Positions 1 to 64,000 of a stretch of 64,000 nucleotides of DNA are shown here, piece by piece; the stretch's first letter is position 1; the number at the start of each line of letters is the position of its first letter. The notes beneath the pieces were generated by a model. The model had not been told where the DNA came from, made no database searches, and saw only the letters and a list, made by a program, of their open reading frames with translations. The position numbers and the translations under genes were made by a program. Origin of the DNA: Wuchereria bancrofti (Eukaryota > Nematoda > Chromadorea > Rhabditida > Onchocercidae); contig SSBO01000001.1 in NCBI GenBank assembly GCA_005281725.1, positions 12,304,653 to 12,368,652 of the forward strand, in the 5' to 3' direction.

Positions 1-86
1 CTTTTTTAACTAAAGGAACTATGATATCTGTATAATAATGCGTAAAATTTATAGACAGTTCATTTTCTTACAAGATTGTTTTTTAG

Positions 87-3000
87 GTCTATTATGAGGA
101 TAATATCCGTCTGATTGTGAGTAGGGATGAGTGGGAGCAGCTAGACATTCCAAACATCTGTGATGTCGAAGTCTCAGATAGTTCATCTTCTGAAGAAAGT
201 GGAGATGAAGATGAAACTGGGATGGATGCAGGTAATGAGAGGGATATTTTCGAAAGAACAGAACAATTGGAAGAAGACGATGAAGTTAGCGAAAGTCGAA
301 GTAATAAATTTCTCTTCGAATTTTTGAATTCTCTGTGATAATTCATTTAAGCTTCATTTTTCCGATGTTCTGGCCACTAAAAGTTTTTTATGTTAAATAT
401 TCAATATTTGCTGTATATGTACTATGTTTATATATGCATATATGTTTAATGACTCTCAATTTTATGATTTTATAGCATCAGTAAGTGAACAGTTAGAAAT
501 TGCAAGAAGTTCAAGTGATGGAGAAAATGAAATGGAAAAAAGTGATGCTGATGATGATACGGAGCAAACTGATGATACAGAAGAACTAGAAGACTCTACT
601 AATAGGCGCAGAAGGTGGGTCAGCGATGTTGCAGATTCTGTCGGGAGACGAGAAGCGAAACGGCGACGACGGATGGAACTTAAAAGACATCGCGAAGATG
701 TTCTATGGAAATACCACGAGAATTCGTGGTATAGTCCATCGGTTAGTTCAAACTGTACGATTGGAAATCTTACCACTTTTCATATTTTACATTGAATTTT
801 TTGTAGTTACTGTTTTTGGTAAATGGAAAGTTGAAGTTTTTATATTTATTAGTGCTTTACCACCGTCATTTACCACTGTTTTTTATTTTTATTTAGTGTT
901 TATGTATACGTTGATTAAAGCTGGAATTGTAAGGTTGGGAGTTTTCAAATTTGAAATTTGTGAGCCTATTTGGTGATTTGAAATTTGGTGAAAAGTGCAA
1001 TAGATGTGAATTAATTCATAACCATCTGAATTGGTTCTACAATCCATCATTTATTTTTAGAGCGCTGTGCTGATGTTGGAAGTAGCACATTCCGTTGGTC
1101 GAACTACAGTCGAAATGATGTGGGCAGCAGTAGTTGGAATAAGTAGTCAGCTTGTAGAGTATTTAATAAGTCATGATTGCTATACGACCGTTTGTTTCGA
1201 CCGTCTAAGAGCATTCAGGATGAAATTTTGTCCAGATGGATCGGATATTGTACGAGGTGATGACATCCTTCGGCTGAAGTTCGATGATGAGTATGCTAAT
1301 TCTCTTTTGTCTAATAACACTCTGAGCTATTAAGCAAAAAATAATAATTTCACACTTTCTTTAAGAGTATTTAGGATGGAATTTTGTCCAGATGGAAAAT
1401 TAAATTAGTTTTATCTTTGGACGCACATCATGCGCTAATGAATATCATTTGGAGGATAAACTTAAGAGTTTCAAATGTTATTTCATATTACAGGACAAAT
1501 GCCGTGAGTTTCTGGGCATTGGAAAATATTTTTTTTTTACTTACAGTTATTTGGTTACAAGTACAATATTTAGTGAAAAATTTCTAATTAGGAAATTAAG
1601 TACAACAAAAAAAAGTTTTTTGTTTAATTAGAAAATTAAGTAGGACGTTAATTTGAAAAAAATTTTTTTGTTGAAAAAAGTTTATTTCGTGGAATTTCGA
1701 AAAATGTTATTCTTGTCTTTGGAAAATTATAATCTGAAGAATTACAATTTCAGGATTATGTTGCCGTTATATGCACATTGGTCATTATATACAAGCATGG
1801 TGCATAACGATTTTTTCTTTTGTTTAACGCAAATGTGGCAACAAAGTGGTGCTCTTATAATGAAGGCATTGTTGGCTGAGCTTGAGTAAGTAAATTGCAT
1901 CTTTTTGCATATTTGCATGTGTAAGGACTTCATATATCACCAATTATTGTTCATCTGAGGAAAAGCAACTTCTGGAGAAGCAATGCATACAATGAACATA
2001 TATTAAAATTAATAGTAACTTATGAACTTGAACTATCAGTATCATCCGATTCAGTTTGATTGATCGCTATGATTGCAGAATGCAGTATTTGGGAACGCTC
2101 CAGTTTTTCTATTATAGTAATATTAATTGATTACTTTTTTCCAAAAACTACATGTAGATTATATGGAATACTCGAAACATATAAAATCAATTTTTAGGAT
2201 AACACTGGAAGAAAGTCATCAAGTGTACAGTGCGCTAACATCGGAAAGGAAAGATGCCATATTTCGTCACATATATAAGCACATGGATGATGAATTTGCA
2301 TCTTTTACAGCTCACATCGGATATAGCAATAGGTAAGAATATAGTGAAAAGTAAGAATTTAAGCTAATTAGTTGTAATGCTATAAATTTTTTCATTTCAT
2401 TGCGTTCATTTCATTTCATATTTTTATAAATTGTTCACTTGATATTATATGCTTTATTAATCGAAATCACCCAAACATTATTAAAACACATCGGAGAAGT
2501 TAAATTTCGATTTTGTTTTTGCTAGTTTTGTGTTCCACATCCATTAGAATAAATGTGAAATGTCTCGACACGGAAATATCCCGGGATTTTGAAGTTTATG
2601 GTAGTGTTAAAATGAGTTTACTAGTACATGATGGTAGGATAAGTTGAAGGGTCTGCGTTTAAGAGTTTTAAGCTATGGAAATTCACTTCTGCTTTTCTTA
2701 ATTTTTATGGTTTAGATTGTTATGGTGACTTGATATTTTAGTATAAAAACTTGAGAATAATTATAGAAGCTCAGAAAAAAAAAAATAAGAAAGTTCTAGG
2801 TACAATTCATGTGATTTTGCGCGGGCCATTGCGGGACGTATAAGTTATGGAGTTGTGGAAGTTGAATCGCCTTACGATCGTTTTATTGGTGCACAAGAAA
2901 TCTTGCAGAAATTCGTAGACGGTTTTTTTTATATAATTTTGAATTGATTTTATAGAAGATAGAGAAGGCAAGTTATTAAATCTAACTGAATTGCGTTTGT

Positions 3001-4513
3001 AATTAAGGTTTGGAGTTTCAACTTCTAGGTGATAGCGTCGTACCCTTATTTTTTAAATCTTCAGTGAAATTGCTCAATCCACTGGCTTTTTCAGGAGGGG
3101 ATAAGACACCGCTGTCGAAAGCAATTGAATCATACAAAAGTTGTTTGACCAGTCTTGTAAATCTCGTTTTTATGTCAATCAGTCAAAGCCTTATTGTTTC
3201 TGTTGGATCTTTCTATCTTCTCTGCCTTCCTCAGGTATCATCTAAATCATATTTTTGGAAAAAAGGATTCGAATTTCTGGTTGTTTAATAATCACTGATT
3301 TTGAAAATTTCCTATTTTTTTGCTGAAATTAGCACTTTCCTAATGCTTTTCAGGAAGATGAAGCTCGTATTTTACATTGCAGACATTTTCTTTATATATT
3401 TGTTCATTATGTTCTTCGAGCATTCACTGTTTCAGTAAGATTTTCAGCAGTATTTTTTATAGCTTATACAGTATCTGGTCCGTAAACTGTTGTTTGAGTA
3501 AAACAAATCACGTTTTTCAAGTTATTGAGTTTTTATATCCTGTTCGTTGTATATTCGACAATATTTTAGGAATTTCTCACTATTCTAGCAACTGTAGGAT
3601 CACTTATCAGGAAACTTTATTGCAAAAGAGTGAAATTTTTCGTTAGTTTAGTTGGCCAAATATCAGATAAGAAGCGGTTTAAACGCGGTCGATCAATTGC
3701 AATTTCTTCGTTTTTAAATTACTTTCCAAATTTAAGTCGACTTTCTTTTTTCTAAATTAGACTGGGTTTTTGTCTGATCTTCAAAATTTGCAGAGTCATT
3801 CAAAAAATCGTGCTAATCGACCATTATTTGTTGCTGTACCTATGAGTGGTGAAAATACTGGTTGGTTTCTAATAACTGGTTCTATGCCAGCAAATACCGA
3901 TTATGAAGATAGCAATCAGAAAAGGTCAGCAGACACTTTTTATCTGTTTTTCAACTTTTTTTATTGCGGAATTATGATTTAAGATGGTAGCACTGTTACT
4001 GGACGATAAAAAGTACAAAAATACTTGGAAGATTTGAAACATTCATTCAAAGCTGATTTCTGATTTTAACACTAATTTTTGGCTTCTGACTGTTAAAAAT
4101 TTTCTTAGTTTGATCTTTATTACTTTTTTGTGAGCAGCAATTAATACTAATTGCGGCAAGCGTATAAAGTGCTGAAAAAGATTCATATTTGAAAATATTT
4201 TCAGTTTTATTGGACGTGCAATGCAAAAAGTTGTGGAAAACTTTGTACGTGACGGAGCTCGACGAGATTTTTTCGATTCTGCAAGTAAGCAAAACTTTTA
4301 TATTGTCATTTTATTGTTAAGCTTCATTGAGATTTACTAATTCTCCTCTACTCGACTCCTAGTAGTCTAAAACGTTGTTTCTTAAATGACATGCAGATAA
4401 AAGTTAGAGATTTTATTCTTTCTTTTAAATTGATGTATTAAGTGGTGTTGATTCGTTCTGATCAGAAAGCTAGATTTTTTGATGGCCTTCAAGCAACGTT
4501 GGAAATTGAGTGA
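87..4513 (+). CDS. cdc-45: CDC45 replication factor, 5' end outside window
   Basis: CDC45 joins MCM2-7 and GINS to form the CMG replicative helicase in the nucleus. Eleven exons join in phase: 87-231, 476-741, 1061-1290, 1754-1885, 2198-2332, 2800-2921, 3095-3234, 3354-3434, 3794-3924, 4205-4284 and 4443-4513 (stop), giving 510 residues. In order they show the VYYEDNIRLIV strand, a Ser/Asp/Glu-rich acidic linker, a basic RRRR-type helix, the helical segment VLMLEVAHSVGRTTVEMMW, the family signature LPLYAHWSLYTSM, a GPFLY-like block (VGSFYLLCLPQ), and FIGRAMQKVVENFV near the C terminus, ending in FFDGLQATLEIE. These match human CDC45 in the same order. Roughly the first 100 residues lie upstream of the window. 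Exon 7 could instead start at 3008, which would insert about 29 residues; I chose 3095 because it fits the family without an insertion. The donor at 232 and the acceptor at 4443 are the weakest joints. Confidence 0.93.
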
Positions 4514-5726
4514 AGTTCTCTAACAACGATCATCATGTCCTATTCGGAAAAGTTTTGTGATCTCTATGCACTATCACAATTGTCTTTCTGATTTCGTTTT
4601 ACTTCCTATTATTAAATTTCTTTCCAAGAAACGACATTCTGTTGTTTTTCCCATTTTTCTTTTTTTTTTGGATTTTCGTGATGTTTTTTATTGTGAAACA
4701 ATTTTATGACGCCATTTCCTGCCAACATTATACATCGTTAGTTGCAAAATTTTTAATTCAAACAAAATTTTAAGAGTCAAAAATTTCTATTATTTAGGAA
4801 GCTTTTTGATGGAATTGCAATACATTATTTGTAACATATCTTTTAAGCAATGCTTTATATTAGTTGTGTCATTTTTCTGAGGTACTGTTTCATTTTAAAA
4901 TGCAAGTGTTGACTGGAATGAAATTTGAAGAATATGTGAGCAATTTTACAAAAAAAAAAATAATGGGAAATGATGTCTTGAAATGGAGAGATAAAATTTA
5001 GGTTGGCGCTGTATGCTGATAAAACGAATGCAACAAGTTTCGACACTAAAATTTCATTTTTTTCTGATTTGTTTTTGGTTGTAAATTTTGCGCAAATATC
5101 GTTGTGTTTCATTGTTGCATGCAATGTCCTCATTTAAACATATCTAAGATATTCTCTGTTTTTTAGGAATTTTAAATTTTATTTTGTTGTCTTTCTCCTC
5201 ATTTCAAGCCGTTTTCGTGTGCTGCTCTTCGATAAGCTTGAAAATCATCATTCATACAGGAAAGATAGTTATCTCGAAGAATTTCTTTCTTGCTTTTCTG
5301 TTTATCCCTCTTTCATTAATTTTTTTAATGCGTGGAAACTTTTCAAATAAATTTCTTTTAATTTTCTACGAAAAAAAATTTTCTCTTTCAATAAATTAAT
5401 TGCTGAAATTTTAAGCTATGGCCAGTGATTGTCGAAATCTTAACCTGTGGCCAGTTTTTTCGGAATTCTTAGATTATGCAAATGTCATCAAAATTGATAA
5501 TCCTGCCGAAGTATTGTGACTACAGTACCATGTGTTGGCCTTTAACCTATTAACTTAAACTGCTATCATTTCATCTATAGCTCCTTTTTTCTGTGATTCA
5601 CAATTCATTTAGCATTGGTTGCTTTATGATCTGCATAAAGTAACACTGTAATAATGCTACGAATTTTATTTAATACTGAAATACACAAATATCTAATTGA
5701 TGAATGCTTGTAATAAAATTTTGTAG
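4514..5726. other. Intergenic, T-rich; no supported gene
   Basis: The stretch between the CDC45 stop and the next exon is T-rich with no convincing coding block. One plus-strand frame at about 4999-5137 is open for roughly 45 codons (it begins LALYADKTNATSF) and ends in a hydrophobic run. I found no good splice partners for it, so I do not call it a gene. Confidence 0.5.
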
Positions 5727-5810
5727 TTTGAATCTGTTATTTATAAGGAATCCACGCCGCATGAATTGAATCCAATCTATCGAAAAGATGCAGTAGCAGG
5801 CTGGAGCTAA
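5727..5810 (+). CDS. Possible terminal exon of an unidentified gene
   Basis: A plus-strand reading frame follows a TTTTGTAG-type acceptor at 5726 and is open for 27 codons to TAA at 5808-5810. Its residue make-up (it ends RKDAVAGWS) is richer in Gly, Pro, Ala and Trp than the translated AT-rich noise around it. No upstream exon could be tied to it, so it may be the last exon of a small gene in 4514-5726 or a relic. It converges with the minus-strand gene that ends at 5882. I do not recognise the product. Confidence 0.3.
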   Translation, partial: FESVIYKESTPHELNPIYRKDAVAGWS

Positions 5811-5881
5811 AAATTAGTAAAGTTCAAAAGTTTAAGAACGAAATCTTAAAAATCCAATCAATTAAAACGGATGATCAAGAA

Positions 5882-6309
5882 TCAGGCCCGTACCAAAGTG
5901 TAAAATTGCGCATTAATCCAATTACAGTCAACATTCGGATTTCTGCGTGGCGATGGCGCATCGGTTATAGGCCATATATCCTGACCGTATAGATGACGTT
6001 CACTTTGCCACAATCCATAAGCACAATTTTGCTCGAAACAAAGGCGCAACTCCTCATTATCTATACACTGAATATCTTGATGCATCTGAAAATAATTTTT
6101 TTGTATTTTGCATCGTAAATCTTCAAGTTTCGTGAAGCAAAAATATTTTGACTCTTTGTGAATCGCCTGGAAGTAATTTACCGAAAGTAATTTACGAAAG
6201 TAATTATTGAAAATAATTTACGCTTGAAAGCAATTTAGTGAAAAAAAAAAAATAAAATAAAATAACCGATTGAAAGAAACTTACCATACCAATAATAATA
6301 TGACTTTGT
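5882..6309 (-). CDS. 3' exons of an unidentified gene
   Basis: The terminal exon is 6085-5882 on the minus strand, preceded by a TTTTCAG acceptor. It encodes 67 residues and stops just after FYTLVRA. A 25-nt microexon at 6309-6285, flanked by a minus-strand AATAG acceptor and a GTAAGT donor, joins it in phase and adds QSHIIIGM. The protein has a cysteine cluster (CIDNEELRLCFEQNC), several Trp residues and a Pro/Arg stretch (DAPSPRRNP). No signal peptide or membrane segment is visible in the part seen. I do not recognise the family. Upstream exons must lie at higher coordinates but could not be located in the AT-rich DNA to about 15.5 kb. Confidence 0.5.
6170..6240. repeat. Short degenerate repeat of a GAAAGTAATTTAC unit
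   Basis: Four to five imperfect copies of GAAAGTAATTTAC sit side by side, between the microexon and the terminal exon of the minus-strand gene ending at 5882. Confidence 0.5.
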
Positions 6310-7079
6310 CTATTTTTAAGTTATAGACTTAAAATACAATTAAGTAATATTTAAAATAAAATGTGTTTTCTGATGATCGTATAAAATATCGATGATCCAT
6401 CTGGAATCGCATATTTATGTGCTAGCATCGGCTTTATTTAGTTTGGATTGGAAGAGGATTAGTTTATCATGAAATATGAAAACTATTTAAAAAAATATGA
6501 AAGTATTAAATCAATTGGTTACTATATTGATAAAAGAAGAGTAGAAAAATACGAGCTGAAAGCTATTACAAATGTAAAATATATATTTGACCTTTACACT
6601 TTCATTTTCTGGATTTTTGTTTCAGTAAAGAAAGTGAAAATTTGTTGCAATGAACGATTAGACGCAATTTAAATCATATATGAAAAGAAAATTATATATG
6701 AAGAATTTATTCCTATTATCATATTTCATCGAAATGATTTCCTACGGGAAATGAATGCCAAACAAATTGATGTAACCGAACATTAGCGCAATCTCAACAT
6801 TAGCGCTATCTCTCATCCATTTATTCTTTCATCAATAATATTTTAAAAATAGTTCCTACCGTTGGCAAATTTGCAAACACTTAGTGGTTTGTATGGTAGA
6901 AAGCAATTGTAGTTTAATTTTAACATTCGTTGTATTTCTTTTGAAGCGAATTAATATGAAAATTTTTTCTTGCGATATTCTCTTCCTGTTTTTCTTTCGT
7001 TTTCTTTTCTGATAATCATAATTATAAATGATATTATAACTATTTTAATAAACAATTCCGAACAATCTTTTCCTAATAT

Positions 7080-7310
7080 AAAATTCTAGACCAGCTCTAG
7101 CTATTTGGATTGGCTCTTTTTAATGCAGAATTCTGGACCATTTCTAAAATTTTGAACTTTTAGTGTAGAATTCAGGACTATATCTTTTTTAGATAAAATT
7201 TAGGCCAGACTCTGAAATTGTGGACTATCTCTTTTCAATGCAGAATTTCAGACAATTCAAAGAATTCTGAATTATCTGCTTTTAATGCACAATTCTAGAT
7301 TTACTTTTTT
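7080..7310. repeat. Degenerate tandem repeat, about 40-55 bp unit
   Basis: A core like CTTTTAATGCAGAATTCTGG recurs about five times, near 7118, 7158, 7188, 7230 and 7279, with divergent spacers. It looks like an old minisatellite. Confidence 0.5.
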
Positions 7311-7754
7311 TTTTCTGAATGGTTCATTTACTTTTGGCTTAACTCTGTGCTAGCAAAAATGAATCAAATAGAGTAAGGAGAATTGCTCAGAGAATTGAGA
7401 AATTAACAGTAATATTATTAGATGAAATTCGAATTCACATAGCTATGAATTCAAAATTTTAATCTCGTCAAATTTATCAGAGTTCATGTTCGTTTCACGT
7501 ATTTTTATCTCTGAATGAGGAAAGCATAATTGATTTCACATTTAATGACAAAATGAAAAAAAGAATAAGTCTTGACGAGAAAAGTATTTGTAGCAATGAT
7601 TTCTGTGTTTGTTCCGAAGTTCCTAAAGTTAAAATCTGTTGTACATTTGAAATCTGATATAATGACATGTCCCTGTTCGAGAATAAGGCCCTAATAACAT
7701 ATACTATGAAAATATGAAATATTTTGTACTATGAAAAATTGCACTATAAAATGC

Positions 7755-7789
7755 AAATCAATTTTATTTATGAAATAAAAATTGATTTT
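7755..7789. repeat. AT-rich hairpin
   Basis: AAATCAATTTTATTT and its near-perfect reverse complement are separated by about 3 bases. Confidence 0.45.
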
Positions 7790-8537
7790 ATTGTCATAGT
7801 GTTGGAAGGTTCACAGAAGTATGTAAATTTGTTGGAAGAAACTTGAAGAAAAAAGTGATATATTTGAAATTAATAATAAGAGTTTTAAATCAATTCGATG
7901 AAATAATATATGAATAAGAATTTCATAATTGAAATATATTGCTTATCGATAAGTGAAGTTATTGATGAAAGTAATAAAAAAAATATATAACATTTTTCTA
8001 ACCCTAAGCATTTTATGGATATTACTTGTGTCAATTTTTAGATGCATTAATTAACACTAATTAATTGTAGTGTTTTTTGGTTGTATTAATTAATTTCACT
8101 TATTAATTTTTAAAATTTCATTTTTTTTCTTTCAAATTTCATTTTTTTTCTTTTTTTCTTTGATAGATAACTCGATATTAATTTTGTTCCCTTCTATGCC
8201 AAAATTCTTAACAATGTTCTTTTTCTTAGATAAATGTATAATTTTTCGTTGACGATGAAATGAGTGCAAAAGGATATATTTGATGGTTTGAATGAAAATA
8301 TTTTCTAATTAATTGAACAACAGTTTTATATTTTTCGTTTTATCAGTAAAGCACTACAAGTTACAATCATTGATTAATCGTTTAAGAGCACTAATTGTCA
8401 CTTAAATTAAATAAATAATGCAATGTAAGAAAGTTGAATGCTATCATCGGATTGTTGATAATCTATAGTGATTAATTGATTAATTACGTTTTACCAAAGG
8501 TTAATTCATTGCTTTGTGTACCAATCAATTGCCTTCT

Positions 8538-8650
8538 TACCGGATTTTTTGATAAAAAAACAGAAATTCTTATTATCTTAGAATTTTTTTTTTATTACCG
8601 GATTTTCTGATAAGTAAAACAGAAATTCTTATTATTTTAAAATTGTTTAT
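8538..8650. repeat. Tandem duplication, about 60 bp
   Basis: Two adjacent copies share a TTACCGGATTTT start and a core CAGAAATTCTTATTAT. They differ by small indels in the A/T runs. Confidence 0.6.
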
Positions 8651-10672
8651 TTTTTATTTTCTTCTGCACTACTCTATGTCAGCTTTCGTTTTTATCCTCA
8701 ATAATCCTCGAAATCATACTGAAATAATAGCAAAATCATAATGAAATAATCAATTATTCAAAAATTACTTAAATATAGTTTTATAATTGCGAAAGGAATA
8801 ATTTGTGGCGGATCTATTTCACTGATGAATTTATTCCATTTTCATTTTTATATTTCCATTATTTGTTTTGTTTAATCAACATTTTTATTTAAACTGAAAT
8901 AAAATTGTAGGATGTAACAGGAATACGATTTATTGCTCGATGCATCAATTAATGTCGCCTTACTGGATTTTGCGACAGGTAAAATATTATTCTGGGATTT
9001 TGATTTCAAAGCCAAAATTTAATTTTGATAGATTTTGAATAGTTTACACCTTGGCAATTGTTTGTACAATAGGAACGGAGAAAAGAAAAGGAAAAGAATA
9101 TAATTAAAAATTAAATTCTTATCCTAAATAACGAATAAAAGTTTTTTTTCAAACCAGTTAATTACTAAGAGAAAGAGGAGAGGAAAGAGAGAACAGAGAA
9201 AGGAAAGAAAGTAAAAGTGACAAAAAATTAAAACTTATCAATGTAAAATTGGACATTACTTGGCCGCTTTAAAATTTTTAAGAAATTCAATCAATGAAAA
9301 TAACTTTTACTAACAATATAAAAATTTATAATCCTTCAGTGAAAGTTAAATTGCATGCATAATGTTTTTTCCTATTACCTGTGTTAAGAGAAATTTCATT
9401 ACTTTAGTTGCAGTTATTGATTACATTCTATCAAATAACTCAGTCGAAAATCGTTTGGTTTGATAATATAAAATATCTTAAAATAATATTTCAATAAAAA
9501 AAGAAAATTGAAGTGATAAAAAATAAAGTTTAAAAAAAGAAAAAAAAATCCATCCGATTTGTTTTTTCTTATTTCATATAAAGCTGTCAAATAGATATTT
9601 TATTTCATTTTTTTTTTTTTGAAAAAAAAATAAAAAAAAATTTTTTTCCATCCTAAATTGAAGTCTAAATATTTGCTTTGATAATGAGAATTTGGATGAA
9701 ATTTAATTGGACAAAAAATAAAACCAAAAAATAAAATCAATAATAAAGGAAAGAAAGAGAAACTAAAAACGAATACTTATAAAAATAACGAAATTTTGAT
9801 TATTTGCTAATACAATTTAAGAAAGAGTGATAAAAAATTAATTCTAATTATTACTATCTTTTTTTCTTTCCCAAACTATTTATAATTGAAGAAAAATTTT
9901 ATTTCGTTTTTTCTTTCCTTGTTTCTAATTGGAATAGAAAAATTAACTTTAACAAAAAAAGACATTTTGATTTTGTAACAAATGATTTTTATAAAATCAT
10001 ACAAATTCTTTTCCATTGATTTTATTTTTATCTAATTTATCTAGCTTAAAGTTTTACAAATTCTATTAAATTATTTATTGAAATATCTAATCTAACAATT
10101 TCAAATTTACATCATCCATTTTATTTATTTAATCATTCGTTTTTTTTTTCCACAACAGTGTAAAATCATTTGGAAACCATTTGAAATCATTTGGAAGTTT
10201 AATTTTTTATTGAACTAACACAAATAGAAGAAATCATTAATCCATTCTAAACGCTCTTCATTTCTCGCCTTTTTTTGATAAATTATTCTCTTTTTTTCTA
10301 GTTAGAGCCCTTTAAAAAGCAAATTGTGAAATAATTAAGTTAAAAAATTATACGAAATTAAATTTTGATTGTTTGAATTATTCGTATTAATTGATCAATC
10401 GATTATCTGGAAAGAATTTTTATGTTTATTTTTTCAAATCATTATTAGTTTATTTTTGCTAATTAATTAAATCATGATTGTAGGAGGACAAAATCACGCA
10501 TGATATACGTGTAATAATACAATATGTGCGTGTAAAATTGAAGCTCAATGACAATGAAATGATTAAACTTTATTGAAATAATATTATTATATTTAAATTG
10601 AATTCAATTTTCATTGATGTATTTTCTTATTAAATTTCCTTTTTACAATTTTTTATTTTTCAGTTAACAAAT

Positions 10673-10746
10673 TTTCTGTCTATATATTTTGCGGGTATTT
10701 GAAAGTTACTTTCTGTCTATATATTTTGCGGGTATTTGGAAGTTAC
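10673..10746. repeat. Perfect-period 37-bp tandem duplication
   Basis: Two 37-bp units, 10673-10709 and 10710-10746, share TCTATATATTTTGCGGGTAT and differ at a single base (GAAAG versus GGAAG). The near identity suggests a recent event. No gene function is evident. Confidence 0.8.
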
Positions 10747-13700
10747 CCACGTGTTACACTAACATCGATAAAATGGTATGCAATTTTCACTTAACAATCA
10801 TTGTTTATTGTAAACCAAAAAGAAAAAAAATCATCAAACAAACATGAATTATCTATTTTAGCATAGATAAAGAAAAGCTATTCAATATATTTAACGGATA
10901 ATTATTCTTAAAATTTAATTTCATAATTTAAATCAATTTTTATCAAATGATATTGAGATGAACGTGGAATTTTTTACTACTGTAAAAAATAATAAGTAAA
11001 TTTTATTTTTATTTTTTAAATTATTCATTAGTTTATTTTATTTTATTTTTTCAGTTACATATTCATTCAGTAATTAAAACAAAATTAAAGGAAAAATAGA
11101 AATGAAAAAGGAAAGTAAAAAATTGTTCGATAAAAAGAAGTGAAATAACAAAAAGAAAAAAAAAAGATCGATTTTATTACGTCATTTTAAACAAATATAT
11201 ATCGATGATCGATGCTTTGACATATTCCGTAAACTAACGATAATTTCGAAGTAACACTTTAATTTACTTTTAAATTTTAACAAAATTTTATGCAAATAAA
11301 TAATTAAAAGTGCTTAAATGAATTAATCATATTGTTTAGTTGAAAATAAAAAATAATAAGATCGAATTTATTAATGTTATTAAGCATAAATGTATTCAAA
11401 TATAAAATTTAAAATAGCTAAGAAAAAGCGATACAGTTAATATTTATATTGTTTTTTTAGCATTCCAATCAAGTACTACTTGCTTTAATTGAATGATAAA
11501 AAATTAATGAACTCGAGTTAAAAAGTCAATCAGCGACTGATGAACCTATCACTGATATCTTATTTTGACCATAGGAATAAATAAGCAAGTTTAATTAAGT
11601 TAAATAGAAGTTGGAGTTTTTTTTTTTTTTGTTTTAAATTGTTGTATTCTTCGATGAAATGATAAGTTATGATGTGACTGATAAGTTTCACCTTATATTG
11701 TAAATTTTTCGATTAATCAGCAAATAACAAATTGATCCAAATGAAAATTCTAACACTTTTCATTTCTAACAGATGTTAATATTACATTTACTTATAGTAG
11801 GGCTAAAAATAATATTTAGAAATTGACGAATAAAAATATTCCGTAATAATTATTAGTTATTATCTAGTTATTATGCAGAAAAAAAAAGCAAATTATACAG
11901 TTCAAATTGTTTTTAATTTCTTTTTTTGCGCTTTATGCTTTAATTTGTGTAATTTTAAAAATTCAATTTTGATAATATTTATTTTTCTTTCATTCATTTT
12001 TTCCTATTTCTATTAAGTATTTTTATTCTAATCGAATGATCAAGGAATTGATTGATGAAGTAAAAAGTCAATGAATGATCGATTTATCAATGATCTTTAT
12101 TAATGGTTATGTTGGTCTTTTTATATTTAATAATAATTTTACGAATTTTTGAAAAATTAAAAATCGTCAAAATGAAACATTTTTGATGCTGAAACAAATT
12201 TTTTTTTCTTTTTTTGGTGATAGAAAAAGATGCTGAAAACAAAATTTTTTTTTTCAATTTAATTTTTTAGAAATGAAATTATAAAGAGCGCAAAAAAACG
12301 AGAAAAAAATGTAAAAAAAAAAGAAAAAAATCGTTTAGGGAAGAAATTTTGTGTAAAAATATTTCAGAAGGAACAATTGAAAAAAAGAAAATGAAAAACA
12401 TAGACGGAATGTTTTTACAAATAGAAAACTGATAGATAGAGCGAAAAAAAAAGAAACGAATACTAATGAAATGTATTAATTATTAATGACCTACAGCAGT
12501 TAAGTGATAACTGGGATATATGCCCAGAAATGATTTTTATTTTTATTTATTTATTATTTTTTTGAACACTTATAAGTTTTATAAGCAGAAATAAACCTTG
12601 GCCTAACATTTTAAATGTAAAGAATATATTCTGGGACAAAAAACGATTGACAAACGTGTAAAATAATAATAATAATAGAATTAACATACACAGAATATAA
12701 ATGAAATGAAATTTAGAATTTTTAAACTTTCTTTTCAAAAAAATATAAATAAATGACATAAACTGATTTCTTCAAGAATTAAGATAAATAATTTCAAATT
12801 TTGTTTTTTTTTTCAAAAATTTCAAAATTTCAATACATTCAAATATTAATAAATAATATCATTGATTTTTCTAAATGTATTACAGTTCTTTTCTTTTTTC
12901 CTTTTGCATAGGAAATTATGAATATTTATTAAAAATTAGTCCAAATATTTATTTTACTTTTTTTTTGAGAGAGAGAGAAAAGAATTATAAAAAATGTAAG
13001 AGTTGTTGTTAACCGAATAAAATAATATATGGAAAGGAGTAATGATGATGATAAGACATGAAAAATTAATAAATGAAATCACCAACACAGATATAAAGCT
13101 GTAATTTTTTTTTAAATAAACATTACACTTAATTATTTCTAATTTCTACTAGAAATTAATTTAAATACCATTTATTTATGGTATTATTTATAATCATAAA
13201 TTGATTTTCAATTGGCAGAATTAATAAATTGAATTTCATTTGCTTTTCTCTTCCTTCATTCTTTTTTTACCAGAAAAATATGAGTGAAATAAATTGACAA
13301 GTAGAATTCTTTCCACTAAATGATGCCAATTTTCTTTTCTTTTATTAAATTTATTGTTATTAATATTAAAATTTCTATCATTCATTTTTTCTATTATTAT
13401 TATTGCATTTATTATCAAATTGCAATACTACAACACTAATAATTCCCATATAAATTTAGTTGAACTAGCAAAATTATTTCTCCTGATGACTGATTCGGCT
13501 TATTAAAACTTTTGAAGTCTCTATTTAAATTATTTTTCGGCCTAAATTATACTCAAGCCTAACCTAATGTTACTATATTTCATCATTACAGGTTGTAAGG
13601 AAATTGTCCTTCAAGTATTCTTATGGCTTAAATCTAAATTTACCTATTGCATGCTACTATCACCTAATATTAATTAACTAACATCATTAATTTTTCTGCT

Positions 13701-14154
13701 GTACATATTCCAGCTTATATGTCTAAATTAATTGATAATTATAAGATTAAACAATTTTATCAGAGTAATTGCATCAATCACATCAAAATCTCATCAATAC
13801 AACATTTTTTTTAAGAGAAAAAAGGACGAAATAAATGCTTTATTTTATAATTTAAAAATCAAAATGTTAACTGATTGAAAAATTTTATATTTCATAAAAA
13901 ATTCAGCATTTCGTAAATTTTATTGCAATTCATTACCGTTATTAAACAACAATTTCGTTTCTTACTTTTTTATTTAACTTTTGTTATTTTTTATATATGT
14001 AAGGACGCACATACAAACACATACACACATACATGCACACAATTATTATTTCAAACTTTCAACATTTTTGAAAATTTCAAATCATAAATTCTTTGCCATT
14101 TAATACATTTTCAACTAAATCCATCAATTATACAAATGTCAACATATGTTGTGA

Positions 14155-14225
14155 AACAGTAATACTCTGTATGTGTGTATGTGTATGTATGTGTGTGTGT
14201 CCGTCTGTCTGTCTGTGTATGTGTT
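14155..14225. repeat. GT-rich simple sequence
   Basis: Imperfect TGTGTATG units and a GTCTGTCTGTCT run. Cys/Val/Met-rich open frames over it are artefacts of the repeat. Confidence 0.7.
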
Positions 14226-14339
14226 TGGAAATTATTTATCGAAAAAAAAAACTTTTCTACAATTACTTTTTTTTTTCTTAATTAACAAGCAACTCTTCTA
14301 CTAATTCATTATCGTCTTCCATCCATCTTTATTTACTTT

Positions 14340-14395
14340 CTTCTTACTTCTCCTCTCCTCTCTCTTTCTCTCTCTCTCTCCCTCTCTGTCAACAA
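14340..14395. repeat. CT-rich simple sequence
   Basis: An imperfect polypyrimidine tract, mostly CTCTCT. Confidence 0.7.
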
Positions 14396-14654
14396 TAATG
14401 TCGCCACTTACCATTTCATTTATTATTTTCACTTTTTTTTAATTAAATAATTTTTTTCTGTTGAAAGAAAGAACGAAATTCAATTGCTTTATTGCACTTT
14501 TTATTTTTTTTGTCCAAAACTTTTCGTTTTCTTTGATGTTCTAAATTTTTTTTTTTCTAAAACTTTACAAACAAATTTTTTCATCCTTGTTTTCAATGTC
14601 ATACACTTCAATTTTATCGATTTTGCTAACATTGCAGTAAAGTTTCAAAGCTCA

Positions 14655-14870
14655 ATAGTGTATGTGCGTATGTGTATGTGCGTGTGTGTATGACATGCGT
14701 GTACATGTTTATGTATTATATGTGCACGTACGTGTATGTGCATACCTGTGCGTGTATATATGTGCATGTGTGTGGGCCTTGTCTTGCATGTGTATGTTTG
14801 TGTGTGTATGTGTATGTATGTCCGTGTCTGTGTTGTACATGTGCGTGTATGTATGTGTGTGTGCTTTTCG
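14655..14870. repeat. Extended TG/TATG microsatellite-like tract
   Basis: About 200 bases of imperfect TGTGTGTA, TGTGCGTG and TGTATGTA units. The long open frames here encode only Cys/Val/Met/Tyr repeats and are rejected as genes. Confidence 0.75.
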
Positions 14871-15511
14871 CAATAAATCTTTTTTTAATTGGCATTAAAG
14901 CGCTACAGATGGATGTCTCATACGATTTTATTCGGGCAAAATGACTTTGTCAATATTTATATTTTCATAGTATTTATTTGACATATTGTTAAATTTTGCT
15001 AATAAAATCATTTTTTTAGAAAAAATTTTATCAGTTATTATTAGAAAAAATTTTTAATTCTAGGAAATAATTTTTAACTTCGATAATTCAATTTTATTTT
15101 AAATACTGAAAATTGTAATATTAATCGAGTTTCAATTAACATAAAATATTATTTACAATGTTTGGAGTGATTTCTTAATTCTAAAATTACATTCATTTAA
15201 ATTTTAGTTATAAATATGAATCCATATTAAATTGGTGCAGAATTGTCTGATAAATTAGCTATGAGTTCGATTAGATGTATAAAAACACAGTATAAAAATC
15301 ATGAAATGATATTAAGAATAGTATAATAAATCAAATTGGATTTCAATTCTTTTTTTAAATGATTAATAGCTAAATTCGTAGTCGTTAACTACTCAAAGAT
15401 TTGCTTTTTTTTTTTTTGTAATAGAAATTGAATTTCAAATTTTTAGGCGTGAATAGAAGATCGGATTTCTGCCATTTCGCAAAATGTTAAAAGCTTAATA
15501 ATAAATTGTTA

Positions 15512-18500
15512 ATGGACAAAAAAATTGTTAAATCATACGAATGCGAAAATATGCTAAATAGTAATCAACAAACGAGTTCCAATGTTATTCGATGTCCGAT
15601 ACCAACAGCACCAGTACTTGAAGTAACAATTTGTAATTATCAGATTAATTAGCCCTAAATTTTAATCATATCAATTAATATTTAGGATAATTTTGAAAAT
15701 TTTTCATATTTGAAAAATTTAAGAAGACTTGGTAATGATTTAGTAAAGCTTAGTTTAGTCATTTCGATTAGTTGATTAATTATTAATTAATAAGGAATTA
15801 ACTTATCGATTAAATATATAACAATCCAAAAGAGCAAAAAATTTCTGCTGAAGCAGTAAAAATTTTGTTAATATATACGAGCAAATAATTCATTAATTAA
15901 TTTCTTAGTTTGGTTTATTTTTTTCTTTTAATGAGTTTTGCATATTGAAACTTTAGTTGTTTGCGAAAATATCTACATATATGTACGTATGTATTCACAT
16001 TTTACGTCATAAAAACTTCATACGTTTTCTACTTTACATTTTAAATATTTAAAAATTGTAAAAAATCTATAACAAATTTAATAAAAATTATGCTAACAAT
16101 TTTTGCTTTCTTGCACTAACTTTCATTAGAACTGTGTTAGAATTTTTATTATAACTTTATTAGAACTGTGATGATGCGCCTTATTCCGTAACTATTTTAC
16201 GTGATCCACCGCCGTACAGTCCGCCACTGCTATCACAGTCGAATACGGAACCATTTTTGACGGAAATTTCCCAAAAAGAGAACGGGAAATCACGACAATT
16301 GCGCCGATGTGATACAGATGTGATGTTCAAAGTTGCATTATTTGGTGGGATAATTGCGGGTAGAGTCATTTTAAAATAATTTTTTTACACTAATTTTAAA
16401 TAAGTATGTTTTAAAACAATAATAAAAAAAAACTGAAGCAAATTTTTCAATAAAGTACAAAGTAGTTCGCATATTTGACTTCAAACTTATAAATTTTTTT
16501 AAATATTATGCAAGTTATAAGTATATACTTTTCTCTTTTGTTATTTTATTCAAATAGTATTTTTTTCCTCCATGGAATTCAGTCCGTAAATCTTTATATG
16601 ATATCAAAATGATAGCAGTTAGATTAATAAATCAAAATTTGCCTCAGTTTTCGATGTTTGAAGTTTTGAAATTTTGACTTGATATAAATTAAAACTGCTT
16701 TACAAACAGTTAAATATTGGATGGATTACATTGAATTAGAATGACGAAATTAATTTTAATGGTTTTAGATAGTGTTAATTTTGTTGACATTTTTGTGTCA
16801 CCAACTGAAATTACGAAATATGATATGTTAAAAAATTTTTGGAATGCATAAAATAACAAAAAAATTGGTTGGACAGATAAAAAAAAAAGAGGAATTATAT
16901 AGTATTGATGAAAATTGATGTGTGCTTCAGTTACTTAGCAAATAAAATTTCAATTATACAATGACTACTTTATTTGTTGAATAAATTCTACAAAAGAAAA
17001 AAAAAAGAAAAAAGAACGAAAAAAGGGGAAAACAAAAAAATATTTTAGCTTTTATGCTAGCTGGCGGTATTTGGTGCTTATACGATTCATCACCATATTG
17101 TCCGTACTTTTCCGCCATTTGGACATCAATCGTATTTATCGTAAATGCTTTGGTTGGTATTGTAGCTGCAAAACGTTGTACCGTAAACCTCTTTGTTGCT
17201 TATTTGGTGCTTTCATTAATATCCGTAATGCTATGTGCCATTAGCGCTACTATCTCGGCTAGGTAATCAAATATTAGCTACCATTTAAAAAAAAAAAATG
17301 AATTGAAATCTGTTACAAATATATAATGCATTTTAATAATAGTAAATTAATTAATAAACATATATGAAGATTAGCGTATATATTTCTATTAAATATATTT
17401 TAAATTATAACGATAGAATTATTATCATTGTATAATGATTTCATTCATTATTAATAATTAATTAATAAATTAATCGTCAAATATATTATTCTATAAATTT
17501 CGGATATTTGTTATGTAAGAATGAAAATGTAAATGAATGAGTAATATTAAAACTACATATATTTTGTAGAAGAATATTTGATTGAAAAACTAAATATAAA
17601 GTAAGATTTAAGTAAGTTTCAAATTGTTCTAAAATGATTTTAGAATTAAAAGTATGAACTTTATAAATATATTTTTTTTTTCACCTATAATATTTAATTT
17701 TCAAATTATTGTAGGAATTGGTCTTTGATCGGTACTTATCAACATCCAAAAATTGATCGTAATGAAGCATTTTGTTTGATCGGTGAATATGATGCTTCTC
17801 GGGCACGATATATTTTAACACAAATGAATCGTTATGATTTTAAACAGTGCTTATTTCAACTTAAAGTAGGTATTGGCATCAACAGTATACAATTTATTAT
17901 TGCTATTATTGAAGGTTCGGCTCTTTTATTTTAATTCATTTTTAAAAATTATCATTTAATATACATTTTAAAACATTAAGGAATTTAAATTTTTAATTCA
18001 TCTAATAAATTCACGCATAATTGACGAATTATTAGAATTTATTTCTAACACTGTGAAAAAAATTGATATTTTTTTGGTATTAATCATAAAAAAAAAAAAT
18101 AGAATAAAATATTTCTATTATATTATAACTGTTAAATGTTACATTCAATTTTCCTAGTGATTTCGAATTTTGATTTGTTTCTTCTAATTATTTTAGCAAT
18201 TAATTTTTGAGAGTAATAAACGAGATTGTAATAATATTTTGGTGTTTGTCCTACAAATAAGATTAATTTTTTTAGTACAGATTTTCATCTTCAATACATA
18301 TGATTAAGTAATTCGATAATCTAATTAACGACTAAATTAATAGCTGAATTGATAACTAATATGACATTTTCAAAAATATTATAAATTGTTTTTTTTTCCT
18401 GTGCAACAGTAGCGCTAGGGATTATCATTATTATCATTAGGTAAATAATGTTATTATTTCAGGCTGACAGGACATTCATTTCTAATTATATTATATATGA

Positions 18501-18630
18501 ATATTCATTTCCAATATTATTATCATTTCATCATTTAAATTGTATATTTTATTTAATTTCAGCCGTTCTTAATTTTCTTTCGTCAATTCTATGCTGTAAG
18601 CAAATATGTACGAAATGTTTTGGTACTTAA
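15512..18630 (+). CDS. Four-pass membrane protein, CD20/tetraspan-like topology
   Basis: Five exons join in phase: 15512-15622, 16164-16359, 17049-17262, 17715-17914 and 18563-18630. They encode 262 residues. The N-terminal ~90 residues are hydrophilic, with Ser/Pro/Gln stretches and a PPPYSP motif of the type bound by WW domains. Four hydrophobic segments follow: VALFGGIIAAFMLAGGIWCL, YFSAIWTSIVFIVNALVGIV, FVAYLVLSLISVMLCAISAT and GINSIQFIIAIIEAVLNFLS. A cysteine-rich tail (CCKQICTKCF) follows. The last loop is the longest. Topology resembles MS4A/CD20-like proteins more than true tetraspanins, because no CCG motif is seen. The family assignment is an inference and the protein may be nematode-specific. 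The start is the first ATG in frame after an upstream short frame that stops at once. A possible 31-nt exon at 18410-18440 breaks the phase and was left out. Confidence 0.8.
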
Positions 18631-19614
18631 TCACTTTATTATAATTAATTCACGACAATTTATTCAACGAACTTTCACGTTTATTATTCATTTATCACGA
18701 ATAATCAGTATATTGGAACTCAAATGTATTGATTCAAACAACGATAATCATTTTTATTAGTTTGATAATTATTTTATAGATATCAATTTAATAGAATTTA
18801 ATCCTTGCGACTTTTTCTTTCTTTTTTTCTTTTTAAATTTGTGCAAAAACTGTAACAAATTGTAAAATTTGTAGCAGTGAAATCAGTCCACTGATAAGGA
18901 AATATTTTAAGATAAAATACTGTTGCAATACTAATACTTCTTATAATTATTTATGCTTATATTGTTATTATTGTTACTCATGCTGTCTATAATTAAAATG
19001 TTTTAAATGAAGTGATATGTTATCACTCTATGATAACAAATACCATTTCATGTTATCATTCTATGATAACAGTTACAATTGTATCCATACAACATAATCT
19101 CTAACCATGCATAATTTGTACATTACTACTCCATTATTTTTAATTAAACTTTTCTCGTTTCAATTGCATTTTTTTTATGAAATGGTATTTATTATCATAA
19201 ATACCATTCCATCATATTTATGTATACTTAAAATAAGCCAGTTAAGATTAAATTGATTAATTAATTAATTAAGAGTTTACTAGGACTTTTCAAATTATAG
19301 TTTAAAGTAATTATAAAAAGTGCAAAAAAAAGGAAGAAAAAGAAAAACGACTTTATATCTAATAAATTTTAATCAACAAAATAAAAGTATATGATTAAAG
19401 TGTTAAGAATTAATATGAAATAAATTGTTATCTTCATTTAATTATTTATCTCTTAATTTATGCATTTTATTTTATTATGAAATCGAAAAATAATAAACTA
19501 TTGCTTTTCAAAAAAAATATATATACATATGTATAAATTTTTGAAAATTTTGCATAATATTAATTGAATAAAAACTTATTAATTCGTCATTTTCAACATT
19601 ATTTTCATTTCAAA
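18631..19614. other. Intergenic between tetraspan gene and next gene
   Basis: About 1 kb with no coding block. It holds the paired GATA-type palindromes described separately and is the likely promoter region of the plus-strand gene starting at 19615. Confidence 0.6.
19019..19070. promoter_or_regulatory. Two 19-bp palindromes with GATA-factor cores
   Basis: GTTATCACTCTATGATAAC (19019-19037) and GTTATCATTCTATGATAAC (19052-19070) are near-identical inverted repeats 33 bp apart. Each half carries TGATAA, the core bound by GATA factors such as intestinal ELT-2 in C. elegans. They lie about 0.55 kb upstream of the gene starting at 19615. The regulatory role is inferred from the motif only. Confidence 0.45.
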
Positions 19615-22455
19615 ATGTTACAAATAGCATTTTTTCTAAATTATGCTATGTATTTTCTCAAAAAATTCAACATTATTTGGGCAACTGAAGAAGAAATAGC
19701 TGAAGGAGTTCATTATTCATCAGGTAGAAAAATTTTAATTCTATCAATCGTTTCTCTTTTTTTTTCGTACGGAATAGTATAAAACAAAAAGAAATATATG
19801 TGTATGTATGTGCGAAATAATACTTACTTGATGATTTTAATTTTTTTTTCTAATTTTGCTAAAAATTTGAATCAAAATTGCTTTCCACTCATTCTATTTC
19901 ATTCATTCCTTTAAAATTACTATTATTAATATCGAATCATCGTATTTTTGATTTCGGATTACTCAAATGGTCAAATACAAGATGAAAATCATTGTTACCA
20001 ATGGATACCATTTATAATGGTTTGTATTGTATGTAAACTTTGTAATTTAAGCATAAAATCATTTTTGCTACAATTGATTTGACATGAAATGCTAAATCAA
20101 ATTAAATTAAACATAAAATAAAGCATTAATTGATCCTGAATAGTGCTATTCATTTATTATTAAAATTAATGAAGCATTTCTCTTCTTTTCTTAGGTAAAT
20201 GAAAGTACTCGAGAAACATTTGATAGTGATTTATGCAAAAAATATAAACGGCATAGTCTTTTCATTGAATCAAATGATGAATGGAAATTTATTAAAAAGT
20301 TTATTACAGGTATTTTTGTGTCACTAAGAAGGCTCTTATAAAATTTTATGTTGAATTAAAAATTTTTTCTTTATTTAAAATACATCAACAACTCCTTTTT
20401 TTAAATAAATTTCATGTTTTTTAAAAAATATTTTCAAAAATCAATTGTTAGAAAAAAGCATTATGACTAATTTTTTTTTTTTAAATAATATGTCGAAATC
20501 TTGTCTCTTTCTTTTTTATGAAATTAAAAAATGGGGAGAGATTAAAAATTAGTAGGACTGAAAATGTTAAAAAAAAAAAATCATTTGTAAAATTTAGTAC
20601 TGCCACCAAAATTCTGATTGTTTACAAGGCATTCTTAACCAATCTACTTTTCATAAATACTTTAAAAAATTGACAAGCAAATTACATTATGAAAAATTTC
20701 TCAACAATCTATTGTAAATTGATAATCTTCAATCTCCAAACTTATCAGTTATGTTTGAAATTTCGTAAAACATTTTCGTTTTTTCCTCGCATCAATACTA
20801 AGTTTTTTTTCTTTTGCTTAAATTCTGTCCCATTACTTGCTATGCGCTAACAGTTTGCTCAAAATAATATTTAAATCGAATCAAATATAATAAATTTTAA
20901 ACTTGCTACCTTTTTTATTTCTATTTTTTTTTTTATACGGTGATAAAAGAGGAATAAATTTGCAGAAGCTTCGTATGAGTTTATTGCTGAAATGAAAGTT
21001 AACAATTCCGTAAGTCTAAATGTATTATTGGATGGCGTAGAACGTTTTGGAAAAATAAGTCCGAAAATGGTATATGATAAATATTTGAAAGATTATCAAA
21101 TTCATCGTGATAACAGTGTACCATGCAAACGTTATGTTATAGTTGCTCAATGGCCTGAACTAAGTGGTAGGTGATGTGATCAATTATTTTTGAATTAACT
21201 TTCTGTTAGCATCTATTGTAGTAATTGCATTGTCTGTTTCCATGTCTATTTTTATCCTTCATTCAACTTATCAATTTTCTTACTTCTGAAATGTAATTGA
21301 TTAATTTTCAAAAATTTATTTCAGCTTTAACTACTGTAATATGTTAATAATTATTGAGAAACTTATTTTGCACAAAAGTTGGCAAAGTTAAATTGAAACT
21401 TTAATTTGTAATAAATCGATTAAATTGTATAAAGCGAAGTTAATTCACCTTAAATTGACAATTTTTCATGGAAATAAAGAAATCAAGCGAAGAATGGAAG
21501 CTATGAAATTTGTTAATGGAAAACCGCCAAACGGTATATAAGAATATAAGTTTATCATAATAACAATTTAACAAACAATGAGAAAGTGTTGATTTAGTTA
21601 TTAATGATCGATATGAAGGGAAAAATGTCTGATAAACTCTTCAAATACTATGTACAGTTATTACAAACAGTACTCCACGTATCACGATTCCAAAATTTGA
21701 TTATAATATCAAAATATGCAAAACAATTTGGTATATATTTATAAAAACATAAATAATGAAGCATATGGATAAATAATTAGACAAAAATTATAAAAGTGTG
21801 AACAAAATATTACAATAATTAATTAATTAATCAATCAATTTCTAGGAATATTGAGCATATCAGTACAATCAATTTCATGTACAGAATTGAAAAATCGTAT
21901 ATGGCATATCATATGCAAGCGACATGTAAGTTCAAAAATATAATATCAAATTTACAATAAATTATTAAGATTAATGCACTAGTAATATTAACAACCTATT
22001 TTATTAAAGTATTTATCGTGTAAAAGAAAAAAGAATTAAAAAAAACCCTTGGTTAAATTGAAAAATAGCTGTGTAAAGAATTCAGTAAATAAAATTATTT
22101 AAGTGTTTCCCATATTTGGAAGAAACTACTACGACAACCAGAGATTTCACTGTTTATGGAAGAGGTATTATCAATTAAGAAATATGGTGATATAGCTAAT
22201 GTTTATTTATACGAAACAAATCATGACACATAAATATTAATTCTTATCCAAATATGAGCGTTATGAGAAAGCAATTTATGAGCATAAATTCTTAAGTGAA
22301 AATGTTTAAAATAAAACACTTCACTCCTGTAAAATGTTGGCTAATTGAAATATAAGTGTTACTGGTAAATTTAAGAAATGCTTCTTTCTTGTATTCAGGT
22401 TATTTGGCAGAAAATTTCTGGATATCCTCTGCTTCCATCTCGTGCACAGAAAGTT
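19615..22455 (+). CDS. Unidentified protein, at least seven exons
   Basis: Seven exons keep phase: 19615-19723, about 19982-20020, 20195-20309, 20966-21166, 21480-21533, 21846-21925 and 22399-22455. The product has at least about 217 residues, and no stop was placed, so one or more 3' exons are missing from the model. It is hydrophilic after a short hydrophobic start. Recognisable blocks are ATEEEIAEGVHYSS, a polar SDLCKKYKRHSLFIESNDEW block, ISPKMVYDKYLKDYQIHRD, YVIVAQWPELSG, RRMEAMKFVNGKPPN and KRHVIWQKISGYPLLPSR. I do not recognise the family. The ATG at 19615 and exon 2 (weak CAAG acceptor) are the least certain parts. Exons 3, 4, 6 and 7 have strong splice signals. A promoter-side GATA palindrome pair lies upstream. 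Confidence 0.6.
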
Positions 22456-23390
22456 GTAAGTTTCATATATTAGAAAATATTACTTCTTGGGAGAAATTTA
22501 AATTCAAACTCAGTGAATAAATTTTTTTTCCTTCTCCATTTATTATATTGGAATTAACTGTAATCGATTAGAAATGCTTTCCAGGCTGTTTACGACAAAA
22601 AATGCTTCTGTTACTCTTAATGTATTATTATTATTATTATTATTACTATGGTCAAAAATTATTTTAAAAATTGTTGAATAAATTTCCAATTTCAATCCAT
22701 ATTGAATATAATCAGGTATTATCATTTAGTTATTAAAATTTAGTACAAAATTCTTTACAAACAGAAATAAGGCATAATTATTCGTTCATCAGTTAAACAA
22801 GAATGTGTCTATCTGATTTATGTGAAGACATATCCGCCACTTATTTCATAAAAACGTGTGCAAATAATTAATGCAAGATAATGAATTTAAGAAAATGCAC
22901 GAGAAGTAAAGTAAATGGAATAGGAGAAATGAGAACGGAACTATTAGTTGAAAAATTCTAAAAGACTCCAAATTTGTTCTAATTTTTTTATTCCGAGAAA
23001 AATTTTTCCATTACGAAATTATCTCTTTATAATGCCCATTTTTTAACTCCGCCAATTATCTTATCTTCTATCATATTAACATTTAATAGGAAAATTCTTT
23101 TTTGGCGAAGAATAAAAAAAAATTATACCTCAACTTTCAGGTTTTTTTCCCTTTCATGTCGTATATTCTTCTTTGTTCGGCTGAAATTTGCTTTTAAATT
23201 AATTTTCTACTAAAAAAGAAAAAAAAAGATGTCAGCTCGAAATTAGCATGAATTTATTCAAATAAGTAATTATAAGAGATATCAACTCTACTTATTATCA
23301 ATACTTGAATACTAGAAACACTTCCCAATTCAATATTCAATGAAGAGAATATCCCATAAGCAGCACATGCCAAACATAATTTATTGGGAA
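22456..23390. other. No supported gene; possible 3' exon region
   Basis: A-rich on the plus strand, with a short ATT microsatellite at about 22621-22647. The last exon of the preceding gene should lie here or further right. A frame after an ATTAG acceptor near 22570 is possible but runs into the microsatellite. Confidence 0.4.
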
Positions 23391-23394
23391 AGAT

Positions 23395-25420
23395 TCAAAT
23401 GATGTGACAGAAAGCCGTAAGTTGTTTCCCACCTGGAAGCGTCCAAATTTGATTCAAAAATCATTAATCCGACAAGATAAAGCATATGATCGAGAGTTAT
23501 TCATTTCGCAGCTGTTAAAAAAAGCATAAGCTAAATGAGCAGTGAATAGGCTGCTTATTTTTTCTTTTTTTGATATTTTTAAACTTTTATAAGATAATAT
23601 AGGAAGTTAATAATATAGATGAAAGCAATGCGTAATCGAAAGCAATGCCATCAGTATAACGGAATTATCATGAAATATCAGACTGTAAAACTATTTCCCA
23701 GTCCGGTTACAGTAGTAAATTTTGATAAATACAGAATTCAAGACAATTATGATTTGTTCTTTCTTTTTATTCATGTATTATAAAAATCATCTGTTAAGCA
23801 TGCTAAACAAGAAATTCACGAATAGTCTGCTAGAAAGCATTAAGCAAAAGTTATTTTAAGCAAAGAATAACAAGCGAGCAAATAATTCTTCAAAGCAGCT
23901 TCTTTTAATTCAAAATAAATTTCGACAATTGTTCATCCATGTTTAAAGTAGGTAATTGAAATCATATCTGCACTGATCAAAATGATGATAAATTATGGCA
24001 TAGAAGAAAATTTACTAAAAGAGCATCTTATAGTTTATAACTATCAGTATATAATCCCAACAATGATTAAAATTAAGATGTTTCATCAAAATTCATTGAA
24101 GATTGATTATCCCGTGGATGCATCGATGACATTAGATATGGAGATCTCTTACAAAGAAATGTTGAAGTGATGTATATTAAGTGGCAATAATTGTAAATGA
24201 CAATAAATTCGATATTAGCTGTACCAGATGGAGAATCATTTAAAATTGCTGCTTTTTACAAAACCGAAGTAGAAGAAAAATGAAGGGTGAAATTTCCATT
24301 TCGTTATATTCCGAAAGAAGATAATCTAATCGCCATGTAAGGTGCAAAAATTATAAAAAATGGAACATACTGGTTAAAAGAACCTAATAATGAATGAATT
24401 CAAGAAAAACATCAATTTATGGAAGTATATGAAGACGAACACAAAGGCATATATTTTGAAGAATATTTTGCTTAAAAAAAATGATTAATTCTGGAAGGAA
24501 CAACCATCTGAATAGTGAAGTTTATTAAGCAAATGACAGAGATAAATATTTTGGTTAAATGCGCTATGAATTGAATGCGAAAATGTGAAAAAGAAGGTGT
24601 GAAAGCAATAAGAAAAACAAAATGATGATTTTATGATGATAAAGATTGTGGAGATCGAAATTAAAGAATTTGGAATTCGATAAAGAAGCATATGCCACAT
24701 ACATTATTTACTAAGATATAATTCAATTTAAGAAACATAGTAATGTAAGCTATTATATCAAGCCAATATTTCTGGCTTTGTGTAAATTTTTGGTCCTGAA
24801 AAAGTGAATTGAAGTGTCGTAAAAAAACTTAGAGCTTAGATAGCAAAATTGTTTCATCTATTTACCAATTATACTTCCAGAGATATAAGTGAATTCAACA
24901 GTGCTTTTATACAGCAGATTGGGTTTACTTAAGTCCAGTAGTGAGAGTTAGAGATTTAAAAGTTAAAAAGATTAGGGTAGTTATTTTGAGCAAATATTAA
25001 GTGACAAAAGAATTAACAAGGTAATGAATTAACTATCAAAAAGTGATTTGAAAAAGTATAAGGCTAACAACGTCAGAATAAAAAGTTCTTTAAGAATGAT
25101 CAGTTGGGTTAATAAAGAATGCAATGAGATTCTTCTAATCCTTAAGCAACTAATCATTCACAAAATTTTCCTTTCTAAGGCTCTGCTGGTGTTATACTTT
25201 TCTAAATTATTGAAAGAAGGCTATTATGAGAAAGGGATAAGAAAATAATGAACATATGGTCACTAAGGTAATCAATTTCGACAATTATAAAGTTATAGTT
25301 CCATTAACTTAATCTTACAGACACATCATTAATTATACTATTTATGTAAAACGGAAATCGGATCCACCGGAAATGCCTATTAAATGTTGAAAAAGAATAA
25401 TAAATGTCCTCAAAAACTTC
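23395..25420 (+). pseudogene. Decayed coding locus, possibly thioester/A2M-type protein
   Basis: Several plus-strand blocks read like protein but are broken by stops and frame changes. At about 23404-23529 there is a block containing SRKLFPTWKRPNL. At 23982-24170 one contains KEHLIVYNYQYIIPTMIKI. At 24214-24480 one contains VPDGESFKIAAFYKTEVEEK followed by TGA and more sequence with further stops, and at 25276-25389 one ends YVKRKSDPPEMPIKC. Stops replace what look like Trp or Gln codons. The order of an FPxTW-like block and then a V-x-NY block resembles the region before the thioester site of alpha-2-macroglobulin/TEP proteins, but I see no intact GCGEQ motif. Family assignment is tentative. 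Weak codon texture could also reflect A-rich chance frames. Confidence 0.35.
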
Positions 25421-26535
25421 TGAAAGATATAAAAATGACAATACATAATCAATTTAAAAAAGAAAATCTTATTGTCCAATATTATCTACCAAAGAAAGGA
25501 AAAAGAAACGTTGAACAGTTAAAAATTTCACTGGAGCAATGCCAAGCACTTCGGATTCTTTAAGCAAAAAAACAAAAGCAGTACAGGTAGAAAAAAGAAA
25601 AAGAAGAGATGCACCGAAAATCATCGCATATATATGTGGAAGAAATTAATCGCATGGATAGGTAATGAAGCATAAGTTTCTTGAAAAACGAGAAAAACTT
25701 TCCTGAAAAACAGAAAACTTCACCTGAGACAAATTATAGCTAAAGATTGACCAAATAATTAGCTCAACTTAGACTATGGAATAGAATGTAAAGAAATGAC
25801 AAGAGAACATAAAAAGATGAATGAAAAAAAAAAAAGAAAAAAAATTGAAGGATGAAGGCCTTGTTTTATCGAAAATTAAAAAAGTGTGTATAGAGGATGA
25901 TGAGGTTAAGAGACAATACATTACACTATTTACTATTGAAAGTCTTTCGTTCTGAAGCTAACAACCTTCGATCGTAAGCTTCGAAGTAATCAGGCAGCAA
26001 ATTTCCAAGTACATAGTGTTAAACGTTATATGAAACTGTAGAATTAAACGGAAAGAATTTCAATAGTGAATTCAATTAAATAGAGTGGAATAAAAGTTAG
26101 ACGATGTCCTCATATTTTATAAAGATAAAAAAATTTTCGTGTAACGAGTGTTTTGATCTAAAGTTGTAACAAATAATTTGATCCACTATTGATATAGATG
26201 AATTGAAGAAACAAAAGGAAATAGCAAAAATTATTCAAAAATATTTGAATATTAGCATAAAACAACGAATAAGAAAGCATAAAAAAAAGTCGTTCTCATC
26301 ATATTCCTCTAGTTGATTTGTTTACTTATAATTGTTTACTTATAAATAGTTCCAATTCAATAATATACCAGAAAGAAGAAAAATAATCATTATCTGTTAA
26401 AGGAAGAACAGCAAATATGAGAGCTAATATGTAAAAATAGCATTAAACCCAAAGCATATATTAAAGTGCACTTGAAAATAGCAATGAAAGCCAACAAAAA
26501 AAAAAAATTTTAATTTTTAAAAATTTCTTCATGTG
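25421..26535. other. A-rich region without a supported gene
   Basis: A-rich sequence downstream of the decayed locus and just beyond the 3' end of the minus-strand ORAI gene. Lys/Asn/Glu-rich open stretches occur but none has splice context or a recognisable motif. Confidence 0.45.
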
Positions 26536-29500
26536 TCAATGATGGATAACTCGAATACCATGTAAACCGGCACCTACCAGATGTCGTTCAATAGATGTAG
26601 CTGTTGTAGTATTCGGGATACAGCTTCCTACTGCTGCATTATTTTCGTTCAAAAATTTTTGCAAATCAATCGCTTTTGATCCCACACGATTTATTGAATG
26701 AATAAATCGATTTTTATGAATAAGGCATGAGAATATTGTAAACACCACTACAACAGGTACTGAAACAAACAAAGATATTAAAATAAATTGGAAAAATAAT
26801 ATTAAAAAGTGAAATTTAAATAAATTAAAAAATATTTCGATGGAAAAGTTTAAAGTCAATTTAAGTGTGCAAAATTCAAAATGGAATTACAATTTACAAT
26901 ATAATTCTTTGTTAAATATTCCATCTTAATTCTCAACTTTTTTCTTTACCGAACATTCTATCTACCTACCACTTTGGAAATAATTCCAACACATGCTAGA
27001 TAATAATGAGAAGCAAAGTAGCTTATACTGCACCATGCATCATTAAGTAATGCATTAAAACGTTGATCATGTTTTATTATGAAAAATGAAAAAGTTTTTA
27101 AAAATTAAAAAATATTGCTTACTGAGCATAGCAGTGGTAATATAAGCAGCAGTAATATAGTTGACTGCATAAAATTTTACAAAAAATATTATACCAATTT
27201 CAATAAGAAACAACACCAAACCAATACATGTACTAAATAACCATGACAGATCGATATAAAACCTGAAAATAAAAAATATGAAATTTGCAAACTAATATAT
27301 GAAATAAAAGTGCTCGAGAATAGCATAAATACTACAGTACCTATATGTTACTTACATATACAGTTAAATTTTATACAACAAAACTTCTTATAAAGCAACA
27401 GAAATGATACCTTTTATTAGTTACTAAACAATACGTACTATTCTAACTTACACTAACTTGTAATATCAATGCTAATCACTGGTATCTGATTGATGAATAA
27501 ATCTATTATAAAAACATGAAATGTCACTTCAAATGACATAAATAAGGAAAAGAAATATGAAAACGAGGCTTGCTAGAATCAAATAATATAAATAATTCAA
27601 GCAAAAATGATGGACTAAAACTGGAATTAAAATTGAAATTAGTCACCGATAAATATGTAGGATTACTGTAAACATTTGAAACTGAATGATTTGAAATGCA
27701 AGTAATGCAAACATTTTCTTTTAATGTAGAAGGAAGATGGAAAATATTTGAAATTTATGGGTAAAAAAAAAGAAAATATCACCAATGCTGATTAGTGTTA
27801 AAAATATTGTTGTCATAAAAGCTAATCTTTCTTTACTAATGATTCTCAATTTCTTCACTATATTTTTCAAACTATAATGACATTTTTTTAATTAATTATT
27901 ATAAAACGAATTTACTTTAACCGAATATGAGGTGAATCTTGCGTACAACCATTCGCTTCAATGTAAGGTAATATACATGTTGACATCATTAGTGCAAGAA
28001 GATGAACAGAAACAAGAAGTGTTGTCACTACACCAAGTGTTATCAGCAAAAAAGGTGGCGTTGTTCGCTCGTATTGCAATTCCACCAAGGCGACCTAAAT
28101 ATAACGAAATATACTAATCTGATAACTTAATTTGATATTTATTTTCTGAATACTAATGCTGAACGCAATAACAATCCAATACTACCTGTAATAAACCTAC
28201 TAAATTCTACTACAAAAGGAATATCTCATAGTACCGAAACTAATGCTTATGCTATATTCAATCTTTAATTAGACTGTTTAGTCTTCTGTTATACCTAATA
28301 TTTATTGATAATAAATCATGGTAACAATACATAACAAAATATTATAACTTAATGTAATATTCATTTTGTCGTATTCGAGAAAACTATTATTACAAAATCA
28401 TATACTATAATGTTTGAGCTATTAGCTCCAGCAAATGGTAAATGGTACAAAACGCAAAAAAAGCAAGTGGTAAAAGAGGTTAATTAAAAATAAGGTAGAC
28501 TGTTGGATAACCACATTAATACAAGCAAAAAAAAAAGATAAACTTATATTAGCCTCAAGAAAATTCGATTAAAATACGAGAAATAAAGGATGAATATGAG
28601 GAACTGCTGCTGATTAATTAATGACTGCATTGGAAATATTTAAAAATCATTGACAAAAAGTAGAAAAAAAAGAAACAAACTGATGATTTTATGGAACACT
28701 AAAAAAGGAGATCGAAGGTAATACATAGCATTACACATAAATTTTTTTACTAAATTAATTATCCATTCATCCAGTGATAAACTAGGAAAGATGCAGAAGA
28801 GTATTAGTGTTCTTGAGATACTCAAATTGTTCAGGATCCAAATATTTCTAATTCTTTATTAGCCCTTTTCATCATATTTCCTACCTGGTCTATTCCATTC
28901 GTAGCTTCGCTTGAAGAAAACCAAATGAAAAATAGCAAAAACAAGGAAAAAAAGGAAAAAAAAAACTAAAATTCGACATTCAATAACAACAACGTCGATG
29001 GATGCATTGTCAACAAATCTGGGAAAACATTTCGAAAAGTTGAAGACAACGCAGAAAATATCGTATAACAAAAAAATAATTTAGAAATCTTAGACCTGGA
29101 TAATGACACAAATAGTGATTTCCTATTAACTCTTAGGTTCTACTTTGAGTTCAGGATCTAAGAAATTAGGCAAAAACATCCAGTTTAATTACAACAATAC
29201 AAAAAATCGTGAAACAAGAAATATGAATCGTAACGATGATGCCAAAGATATTGTGAGATATGATATTACCATCTTGCGCTATGCGGGAAGATGTCCTACA
29301 GGTATTATCTTACAGTGAGATATTTAAATTAAACTATCATAACAGGAAAAGAGTGGAATATTATTCCAATTCAAAATCTTATTAAAGTTTAATTTGTATT
29401 TTACCTACCATAGCAAAACCTGCTAGTAAAGCTGATGTCCGTGAACTTGCTTTAAGTTGAGCTCGACTGAGATCATAACGATACTTTTCCAGAATTGATA

Positions 29501-32500
29501 ATTCACCACGATACCTGGAAAGAGTATATTCACTTAAAAATATAATTCAAAAGATGATCAACAAACACACCTTTCATCCAGCATTACTGCTTTTGTTTCT
29601 CCTATAACATTATTACTTGTTGTTGTCGTTGCTGTTACTGCTGTTGCTGCTGCAGTTATTCTGGTTGTCAATGGTATGTTATGATATCCCAAATAATTAT
29701 TCTGTGATGGAGTTGATAAAGGTAACATATGAATCGGAAAACTATTCGAAATTTTTGCATCCATTATTGTTGATGGTTGATACGATGAAAAGTTTATCGA
29801 ATTATTAGTCAAATGATTATCCTTGTGAGTCATCCGAATGTCCATATCAAAATCATTCAACTGCTCATTTTTGTGCATATTGATGCATGAATTATTGATT
29901 GAAATTGCACTATATGATTGTAAATCAACAAAATTTTTCGACGATATATTTCCGGCCGCTAATAAATTATGTGATAAATCAGTTTTCACTATTGATAATT
30001 GAGAATTTGCCGGAATGTTGGATGTTGAAGAAATGAACCGGCGATTTTTATCATGATTGCATGGTGGTGCAATCTTGATGCACTCCTCAGTTTTTCCTGA
30101 TTCTAATTCAATTGAAGTAGATCTTCGTTGAAATCCTGAGTTTTTTCCTGTTGCTCTTGCTTCTGCTGTTAATGATGATAATGGTGCAAATAGTGACATT
30201 CCTACTTGTTCACTTGACATATTGCTTAGAGTAATTTCTGAAGGAAAATATGAAAGCTTTTAAATTAAAAAGAGATAAGTGACAATAATAAAGATATAAT
30301 AACAAAGCATTAGGAAAAAGTTAGAAAATTTTAAAAGGACTATCTATATTAGTAATATTGGCTTTATAGAAAATGAAACATTATTACAGGATGTTAAGTC
30401 TCATTCTATACCTTAAAATGTTATTATTTATTCGAAGATATGTGATCTTTTGCATGATAACAATGAGCGATAAAGATTATTACTAGAAAAAACGGCATAC
30501 AACTTATCGTTTGATAAAAGAAACTGCCATTTGATAAAAATATCATTTTTCAAGAAATTTAAAAAAACAAAAAGAAAAAACACATCTTCATATAATTAAA
30601 AAGCATGAAAAACTGAATTTAACGGGGAGATTTTATGTAGGGATTTCATGACTAAATTAATCTAGAAAAATGCTAAGTGTATAAAATGCGATGAGAGCTA
30701 TAAATTTGGATAAATATTAAATACTACGAAAAAAGTACACAGAGAAATGAAAACTTGGTGGAATTGTGTATGCCTACTGAACAAATATTGCAATGTATTG
30801 TGATGATGCACAGGTAAATTGAAAATTACACTTTCAAAACAAAGCTTAACGCATTTTTTTTTTATTTGAAATATTTCTAAAACTACATAATTAGCTTTTG
30901 TTGATAATTTTTAGCTTATTTTCGTCAATAAAATATCAATATATAACAAACTACTTCTTTTACTTCTGATCTTTATTGCAAGAAAAAGTATTAAGTAAAA
31001 GATGAAAACTAATAATTTTCATTAATTATTTCACATTCCAACGCAAGTTAAAACTCCACTGCTATTTGACTGATTTTTGGTGGTAAAAACCATAACTACT
31101 AGTGATCTGGTCAATAAAATGAAAATATTTTTTTATTGATAAAAAGCTTTAATCCACTTAAAAACTATAAAGTTGAAAAGATAACAGGGAAACACTTGAT
31201 GACACGTTGGTAGAATAAAACTAAATTCATACACAACGCGCCAAATCTAGAGCCATGTTCGACTTTAACTTTAATAAAATTAAGACATATATTTGAAATT
31301 GTACAGGCTTCTGATGTGACTTTAAAAAACCAATGATACTTCAACAATGAAAAGGAACATAATCTTAGCATAAAGCATTTCCTAGCAAAGAAAAAAACAG
31401 CTTGAATGATAAAAATGTTTAAAACATAAAGATCTAAAATGTAAGGGAAAGCTTATCGAGACAGCAGAACACTATTCTCTCTTGCCTTTTTTGCTTTTGA
31501 TCAGAATAACTGAATAAAAAATATTATGATTTCTATCGATTGAAATAATGGCAATAAATCATCCCATCTCATAGATTTCCGAATGTTTCCATAAAATAAA
31601 AAGCTTTTTATTTTGCAGTGGGCATAATTGAAAAAGTATATCTTAAATTCTCTTTCATTTAAAATTCAAAACCACCAAAAAAGGAAAGAAAAAAAATATT
31701 TCCACAAAAATAGTCTTTCTAGAATGACCCAAAAAATAATTCCTTTTACCACAAAAAAGTGCTGCACTGAATAAACCTGCAAATTGTGAGGATCATCGTA
31801 GCACTAAGTGTATGGAAAAGAACTCCACTGTTTACAAAAAATTAATTTTTTTTGAAATTTGAAATAACAATTAGTTTTGAAAAAATTTGCCACAGAAAAA
31901 ATTCTTTTTTGTATGAGTATAAAGTATGGGAGATTTCATACATTATCTGCACGAAACCGGCAAAAATATAGCCAGTATTTCAATAATTCAAAACCATGTT
32001 ATCGCTAGAATGTATGAGAAAATAAACATGATTGTTAATTTGAATTTCACAAATTAGGGCAGCCGTTTTTCAACAAACCAAAGTAATGAGTAAACTAAAG
32101 TTCTAGTAAAGTAAAGAAAACAGAATGCCAGCAGGATCTTAAGTCCAAAACGTATATATAAATAAATAAATATGACTGGTGCGGATCTTGTAGCTTTTTT
32201 AAGCCTTACAATTTCTTACTAAAAAAAATGTATTTTTTCAAGCTAAATTTCAAAACCCTTATTCATTTTGGTCATGTTTTAAGGTTAAACCTTAAAAATT
32301 TGCACTTTTTTTTCTGGGCGGATCTTGTAGAATTATAATCATTTTGTGATAGTTACAATGTGCAAAACTATTTTTTGTGTGACCATTTTAAAAACTTATT
32401 TCTGACTATTATTTTTTTGAAGCTACTTTCTTACTTGGAAAACTTTTTATCGACCAATAAAATAACGTACCGAGCGGTCTATCATCATTTAATAGCTAAT

Positions 32501-35500
32501 AATTCATAACTACAGACTTACTCTCGCTAGATAGGAGTTATAAATAATTTAGATATTTAAATATTAAATTAAATATTTAGACAAAAATTGAAAACCTAAA
32601 TTAGAAGAAAACATCAATATCAGCTGACTGAAATTATGAATGGATGAACGAAAAAAAAGAAAATCAATATCCAGAGAGAGATATACTACGTGAAAGCAAA
32701 AAAAAATCAAAAGCATTTGAAACGACATCAAAAATACTATGCAAAATTTAAACACTTACTGTTTTTGTAAAGAATACAGCAATGGACTCATCGGTGCATT
32801 GGAAGGTGGTAATGTTTCTGCTGGCTCAAAAAATTTCGGAATGTTTCCTGGAAATCATCCGTTTCATTTTCTTCCACGTCAGCAATTGCATTTGTAAATA
32901 TAAAATGGCATGAAAATCAGGAAAATCATATTGTAGGCATCTGCATATCACATATCTGCTTGACAATTTCTATTTTATTCCAAATCTTCAAACTAATAAA
33001 TGTAACAAGAAGCAATTCTTAGAATCACTATTTCACAAAACATATACACATTAAGATAACCATATCTCCCAACAAAAATAATGAAGTTTGAAAATTAACC
33101 TGTATTCGATGATGAACTGATGGCGGATAATTTCGACTCCGGCCCAACCTGAATAGCTATGTCAGAATTTAATTCACCAGACTGAGCTGCAAAATTAAAT
33201 CATAATTTACGCTGAAGCTTAGTTTGACGTCTAAAGTTTAGTTTCAACCTTCAATCCTTTGCTTGTCACTAGGGATGCAAAAAACAGAAGAAACCTTCCA
33301 ACGAATAATAGAACATGAGATGTAGTTTAAGTCTAAAACTATATCGTTCTTCATCAAAGAACAGCTAATATTGCGCATAAAGCAAACTGGAGCAAAATCA
33401 CTGAAGTGAGCACCATAATTCTCAAATTCAATAATGAAAGTTATAAGTTACAAAAATCTCATCACTTTTTAAAATACTTCCTTAGAACTTTTGAAACACC
33501 TAAAAAAACATTTAAAAACACCCAATTCATTCAGATCAACATGAGCTCAAAAACTATTTAAACAAATACTATATAACGTGGTATCATTGTTGTCATTATT
33601 GATTATCGATGATAAAAAATAAAACAGCTTAAATAACTAACCACTTTGCAAATGAATTTATTATGATGTGGAAGATAGTTAAAATTCAGAAGATAATTAC
33701 TAATGAGACACTAGTTATATTAATTTTTTATCTGATCATGATGAAATTAAAGTATCACGGCAAATCGAAATACAAAATTTTCAGCAATATAAAATTCGAA
33801 AATTTGCATAACCTTGACCAAAAATTAATCAAATTGTCTCAAAAATTAAGTTAAATTGGGATTTCTAAAAGTGCTTGAAAAATGAAATTATTGAAATGAT
33901 TCGAAAAAAAAAACTGTAATAACATGAAAGTGATACATCACTTACGAAAAGCAATCACTTCTTGATCATGCATATCCAATGAAACATTTGGTGTAGCACT
34001 ACTACATAATGAGGGTGAACGATACAGTGAAGAGGTCATTGAATGGAATTTTGATGCCGTAACATTCGATATATTTACTGAAGTGAAATGTTATAAATTT
34101 AACAAATCTGAAATCTTATAACATCAAGTACGCTACAAGAACACGTAAATTTTGTATAAAATTATAAACGATATAACATATTAATTTATAAAGATTTACA
34201 AGCAAAAAAAAGAAAAAAACAAGCAAATACATTTGTAAATATGCAAGCAATAAAACATTTTTGTTTGGATAGAAATCATAGATTAAGAAAAAATAATACA
34301 TATAAAAAAATGAATATGTATTAAGTTAAGGCATGATATACAGAGTGCATTCTCAAAGAAATTGTTAAAATAAGGTGTGAATAAAAATGAATATATATAA
34401 TAATAAAACCTGTTGTTACCTTTTTGTTGTTAGATTCTGAAATGTAACGCAGTGGATAGTCTTCCCACATTTTTTGCTTTATCGAAAAAATCAATAAAGT
34501 GATTTTTTTCAATTTTTTTTTTTCAGTTGAGATATCTAATAAGAAAATAAAGAAAATACAAGTGTAGAGGGAACAAGTTAAAAAAAATACAAGTCTAGAG
34601 TGATTTGATCAATTCGAAAAAAAAATGGATGAAACAAAAAGAGATCGGTAACAGTATTTGGCTTTACTCTAAATTCATTTGGAAAGCCGCAATTTTTATA
34701 CATATACAAAACCGCAGTTTTTAATATACGAAATTAGTTAAAATAATTAAAAGCAGATGCAAAAAATTTAAAAATCCATCGTACTATATTCCTAAATATC
34801 ATTTATTTATTACCATTTATCATTTTTGTAAAAAATGTGTTTGCTAAATGTTTGGAAATTTTACCCATTTTAGAAATGGAAATAGAGAGAATGGAAAGGA
34901 AGAAAAAATTATTTAAAAAAGTTAATATATTCAAAGAAAATATTAATTTAAAGTAAGGTAAAATGGTATGAAATAATTAGATGGAAATGTACAACATAAC
35001 TGATCAAATAAACAGTTGATGAGACATATGAAACAAAAGATAATTGCTACGTTCTCATAAACTAAGCGTAATCGACGTCAATTATTTTGCTTTCACGGCC
35101 AACGTAACACTATTGTTACTAAATCAATTGAATTGCTTATTATTCTACAGTCAAGGTAAGCCTTTCAAATTCCTGTTTGTTCTTGACTCTCAACAAACCT
35201 TGCAAAACAATTCACGACAAGTGCTACGAGTCTAGCAACATTATAGCAAGCAACGAATCGACAAAGGAAATGTTAGTCAATCTCTTCAAGGAAGTAAAAT
35301 TATAGAGGTTGAATTCCAAGAATTAACAAATTATTGGAAAAAAAACCCGATGTACTGATTAGAGCTGACTATTTCTTCAAATTTGTTAATCTACGAGAAA
35401 TCAAGGAGTTACATTCAAGATACATACTGGTTCGGTCAAAGGTTGGCCCTATGATTATTGGGAGGTGAGATTAACAAACTTTGTAAGAAGAATGCCATTT

Positions 35501-38500
35501 ATCCTTCAAATGTAGTATACCCTCAAACGGCTAATGTAAACACTAAGAGTTTAGAAATTTTCTGAAAATTAGAAATGATTGGGATTCAAGAATCTTCCAA
35601 GGCAGACAATGACGATCAAGCATTAAAGCATTTCAAACGAACCATTATTAAGCAAAATGGGAGGTACCAAGTATGCTGGTCTTGGAAAGACTCCAAACAA
35701 AAATTAGGTAACAATTATGGATGGATTATATGTTGGACGTTTGAAGAATCTAATCAATCGACTACAACATAAATCAATTTAAATGGAGATTTATACCACA
35801 AAACAATTATGGATCAACTAAAATCGATTATAATTGAAGAAGTACATCCGACGGATGAAGTAGCCGTTATTCACTCTTTGCTACATCATGAAATGCTGAG
35901 TCCTAGTAAAACTACCACTAAATTAAGAATGTTTATGACACGTCAGCACATCATAAAGCATTTAAAAGTCTGAACGAAGTATTATACCAAGGTCCAGTAA
36001 TGTTACCAGACTAATACGTTTTCGAATGATGAGAATAGTGATAATTGCTGACATTGAAAAAGCATTCTTGCAACTAAAATTACAAACTAAAGAAAGAAAT
36101 TGTACGCGATTTCTTTGACTAAATGATATAGATAAGGAAGCAAACGAAGAAAATAAAAAATGTTATCGCTTTAAGAGAGTTCCCTTTGGAGTCATATCAT
36201 CACCTTTCTTGTCAGTAGCGACGCTAAACTATCATCTAGCAAATTATGGTAGTGAATTAGCGTGGGAGATAAGAAAAAATCTGTACGTGGATAACGTCAT
36301 TATATATGCTAATGGAACAGAAGAAGCACTTTATGATATAAATATGACGAAATGAAGAAAATTTTTAACGAACCTTAAGGGAATTTTTCTTTAACGACCA
36401 AGAATTTAACAAGTTAAATACGATCTAAGTAAAATGAATAGAAAAACTTTTCTTGGTTTTTCTACGGAACCATGAAAAGGATATTATACGCGTGACATTA
36501 AAACCCTGGATAGAAACGAAATTAATAAAAAGTACGATTCTAGCTGTAAACCACTACTAATAACCAAAAAACAAAATTCAATTTGAGACACAGTTCTTAA
36601 CGCAATAATCTTCCTAGCATCCTTTTCACATAAAAATTAGAAAGAACCATAGTAAAAAATCCCACATAAAAAACAAAAGTCGAAATATCATATTTCAAAG
36701 AAACATAAACATAACAATCCATTAGTATAACAGCAGCAGTAACCAAAGTACTACTATACACCAAACAACTAACAGGAGTAAGAACCGCCATAGCCTTAGG
36801 TAATCAACTTCCAAAAGAATACTGACCACCTTTAATAAATGCAGAAATAAATAACTAATCTCTCCCAGGTTGGTAGAAAAAGAATTCCATATGAGAATGA
36901 AATAGTTTTACTAAATGAATGGTATGTGGAAATTAGTGAAGATAATAGAAATTAACCTAGGATGGAATGGTAGAATAAAAAATCAAATACAAATGACCAA
37001 TAAAAAACAATTTGATCGATCAATAAATATGCTTTTTCCTATGAAAATAGATGGTTCCGAGGATATAGAAGATAAAACAGAAGACAGATCAGACGAACCT
37101 ATCACGTGTCGAACCAGAAGTATCAAAGACTACAAACTTCAGATGCATCAAAAGGTAAGTCTAATTTTACGATGAAAACTTTATTATTGATAATAATGGT
37201 GTCATTGATATCAACACAGGTCGTAGTGATAAACAACTCTACTTAAATTTCCAGAATATTGTTTAATATTCGAAAAATGGAACTATGAAGAAGTCACTAA
37301 TTAAAAAGTCACACTATACAAGTGCACACACGCATTCACGTAAGAATACCAGCTATAAAATGCAGCAATATTACACGAATGGTATGTACACCAAAGTCTT
37401 TCCCAGAGTATCACTATTAGTATCAATAGTATCAGGCCGAACAACTATTACTGAAATATCTTCAAAATTCGGTCTGTCTCTAAATATTCAAAGACGAGTA
37501 AATGGAATCGCATTAATTGAACTTTCTCGTAACAGATGGAAGACAAATAATGAAATACAGTAGTCATATGGGTGGCTAGAAGTCAAATGCCAATCGACAA
37601 CAACGTATTAAGTGAAGACGAAATATTCTCGTACGATGTAAGAGGGTTAGTTTCTAACCCTGATAATATAGAAAATTGCATGGTACAAAAACGAAAGTGT
37701 ATAACAAATGTTAATATTGTTTTATGGAACAGTACTGATGCAATCAACCATTGTATCGAAAAATTGGAAGATTTGACGTTACGAGGTATGGAAATCATTA
37801 CGTCATAGATGAACTACAAACATCACTCATAATTAATGAAGAAACAATACAATCAGATGACAAATTGTAAATTCACCAATCCTCACCTAATGAAAGGTGA
37901 TATTGTCCTTGATTTAAACGCTGGAAATGGTGAGAAATTCACCAAAAAAATTAAAAAGAGGACGACAAAACAATTACTCATGATGGAAACTTCTCCAGAT
38001 GAAACATTCCACCCTAAAAATGCAAAGTTGCAATATGTTTTTGATTCGCTAAGACGAGAATTTCTTCAGCAACTTAAACAAACATATCAAAAAAGTTGCC
38101 AAAACAGAAATAATCTACTGTTATCGATTAAATGTGGTTGTCTATTAGCAATCCTACCCTCGTAGCGAGATTGATGCTACAAAGAAACGATGTGATAATC
38201 AAGAGAAGTTTATTGCTATCCCCTTGTAAATCTAAGGAACTTACAATTGAAAATATGGAATTCAACGAAGGTTTAATAAATAAGTTAGAAATTGAAAGAA
38301 TTAATGCAGAAAGCTAAGATTTCCTAACAGGAAATTCTAGCTTACAACCAAGAAAGTTAATTCAGTACCGTATCAACAAAAGGATGAATCTCTTTGGCAA
38401 GAAATCTCTGAACAAGGAGAAGAACTGGCAGAATTTGAAAGCGTAATAACACATTGGACATTAATAACCATTTGTATAGGCACCGTTACGATATCATTGT

Positions 38501-41500
38501 ATTAATTACTCTTAAATTGAAATTCGAATCACACCAATCCCTGTTCTATTCTTAGAAAAGAAATTCAGATTAAAAAAATATCATTGCTCTTCCTATGGAA
38601 TCGTCGCGTACCCAATCAAAAATAAGAATAAGTCCCAGTTATTAAACTTAATACTTCCTGCTATATACCTGAAAACCTTTCAGTCAAAGTTTCACATTAA
38701 ATTTTTCTTCTCTTACCCTTTTGGAGTGCCGCGAAACTTCAAATAAAGTAATAAAATAAAATTATGTAAAAATTAATCATTCAAATTGTAAATAATTGTT
38801 AACACTGGTACCATTTAACAATGTTGTGTATCATTTAACTAATTTTAGATTCCTTAGGATCATTCCTCATGCGTTTCTTTTTGTTATCTTGATCTAACTG
38901 AAAATCACATGCTAATCTCTGATCTTTCACATGCTAATCTCTGACACTGTAAGCATCTGTTGTGTACATAAATGAACACCTGTTGTAATGTTTGTTGTAA
39001 ACACTCCCAATTTTTAACACATATATAAACTTGATACTAACAAACAAAACGAGTCTCCCTGTTACAAACAACTCGTAACCCCTTTTTCCATTAAAAAACA
39101 ACTTAGAACAATGCGAAATACTCCTTTTTCCTTGCTAATTTGTCTACTGGTATTGTTCATCTTAAAATCGTATTATATTAATAAAGAATTAATAATTCTA
39201 CTGCAGTTTTATAAACTAAGGGTAACCGGCGACAACTATTTTGCTTCCACTGCCAACGTAACACTATTGTTACTACATCATTTGAATCGATTATTATCCA
39301 ACAATCAAGGTAAGCCTTTCAAATTCCTGTTTGTTCCTGACCCTCGACAAACCTTGCAAGACAACAAAAAAAAAAAATCGCGACATCACTTGCACTGATT
39401 TAATTAATAATATTTAATTAATTTAATATCAAAAAAAATTTTGAAACAGCACTTAAATATATCTTTTTATGAAATCCACTTCAATAAGTTAAATGCCAAA
39501 AATTAGCAATACTAGATCATTTTTAAACACTCAGGAACCAGCTTACTTCCCATATGCAAATGAATACCAATTTTAATATGGTATAACTTTGACATTAATA
39601 ATAATTAGTAATAATTATTAATAATAATTTATAATAATAATTAATGAAAATGATTAATAATAATAACTAATGATAACAATTAATAATAATAGTAATTGAT
39701 AATAATGATTAGCAATAAAAATCAATAATAATTAATAATAATGATAACAATAGTGAATAATAATAATAATTATAATGCTGTAGTTACATAATATATAATA
39801 AATGCTAATTAATAACAATAACTTCAATATCAACCTATGATATAACATAGTATAACTGATATGACATAATTAATATAACACTAAATTATTAATAATACTA
39901 CTTTTGTTGTCGCATAATAACTTTGATATGTAATAATATTATAATAATAAATAATACTGTAATTATATAATATATATTAATTTAATACAAACTATTAACA
40001 CTAACATAATCAGTAAAAATATCAATTTTGACATAGCAAAAAAAAAAAACCGTACGGCGTAATTAATACGGAAACAGTAGAAGTTCAGAAAATGGCATTA
40101 TGTAGTTGCATTATGCAACTGGAATGAAATAACATTTCCTCTTGTGATACGAATATTTGCATAAAAATTGTGACTAGATTTTGTGATGTGAAGAGGACAT
40201 GAATTAAATTAGAGATGGAAATGTGATTTAAATTCAAAAAAAAGAAATTATTTGTAAAATTTGTATTCAAATGAAAATAACAGTGACAATACTTTAAAAT
40301 CCGTCTATTTAAATCTGGCTAATTAAGCGAAAAAAGGAAAAAAAAAGACTTAAATTTAACAGATGCCATACATCAATAAGAGCTGTAAGAAATAACACAT
40401 TAATAGATTGAAGATAAGATTGATTCAGAGAAATTGATTAATCACATAGAGTTGTTAAATTAAAAAAAAAAAACTTTTTTTTTAAATACAAATAAAGTAC
40501 AAAGAGATATATTGTCATAAGGTTGAGAGTGTTTCATTTGCAAGTATGTTATTTATGTTAGAAAATTGAAGAAAAATATGTCTTAACTTTATTATCTAAA
40601 TTTTTGAATACAAATCTATGTTATTAAATTAGTTTGTAAGTATATCTGATAGCTTAAAAAAAAAATAAATTAATGGGATGAAACATTTCTTAACAAATGT
40701 TTTTTAAAAAAATTCAAAATTTCTAAAAATTTTTTAGTTTTAACTTCAACAATTTGGTACAGTTTTATTGATAAAATTAATGCAATGCAAAAATTTTGTT
40801 CATTCAATGATCTTTAGTAATCTTTTTCTTCTTTCATTTCTTTTTTGTCAAGGTATCTCACGAAATTATTTTAAAATTAAAATATTTTGCTAAGCTTACC
40901 ATCAAATGTAGATGGTGTAAGTTTGCATTGCAAAGCATTCATAGACTTGCTTCTTTGATGATGATCATCTTCAATGCGTGTGTTTGAGAAAAATGCCTAA
41001 ATTTTAAAAAATTTTATTGAAAAAATAATCTTGAAAATTTATTTGCAAACAATATAACATTTGCAAATGGAAACAGTTGTTTAGAGATGATAAAGTAATT
41101 ACACATTTAGGAGGATATTTGGAATGAGAATTTCTTACTAAATGAAGTTTTTTATTTGTTGAATTTATCATTTGAATGAATGAAGTTGATACTTTGTATA
41201 AAATACAAATAAAATACTATCTGAAAAGCTAACTTTAAATAACTTTTTGAAAATGAGAGCTCATAATAGATGACAATGCAAATAATTTTAAAAAGATAAG
41301 CACCTCAAAATTTTTCAATCCTATCGATTCGATACGTCGCGAAGCTGTAATATTTCGAACTGAAACCCAAAAGTAATATGATGATAATTTGATGATTTAT
41401 TTGAATAATTATTTTCAATAAATTTCCTTTTGTTCTAAGATTAATAAAAAAAAAAAAACACAATATAAATGAATAAACTGAATTCATTTATATTGTGATT

Positions 41501-41877
41501 TCCTCACATATCTATTCCTCGGAATAATCAATTATTACATTAAATTAAATAATCATTACATTAGCTTAATTTGAGATAAAAATACCATTGACTAATTTAG
41601 GATAATTTGGGAAAATTACCGAAAATGTTCGAAAAAATGTATTAGAAGTAATTCTGAGCACAAATTATCATAGCATAGCATAAATTATTCAGATTATATC
41701 GAATATTTTTTTTTTCTCAAATTTTGTGATATTTCTAATAAAATGACTAAAAAATTTACTTTCATGAGGTGACAAATTGTTTAATGTCGCGTTTGAATAT
41801 GTTGTCATCCATAACGATAATAATTCTTTTGTAGCGCCTAATAGATCATCCACTGATTTATTTTCCATCTCTTCCAT
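26536..41877 (-). CDS. orai-1: ORAI store-operated calcium channel, long N-terminal extension
   Basis: ORAI forms the plasma-membrane calcium pore opened by STIM after ER store depletion. Minus-strand exons are 41877-41760, 41359-41304, 40996-40900, 34077-33946, 33186-33100, 32847-32760, 30224-29571, 29514-29409, 28094-27922, 27262-27123 and 26759-26536. All join in phase, giving 624 codons plus stop. The last five exons hold the channel: [16 protein letters not shown] then VALVELQ, so the TM1 pore glutamate and the cytosolic arginine equivalent to human R91 are kept. TM2 includes [18 protein letters not shown]3 includes [20 protein letters not shown] and TM4 includes [13 protein letters not shown]. 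The Asp-rich outer vestibule of human ORAI1 is replaced by QYERTTP. About 400 residues precede the core and are Ser/Asn/Thr-rich. Translation could instead start at ATG 30220 (430 aa). The acceptor at 30225 is weak, and a better one at 30238 breaks phase. A BEL/Pao relic lies in the intron between 34078 and 40899. Confidence 0.88.
28930..29318 (+). pseudogene. Coding-like relic inside an ORAI intron
   Basis: Two plus-strand frames antisense to ORAI are open and protein-like. One at about 28970-29083 includes [20 protein letters not shown]. One at about 29130-29315 follows a TCTTAG and includes [13 protein letters not shown] and [19 protein letters not shown]. Each ends in a stop and they lie in different frames. 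I cannot name the source. It may be a transposon or retrocopy fragment, or an A-rich chance reading. Confidence 0.25.
32177..32332. repeat. Repeated GCGGATCTTGTAG word
   Basis: GCGGATCTTGTAG occurs twice about 140 bp apart inside an ORAI intron. No function is evident. Confidence 0.35.
35043..35219 (+). repeat. Truncated 5' LTR of BEL/Pao element
   Basis: About 175 bp match the end of the 3' LTR, including AACGTAACACTATTGTTACT and AAGCCTTTCAAATTCCTGTT. The LTR ends in CACGACA just before GTGCTACGAG, which recurs next to the other LTR element at 56701-56710. The U3 part is missing. Confidence 0.75.
35560..36530 (+). pseudogene. BEL/Pao reverse transcriptase relic
   Basis: Stop-ridden frames carry Pao reverse transcriptase signatures in order: an [13 protein letters not shown] lead-in, [27 protein letters not shown], the palm motif [28 protein letters not shown], and the catalytic-loop region [18 protein letters not shown]. 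The second Asp of the usual YxDD is Asn here. At least five frame changes or stops interrupt it, so no active enzyme is possible. Confidence 0.85.
36545..36862 (-). pseudogene. nad5: Numt: fragment of mitochondrial nad5
   Basis: Read on the minus strand, this is a piece of NADH dehydrogenase subunit 5. It runs [17 protein letters not shown], where Trp is TGA and so a stop in the nuclear code, then [20 protein letters not shown] and VTAAVILMD. After a frameshift it continues [17 protein letters not shown]. This matches the ND5 core (the PTPVSxLVHSSTLVTAG block followed by the ALSTLSQxG block) in order. It sits between the reverse transcriptase and DUF5641 relics of the BEL/Pao element. Substitutions and the frameshift show it is a dead nuclear copy. 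The boundaries are approximate. Confidence 0.88.
36870..37175 (+). pseudogene. BEL/Pao integrase C-terminal (DUF5641-like) relic
   Basis: The frame from 36915 includes [20 protein letters not shown] and INMLFPMKI. It parallels the intact-looking DUF5641 stretch at 48515-49033 in the second element (MWKLVKMKEIKRGKDGEVRS). The start is scrambled by a frameshift near 36905. Confidence 0.8.
37285..38510 (+). pseudogene. Third ORF of BEL/Pao element, envelope-like relic
   Basis: Four broken, overlapping plus-strand frames (37285-37563, 37572-37808, 37836-38165 and 38132-38317) lie between the integrase tail and the 3' LTR, where some nematode BEL/Pao elements carry an envelope-like gene. A hydrophobic segment at about 38450-38506 near the end would suit a membrane anchor. 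Cysteines and one N-glycosylation-type motif are visible. Position and layout support the call; I could not recognise a specific glycoprotein family. It is broken by several stops and shifts. Confidence 0.5.
38727..39385 (+). repeat. 3' LTR of BEL/Pao element
   Basis: Starts TGCCGCGAAACTTCAAATAA after a GGAG polypurine end and finishes near CGCGACA. The start matches the TGTCGCGAAACTC starts at 49059 and 50982. It contains a promoter-like TATATAAAC at about 39022-39030. The end matches the 5' LTR remnant. Confidence 0.7.
39590..39985. repeat. AATAAT-rich low-complexity tract
   Basis: About 400 bases of imperfect AATAAT/AATTAT trinucleotide repeat directly beyond the 3' LTR, in an ORAI intron. 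Confidence 0.7.
41459..41497. repeat. Perfect 16-bp inverted repeat, 7-base loop
   Basis: CACAATATAAATGAAT is followed by AAACTGA and then its exact reverse complement, ATTCATTTATATTGTG. It lies in the first intron of the extended ORAI model. It could be a hairpin-forming MITE end or chance AT sequence. Confidence 0.7.
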
Positions 41878-41899
41878 ACTTACCTATTTTTCTGGATTG

Positions 41900-43920
41900 C
41901 TTTTTTTTTTTGGATACTAAATTTAATGGTATCATTTCGAACAAAAATCAAACTAATAAAATTTTCTATGAAATAAAAAGGAAAAAAAAAAAGAAACGTG
42001 AAGAAACTGTTAACGTGGAGCATTCGCTAAATGTTCAATTCACTGTTTGATTCATAGTCTCAAACATGTTTGTGACAGATTACACAAGAATTATTAAAAC
42101 AAATAAATAAAAAAAAAAACTTTTTTCTAAAAAAAGCACATAAAATTTCATTTAAAAAGCTTAAAAGCTAAGAAGAAAAATTTTTTTTTTAATATAATAT
42201 CGGTTTTCTTGACATAATTTATTTGACAGAGTCGATATAGAAAAAAAAGTTGATAGAGAAATGTTAATCTAATTTTCATAAGTTGAATAAATGAAATTAT
42301 TCATATCCTACTATTATACCTATTTCCTTCTACGATTTCAATTAGTCAAGTATATATTAGTATTAATAGAAAGGTATCATAAAATTTTAATTAGAAAAAC
42401 TTTAATTAGAATTTCGAAATTTTTATATTAACGATTTATTTTGCAAACTATAAATATCTTTAGATGAATAACAAATATTTTGATCAATGATATATGATTC
42501 GAACATAATAATAATGATGGTACTATTAAAATTGTACAGTCTTATACGAGTATGTTTTAATGGAAAAAAAATTAAAAAATGAAATAAGATTATACCTATA
42601 ATTTCAATATTTCAACAACAATCAAATGTAATCGGATATAATATCACTGAAAACAAAATTTGTTGAAATTTAGTAAAAATAGTATTTTAGTAAAAATTGC
42701 ACTGTTTATTCACTTTTTTGCTCTCACTAAAATGTAACTATAGACTATACTGGTTTTAGAGCATACAGTGAGAATAGGGTGTAAATTAAGGTTTTTAATT
42801 TAAATTAAAGTCAAATAGCGAACTGAAAACAAATTTCATTAGCATTATTAACACTACTTTTGAATCAGAATGTATCAGAAATACTTTTAATATATTAAAA
42901 TATTCAAAATAATAAATCAAATTCTAATGAACTAAGAGAGAAAAGAAATATTAGTATCTTTTTTTTCTATTCAGTTGTTTATTTCATTTCCTATAACACT
43001 TTAGTTATGACCATTTAAATAATATTCTTCCTTTATTTTCAAAGGAAAATATTCTGCACATCCTTGATTTAGTGATTTTGATCCCTAATATACAACTTTG
43101 ATGAAATTGGAGAAAATTTTGAATTTGAGTTAATTTCAAAAACACTAACATCCTATTAACGTTTTCCGGTATTAAACTGAAACACCACTGTAAAAGTAAC
43201 AAATCATAGTGTTTCGATTCAAATCATTTAAAAACGAAAATGATGAGATAAGCCAAAATATTTTCTGCTCACTTTTAATTCCATTCATAATAAATCATCA
43301 GTTTTTACAAGAAGTCAAAAAAAAAAACTGTGAACAGACGAAAATTTTTGAAAAAATTTGAATCATCAAAAGCGAAAAAAAAAAAAGAATAAAATAAAAA
43401 GGGAATAAAATGAAAGAACAGAAGGAGCAAAAATGTCAGGCAAATCAAAGCATTAAAATATAATGAAATCGAAAAAATTTTTTATTGCTGAAAAAAAGAA
43501 TTCTTGATTCATTTTATTTTCCTATCTCCCATCTTTTTTTTATTTCTTTTTATTTTTTTTCTCGAATTTCAATGTGTTTCCCTCCTCTTGTTTAATTATG
43601 TATAAATGAATTAAACAAAGATCAACACAATCATATCAAATCAATTAACTTCACATATGTGTTTGTAAAGCTTACCACTTATAAAAACTTTTTAACTGAA
43701 ACAAATTTTAATTATTTGATATTGGATACTTCTAACAAATAATATTGCTTCAAATTTCATAAGAAAAAAATCTGCCGAGAACAACTATAAACTAATAATT
43801 GTTCAGATATCAGATTGAAGCAGAAAAAAGTCGAGATGTCAATTTATTTAAAAAACATCGCTAAATGGGACATAAGTGTATTTTATTTGCCAATACTTTT
43901 TTTTTTCAAAAAGAGAAAAA
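41900..43920. other. AT-rich region, likely ORAI upstream DNA
   Basis: No coding block is supported. The minus-strand frame 43202-43005 has no splice context. Promoter elements of the extended ORAI gene should lie just above 41877, but none is recognisable by eye. Confidence 0.45.
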
Positions 43921-43926
43921 AATGAG

Positions 43927-44130
43927 ATGAAAAAAGAAAAAAAAGTGCAAAATAATTATTATATACCCATTAATGTTAAAGCAGGAATTCATTGTATCAT
44001 CTTGCTAATTTGGCTGCTACCGATCTGTTATCGATTAGCAATTATACCACCAGGAAATACTCAAAAAAGCTCGATTTCGATTGAAATTTTTTCAAAATTT
44101 AATGATGAAATACCAATGATATTTTTTTAG
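43927..44130 (+). CDS. Small hypothetical membrane protein
   Basis: An ATG at 43927 opens 67 codons to TAG at 44128-44130. A Lys/Glu-rich start is followed by one hydrophobic segment (AGIHCIILLIWLLPICY), then a polar tail beginning IIPPGNTQKSS. Codon content from about 43975 on is richer in G and C than the flanks, as expected for real coding sequence. It may be a single-pass protein or one exon of a larger gene. I do not recognise it. Confidence 0.3.
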   Translation: MKKEKKVQNNYYIPINVKAGIHCIILLIWLLPICYRLAIIPPGNTQKSSISIEIFSKFNDEIPMIFF

Positions 44131-44670
44131 TTCATTTTCAAACAAGTAAATAAATGAACATCATGTTTCAATTCTAACAACAAAATTCATAAAGTTTTTA
44201 AATATGAATTTAAAAGAAAATTAAAATATGATACAATAGTATTATATTTCAAAAGTTAAAAAGAAAATGGATTTGTACAATTTCCATCGTCACAATGACA
44301 AATTAAATAAAAAATATCATTTCTACAGTTAGAGTAGTTATTGAAATCATATTTCATAAAACATACCATTCGAAGCATTTGCTCGTTTAGAAAAATGCCA
44401 AAAGAGCGATAAGGAAAAGAAGGAAGATAGTAGTAAGGAAGAAAATGAAAGAAGAAGTGATAATAAATCGTAATCAATGAATGATCTATCATCTCCACTT
44501 CATTATTTTATACTGAATAGTTCGAAAAAAAATTCACGTGACACTTTGTTGACAACATATTACTGTGAGCACAAAATGCTAATGGAAAATCTTGAAACAA
44601 CTGAGATATATTTCTAAGTTTTTCAAATTTGCAAAAATTCCGCAATGACTAGCGTAGTCAAAAATCAATT

Positions 44671-44859
44671 ATGGATGCACTGTTCGAATCTTCTCCAGTA
44701 CTGAATGACGTGAAACAGGACTTTGTCCGTTCAACTTCAGTAGATTAGGGTATACCTCGAATAAAGAGGAAGCGTTTACACTCAACGAGACTATGCAACT
44801 TTAGGCGATTGGAAGTCTACCCAAAACTGCCTTTTGGAGACAATTTTTTAAAAAACTGA
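44671..44859 (+). CDS. Unidentified ORF with one in-frame TAG
   Basis: ATG at 44671 starts MDALFESSPVLNDVKQDFVR and runs on for 25 codons to a TAG at 44746-44748. The same frame then continues for 36 codons with a basic, nuclear-localisation-like stretch (IPRIKRKRLHSTRLCNFRRL) to TGA at 44857. Codon texture is protein-like on both sides of the TAG. Options are an exon ending at 44739 (TCA|GTAGAT donor), a nonsense-mutated pseudogene, or two unrelated exons. No family was recognised. Confidence 0.35.
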
Positions 44860-45655
44860 CCCAGACAAAAAGTTTAAGTTTTTATATAAGTGGACATTGG
44901 TTTATAAGAAGCACATGACGATTGTCAGTAAAGAGTTGTCTATCGGATTATCTTTACTCTTCATATACCTTTTATATAATACGAGTTTTTTTTTTCTTTG
45001 TATAGTACAGTACTTTATATAGTAAGTAATCTTTATGTTTATTTATAAAGTATATAATATTTACTTTTTACTACTGCTTTAACATTCATTTGCTCATAAG
45101 AATGACTACTAGATTAGAAATATTTTCACATTGCATGTAGATTTGGTTTAGAATAAAGAAATAATTTTCAGCATATGAAGCAAAGCATATATTCTTTATT
45201 GACAACTGTAACATTTCAGGAATGCAGATAAGCTCAGTTACAACTGGAAGATATGTATTAGATAAATCATTGCTTACGTAAGATGTAGCTTTAAAACAGT
45301 TTTATATTTCTCTAAGGAATATTCAATTAAGACAATCTTTAGTCTTTTGAATTTAATGAAATTTTATTTTGACACATTACAATTCAGTTTTTCCGACCGA
45401 TAGATTATCATACCTTCTCATTTCACCATTAATTTTATCGAAGCTAACATCAATCAACAAAAAAGATTGATAAAGGGCTCTAAAATCAACAGAGCCAGGC
45501 TCTAAAATTTGAGAAACCCCTTTAAAAAGTATATTAGTGTTTAAAGAATCATTATATTGTCTTTTTTGTACGGATCTGAATTATGGATCGTTTACGCTGT
45601 CTCTGTAAAATACTAAACAATCCCTAACTAAAAAAGAGACTTTAATATCAACGAA

Positions 45656-46077
45656 ATGAGATTTTTCCCTGTGTATGGAGTGATAACGAAGGAAGAAGAT
45701 CAGTGGATTGAAATCAATTGGGATACTTTATTTGTGAGTGTTTTTTTGGTGGTTGAAATTACCAATGAATAATATAAGAGTATAGCAATCAGCTAATAAA
45801 AATTTGAGGAATAATTTTCACACACACACATTTCAATTTTGTTTACCTCAAATAACAAATATTGATTAGATTATAAGTAATTTATGACTTTTTGATTGTC
45901 TAAAAAAATATGACAAATATTACAGTGATTGCTGCTATGTTACGCTCAATATAATTTGTTATAAACGTTTCTCTTCAATTACAGCAAGCAAAAAATATCG
46001 AAAAAGATGATAATGTATTAATATTTACGCTACCAACAGAAGCTGCGTCAAAAATGAAAAAAAGAGGAAAAAAATAA
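45656..46077 (+). CDS. Small two-exon hypothetical protein
   Basis: Exons 45656-45733 and 45985-46077 join in phase 0 over a GTGAGT donor and an ATTACAG acceptor, giving 56 residues. It begins MRFFPVYGVITKEEDQW, includes NVLIFTLPTEAASKMK and ends in a basic RGKK tail. No signal peptide or membrane segment is visible. The frame stays open upstream of the ATG for eight codons, so these may be the last two exons of a longer gene that could include the blocks at 44671-44859. The function is unknown. Confidence 0.5.
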
Positions 46078-46902
46078 TTTCTTGGATAATTAATTTCTCT
46101 TGTTTGTTTAAAATATGATTTTAAAATATAATTTAATAAAGATTAAGTTTCAAGTTAAAGACAGAAATTTTACTTATTTATGATAATATGCAACACAGAT
46201 ATAGATATGCGGAATTTCATCAAAGAATATTCATATGGAATTATTTCTTCATTTTTTTTTTACATTTCGAAATGAAAAAAAAAACTGACCTTCGTTATCA
46301 TATACAAATCCATTCCGAAAGATGGAAAATAAGAAATACACTGTCTGGTTATTATTACTTTTAATTACTGTTATTTTTAACTACTGCTAGCTTTTATTAT
46401 GTGTTATCGAATCTGTTTCCTATCAGAGGAATATTTTCAATTTTTCGAAAATATGCAAATTTGCGCAGGACAAAAGTCATGTTCCACTTTATTATGCAAA
46501 AATATGAGGTGAAACTGATCAAAATTCATGATAAATTTGTTGCTTAATTCATCGTCAAAAATGTTTCATTGAAATTGTAGAATATTTGCAATGAGCAAAG
46601 ATTATTCAGTTTAAAAGAGAAGCGAAATTGACATAGAATTCACTGTATATTTGCTTTGTGTCCCTCAAATTAATTCGGTCTTCATTTTTACTTTCAAAAA
46701 ACGATTGGTAAAAGTTACAATGTTTAAAAAATGTGATACTGAAATTTCTGAAAATCTAAATTACCCGTCCTTTTCCGTTAGACTGAAAAGTCGCAACCAC
46801 AAGATCATCAAACTAAAATTTGACTTACTGTAATATGTGTTTGTGTTAAATTCACATAACTCTCCTTCATTAAGGCACTAATTCCGGGAACGCTCTGCAA
46901 CG
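46078..46902. other. Intergenic upstream of secreted-protein gene
   Basis: No supported gene. A plus frame from an ATG at about 46720 gives 37 residues ending LKFDLL; it lies 70 bases before the next gene and could be an upstream ORF or noise. ATTCCGGGAACG just before the ATG at 46903 resembles ATTCCGGAACG before the paralogue at 63396. Confidence 0.45.
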
Positions 46903-47479
46903 ATGAAAAGCCCACAATCTGCACTTTTCACATTATTTTTTTGCATTTTCGGCACAGGCACATTATTAGCAACGTCACAGCGATTCGCTTTGGTAATTTT
47001 TGAGAAGTTATACAGATATGATATGATACTGAAAAAAATTAAAAAATCAAAAGTGCGGATTCTCAAGGAATTTTTTGAGGTTGATAACAACATTGAGGAT
47101 GATTACTTATACACTGAGCCTGCTGATATCTATGACGACGACTTTGATGACTCTGACAACGAGAACGATCCTATTTTCACTGATATTACCTTAAATCATA
47201 CCACCCTTACCTTTCTAAGCACATCGCAGGATACCGTTTCCCCACTTGCCATGACTCTCCTCACGTACTTAATGCATGAAGGATACATAACTGATGCAGC
47301 GCTACCTTGGAAGTAAGTTTACCTTCGATATCTTCTCATAAGTACACTGCTAGTATTGTTTTCTTTGCATCACTTATCAGTCCTTCTGTTTCAGCACTGG
47401 CAGACCACTTGTACTCAGACTTAATCGGACGACTGCGGGACAAAATGATGATGTAGTTACCAACATTCAAGTAGTATAA
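46903..47479 (+). CDS. Small secreted/anchored acidic protein, paralogue A
   Basis: Exons 46903-47312 and 47395-47479 join in phase 2 and encode 164 residues. The N terminus is a hydrophobic signal or anchor (ALFTLFFCIFGTGTLLATSQ). A basic stretch (KKIKKSKVR) follows, then an Asp/Glu-rich middle with runs such as DDDFDDSDNEND, and then a conserved end, EGYITDAALPWN, at the splice junction. The tail is polar and has an N-R-T glycosylation-type site. The minus-strand gene at 62704-63396 has the same order: M(K/R)S..Q start, GT..LLA.SQR, VIF, and a YI.A..LPWN junction split at the same phase. I do not recognise the family; it is probably nematode-restricted. The start is the first ATG, preceded by TCCGGGAACG as in the paralogue. 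Confidence 0.75.
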
Positions 47480-47959
47480 TTTTATCCGTTTATGAGCGAA
47501 AACCGATTCCGCAGAATTCAGTTATGTTTGTTGTTGAATAAAGTTGAAATTAGTATTTGTTCACTTTTGATTAAATCATTTTTGTTGCAGTGCAATCAGT
47601 TTCAATTTTATATCACTTGAAAAACTGAGAGTTACTATGAAATTCTGCTGACTTTTATTTATAACCAAAAAGCGTAACGCTGCAAACTGCAAAGTAATGA
47701 TTCGATAAGCTTTCCACGTGAAAAAGACCATAAAATACCCCATGCGGTATCATATAAAATTATGTGGTAACCGGAATTCTTCCCTTATAAAAGTCCGACA
47801 AAACACCTGTTTCAGCTTACTTCCATTAAAGTGTGCTATTTTTGTTGATTTAAACAGCATCATTGGAGTTCTGAACAAAGGATGCCGAAAGGTGGAACGG
47901 AAATCAAACGAATCTTTAATAAGTGCATGATGTGCTGGACAACTAAACCATTTAGGTTC

Positions 47960-48510
47960 CAGCATCTCGGACCACATGATCAAGACCTTTTGCGCCAGTG
48001 GGATTAGATTATTTAGGTCCTCTTATTATCAGGAGTGATAATGGGTTAACAAAAAGATGAATAGCACTGTTCACATGTTTTACAACAAGAGCTGTACATC
48101 TGGAAATGACAGAAACCTTTTTAGCCGAAGGCTTTTTATATGTTTTAAGAAGATTTACAGCAAGACGAGGCTATCCAGAATTAATCTTGAGTGACAACGC
48201 TGGTCAATTCCAGTTGGTTTTTAAAATCATTATGAATCAACAATTAAATGAATTCCTAGAGAAAAAGAAAATGATCTGGAAAAATATAATAAAAAAGCAC
48301 CTTGGAATGGAGGAGTATATGAGCGACTCATTGGTTTAACAAAAAAGGCAATGAAAAGGGCCATTGGCAGGAAGTTATTATGGGAATGAAAATTGATTAC
48401 TCTAATAGTGGAAGTAGAAAGTATTTTGAACACTCGACCGTTAACTTACGTAAATTTTGACGATTGTGTCGTATTGCGTCCAATTGATTTCATACTGCCG
48501 AAACACCTCT
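47960..48510 (+). pseudogene. BEL/Pao integrase core relic
   Basis: Recognisable blocks in order are RPFAPVGLDYLGPLIIR, IALFTCFTTRAVHLEM, the SDNAGQF Asp region (usually SDNGTNF), AYVRL-like APWNGGVYERLIGLTKKAMK (after a frameshift) and LNTRPLTYV. Stops (for example TGA at 48057-48059) and frameshifts inactivate it. Confidence 0.85.
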
Positions 48511-48514
48511 AATT

Positions 48515-49033
48515 ATGCTTATTAATAAGGAGGATGAATTGGATGAGTTTATCCCTTATAAATTGAACTCTCAAGAAAAACTCATTCAGTATTGGTCGAA
48601 TACATTAAAGGATCTCGATACCTTTTGGGGAATATGGAAAGACGAATATTTGAATAGCCTTAAAAAAAGGAACAGAGAACATTCTTCTCTAAGAGATCTA
48701 ATAAGAAGAGCTCCTCATGAGGGAGAGATTTTGTTGGTCAATGAACCAGAAGCTCTCCGTTGCATGTGGAAATTAGTCAAAATGAAGGAAATTAAAAGAG
48801 GAAAGGATGGAGAAGTAAGAAGTGTCTCAATAGAATTACCACAAGGAAAAATTCTCAACAAACCGGTGAATATGCTATACTCACTGGAAATCAAAGGCGA
48901 GGAAAATTTGGATTCTCAACCAACAGTGTTCGACAAATCAATTCAAAATGTCGATGAACAAGAATCTATCGTTCGACGAACTAGAAATGCTATAAATCGA
49001 CACAATCAAACAAAGATACCGAACTATCCTTAA
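48515..49033 (+). pseudogene. BEL/Pao integrase C-terminal domain (DUF5641-like)
   Basis: An open frame of 172 codons runs from FIPYKLNSQEKLIQYW through GIWKDEYLNSLKKRNREHSS, GEILLVNEPEALRCMWKLVK and EIKRGKDGEVRSVSIELPQG to NKPVNMLYSLEI. This is the classic tail of BEL/Pao polyproteins. The frame itself has no stop, but the upstream pol is broken, so it is counted as part of a dead element. Confidence 0.85.
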
Positions 49034-49058
49034 AGCAACCAGCTCATTCAGTCGGGAG

Positions 49059-49446
49059 TGTCGCGAAACTCGAAATAATCTCGTGAGTCTCCAAGTAGCT
49101 TACAAAATATATCAAATAAAATTGTATTAATCCATAACACTAAAATCAGTCTTAATTGAACATTAGAAATGTAAAACTGTTTCAAATTACATCGTGTAAG
49201 CAATCATTATTCCAGCACTCATTTTCCCATTGTAGTTGAGCTTATCTGTTTGTCTAGACATTTCCAAATGATAATGAAGGGTATGTGCATTGTTTAATAT
49301 GTTAAAAACTACTCCTTTATTCTAAATCAAATTTGCTTGCAATGTTGAAATATTGTAAAGATTTTCTAATCTAATAATAATTCTATGAGAAGCTACAATA
49401 TTAAAAACCATGTTTTATTATATAAAGAGTAAAGATCATCTAAAGG
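49059..49446 (+). repeat. LTR A of BEL/Pao, U3 part
   Basis: Starts TGTCGCGAAACTCGAAATAA and matches LTR B (50982 on) over about 390 bp through TATATAAAGAGTAAAGATCA, a likely core promoter. After TCTAAAGG the two copies part company. Confidence 0.8.
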
Positions 49447-49970
49447 TCATAGTTTTACAAATGATTCGTTATATTCACATTGTCTACAAATGCGGTGTGT
49501 TATTAGGATCACAGCAAAAGTTATGAAATTATCAAAAAGAATATGCGATTATTAAATTTAATCACAAAGGTAAAAGAATGACCATCGGCGATCACTCGAA
49601 ATAATCACAGAAGTAAAGCAGTGATCACTGGCGATCACTCGAAATGTTATAACAACTTTAATGTCACCAAACACTTTTAGAAAATTCCTTTGTTCTACTT
49701 ATTGTGAAATCACTCACACTCAGTATTACTGAATGAGAGAGCTCTTGGTGGGGATTTTGGTATTATTCACGTTTCGGTGTTCCCTAACTTGTACATTGAC
49801 ATTTTGTATTTTACATACTTAAGTTTTACTGACCTTTTAATTGTGGCTGTAAGCCAATCATTTAATGTAATAAGCATATTCTCATTTACTTAAAATTATT
49901 ATTAAACATCGTACAACAATCGATCGGAAGCATTCGTTGTCCTTTTTTCCTCTCTTCCTTATTATTTATA
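49413..49970 (+). repeat. Left arm of a large inverted repeat
   Basis: About 558 bp are repeated in reverse complement at 51816-52362 with few differences. Shared words include GAATGACCATCGGCGATCAC-like blocks, AGAGAGCTCTTGGTGGGGAT and CATCGTACAACAATCGATCG. The outer end overlaps the LTR promoter region. Confidence 0.85.
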
Positions 49971-50002
49971 CCTAACTGCAATGGCCTATTAGTGACAAAA
50001 CA

Positions 50003-50335
50003 CTTGCAACTACCTGCTACTGTACCCACTTGCAACCACCTGCTGTACAAAGCGACTACAATAACAAATGGTTACAGGGCAAGTGGTTACAGTAGGAGGT
50101 GGTAGCAAGTGGTTGCAACAAGTGATTGTAAGCGGTTGCCTCAGTAGGTGGTTGTAAGTGGTTACAGCAACAGGTGGTCGTAAGCGGTTACCGTAGCAGG
50201 TGGTTGCAAGTGGCTACAGTAGCAGGTGGCTGCAAGTGGTTACAATAACAGGTAGTTCCAAACAGGTTGTTGCAAATAGTAGGAAGTGGCAGTAGAAAGT
50301 GGTAGAAAGTAATAGCAAGTGGTGGCAAATAGTGG
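50003..50335. repeat. Minisatellite of GTGGTTACAGTAGCAG-like units
   Basis: Roughly 10 imperfect units of about 26-30 bp (GTGGTTACAGTAGCAGGTGG type). The first ~60 bp (50003-50066) hold units on the opposite strand (ACTTGCAACCACCTGCTGTA), so the array can fold on itself. It lies inside the spacer of the large inverted repeat. Confidence 0.8.
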
Positions 50336-50981
50336 TAAATGAACAGAAATAATAAAAAATGAGGGCTATGAGAGAAAATTGAACGTTGGCAAGGAGACAT
50401 GCTTTAGGAAATTAAAAAAAGAAAGGAAAAAAGTGAAAAGAAATAATATTTAGGGGAAGCTTTCGAGAACTAAGATTTAATCAACAAGAGACATAGAATG
50501 AGTGAAGTTTACGAAAAATGTAAAGAAAAGATTTCTTAAAATGATAACAAACAAATGCAAAATGGTATGAAAATAAAATTTTTTTCAAGAAAAGCATGCA
50601 AAAATAAAATCAATGATAAAAAGAAAGAAAATGTGAGTTGCTGAACAAAGAAGATATTAGCAGTGTTATTGTAGAAAAAAAAATAGCTAATTTAACAGAA
50701 AATTACGAAAAAAATCAAGTTATTGCAACAAAGAAACTATAAATTCTTTTTCGAAATTTCAAAAACAAAATCTTCAGGGAAATTAGACTAAAAAAACTTC
50801 CAACATATGTTAACCATGAGCAAAAATAGACCTATTGCAGATAAAACTCTTAACTACTATTGCAAAAAAACAAAAAAAAAAAAGAAAAAACAGGAGGTGA
50901 AAAGTAAAAACGAGGACAAATGATACTGAAAGCTAAATAATAAACCATAAAAAGCGAAAAACGAAATGTAGATAATCGGAT

Positions 50982-51596
50982 TGTCGCGAAACTCGAAATA
51001 ATTTTGCGAACCTCCCAATAACTTACAAGCATATCAAATAAAATTGTATAAATCCACATTACTAAAATTCATCTTAATTGAACATTAGAAATGTAAAATT
51101 ATTTCAAATTGCATCATGTAAGCAATTATTATTTCAACATTCATCTTCCTATTGTAACTGAGCTTATCTGCTTGTCTAGAAAATTTCAGCAGTTAACAAA
51201 GGTTATGTGCATTGTTTAAATGTTAAAAACTACTCCTTTATTCCAAATCAAATTTGCTTGTAGTGTCGAAATATTGTAAAGGTTTTCTAATCTAATAGTC
51301 AAACAATATTAAAACCCTTATCTCTTACTATATAAAGAGTAAAGATCATCTAAAGGCTCCTTACTCAATAATCATTCTCTTGCTGCAAGTCAGTGTCCAC
51401 TATATAAGGATTTAAATCCTTTATCTTCATCAGTTTTTTTTTACCAGTAAGCAAGTTAAGTTCAGCTGCTCTCTCACTCACAATTCATTTAATTCCATTA
51501 AATTCCCCATCAAGCCATCAATTTTGTTCATCTTATTCGTAGATAGATTACGAAATTATAAACAGTATTGTTGTTATAGATTAATATCTATATATT
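50982..51596 (+). repeat. LTR B of BEL/Pao, apparently full length
   Basis: Starts TGTCGCGAAACTCGAAATAA, contains TACTATATAAAGAGTAAAGA and ends near GGTTGCTAGCGAATAA, which resembles the post-LTR motif TTTGGTGCTACGAGC at 56698. It is not preceded by a polypurine tract. About 220 bp of unidentified leader-like sequence follow before the right arm. Confidence 0.7.
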
Positions 51597-51815
51597 CTGG
51601 TTGCTAGCGAATAAAATCGTCACAACAGACCTATCATTCAGCGCATTTGTCTATACCAACCGCAATAAAAAACAAGGAAGGCTCTTGAGCATACAAAAGT
51701 CCAATTCGACTCTAAACCACAAATTATATTCAGACTGAACCCCAAATTTCACAACACGGATCCCATAGACTGTTCTGCCACTGTAATATACAGACTGTAA
51801 TAGCCAATATTTAGA

Positions 51816-52362
51816 TATAAATAATAAGGAAGAGAGGAAAAAAGGACAACGAATGCTTCCGATCGATTGTTGTACGATGTTTAATAATAATTTTAAGTAA
51901 ATGAGAATATGCTTATTACATTAAATGATTGGCTTACAGCCACAATTAAAAGGTCAGTAAAACTTAAGTATGTAAAATACAAAATGTCAATGTACAAGTT
52001 AGGGAACACCGAAACGTGAATAATACCAAAATCCCCACCAAGAGCTCTCTCATTCAGTATGAGTGATTTCACAATAAGTAGAACAAAGGAATTTTCTAAA
52101 AGTGTTTGGTGACATTAAAGTTGTTATAACATTTCGAGTGATCGCCAGTGATCACTGCTTTACTTCTGTGATTATTTCGAGTGATTGCCGATGGTCACTC
52201 TTTTACCTTTGTGATTAAATTTAATAATCGCATATTCTTTTGATAATTTCATAACTTTTGCTGTGATCCTAATAACACACCGCATTTGTAGACAATGTGA
52301 ATATAACGAATCATTTGTAAAACTATGACCTTTAGATGATCTTTACTCTTTATATAATAAAA
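51816..52362 (-). repeat. Right arm of the large inverted repeat
   Basis: Reverse complement of 49413-49970. It ends in CTTTACTCTTTATATAATAA, the reversed LTR promoter region, so the duplicated unit includes part of the LTR and not only foreign DNA. Confidence 0.85.
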
Positions 52363-55300
52363 GATGGATTGAAGTATTTCAGCTTCAACAATTAATTATT
52401 GTGTTTTGACATACATTTATCAATTTAAACTGAAATGATCTAAAGAGACAAGCTATTAATGCAACGAGAAAGTACGATCAGGAAGACCAATTCTTTCCGA
52501 TAAATTTAGCAAAATGCTAAATTAATTTTATTAGAATAATTTAAATTAAATCTGCCGAAGCTCTTTGGGTAATTTTTATTAATTTGTTAATTTTTAACAC
52601 TTTGTGCAATTTGTGCATTTTTTACCAACTTGTTTTTCATGCCGAATAACAAAGAGATTTAAAGTTAAAATATAGGATACAGAAAGGATGGATAAATGAA
52701 AAATGATAATTAATTGGCATTAGTCACCAGCAGTTAAGTGCAATTTTAATCTGTACAATTCATATTTGTGTCCTTTAATCTAATATATTCGAATAATTTG
52801 CATATTTTGTAGAAATTTTCTATTTTTAGTTTTTATGACGTTAGCTAATAAACTTATTGGATAAGTGAATCACATTCCAAATGATAATCAGCAGTTTGCT
52901 AAATGTCAATTTATGCAAACTGAGTTATTAATTTGAAAGGCATAATTATATGATATTTTGAGGAAATAAATTTCTATCAAAAGTAAATTAATAATATATG
53001 ATCATTAACAGACAAATTGTTTCATATGAAAGAATAAAATTATCAAAATATTCTGTAGAAAATCATCAGATCACTAAAAAGAAGAATTTAACTATGCTAT
53101 TCATCAATTCTGGGGCTTTTTTTTGCTGAAAAAATTAAGAAAAAGGCGTTTTTTTTTTTGTAGGTTTATTATTATTATTTTATTCATCTGCATAGTAATG
53201 CAAATGATTTCGTGTTTATTTGTTTGTTTGTTCAAAACACTATAATTTGTGCTATTCAAACTTATATTTCAGAATCTGCAGTGATGAGTAAAAATTGCAA
53301 GATGATATAGCATCAGTTTGATACATATGCAGAAATGCACTCTAGTTATCAAATAGACATTAATTAGATTATTTTATGGTACCATTAATTAAATTATTTT
53401 ATGGGAAAATAAATTGAAGAAAAAAGAACGAATGTAAATAAGAAAATTAAAATATGATCAAATTAAAATAAATACCAAAAAAAGTATTCACTGTTAATTT
53501 CTTAATTTTTTAGTAATCCTGCATTGTTCTCTATGATTCATAGCATGTTATTCTTACTAGTATGGAATTTAGCCAAAAATACTAGACTGAAATCTATAGA
53601 TGCTCTGAATCTGAAAGATGACTCCGAAGGGACTTTTTTTTACGACACTTACGAGATTTACGTTTCTTTTCTGAATTAATCCATTTGTTGATTAGAGGTT
53701 CATTTACATTAATATCAAATTAATATTATAGCATTAGTTAGCCTAACAATTGCATTTTACAAGTTTCGCTTATCATTACATTTATACAAACTCTGAATTA
53801 TATATTTTAAAAATAGCGCAAATTATGGTAGTATTTATTATAATTATATATTAATCAGTTGTTGACTCAAATTTCAAATTTTCAAAAAAAGAAGAAAATA
53901 GCTGTAATAATAATAATAATGATGAAATTAATGACAATAATATAATAGCTATTGTATGGAGATAGTATATTGAATCATTGTTGATAATAATAATGATAAT
54001 AATAATAATAAATATAAATTTTACGTTATCTTTAAGTATATATATATATCATGCGCATATGTTAAGTTTAAATATGTATCAGTACGTTGCGTATGTGTTT
54101 CATATATCCCAGAATGAATTTTTAATGAACCATATTCTGCACATCAAAAAATAAATTTTGTTTGTTTCAAAATCACATAGAAAATTGCATAAAATTGACA
54201 CAGAAAGATTTCTAGAACATTTATTGCATCCAACAAAGAAATTTACCGTTTGAATAATTTTCTAGCTATCACTTTAATAAACAAAAAACATCGACCATGT
54301 TGTCATATGCATTCTGAAATTTATTCACGGTAGTGGAAGTCGATAACAGTAACTACTAAAACATAAATCGTCCTACAAAAACTTTCAAGTCGACTTAAAT
54401 AAGCCTTTGTCGACGATTTTTTCCTAACCATAACAAGGACTGAGAGGGTAACTACCACTTTAGTTTTCGATTCCTCAAACTCAAAGTTCAATAATTAAAT
54501 CTTTAATTTAATAAAATGGCTAAATACACCAACAAACTCAACAATTAGAATTTCAACAAGAGAAATTTAATGACGATATCAGTAATAAACAAAGGAGAGC
54601 GCAAAAGCCACATCTAATATTTCAACTAATGGACCCAGCTGTAATAGATTTGTACAAATGAATTTGGTATTTAAGATCGCCCGTTTTATCAAGTGAAATA
54701 GCATAGTTCAGCGATGAGATTTTAAGAATTAGCACTTTTATGGCACGCATATTGGTATAGTGTTTATGTTGACAAAAATTTAAAACGATAAACGAATATA
54801 ACACAAAGACTTTTAATGAAAGGAATTACTGTCTCTTTGTTTCCATTGGTGATATTAGCAGCAAACAATCTAAGCATTTATATATTTTTTAAGGTAAAAG
54901 AAATAAATGCAAATGAAAATCATTCCTTGTAATGTATGTTAGATTCCATTGATAAATATGTTTGTTCGTTTTTTCAACTTATGATTTTGTTTACTTTTGC
55001 TAATCAATTTGATGATACAGATGAAGCCTTAAATGGGTTGGAAAAGACGGAAATATCATTTCAATGACAGTTATTTTAAAGTTTTTGTAAAAGTAAAAGA
55101 AGTTTTTTGCAAATAATTGGTTATTGAATGTCAAATAAACAAAAATTTTCTTTATTTCTATATTTCTGAAAGAGAACGCAAGATTATATGCCCCCATTCA
55201 GAGAATAGAAGAAACATTGATTTTAAATCATTGATTAATGGCAAATTTCATTTAGGTGGAAATGTTCATTGTGTTATTCGTGTAAACAAAAGGAATGAAA

Positions 55301-56149
55301 TAGCAAAGTTAGCTAGCAGAAAGAGGAAAAGAAAAGAGAAGGAATTTGAGTCAGTTTAAAAATTGAGGAGAATTGAAGTTATTTAATTCAAATTAATTCA
55401 AAAACTCAAAGAATTACTGCAGTAATCTCTTTTGCAACATTTTTTTTTTTGCTTTCATTTCTTTTACTTAAAATATGTTATTTTATTTTGTAATATAGAG
55501 TGTAATTTCTTTTTCAACTTTTAACTACGAGCGGGAAAAAAATTCGATGTTGGGAATACACTAACAATAAACGAAAAATTAGATGTTGGTAAAAAAGTTG
55601 ATATTAGAAATGAAACAAATATATCACCTGAAATTTAGAAAATATTAGGCTGAAAAAAGAATTGGCTAGTTTTGGAAATTAGAAGATTTCAATTTAGATC
55701 TCATAATATATTTAAGATTTTATAATCCTTTTTTGGCAACAAAACTGACCAGATATGATGTTGAAAATGAGAACATCATTTTGGTCTAGCAAAAAAAGCA
55801 AAAAGTTGTCCAATCTTTTAAGTTAAAATTATGCAATGATTTTTTTCAAAAATAAATGAAACAATAACAATAAAAAAAAACTATTTATTCATTTGCTGAA
55901 TATGACATTCCTCACATCAAACAAAACTAATTCCTTTCTTTTTTTATTTCAAATAGCTAAAGGAAAACTTTTTTCCCATATTGCTTTATACCATAGAAAT
56001 TTAGCATACTTTTAAATAATTTTTATCTAATATTTAGGAATAGTAGAAGCTTAGACTTATAAAAAAAATTTAAGCTATGAAGATAGTAACTTTCATATAA
56101 TAATCGATTTATAGTTGTAGAGATGAGTTTTTTAATGCAAAAAATGGGC
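52363..56149. other. Intergenic; no firm gene
   Basis: AT-rich with an AATAAT-type tract at about 53905-54015. A segment at 54280-54800 is less AT-rich and has short protein-like frames (for example SPVLSSEIA then TAG then FSDEILRISTFMARI), perhaps an old transposon piece. A plus frame at 55117-55359 is open for 80 codons and includes GKFHLGGNVHCVIRVNKR followed by a basic run. It could be an exon or retro-derived fragment, but no splice partners or family were found. Confidence 0.4.
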
Positions 56150-57120
56150 TGTCGCGAATTTCCATATCGCGAAGCTAAATAAATGTTAACACTGCTTAAT
56201 ATAGCAGTCCATTATAATTTCCTTTGCAATGCACAGCACTCGTTTAGCTGACCTTTGATCTTATAACAATCCTATGCTATGAGCATCCACCATGTAATGT
56301 CTATTGTAACCAATTTATAGTTGCCACCCAATGTAAGTTCTTTGTGATATCCATGCAATGTAAGTTCTCATTTGTGATATCCACCCTTGCATTGTAACTA
56401 TTGTTCATTGTAACCTATTGTTCAAGTAACTCATTATCATGTCTGAACGATTTCTTCTTTGTAAAAATGTCTGATTATAAACCACTCCCACATCTTAACA
56501 TATATGATGCATCAATTTTTGTTGGATCTGTCAAGATTGTACGGTTGCTTCTGTTAATAAAGGATCATTCTCTTCCTCTGTTACCTCACATATTTACATC
56601 TGCATTCAACGAATCTCCCTGCAATCAACAACCTCTCCCGAAATAATAAATTAAATTATCAAATCTTCCAAGACAAATTTTGCTTCCACAACAACTATTT
56701 GGTGCTACGAGCTGGGACATGTCTGCAACTATAATATTAAGCGCACGACCGGCAAAAGAAAAACTGGAAGTCTTCTCAAAGAAGTCCAAGAAATGGATCT
56801 AACGCCTTTGAAGCAAATGTTGACCAGAGAAGAAACCCGTCAACAGCACGAGGCTCGAAAAAGAATTATTGAAGAAATAATACTTCGACAACTTGAACAA
56901 TAGGTTACAATGAACAATAGTTACAATGTAAGGGATTGCATGGATATCACAAAGAACTTACATTGGGTGGCAACTATAATTGGTTACAATAGACATTACG
57001 TGGTGGATGCTCATAGCATAGGATTGTTATAAGATCAAAGGTCAGCTAAACCAGTGCGATGCATTGCAAATTAAGCAGTATTAACATTTATTTAGCTTCG
57101 CGATATGGAAATTCGTGACA
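56150..57120 (+). mobile_element. Palindromic LTR-derived element with 5-bp TSD
   Basis: A 971-bp unit is flanked on both sides by TGGGC (56145-56149 and 57121-57125). It starts TGTCGCGAATTTCCATATCG and ends with the inverted copy (TGTCACGAATTTCCATATCG on the minus strand). Left to right: an LTR (about 56150-56693), a primer-binding-like TTTGGTGCTACGAGCTGGGA, a gag-start fragment (56719-56903) and an inverted piece of the LTR start (56891-57120). The target duplication shows that this rearranged form inserted as one unit. It has no enzymes of its own. Confidence 0.85.
56719..56903 (+). pseudogene. Truncated gag-start fragment
   Basis: ATG at 56719 begins MSATIILSARPAKEKLEVF but stops after 27 codons. 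In another frame the sequence reads as a charged helix (EMDLTPLKQMLTREETRQQ) to a TAG at 56901-56903, exactly where the inverted LTR arm begins. It looks like the N-terminal part of a BEL/Pao Gag with a frameshift. Confidence 0.55.
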
Positions 57121-57125
57121 TGGGC

Positions 57126-59382
57126 TTTCTTTCTTTTTTAACATTACAAAATTAAAACAAAAAAAAAATTCATTGAAATTTTTTCAAAATTTGTGAGACA
57201 TTTATAAATGCAATTAAAAATTAAATAATTTCCATGTAAGAATTAGTCACATTTTTAATAGAGAATTGCAATACGGTTTTGTGGTTTGAAGGATCAATAA
57301 TGAGAAAGAAGAGGTCAAAGGAGGATTAATAATTGATGAAGATGGTAACTACAAAATATGACCTAATTTTAAATATTCGATTTACACATAAAAGAAGAAA
57401 ATAGGATAGGAAAGGATGCATTTTCGACTATTTATTATTGTTTGCTCATTGTTATGCACTTTTTAATTGTTTGTTAGAAATATTTAAATTTAAAAAAATT
57501 TCAAAATGTGTGAAATTTGCAACTTGATTCAAATAATATGTTCGCAAAATATAAGTTAAGACAAACAAAATTAAATTAAATGCTACCAAGTTCTTTTAAC
57601 AATTTCTAGACAATTTGATCATTATCAAAGATTTTTTTATATATAAAAATGCTTCATATATATAAATTATATATAAAAATTTTTATATATAAGAATTTCT
57701 CCGTTATTTCAGTATTACTTACTTGACATTTATGTAATTCGCAACAATATGTAGTATTTTTACACGTAATATTTACTTGACCCATAATGTCTTCTTAATA
57801 TATGCTTGATTCGTATTGTTTCCTTTGTATATAACTAGTTTGCAATAAGGTTATTTTTAAAACGAAATAAGTTTTAAAATATTATAATTTTATTTTGAAA
57901 TCAAATAAAATTAAATGATTTGAAATTAAGTGATTGAAGGGATGGGACAGTGTTTAACAAGAATAATTTAGCAAATGCAATAAACAAGTGGAAAGAAAAT
58001 AAACGACATTGAAATTTCAAATATTTTTGAGATTTTTTAAAGCTATAAATTTAGAAGGTTTACATTCTCATTTAATTAGTTTTCCGCAATTATTGTTGCT
58101 TCAAAAAACTTTGATGTTTGAAAGTTTAGTCCAAAAAAAAAGCGAGCTGAATACAGATTATTCATCATTATTCATATTAAAATATATTTTAGACAAAGTC
58201 GTTAATTTTTTTCGACATTAAAAGGATTAATCATTAAAATTCGAATGAATTTAATACATGTAAAATTAAGTGATGGTTGTGTAAAATGAATTTGAATGAA
58301 AACAATTTTTTTTAAGAAAAAAAACTGAAATAAGTCAAATAAAAATAAAGTGAAAAGTTGCTTCTCTCGAATTTTACCACGTAGTTGCTGAAAAACTCAA
58401 ATCTTTAGCAATTAATTAATTCATTAAATATTATAATTCAATACTTGTCCTTACTGTTAACATTTTCTTTACAAGAAATATTATAATTCAATTCATTAAG
58501 AAAAAAAGAAGAGAAAGCAAAGACCAAGGGTAAATAGCAATGCACTGATAAGAGCATTGAAAACCGGTTGTAACATGTTTCATTCTGCAGCGATCCTCTG
58601 TTAAATAATGTATTTTATTAAATTTAATTCAGCTCAAACTTATATTTCTTCAATTTATTAAGGTTATATTTAGCTATTTATTAGCCTCAGAGCTTGATCA
58701 ATTCCAGTTTTTTATTATATTACATTATCATAAGTACTGAGCTATTAATGATTATAAATATTGAATTTAACTCTTTCAATTAGATTATATTTTATTAATT
58801 AACTTTGTAACAGTGCATTATCAGTTGCAAATTGTTTGTTTTTTCTATTTTAAAAATTTATTTTACAAAATTGATATTATGCTATTAAGAAATTGTACTA
58901 TTTCAATCAGACCATTTATCTCATAGAAATTTGTAAATGAAAGTGTTACATTTAATCAGAGGAATACTAGGTTTATTTTAAAAAAAAGCCTAAAAATATT
59001 GCTTAAAAAAATTTAATTCAATTTTAGAAATGGACAGAATTTGTTAACAGTGATAATATACCGCTTTGCTATTATGGTTATAACTCGTCCATTTCAACAA
59101 TCTCTGTCAAATGCGCACACTTTTAATCTGCAAGATTTCCAGGTTTCATCGGAAGTACAAGGAAAAAAACAATGCAGTAATTTCGTTAATTCATTACTTT
59201 AATCATATTATTAATCGAAATTTACTCAAATGAATTTTGATTTATCTTTTTAAAACGAAAGTTTTGTGAATAAAATATCGAAAATAATTATTAAAGTAAT
59301 AATTTATAGGAAAGAAAATTTTCCTAGTCACTTTTTCTGACTAATTATTTAATGAAAAAAATAATATTTAGATGACAAAGAT
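57126..59382. other. Intergenic; possible 5' exon of next gene
   Basis: AT-rich with a TATATA hairpin near 57640-57710. A 70-codon plus frame at 58009-58221 (it includes NLEGLHSHLISFPQLLLLQK) has no clear context. At 59025-59087 a frame reading KWTEFVNSDNIPLCYY after a TTTTAG acceptor would join the next gene in phase across a weak GTTATA donor, so it may be an upstream exon. Confidence 0.35.
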
Positions 59383-61944
59383 ATGGAAGATAACAATGAT
59401 GATCTATCATACATAAATTGTCGTCTTCTGTTACCATCATCAATCTTTGCAGTAATTAGCATAGCAGCTATTTTGATTGGAACAATTCTAGGCCATTTCT
59501 ATGATATTAAACGAAAAGAAGATGGAAGCATACCATCTTGGTTATTTGCATCAGGCTGGTACTCAAAATATTGCACGGTTTGTTATTAAAATATTGGACA
59601 GAGATTTTAAAAAAAAATAAAATAAAATTACCAACTCATTTAAACTTGGCTTGTAATATTAATGAAAAAAATTAATATCTAAAGTGATAAATATTAAATA
59701 ATAGTAAGTATTAAATTTAAATAAAAAGTCCAAGTAGTTTCAAAAAAAGTGTAAAAGAAATTTTGATTGGAAACAATTGCATAATATAATAAAGATACGA
59801 TGGCAAAAAAAAAGTGGAATCAAAAATGAAATGAATTATTAAAAAAGACGATATTATAGAATTTGACATCAACTATGATACCTGACTGGTATCTTCCATC
59901 AGTACTTCGATTACTTGAACTTACCGTGCAAGCAAATGTATCATTTCGTATAGCCGTCTGTATTCCAACATCGCTTCGATTATTTCAAAGTTATTTAAAT
60001 GCTATTATTAATGAGCGCTTTTGTCCACATACTAAGGAATGGTTATGGTATCGTTGGTGTAATAATGCTGTTCCAATCTTACTTTTATTTGAAATTTCCT
60101 TCTGTACAATTTTTGCAATAAATACCATTCGTCAAGATTATCAAAGTATGCTTCTTTTTCTTTATTAGTGTATTAGACAAAATTTTTAGTTTAACTTTTA
60201 TTTATCATATTTAATTAAGAAAAAATAATAAAGAACCAAATTTTATATTTTGAAAAAAATGAATTTTTTTTTCATCTTGTAAGCAATATTTTAGACACAT
60301 TCCAAATTAAATTGCTGTTCCAATCTTACTTTTATTTGAAATTTCCTTCTGTACACTTAAAAATTTTTTCAAATTTCAGTTTTATATAAGTTATCATTTA
60401 ATTTATTTATAATCAGTGCTCTATTACATATGATCGCATGTACTGCAGTAACAATCTATCGAAAAAATGAAAAAATCCAGGTGATGTATTTTTACAAAAC
60501 AAATTAAAGATTTTAAAATTCAGAAATTTGTGCAAAGTTTTCAATTTTTTATAGAATTTTAGGATTTTCTTTCAAAAAATCTAATTTACATGCATTATTC
60601 TTAAACAGTAAAGTTTTTTCTTCTTATAAATAAGTTTATTTATTTCAAACACTAACTAATTAAAGGTTGACAATTAATTTCATAACATGTAAAATGTAGA
60701 ATTATAAATTTTTAACAACCATAATTTTCATTTTGTTGAAATAAATTGAAATCCAAGAGAAAGTTAATTATAATACAATAAAAATAATTACTATTGTTTT
60801 TTGTTATCATTTTCATTTTTCCTCTTTGCTCTAGAATTTAAAACAATAATCACTAGGTTTTATTGCTATCAAATTTTAGTAGATATCATATTTTCAGACA
60901 ATTGATCAAATATGTTTGATAGTCAAATTATTATGTTTGATCGCATTTGGTATAGTAACACCACAAGTGACTATTTTTCATAATACATTTATCGATTCAC
61001 CCGCATGTCACTATTACGGTTTGTTTGACTATAATCGTTTAATTAACAACTAACCTATGAAATGATCAAATAAATAATAAGTTGCTAACTTAATTATTTA
61101 ATTTAAGTGAATAATCCAGTTAGAAAAATTAGCAACAAAATGACCGACAGTTTAAAAATAGGTATTGTTAGTTGTTTCATCATTCAATATAAATGAAGTT
61201 TATAAAAGGCATATTGACGAATTTATTCACTGAAATGATCTGAAATAAGCTAATACCAATTTTGTTAGCCATTCTGTTAAATACTTAAACTATCAAAGTG
61301 TACATTTACACTAAGTAAAATGATGAAATGATGGATTGATTGTTCACATAAAACAACAGAATGAAAATCAAATACTATGACTTGTACTTATTTTAATTTA
61401 GTACGAATTTATTTCGATCTTTTTCTCCTTTAAATTTCAAGTATAAAAATTGACAAGTTATAGCTTTATAAATTTTTTTATTATAAAATCAAATGATAAA
61501 TTTTAATTTCAGTTACTTTTATTGTTATATTTTCAGTGCCACCTTATCAGGCCTTATGCGAATACATACTGATTATTTCCAATGCTTTGTTTCATCTAAC
61601 AATGATCACCGACACACGCAATTTCAGGTTTTTGCACTTTTTCAAATAGCAAAATCATCATTTAGCTTTAAAAAAATTTGGCAAAGAATTTCCGCTGTAA
61701 TTTTACTTGAAAACTAATTTTAAATGATAAAAAACGATGTTAAAATATTTGCTTACTATTTCAGATTTATTATTTTTTTACATTCAGGTTTCTTATTTAT
61801 CCACGCACGTGTTCCGGTGAATGCGAACCAGTAAATCCTGAGAATTTTCGAAAAGGAGGCAAATTCGAGCACTGTCGTTCGCAATATCATTTAAATAAAA
61901 AAAAGCTGATGGATAATATGAAAATGAAAGAAACTACATTTTAG
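59383..61944 (+). CDS. PGAP2/FRAG1/DRAM-family multi-pass protein
   Basis: PGAP2 acts in the Golgi on lipid remodelling of GPI anchors, and DRAM-type relatives are endolysosomal. Exons 59383-59577, 59860-60145, 60380-60480, 60898-61018, 61537-61627 and 61788-61944 join in phase, giving 316 residues. Hydrophobic segments include SSIFAVISIAAILIGTILGH, CNNAVPILLLFEISFCTIFA, NLFIISALLHMIACTAVTIY, LIVKLLCLIAFGIVTPQVTI and YILIISNALFHLTMI. Family marks are DWYLPSVLRLL and FRIAVCIPTSLRLFQSYLNA (compare the YLPSVS and lumenal blocks of human PGAP2), with a late Y-x-LCEY segment before the last helix. The C-terminal tail is longer than in human PGAP2 and has a CSGEC pair. The start was set at 59383 before an acidic leader (MEDNNDDLSY); the frame is also open through an acceptor at 59371, so a further 5' exon is possible. 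Which paralogue this is cannot be told here. Confidence 0.82.
60067..60108 (+). repeat. 42-bp exon segment repeated in the next intron
   Basis: The coding stretch from GCTGTTCCAATC to TTCTGTACA in exon 3 reappears base for base at 60314-60355 in the following intron. It is a perfect 42-bp direct repeat, 247 bp apart. Confidence 0.9.
60314..60355 (+). repeat. Intronic copy of the 42-bp exon segment
   Basis: An exact copy of 60067-60108, placed 25 bp upstream of the exon-4 acceptor. It has no splice signals of its own that would make it an exon. Confidence 0.9.
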
Positions 61945-62703
61945 CATACATTTAAAATTATTATTCCGGTGTATTCTTTTCTTAAAATATTTTTGTTTCG
62001 GGAAAGAAGCATTCAGGATAATATATGAATTCATCATTACATGAAGAAAATAACTTTTACATGTATATTTTATTTGTTATTGTGCAACAATTTAATTTCA
62101 ATTGCTTTTCCAGATAACACTATCGTTTAAATCATATTAATTATCAATATCCTTTGCACAGCATTTAATTAAATTTCAATTTTTTTTATGCTTTTATGCG
62201 AAACAAATATATTTTCAATATAGTTTTGATTGGTACTTATTGTCTGTTAGCTAAAGTAAACATATTGCTGGATATTTGCAAGCATATTAATTTGTCCACC
62301 AAAATAAATTCCTATTAGTAGTGTGAAATAAAATTTACATTTTAAATTTAATAGATATTAGAAGATTTTTAGGGTTCAAAAATTTTTAAAATGAATCGAA
62401 AAATTACTCCACATTCTTTTCGATATTTTATTTTTCCTTACTGATAGTGAAGTGATATCAAAAATTAGATATCACGTATCGTCGAATTGAAATTGCTCGA
62501 AATCAAATAAGTTAATTAACAAAGCAATGAATGTTTCCTTCATTGTACGTCATTTTAAACTATGATAGATGATTGCAAAATAAAAGCTAAAATTAATTGC
62601 ACTGAAGTAAAAATACTGACAGTAACAAATTTCAGTTTTTCAATTTTATTCAACAATAAATATCACCAAATTTTATGGTATTAATATGTGCGCATAAATA
62701 AGC
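61945..62703. other. Intergenic between convergent genes
   Basis: About 760 bp of AT-rich DNA between the stop of the plus-strand PGAP2-family gene and the stop of the minus-strand gene. No coding block or RNA gene was seen. Confidence 0.55.
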
Positions 62704-63396
62704 TTAAAGTTCCAACAGGCCAGTATAGCCGATAAATTGACCACGATTATGAGGTAAGGCACTTCTAATAACATTGACCACAACAGGTATACCATTATTA
62801 CTGCAATAAAAATAAATTATTATGTGATGCAAGAAAAATAACACTGATATTTTTATTTACAAAAAAAAGTGAAAGAAGTTAAGCTTACTTCCACGGTAAC
62901 ATTGATGCATTAATATAACGGTTAAGTAGCAATGACATGAGAATATCTCTTTCCTCTTCCGTGATATCATCCCAAGATAAGCCTTCAATGGAAAGAGCTT
63001 CATCATATCTTTGTTGCTGGAGAAAATTATTGTTGTCATTAATGTTGTTGTTAATGTTGTTGTCGTCACCATTAATATTATTGTCACCATTATTGTTTAT
63101 GTTACCGTCATCACCATCTTCATGGTTCAAGTTGTCTTTGTTAATGCTCTAAAAATTTTTGAATGGACTGTCATTTTAACGATGGTATAAGATTTAGTTC
63201 CATTTTGTTGAAAATTCCTTGAAAATCTATAATTTTTATTGTTTACTTTTTTTTCAATGTGATCAATATATTTGATTGATATAAGATTCATAAAAATTAC
63301 CGGAGCACATCTTTGTGACATTGCTAATAATGCTAGTGTACCGATAATGAAAAAAAGTAATGGTGATATGAAGAATGGAAATTGTGCGCTTCTCAT
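62704..63396 (-). CDS. Small secreted/anchored Asn-rich protein, paralogue B
   Basis: Minus-strand exons 63396-63247, 63148-62889 and 62800-62704 join in phase and encode 168 residues. The N terminus is a hydrophobic signal or anchor (FFISPLLFFIIGTLALLAMS, then QR). The middle is an Asn/Asp low-complexity tract (INNNGDNNINGDDNNINNN), followed by ALSIEGLSWDDITEEERDIL, NRYINASMLPWN at the splice junction and a tail with PHNRGQFIGYTGLLEL. It parallels the gene at 46903-47479: same start, same SQR and VIF marks, same LPWN junction at phase 2. B has one more intron, placed where A has its basic stretch. The acidic middle is Asn-rich in B and Asp/Glu-rich in A. The function is unknown; the signal-like start suggests secretion or membrane anchoring. 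Confidence 0.75.
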
Positions 63397-64000
63397 CGTT
63401 CCGGAATTCGATACCTTAATGAAAGAAAAGATTGGAAGTTCAAATGTAATTTATAATTGAATAACTTAATGATTTAGTGATTGAAACATGTAATTTAACG
63501 ACTGAAATTTAATCTGATTCGATGTTCCTTTTGGGCTAACTTGAAAAGGACTGATAAAATAAAACTTTTAAAAATTTTGATATTTGGACACTAAGCCAAT
63601 TGTTTTGTGGAAATAAAAAAAAAGCCGAGCAAATTTCAAATTGTGTGAGACGCACAACAAAATGTCAATTTGGTTTTCTTTTTTTTTGAGCTAAATAACT
63701 TTACTAGGGGCAAACGCTACAACAAAAATATTTTTTTTTGTAATGAATAAACAACAAAATTTTTATGCATTTTGATCAGTGTCATCTCTATTGCAAACAA
63801 TAAAAAAATTTCATTGCTAAATTTTTGTTGAATTATCACTATCGAAACATGAAATAATCGTTTAACATGCAAATCCTTTTACTCTATTCAAACACATAGT
63901 AAAATTTTTTTTTTTTTAAATGGCAATGAATTGGTGAATTTGTAACAATGCTCAGTTATTCTGAATAATTTCGTATAAATTAATTGGTAAGTAGACTTTT
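63397..64000. other. Upstream DNA of paralogue B
   Basis: AT-rich, with no coding sequence seen. The GAATTCCGGAACG just before the minus-strand ATG resembles the same position in paralogue A. Confidence 0.5.

What the first reader, a model, noticed from the sequence alone, without database searches (positions are those of the whole stretch)
56145..57125. Palindromic LTR element that integrated as a unit
Both ends of this 971-bp element are the same LTR terminus (the TGTC start), in inverted orientation, and a perfect 5-bp duplication TGGGC flanks them. A normal LTR element has a U3 start at one end and a U5 end at the other. Here the integrase seems to have joined two U3 ends of a folded-back cDNA (LTR, primer site, gag start, then inverted U3). 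The junction lies at the TAG of the gag frame within a CTTGAAC-type match, which suggests template switching or self-priming. This could be a non-autonomous, LTR-derived foldback family.
Basis: partly seen in the sequence, partly recalled or inferred. Interest (0 to 1): 0.78.

Follow-up and report, generated by a model that had tools for sequence, protein, structure and literature searches.

The report
One-off mirror-image LTR retrotransposon insertion
A broken copy of an RNA-copied mobile element was inserted into an animal genome with the same end on both sides, probably because its DNA copy jumped back on itself before insertion; it is real and unusual, but it looks like a single dead copy, not a new mobile family.

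Summary
Window 56150-57120 (971 bp) has two inverted arms that both begin at the U3 terminus of one LTR (278 and 230 bp; 7 mismatches in 230 aligned bases, plus three indels). A perfect TGGGC duplication flanks them. The family is BEL/Pao-like: a Peptidase_A17 hit lies between two same-strand LTRs, and 19 of 39 LTRs examined have perfect 5-bp flanks. Each 500-bp flank finds only itself in the genome, so the duplication is not part of a larger repeat. The foldback joint was found once in 86.5 Mb. Of four convergent U3 pairs among 69 listed termini, only this one has matching flanks. At the joint, two 7-nt homologies lie 10 nt apart, with filler from gag 603 bp downstream.

Best reading: one integration event used two U3 ends. 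Serial template switching in reverse transcription is the likeliest source, and end-joining of two cDNAs is the main rival. With no 3' R/U5 it is probably dead on arrival. The "foldback family" reading is not supported. Against a single template: in the U3 tree the right arm pairs with another copy rather than with the left arm.

The parts
56145..56149 (.). left copy of the target-site duplication, TGGGC
   Evidence: sequence; flank 55650-56149 finds only itself in the genome
56150..56693 (+). complete LTR, TGTCGCG...CCACAACA (544 bp here; 481-542 bp in 37 of the 38 other LTRs measured, one 369)
   Evidence: ordinary copies align to element positions 1-544/545; LTR lengths
56150..56427 (+). 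left arm: start of U3, the part repeated inverted at the other end
   Evidence: alignment; inverted pairs I1-I4
56360..56383 (+). 24-bp extra block (tandem-duplication-like), private to the left arm
   Evidence: absent from 42 of 42 other U3 rows; pattern found once in the genome; tandem array 56329-56383
56700..56717 (+). primer-binding-site-like stretch TGGTGCTACGAGCTGGGA just after the LTR (role inferred; tRNA not identified)
   Evidence: sequence; reading as a PBS is recalled from the general layout of LTR elements
56719..56880 (+). start of gag, with a broken frame, colinear with ordinary copies up to about element position 731
56874..56880 (+). joint 1: 7-nt homology (GAAAGAA in ordinary copies, one mismatch here) where 603 bp of gag are missing
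   Evidence: L004 positions 2196 and 2799
56881..56890 (+). 10-nt filler from downstream gag (the 24-mer 56874-56897 matches downstream gag at 23 of 24 in L004, L006, L008, L028 and 22 of 24 in L092; best of 200 shuffles 18)
56891..56897 (+). joint 2, the foldback joint: 7-nt homology ACTTGAA shared by gag and the complement of U3
   Evidence: joint pattern found once in the genome
56891..57120 (-). right arm: inverted start of U3; lacks 23 bp at 57070/57071 relative to other copies
   Evidence: deletion pattern found once in the genome
57121..57125 (.). right copy of the target-site duplication, TGGGC
   Evidence: sequence; flank 57121-57620 finds only itself in the genome

Best explanation
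It is an aberrant insertion of a BEL/Pao-type LTR retrotransposon, joined to the chromosome in one integration event through two U3 ends. Shown: U3 terminus at both borders, a matched 5-bp duplication, unique flanks, a gag-to-inverted-U3 joint at a 7-nt homology, and a second 7-nt joint 10 nt away. Inferred: during reverse transcription the plus strand primed at the polypurine tract copied the first ~250 bases of U3. Its 3' end TTCAAGT then paired with ACTTGAA in gag on a plus-sense template. It copied about 24 nt, jumped once more over 603 bp of gag at GAAAGAA, and went on through leader, U5, R and U3. Second-strand priming at the other U3 completed a linear duplex whose ends were both U3 termini. 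Integrase accepted it, and U3 and U5 ends share TGTYGYG. The product lacks R/U5 and a polypurine tract at its 3' side, so it should be unable to copy itself through RNA. Unit integration by two U3 ends: about 0.9. Reverse-transcription template switching as the source: about 0.55-0.6; the confidence below is for the whole statement.
For: TGGGC on both sides, exactly next to both U3 termini, chance about 1.3e-4. Perfect 5-bp flanks in 19 of 39 LTRs examined. Each flank finds only itself. Both arms share a base at U3 alignment column 188 with only 2 of 42 other copies and fall in one four-row group (support 91/87), as expected of one RNA or sibling RNAs. Two homology joints 10 nt apart with filler from the same element suggest serial switching in one pass. 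The joint was found once, as expected of a dead product. Three other convergent U3 pairs lack matching flanks.
Against: In the U3 tree the arms are not sisters: the right arm pairs with L063 (92/78), and in 0 of 200 bootstrap trees are the two arms one group. This conflict rests on one column (135), but it does not favour one template copying itself. The rest of the left LTR is closer to L011/L016 (11 of 265 differ) than to L009, the copy nearest in U3 (14 of 263). Filler between microhomologies is also what polymerase-theta end joining leaves (recalled). No relative is held, so the empty site was not seen.
Confidence: 0.57

Rival explanations
1. Two separate cDNA molecules of the family supplied one U3 end each to a single integration complex. 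Their other ends were lost, and the host joined the two internal breaks (gag of one, U3 of the other) by microhomology-mediated end joining with a templated 10-nt filler.
For: It explains the single 5-bp duplication, the 7-nt homologies and the filler. It also fits the arms not being sisters in the tree and the different nearest copies for U3 and for the rest of the LTR.
Against: It needs two truncated cDNAs in one complex and filler from gag 603 bp away. Both arms fall in one small subgroup, which two random molecules need not do. Nothing in the sequence separates it cleanly from template switching.
Confidence: 0.3
2. Two independent insertions: an ordinary element, then a second copy in reverse orientation at exactly the same 5-bp site, followed by a deletion from gag of the first into U3 of the second.
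For: It would give U3 plus TGGGC on both sides with one internal joint. Nearby opposite LTRs do occur in this genome (C9:542033 and 545978).
Against: The second insertion must hit the same 5 bp exactly. The joint has two homologies 10 nt apart rather than one simple deletion joint. Both flanks are otherwise undisturbed single-copy DNA.
Confidence: 0.06
3. Post-insertion rearrangement of a normal element, such as an inversion between LTRs or gene conversion.
For: Inversion between opposite LTRs does happen in this family: C9:542033-545978 has two LTRs with swapped 5-bp flanks.
Against: That process leaves swapped, not matching, flanks, and full LTRs. A normal element has its U5 end, not its U3 end, next to the right duplication.
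Confidence: 0.04
4. Assembly or read artefact (foldback read or inverted chimera).
For: The assembly does contain suspicious inverted copies: C12:19853670-19856178 has inverted arms 100% identical over 863 bp ending at an N. C48 has inverted arms meeting at an N. C108 repeats its flank inverted.
Against: Here the arms differ by 7 of 230 bases and three indels. The window has no N. The two flanks are different single-copy sequences, and a matching 5-bp duplication is not expected from an artefact.
Confidence: 0.03

Closest known systems
BEL/Pao LTR retrotransposons (of this same genome)
   Same: The LTR, primer-site-like stretch, gag start and 5-bp duplication are those of the family. PF05380 Peptidase_A17 hits lie inside longer copies.
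   Different: The right border is an inverted U3 instead of a direct second LTR ending in U5. Most of gag, all of pol and the 3' LTR are absent.
Solo LTRs of the family
   Same: Same U3 terminus and 5-bp duplications.
   Different: A solo LTR has one U3 and one U5 end and no leader or gag.
Foldback (FB-type) DNA transposons (recalled)
   Same: Long inverted terminal arms, little or no coding sequence.
   Different: The arms here are LTR U3 pieces, one arm continues into U5, primer site and gag, and no second copy of the joint was found.
DIRS-type elements with inverted terminal repeats (recalled)
   Same: Inverted rather than direct terminal repeats.
   Different: DIRS elements use a tyrosine recombinase and make no target-site duplication (recalled). 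This one has a 5-bp duplication.
Retroviral autointegration and 2-LTR palindromes (recalled; integrase cleavage of palindromic LTR-LTR junctions appears in titles listed)
   Same: Aberrant DNA forms made from one or two cDNA ends.
   Different: Those are circles or junctions, not a chromosomal insertion with two U3 borders.

Membership tests
BEL/Pao LTR retrotransposon (as source family) | LTR with TGT...ACA ends | tested here: met
   TGTCGCG...CCACAACA, 544 bp
BEL/Pao LTR retrotransposon (as source family) | short fixed-length target duplication, 5 bp in this family | tested here: met
   19 of 39 LTRs with both termini held have perfect 5-bp flanks (two of the 19, L009 and L012, share flanks); others are 5' LTRs of longer copies, 3' LTRs, swapped, imperfect or unmatched
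BEL/Pao LTR retrotransposon (as source family) | Pao-type aspartic protease/pol region (PF05380) in complete copies | tested here: met
   C12:18894242-18894703 lies between LTRs at 18890664 and 18896651, same strand; not present in the element itself
BEL/Pao LTR retrotransposon (as source family) | two direct LTRs at the ends of the element itself | tested here: not met
   the right end is inverted U3; hence called a derivative, not a normal member
   joint pattern found once at up to 3 mismatches; the query across the joint gives 41 matches, of which one spans it and 40 cover one side only
DIRS-type | no target-site duplication (recalled) | tested here: not met
   TGGGC on both sides
Solo LTR pair / two insertions | each LTR has its own duplication | tested here: not met
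   one TGGGC pair outside, ACTAT leader sequence right of the left LTR
TRIM/LARD (recalled) | direct LTRs, no coding, several copies | tested here: not met
   inverted ends, joint found once

The most novel reading that the evidence does not exclude
The mirror-image insertion acts as a natural hairpin locus. Any transcript across it can fold into a long double-stranded stem of family U3 (energy -452 against a mean of -199 for 20 shuffles). It could feed small RNAs that silence the BEL/Pao family in trans, so that a reverse-transcription accident would become a defence locus. The evidence does not exclude it, but no expression or small-RNA data were available.
Probability: 0.05. Interest if true: 0.75.

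Novelty: new variant of a known kind. Interest (0 to 1): 0.42.

Why it matters
If the reading is right, this is a fossil of a single integration in which a BEL/Pao integrase joined two U3 ends and still made a normal 5-bp duplication. It shows that integration in a living animal lineage need not use one U3 and one U5 end. It also records a foldback event in reverse transcription at nucleotide resolution (two 7-nt homologies and a 10-nt filler). Standard LTR finders look for direct repeats (recalled), so such insertions would be missed; the signature (convergent U3 termini plus a matching short duplication) can be searched for in any genome.

Tried and rejected
A mobile foldback family: rejected, because the joint, the gag deletion and the two arm-specific indels were each found once at up to 3 mismatches.

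Other convergent U3 pairs as sister cases: four pairs within 15 kb among 69 U3 termini (59 from the pattern search plus 10 added by hand; pairing). Three weak partial termini (C12:18288371, 19853348, 19853473) and truncated copies were left out. Besides this element the pairs are C9:542033/545978 (flanks TGATT and ATCCA; swapped duplications), C9:432291/438892 (TCTCG and GAAGC; right piece truncated at about position 273) and C108:6439/9391 (flank itself inverted). None has matching flanks. The termini list is a lower bound: the tool scores only the best candidates, and the pattern allowed 3 mismatches.

The mirror case, two U5 ends: the U5-end pattern gave 50 sites. Only one divergent pair (C12:11228964 and 11238790) was checked by flanks, and they do not match. 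Others were not checked.

C12:19853670-19856178, an inverted LTR-gag arrangement: arms 100% identical over 863 bp and stopped at an N; taken as a likely assembly effect.

An Rfam search over 55000-58500 gave nothing at the gathering threshold. A viral-contig search with the neighbouring DUF5641 ORF gave nothing. None of the titles and abstract starts listed described a chromosomal U3-U3 LTR insertion. The library is open-licence PubMed Central only, so this is weak evidence of absence. Of the papers I looked only at passages found by search terms in PMC11054761 and PMC3185758; the rest I saw as listings.

Full report
What is there. The element runs from 56150 to 57120 (971 bp). It begins TGTCGCGAAT, ends ATTCGTGACA, and TGGGC stands directly outside both ends (56145-56149, 57121-57125). 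The first 278 bp reappear inverted as the last 230 bp. Over 230 aligned bases there are 7 mismatches (5 transitions, 2 transversions, K2P 0.031). The left arm has 24 extra bases and one extra base, and the right arm lacks 23 bases. At the window's base composition a TGGGC match has probability about 1.3e-4 and any 5-mer match 2.5e-3.

The family. The genome that holds the window has 86,486,585 bases in 108 contigs, and the window is the end of contig C1. Ordinary copies match element positions 1-544/545 (LTR) or 1-731 (LTR, leader, gag start). These are lower bounds, since only 40 of 222 candidates were scored. Of 39 LTRs with both termini in held loci, 19 have a perfect 5-bp flanking match; L009 and L012 among them share flanks. 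The other 20 include eight LTRs followed by leader sequence (one of them this element), LTRs preceded by GGGAG or GGAAG (read as the polypurine tract, inference), the swapped pair L024/L027, imperfect matches, one flank of N and unmatched cases. Peptidase_A17 (PF05380, the Pao retrotransposon protease) hits the stretch between two same-strand LTRs at C12:18890664 and 18896651, among 116 matches in the genome. The family is therefore BEL/Pao-like. The best named relative of a neighbouring DUF5641 ORF is a Brugia pahangi protein (67% over 41% of the query), so a filarial or related nematode is likely (inference).

The flanks. Window 55650-56149 and 57121-57620 each find only themselves in the genome. 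The TGGGC pair is thus not part of a longer repeat, within what that search can see (it skips very common words).

The joint. Ordinary copies continue past GAAGAAA into GAACAATGCG. The element instead has a 24-mer (56874-56897) that matches gag 603 bp further on, at 23 of 24 bases in L004, L006, L008 and L028 and 22 of 24 in L092; the best of 200 shuffles of L004 gives 18. It is bordered by two 7-nt homologies: GAAAGAA to upstream gag (one mismatch in the element) and ACTTGAA to the complement of U3. The unique filler is 10 nt. After ACTTGAA the sequence is inverted U3 to its terminus.

One copy. The foldback joint, the gag-deletion joint, the 23-bp right-arm deletion and the 24-bp left-arm block were each found once, in this element, at up to 3 mismatches. 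A 141-bp query across the joint gives 41 matches: one spans it and 40 cover one side (40 of 107 candidates scored). An element that ends in inverted U3 lacks the 3' R that reverse transcription needs (established knowledge), so a single dead copy is expected.

The arms' origin. Among 42 other distinct U3 sequences (identical rows merged; two rows identical to the arms dropped), only L062 and L063 share the base at column 188 with both arms. A tree puts these four rows together (91/87, below the tool's star level; the bootstrap had not settled), but the right arm pairs with L063 (92/78) and the arms are one group in 0 of 200 bootstrap trees. The conflict rests on column 135, where the right arm and L063 have G. 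L062 and L063 are the LTRs of L009 and L012, which share flanks and may be one duplicated insertion. The rest of the left LTR is nearest to L011/L016 (11 of 265) rather than L009 (14 of 263) (25 LTRs compared). So the arms come from one small subgroup, but not demonstrably from one molecule. Two sibling RNAs in one particle, or two cDNAs, fit as well.

Mechanism. A U3 end and TGGGC on both sides, with the family's duplication length, are best explained by one concerted integration of two U3 ends. U3 starts TGTCGCG and the complement of U5 starts TGTTGTG, so both ends share TGTYGYG, and an integrase that reads this could take two U3 ends. Retroviral integration normally acts on one U3 and one U5 end (passages of PMC11054761). 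I prefer template switching in reverse transcription as the source, since a plus strand primed at the polypurine tract gives an exact U3 terminus at each end and the two clustered homology joints look like serial jumps. End joining of two cDNAs with templated filler is the main rival, and the sequence does not decide between them.

Controls. Four convergent U3 pairs within 15 kb are found among 69 listed U3 termini (three weak termini left out). The three others fail: C9:542033/545978 has swapped duplications, which reads as an inversion between two opposite solo LTRs; C9:432291/438892 has unmatched flanks; C108 repeats its host flank inverted. The assembly has artefact-like inverted arms elsewhere: C12:19853670-19856178, identical over 863 bp and ending at an N, and C48, meeting at an N. 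Against that, this element has diverged arms, no N and two different unique flanks.

Limits. No relative was available, so the empty site is not shown. No reads, expression or small-RNA data were seen. The primer tRNA was not identified. The age was not estimated in years; the arms differ by about 3%, and some differences may precede insertion.

Verdict. The family reading is not. It is an apparently rare, well-recorded accident of a known kind of element.

Noticed in passing
G000 C9:542033-545978 (L024, L027): Two complete LTRs of the family in opposite orientation whose 5-bp duplications are swapped (TGATT/TGGAT and TGGAT/TGATT), as left by an inversion between two opposite solo LTRs.
   Followed up: partly
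G000 C12:19853670-19856178 (L006, L028), C48:10-713 (L032), C108:6439-9391 (L092, L093): Inverted arrangements of the same family that look like assembly effects: arms 100% identical over 863 bp ending at an N, arms meeting at an N, and a host flank that is itself inverted.
   Followed up: partly
window 50982-51756: Apparent solo LTR (TGTCGCGAAACTCG...CACAACA) of a second, related family, with a CGGAT duplication at 50977-50981 and 51757-51761.
   Followed up: partly
window 49389-49975 and 51811-52386: A 587-bp inverted pair, 96% identical, on both sides of that solo LTR; the first arm overlaps an LTR that follows a DUF5641 ORF at 48488-49033. Origin unexplained.
   Followed up: no
window 46882-47316 (+) and 62885-63450 (-): Two similar ORF regions on opposite strands (70% DNA identity over 227 aligned bases), with hydrophobic starts, acidic middles and similar endings (ALPWK, MLPWK); perhaps a small secreted-peptide family. 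No Pfam match for the first.
   Followed up: no
G000 C1:7930859-7931375 and 8121857-8122373 (L009, L012): Two LTRs 191 kb apart with the same 5-bp duplication and similar flanks (97-99% identical pieces, with breaks); a local duplication or nested repeat.
   Followed up: partly
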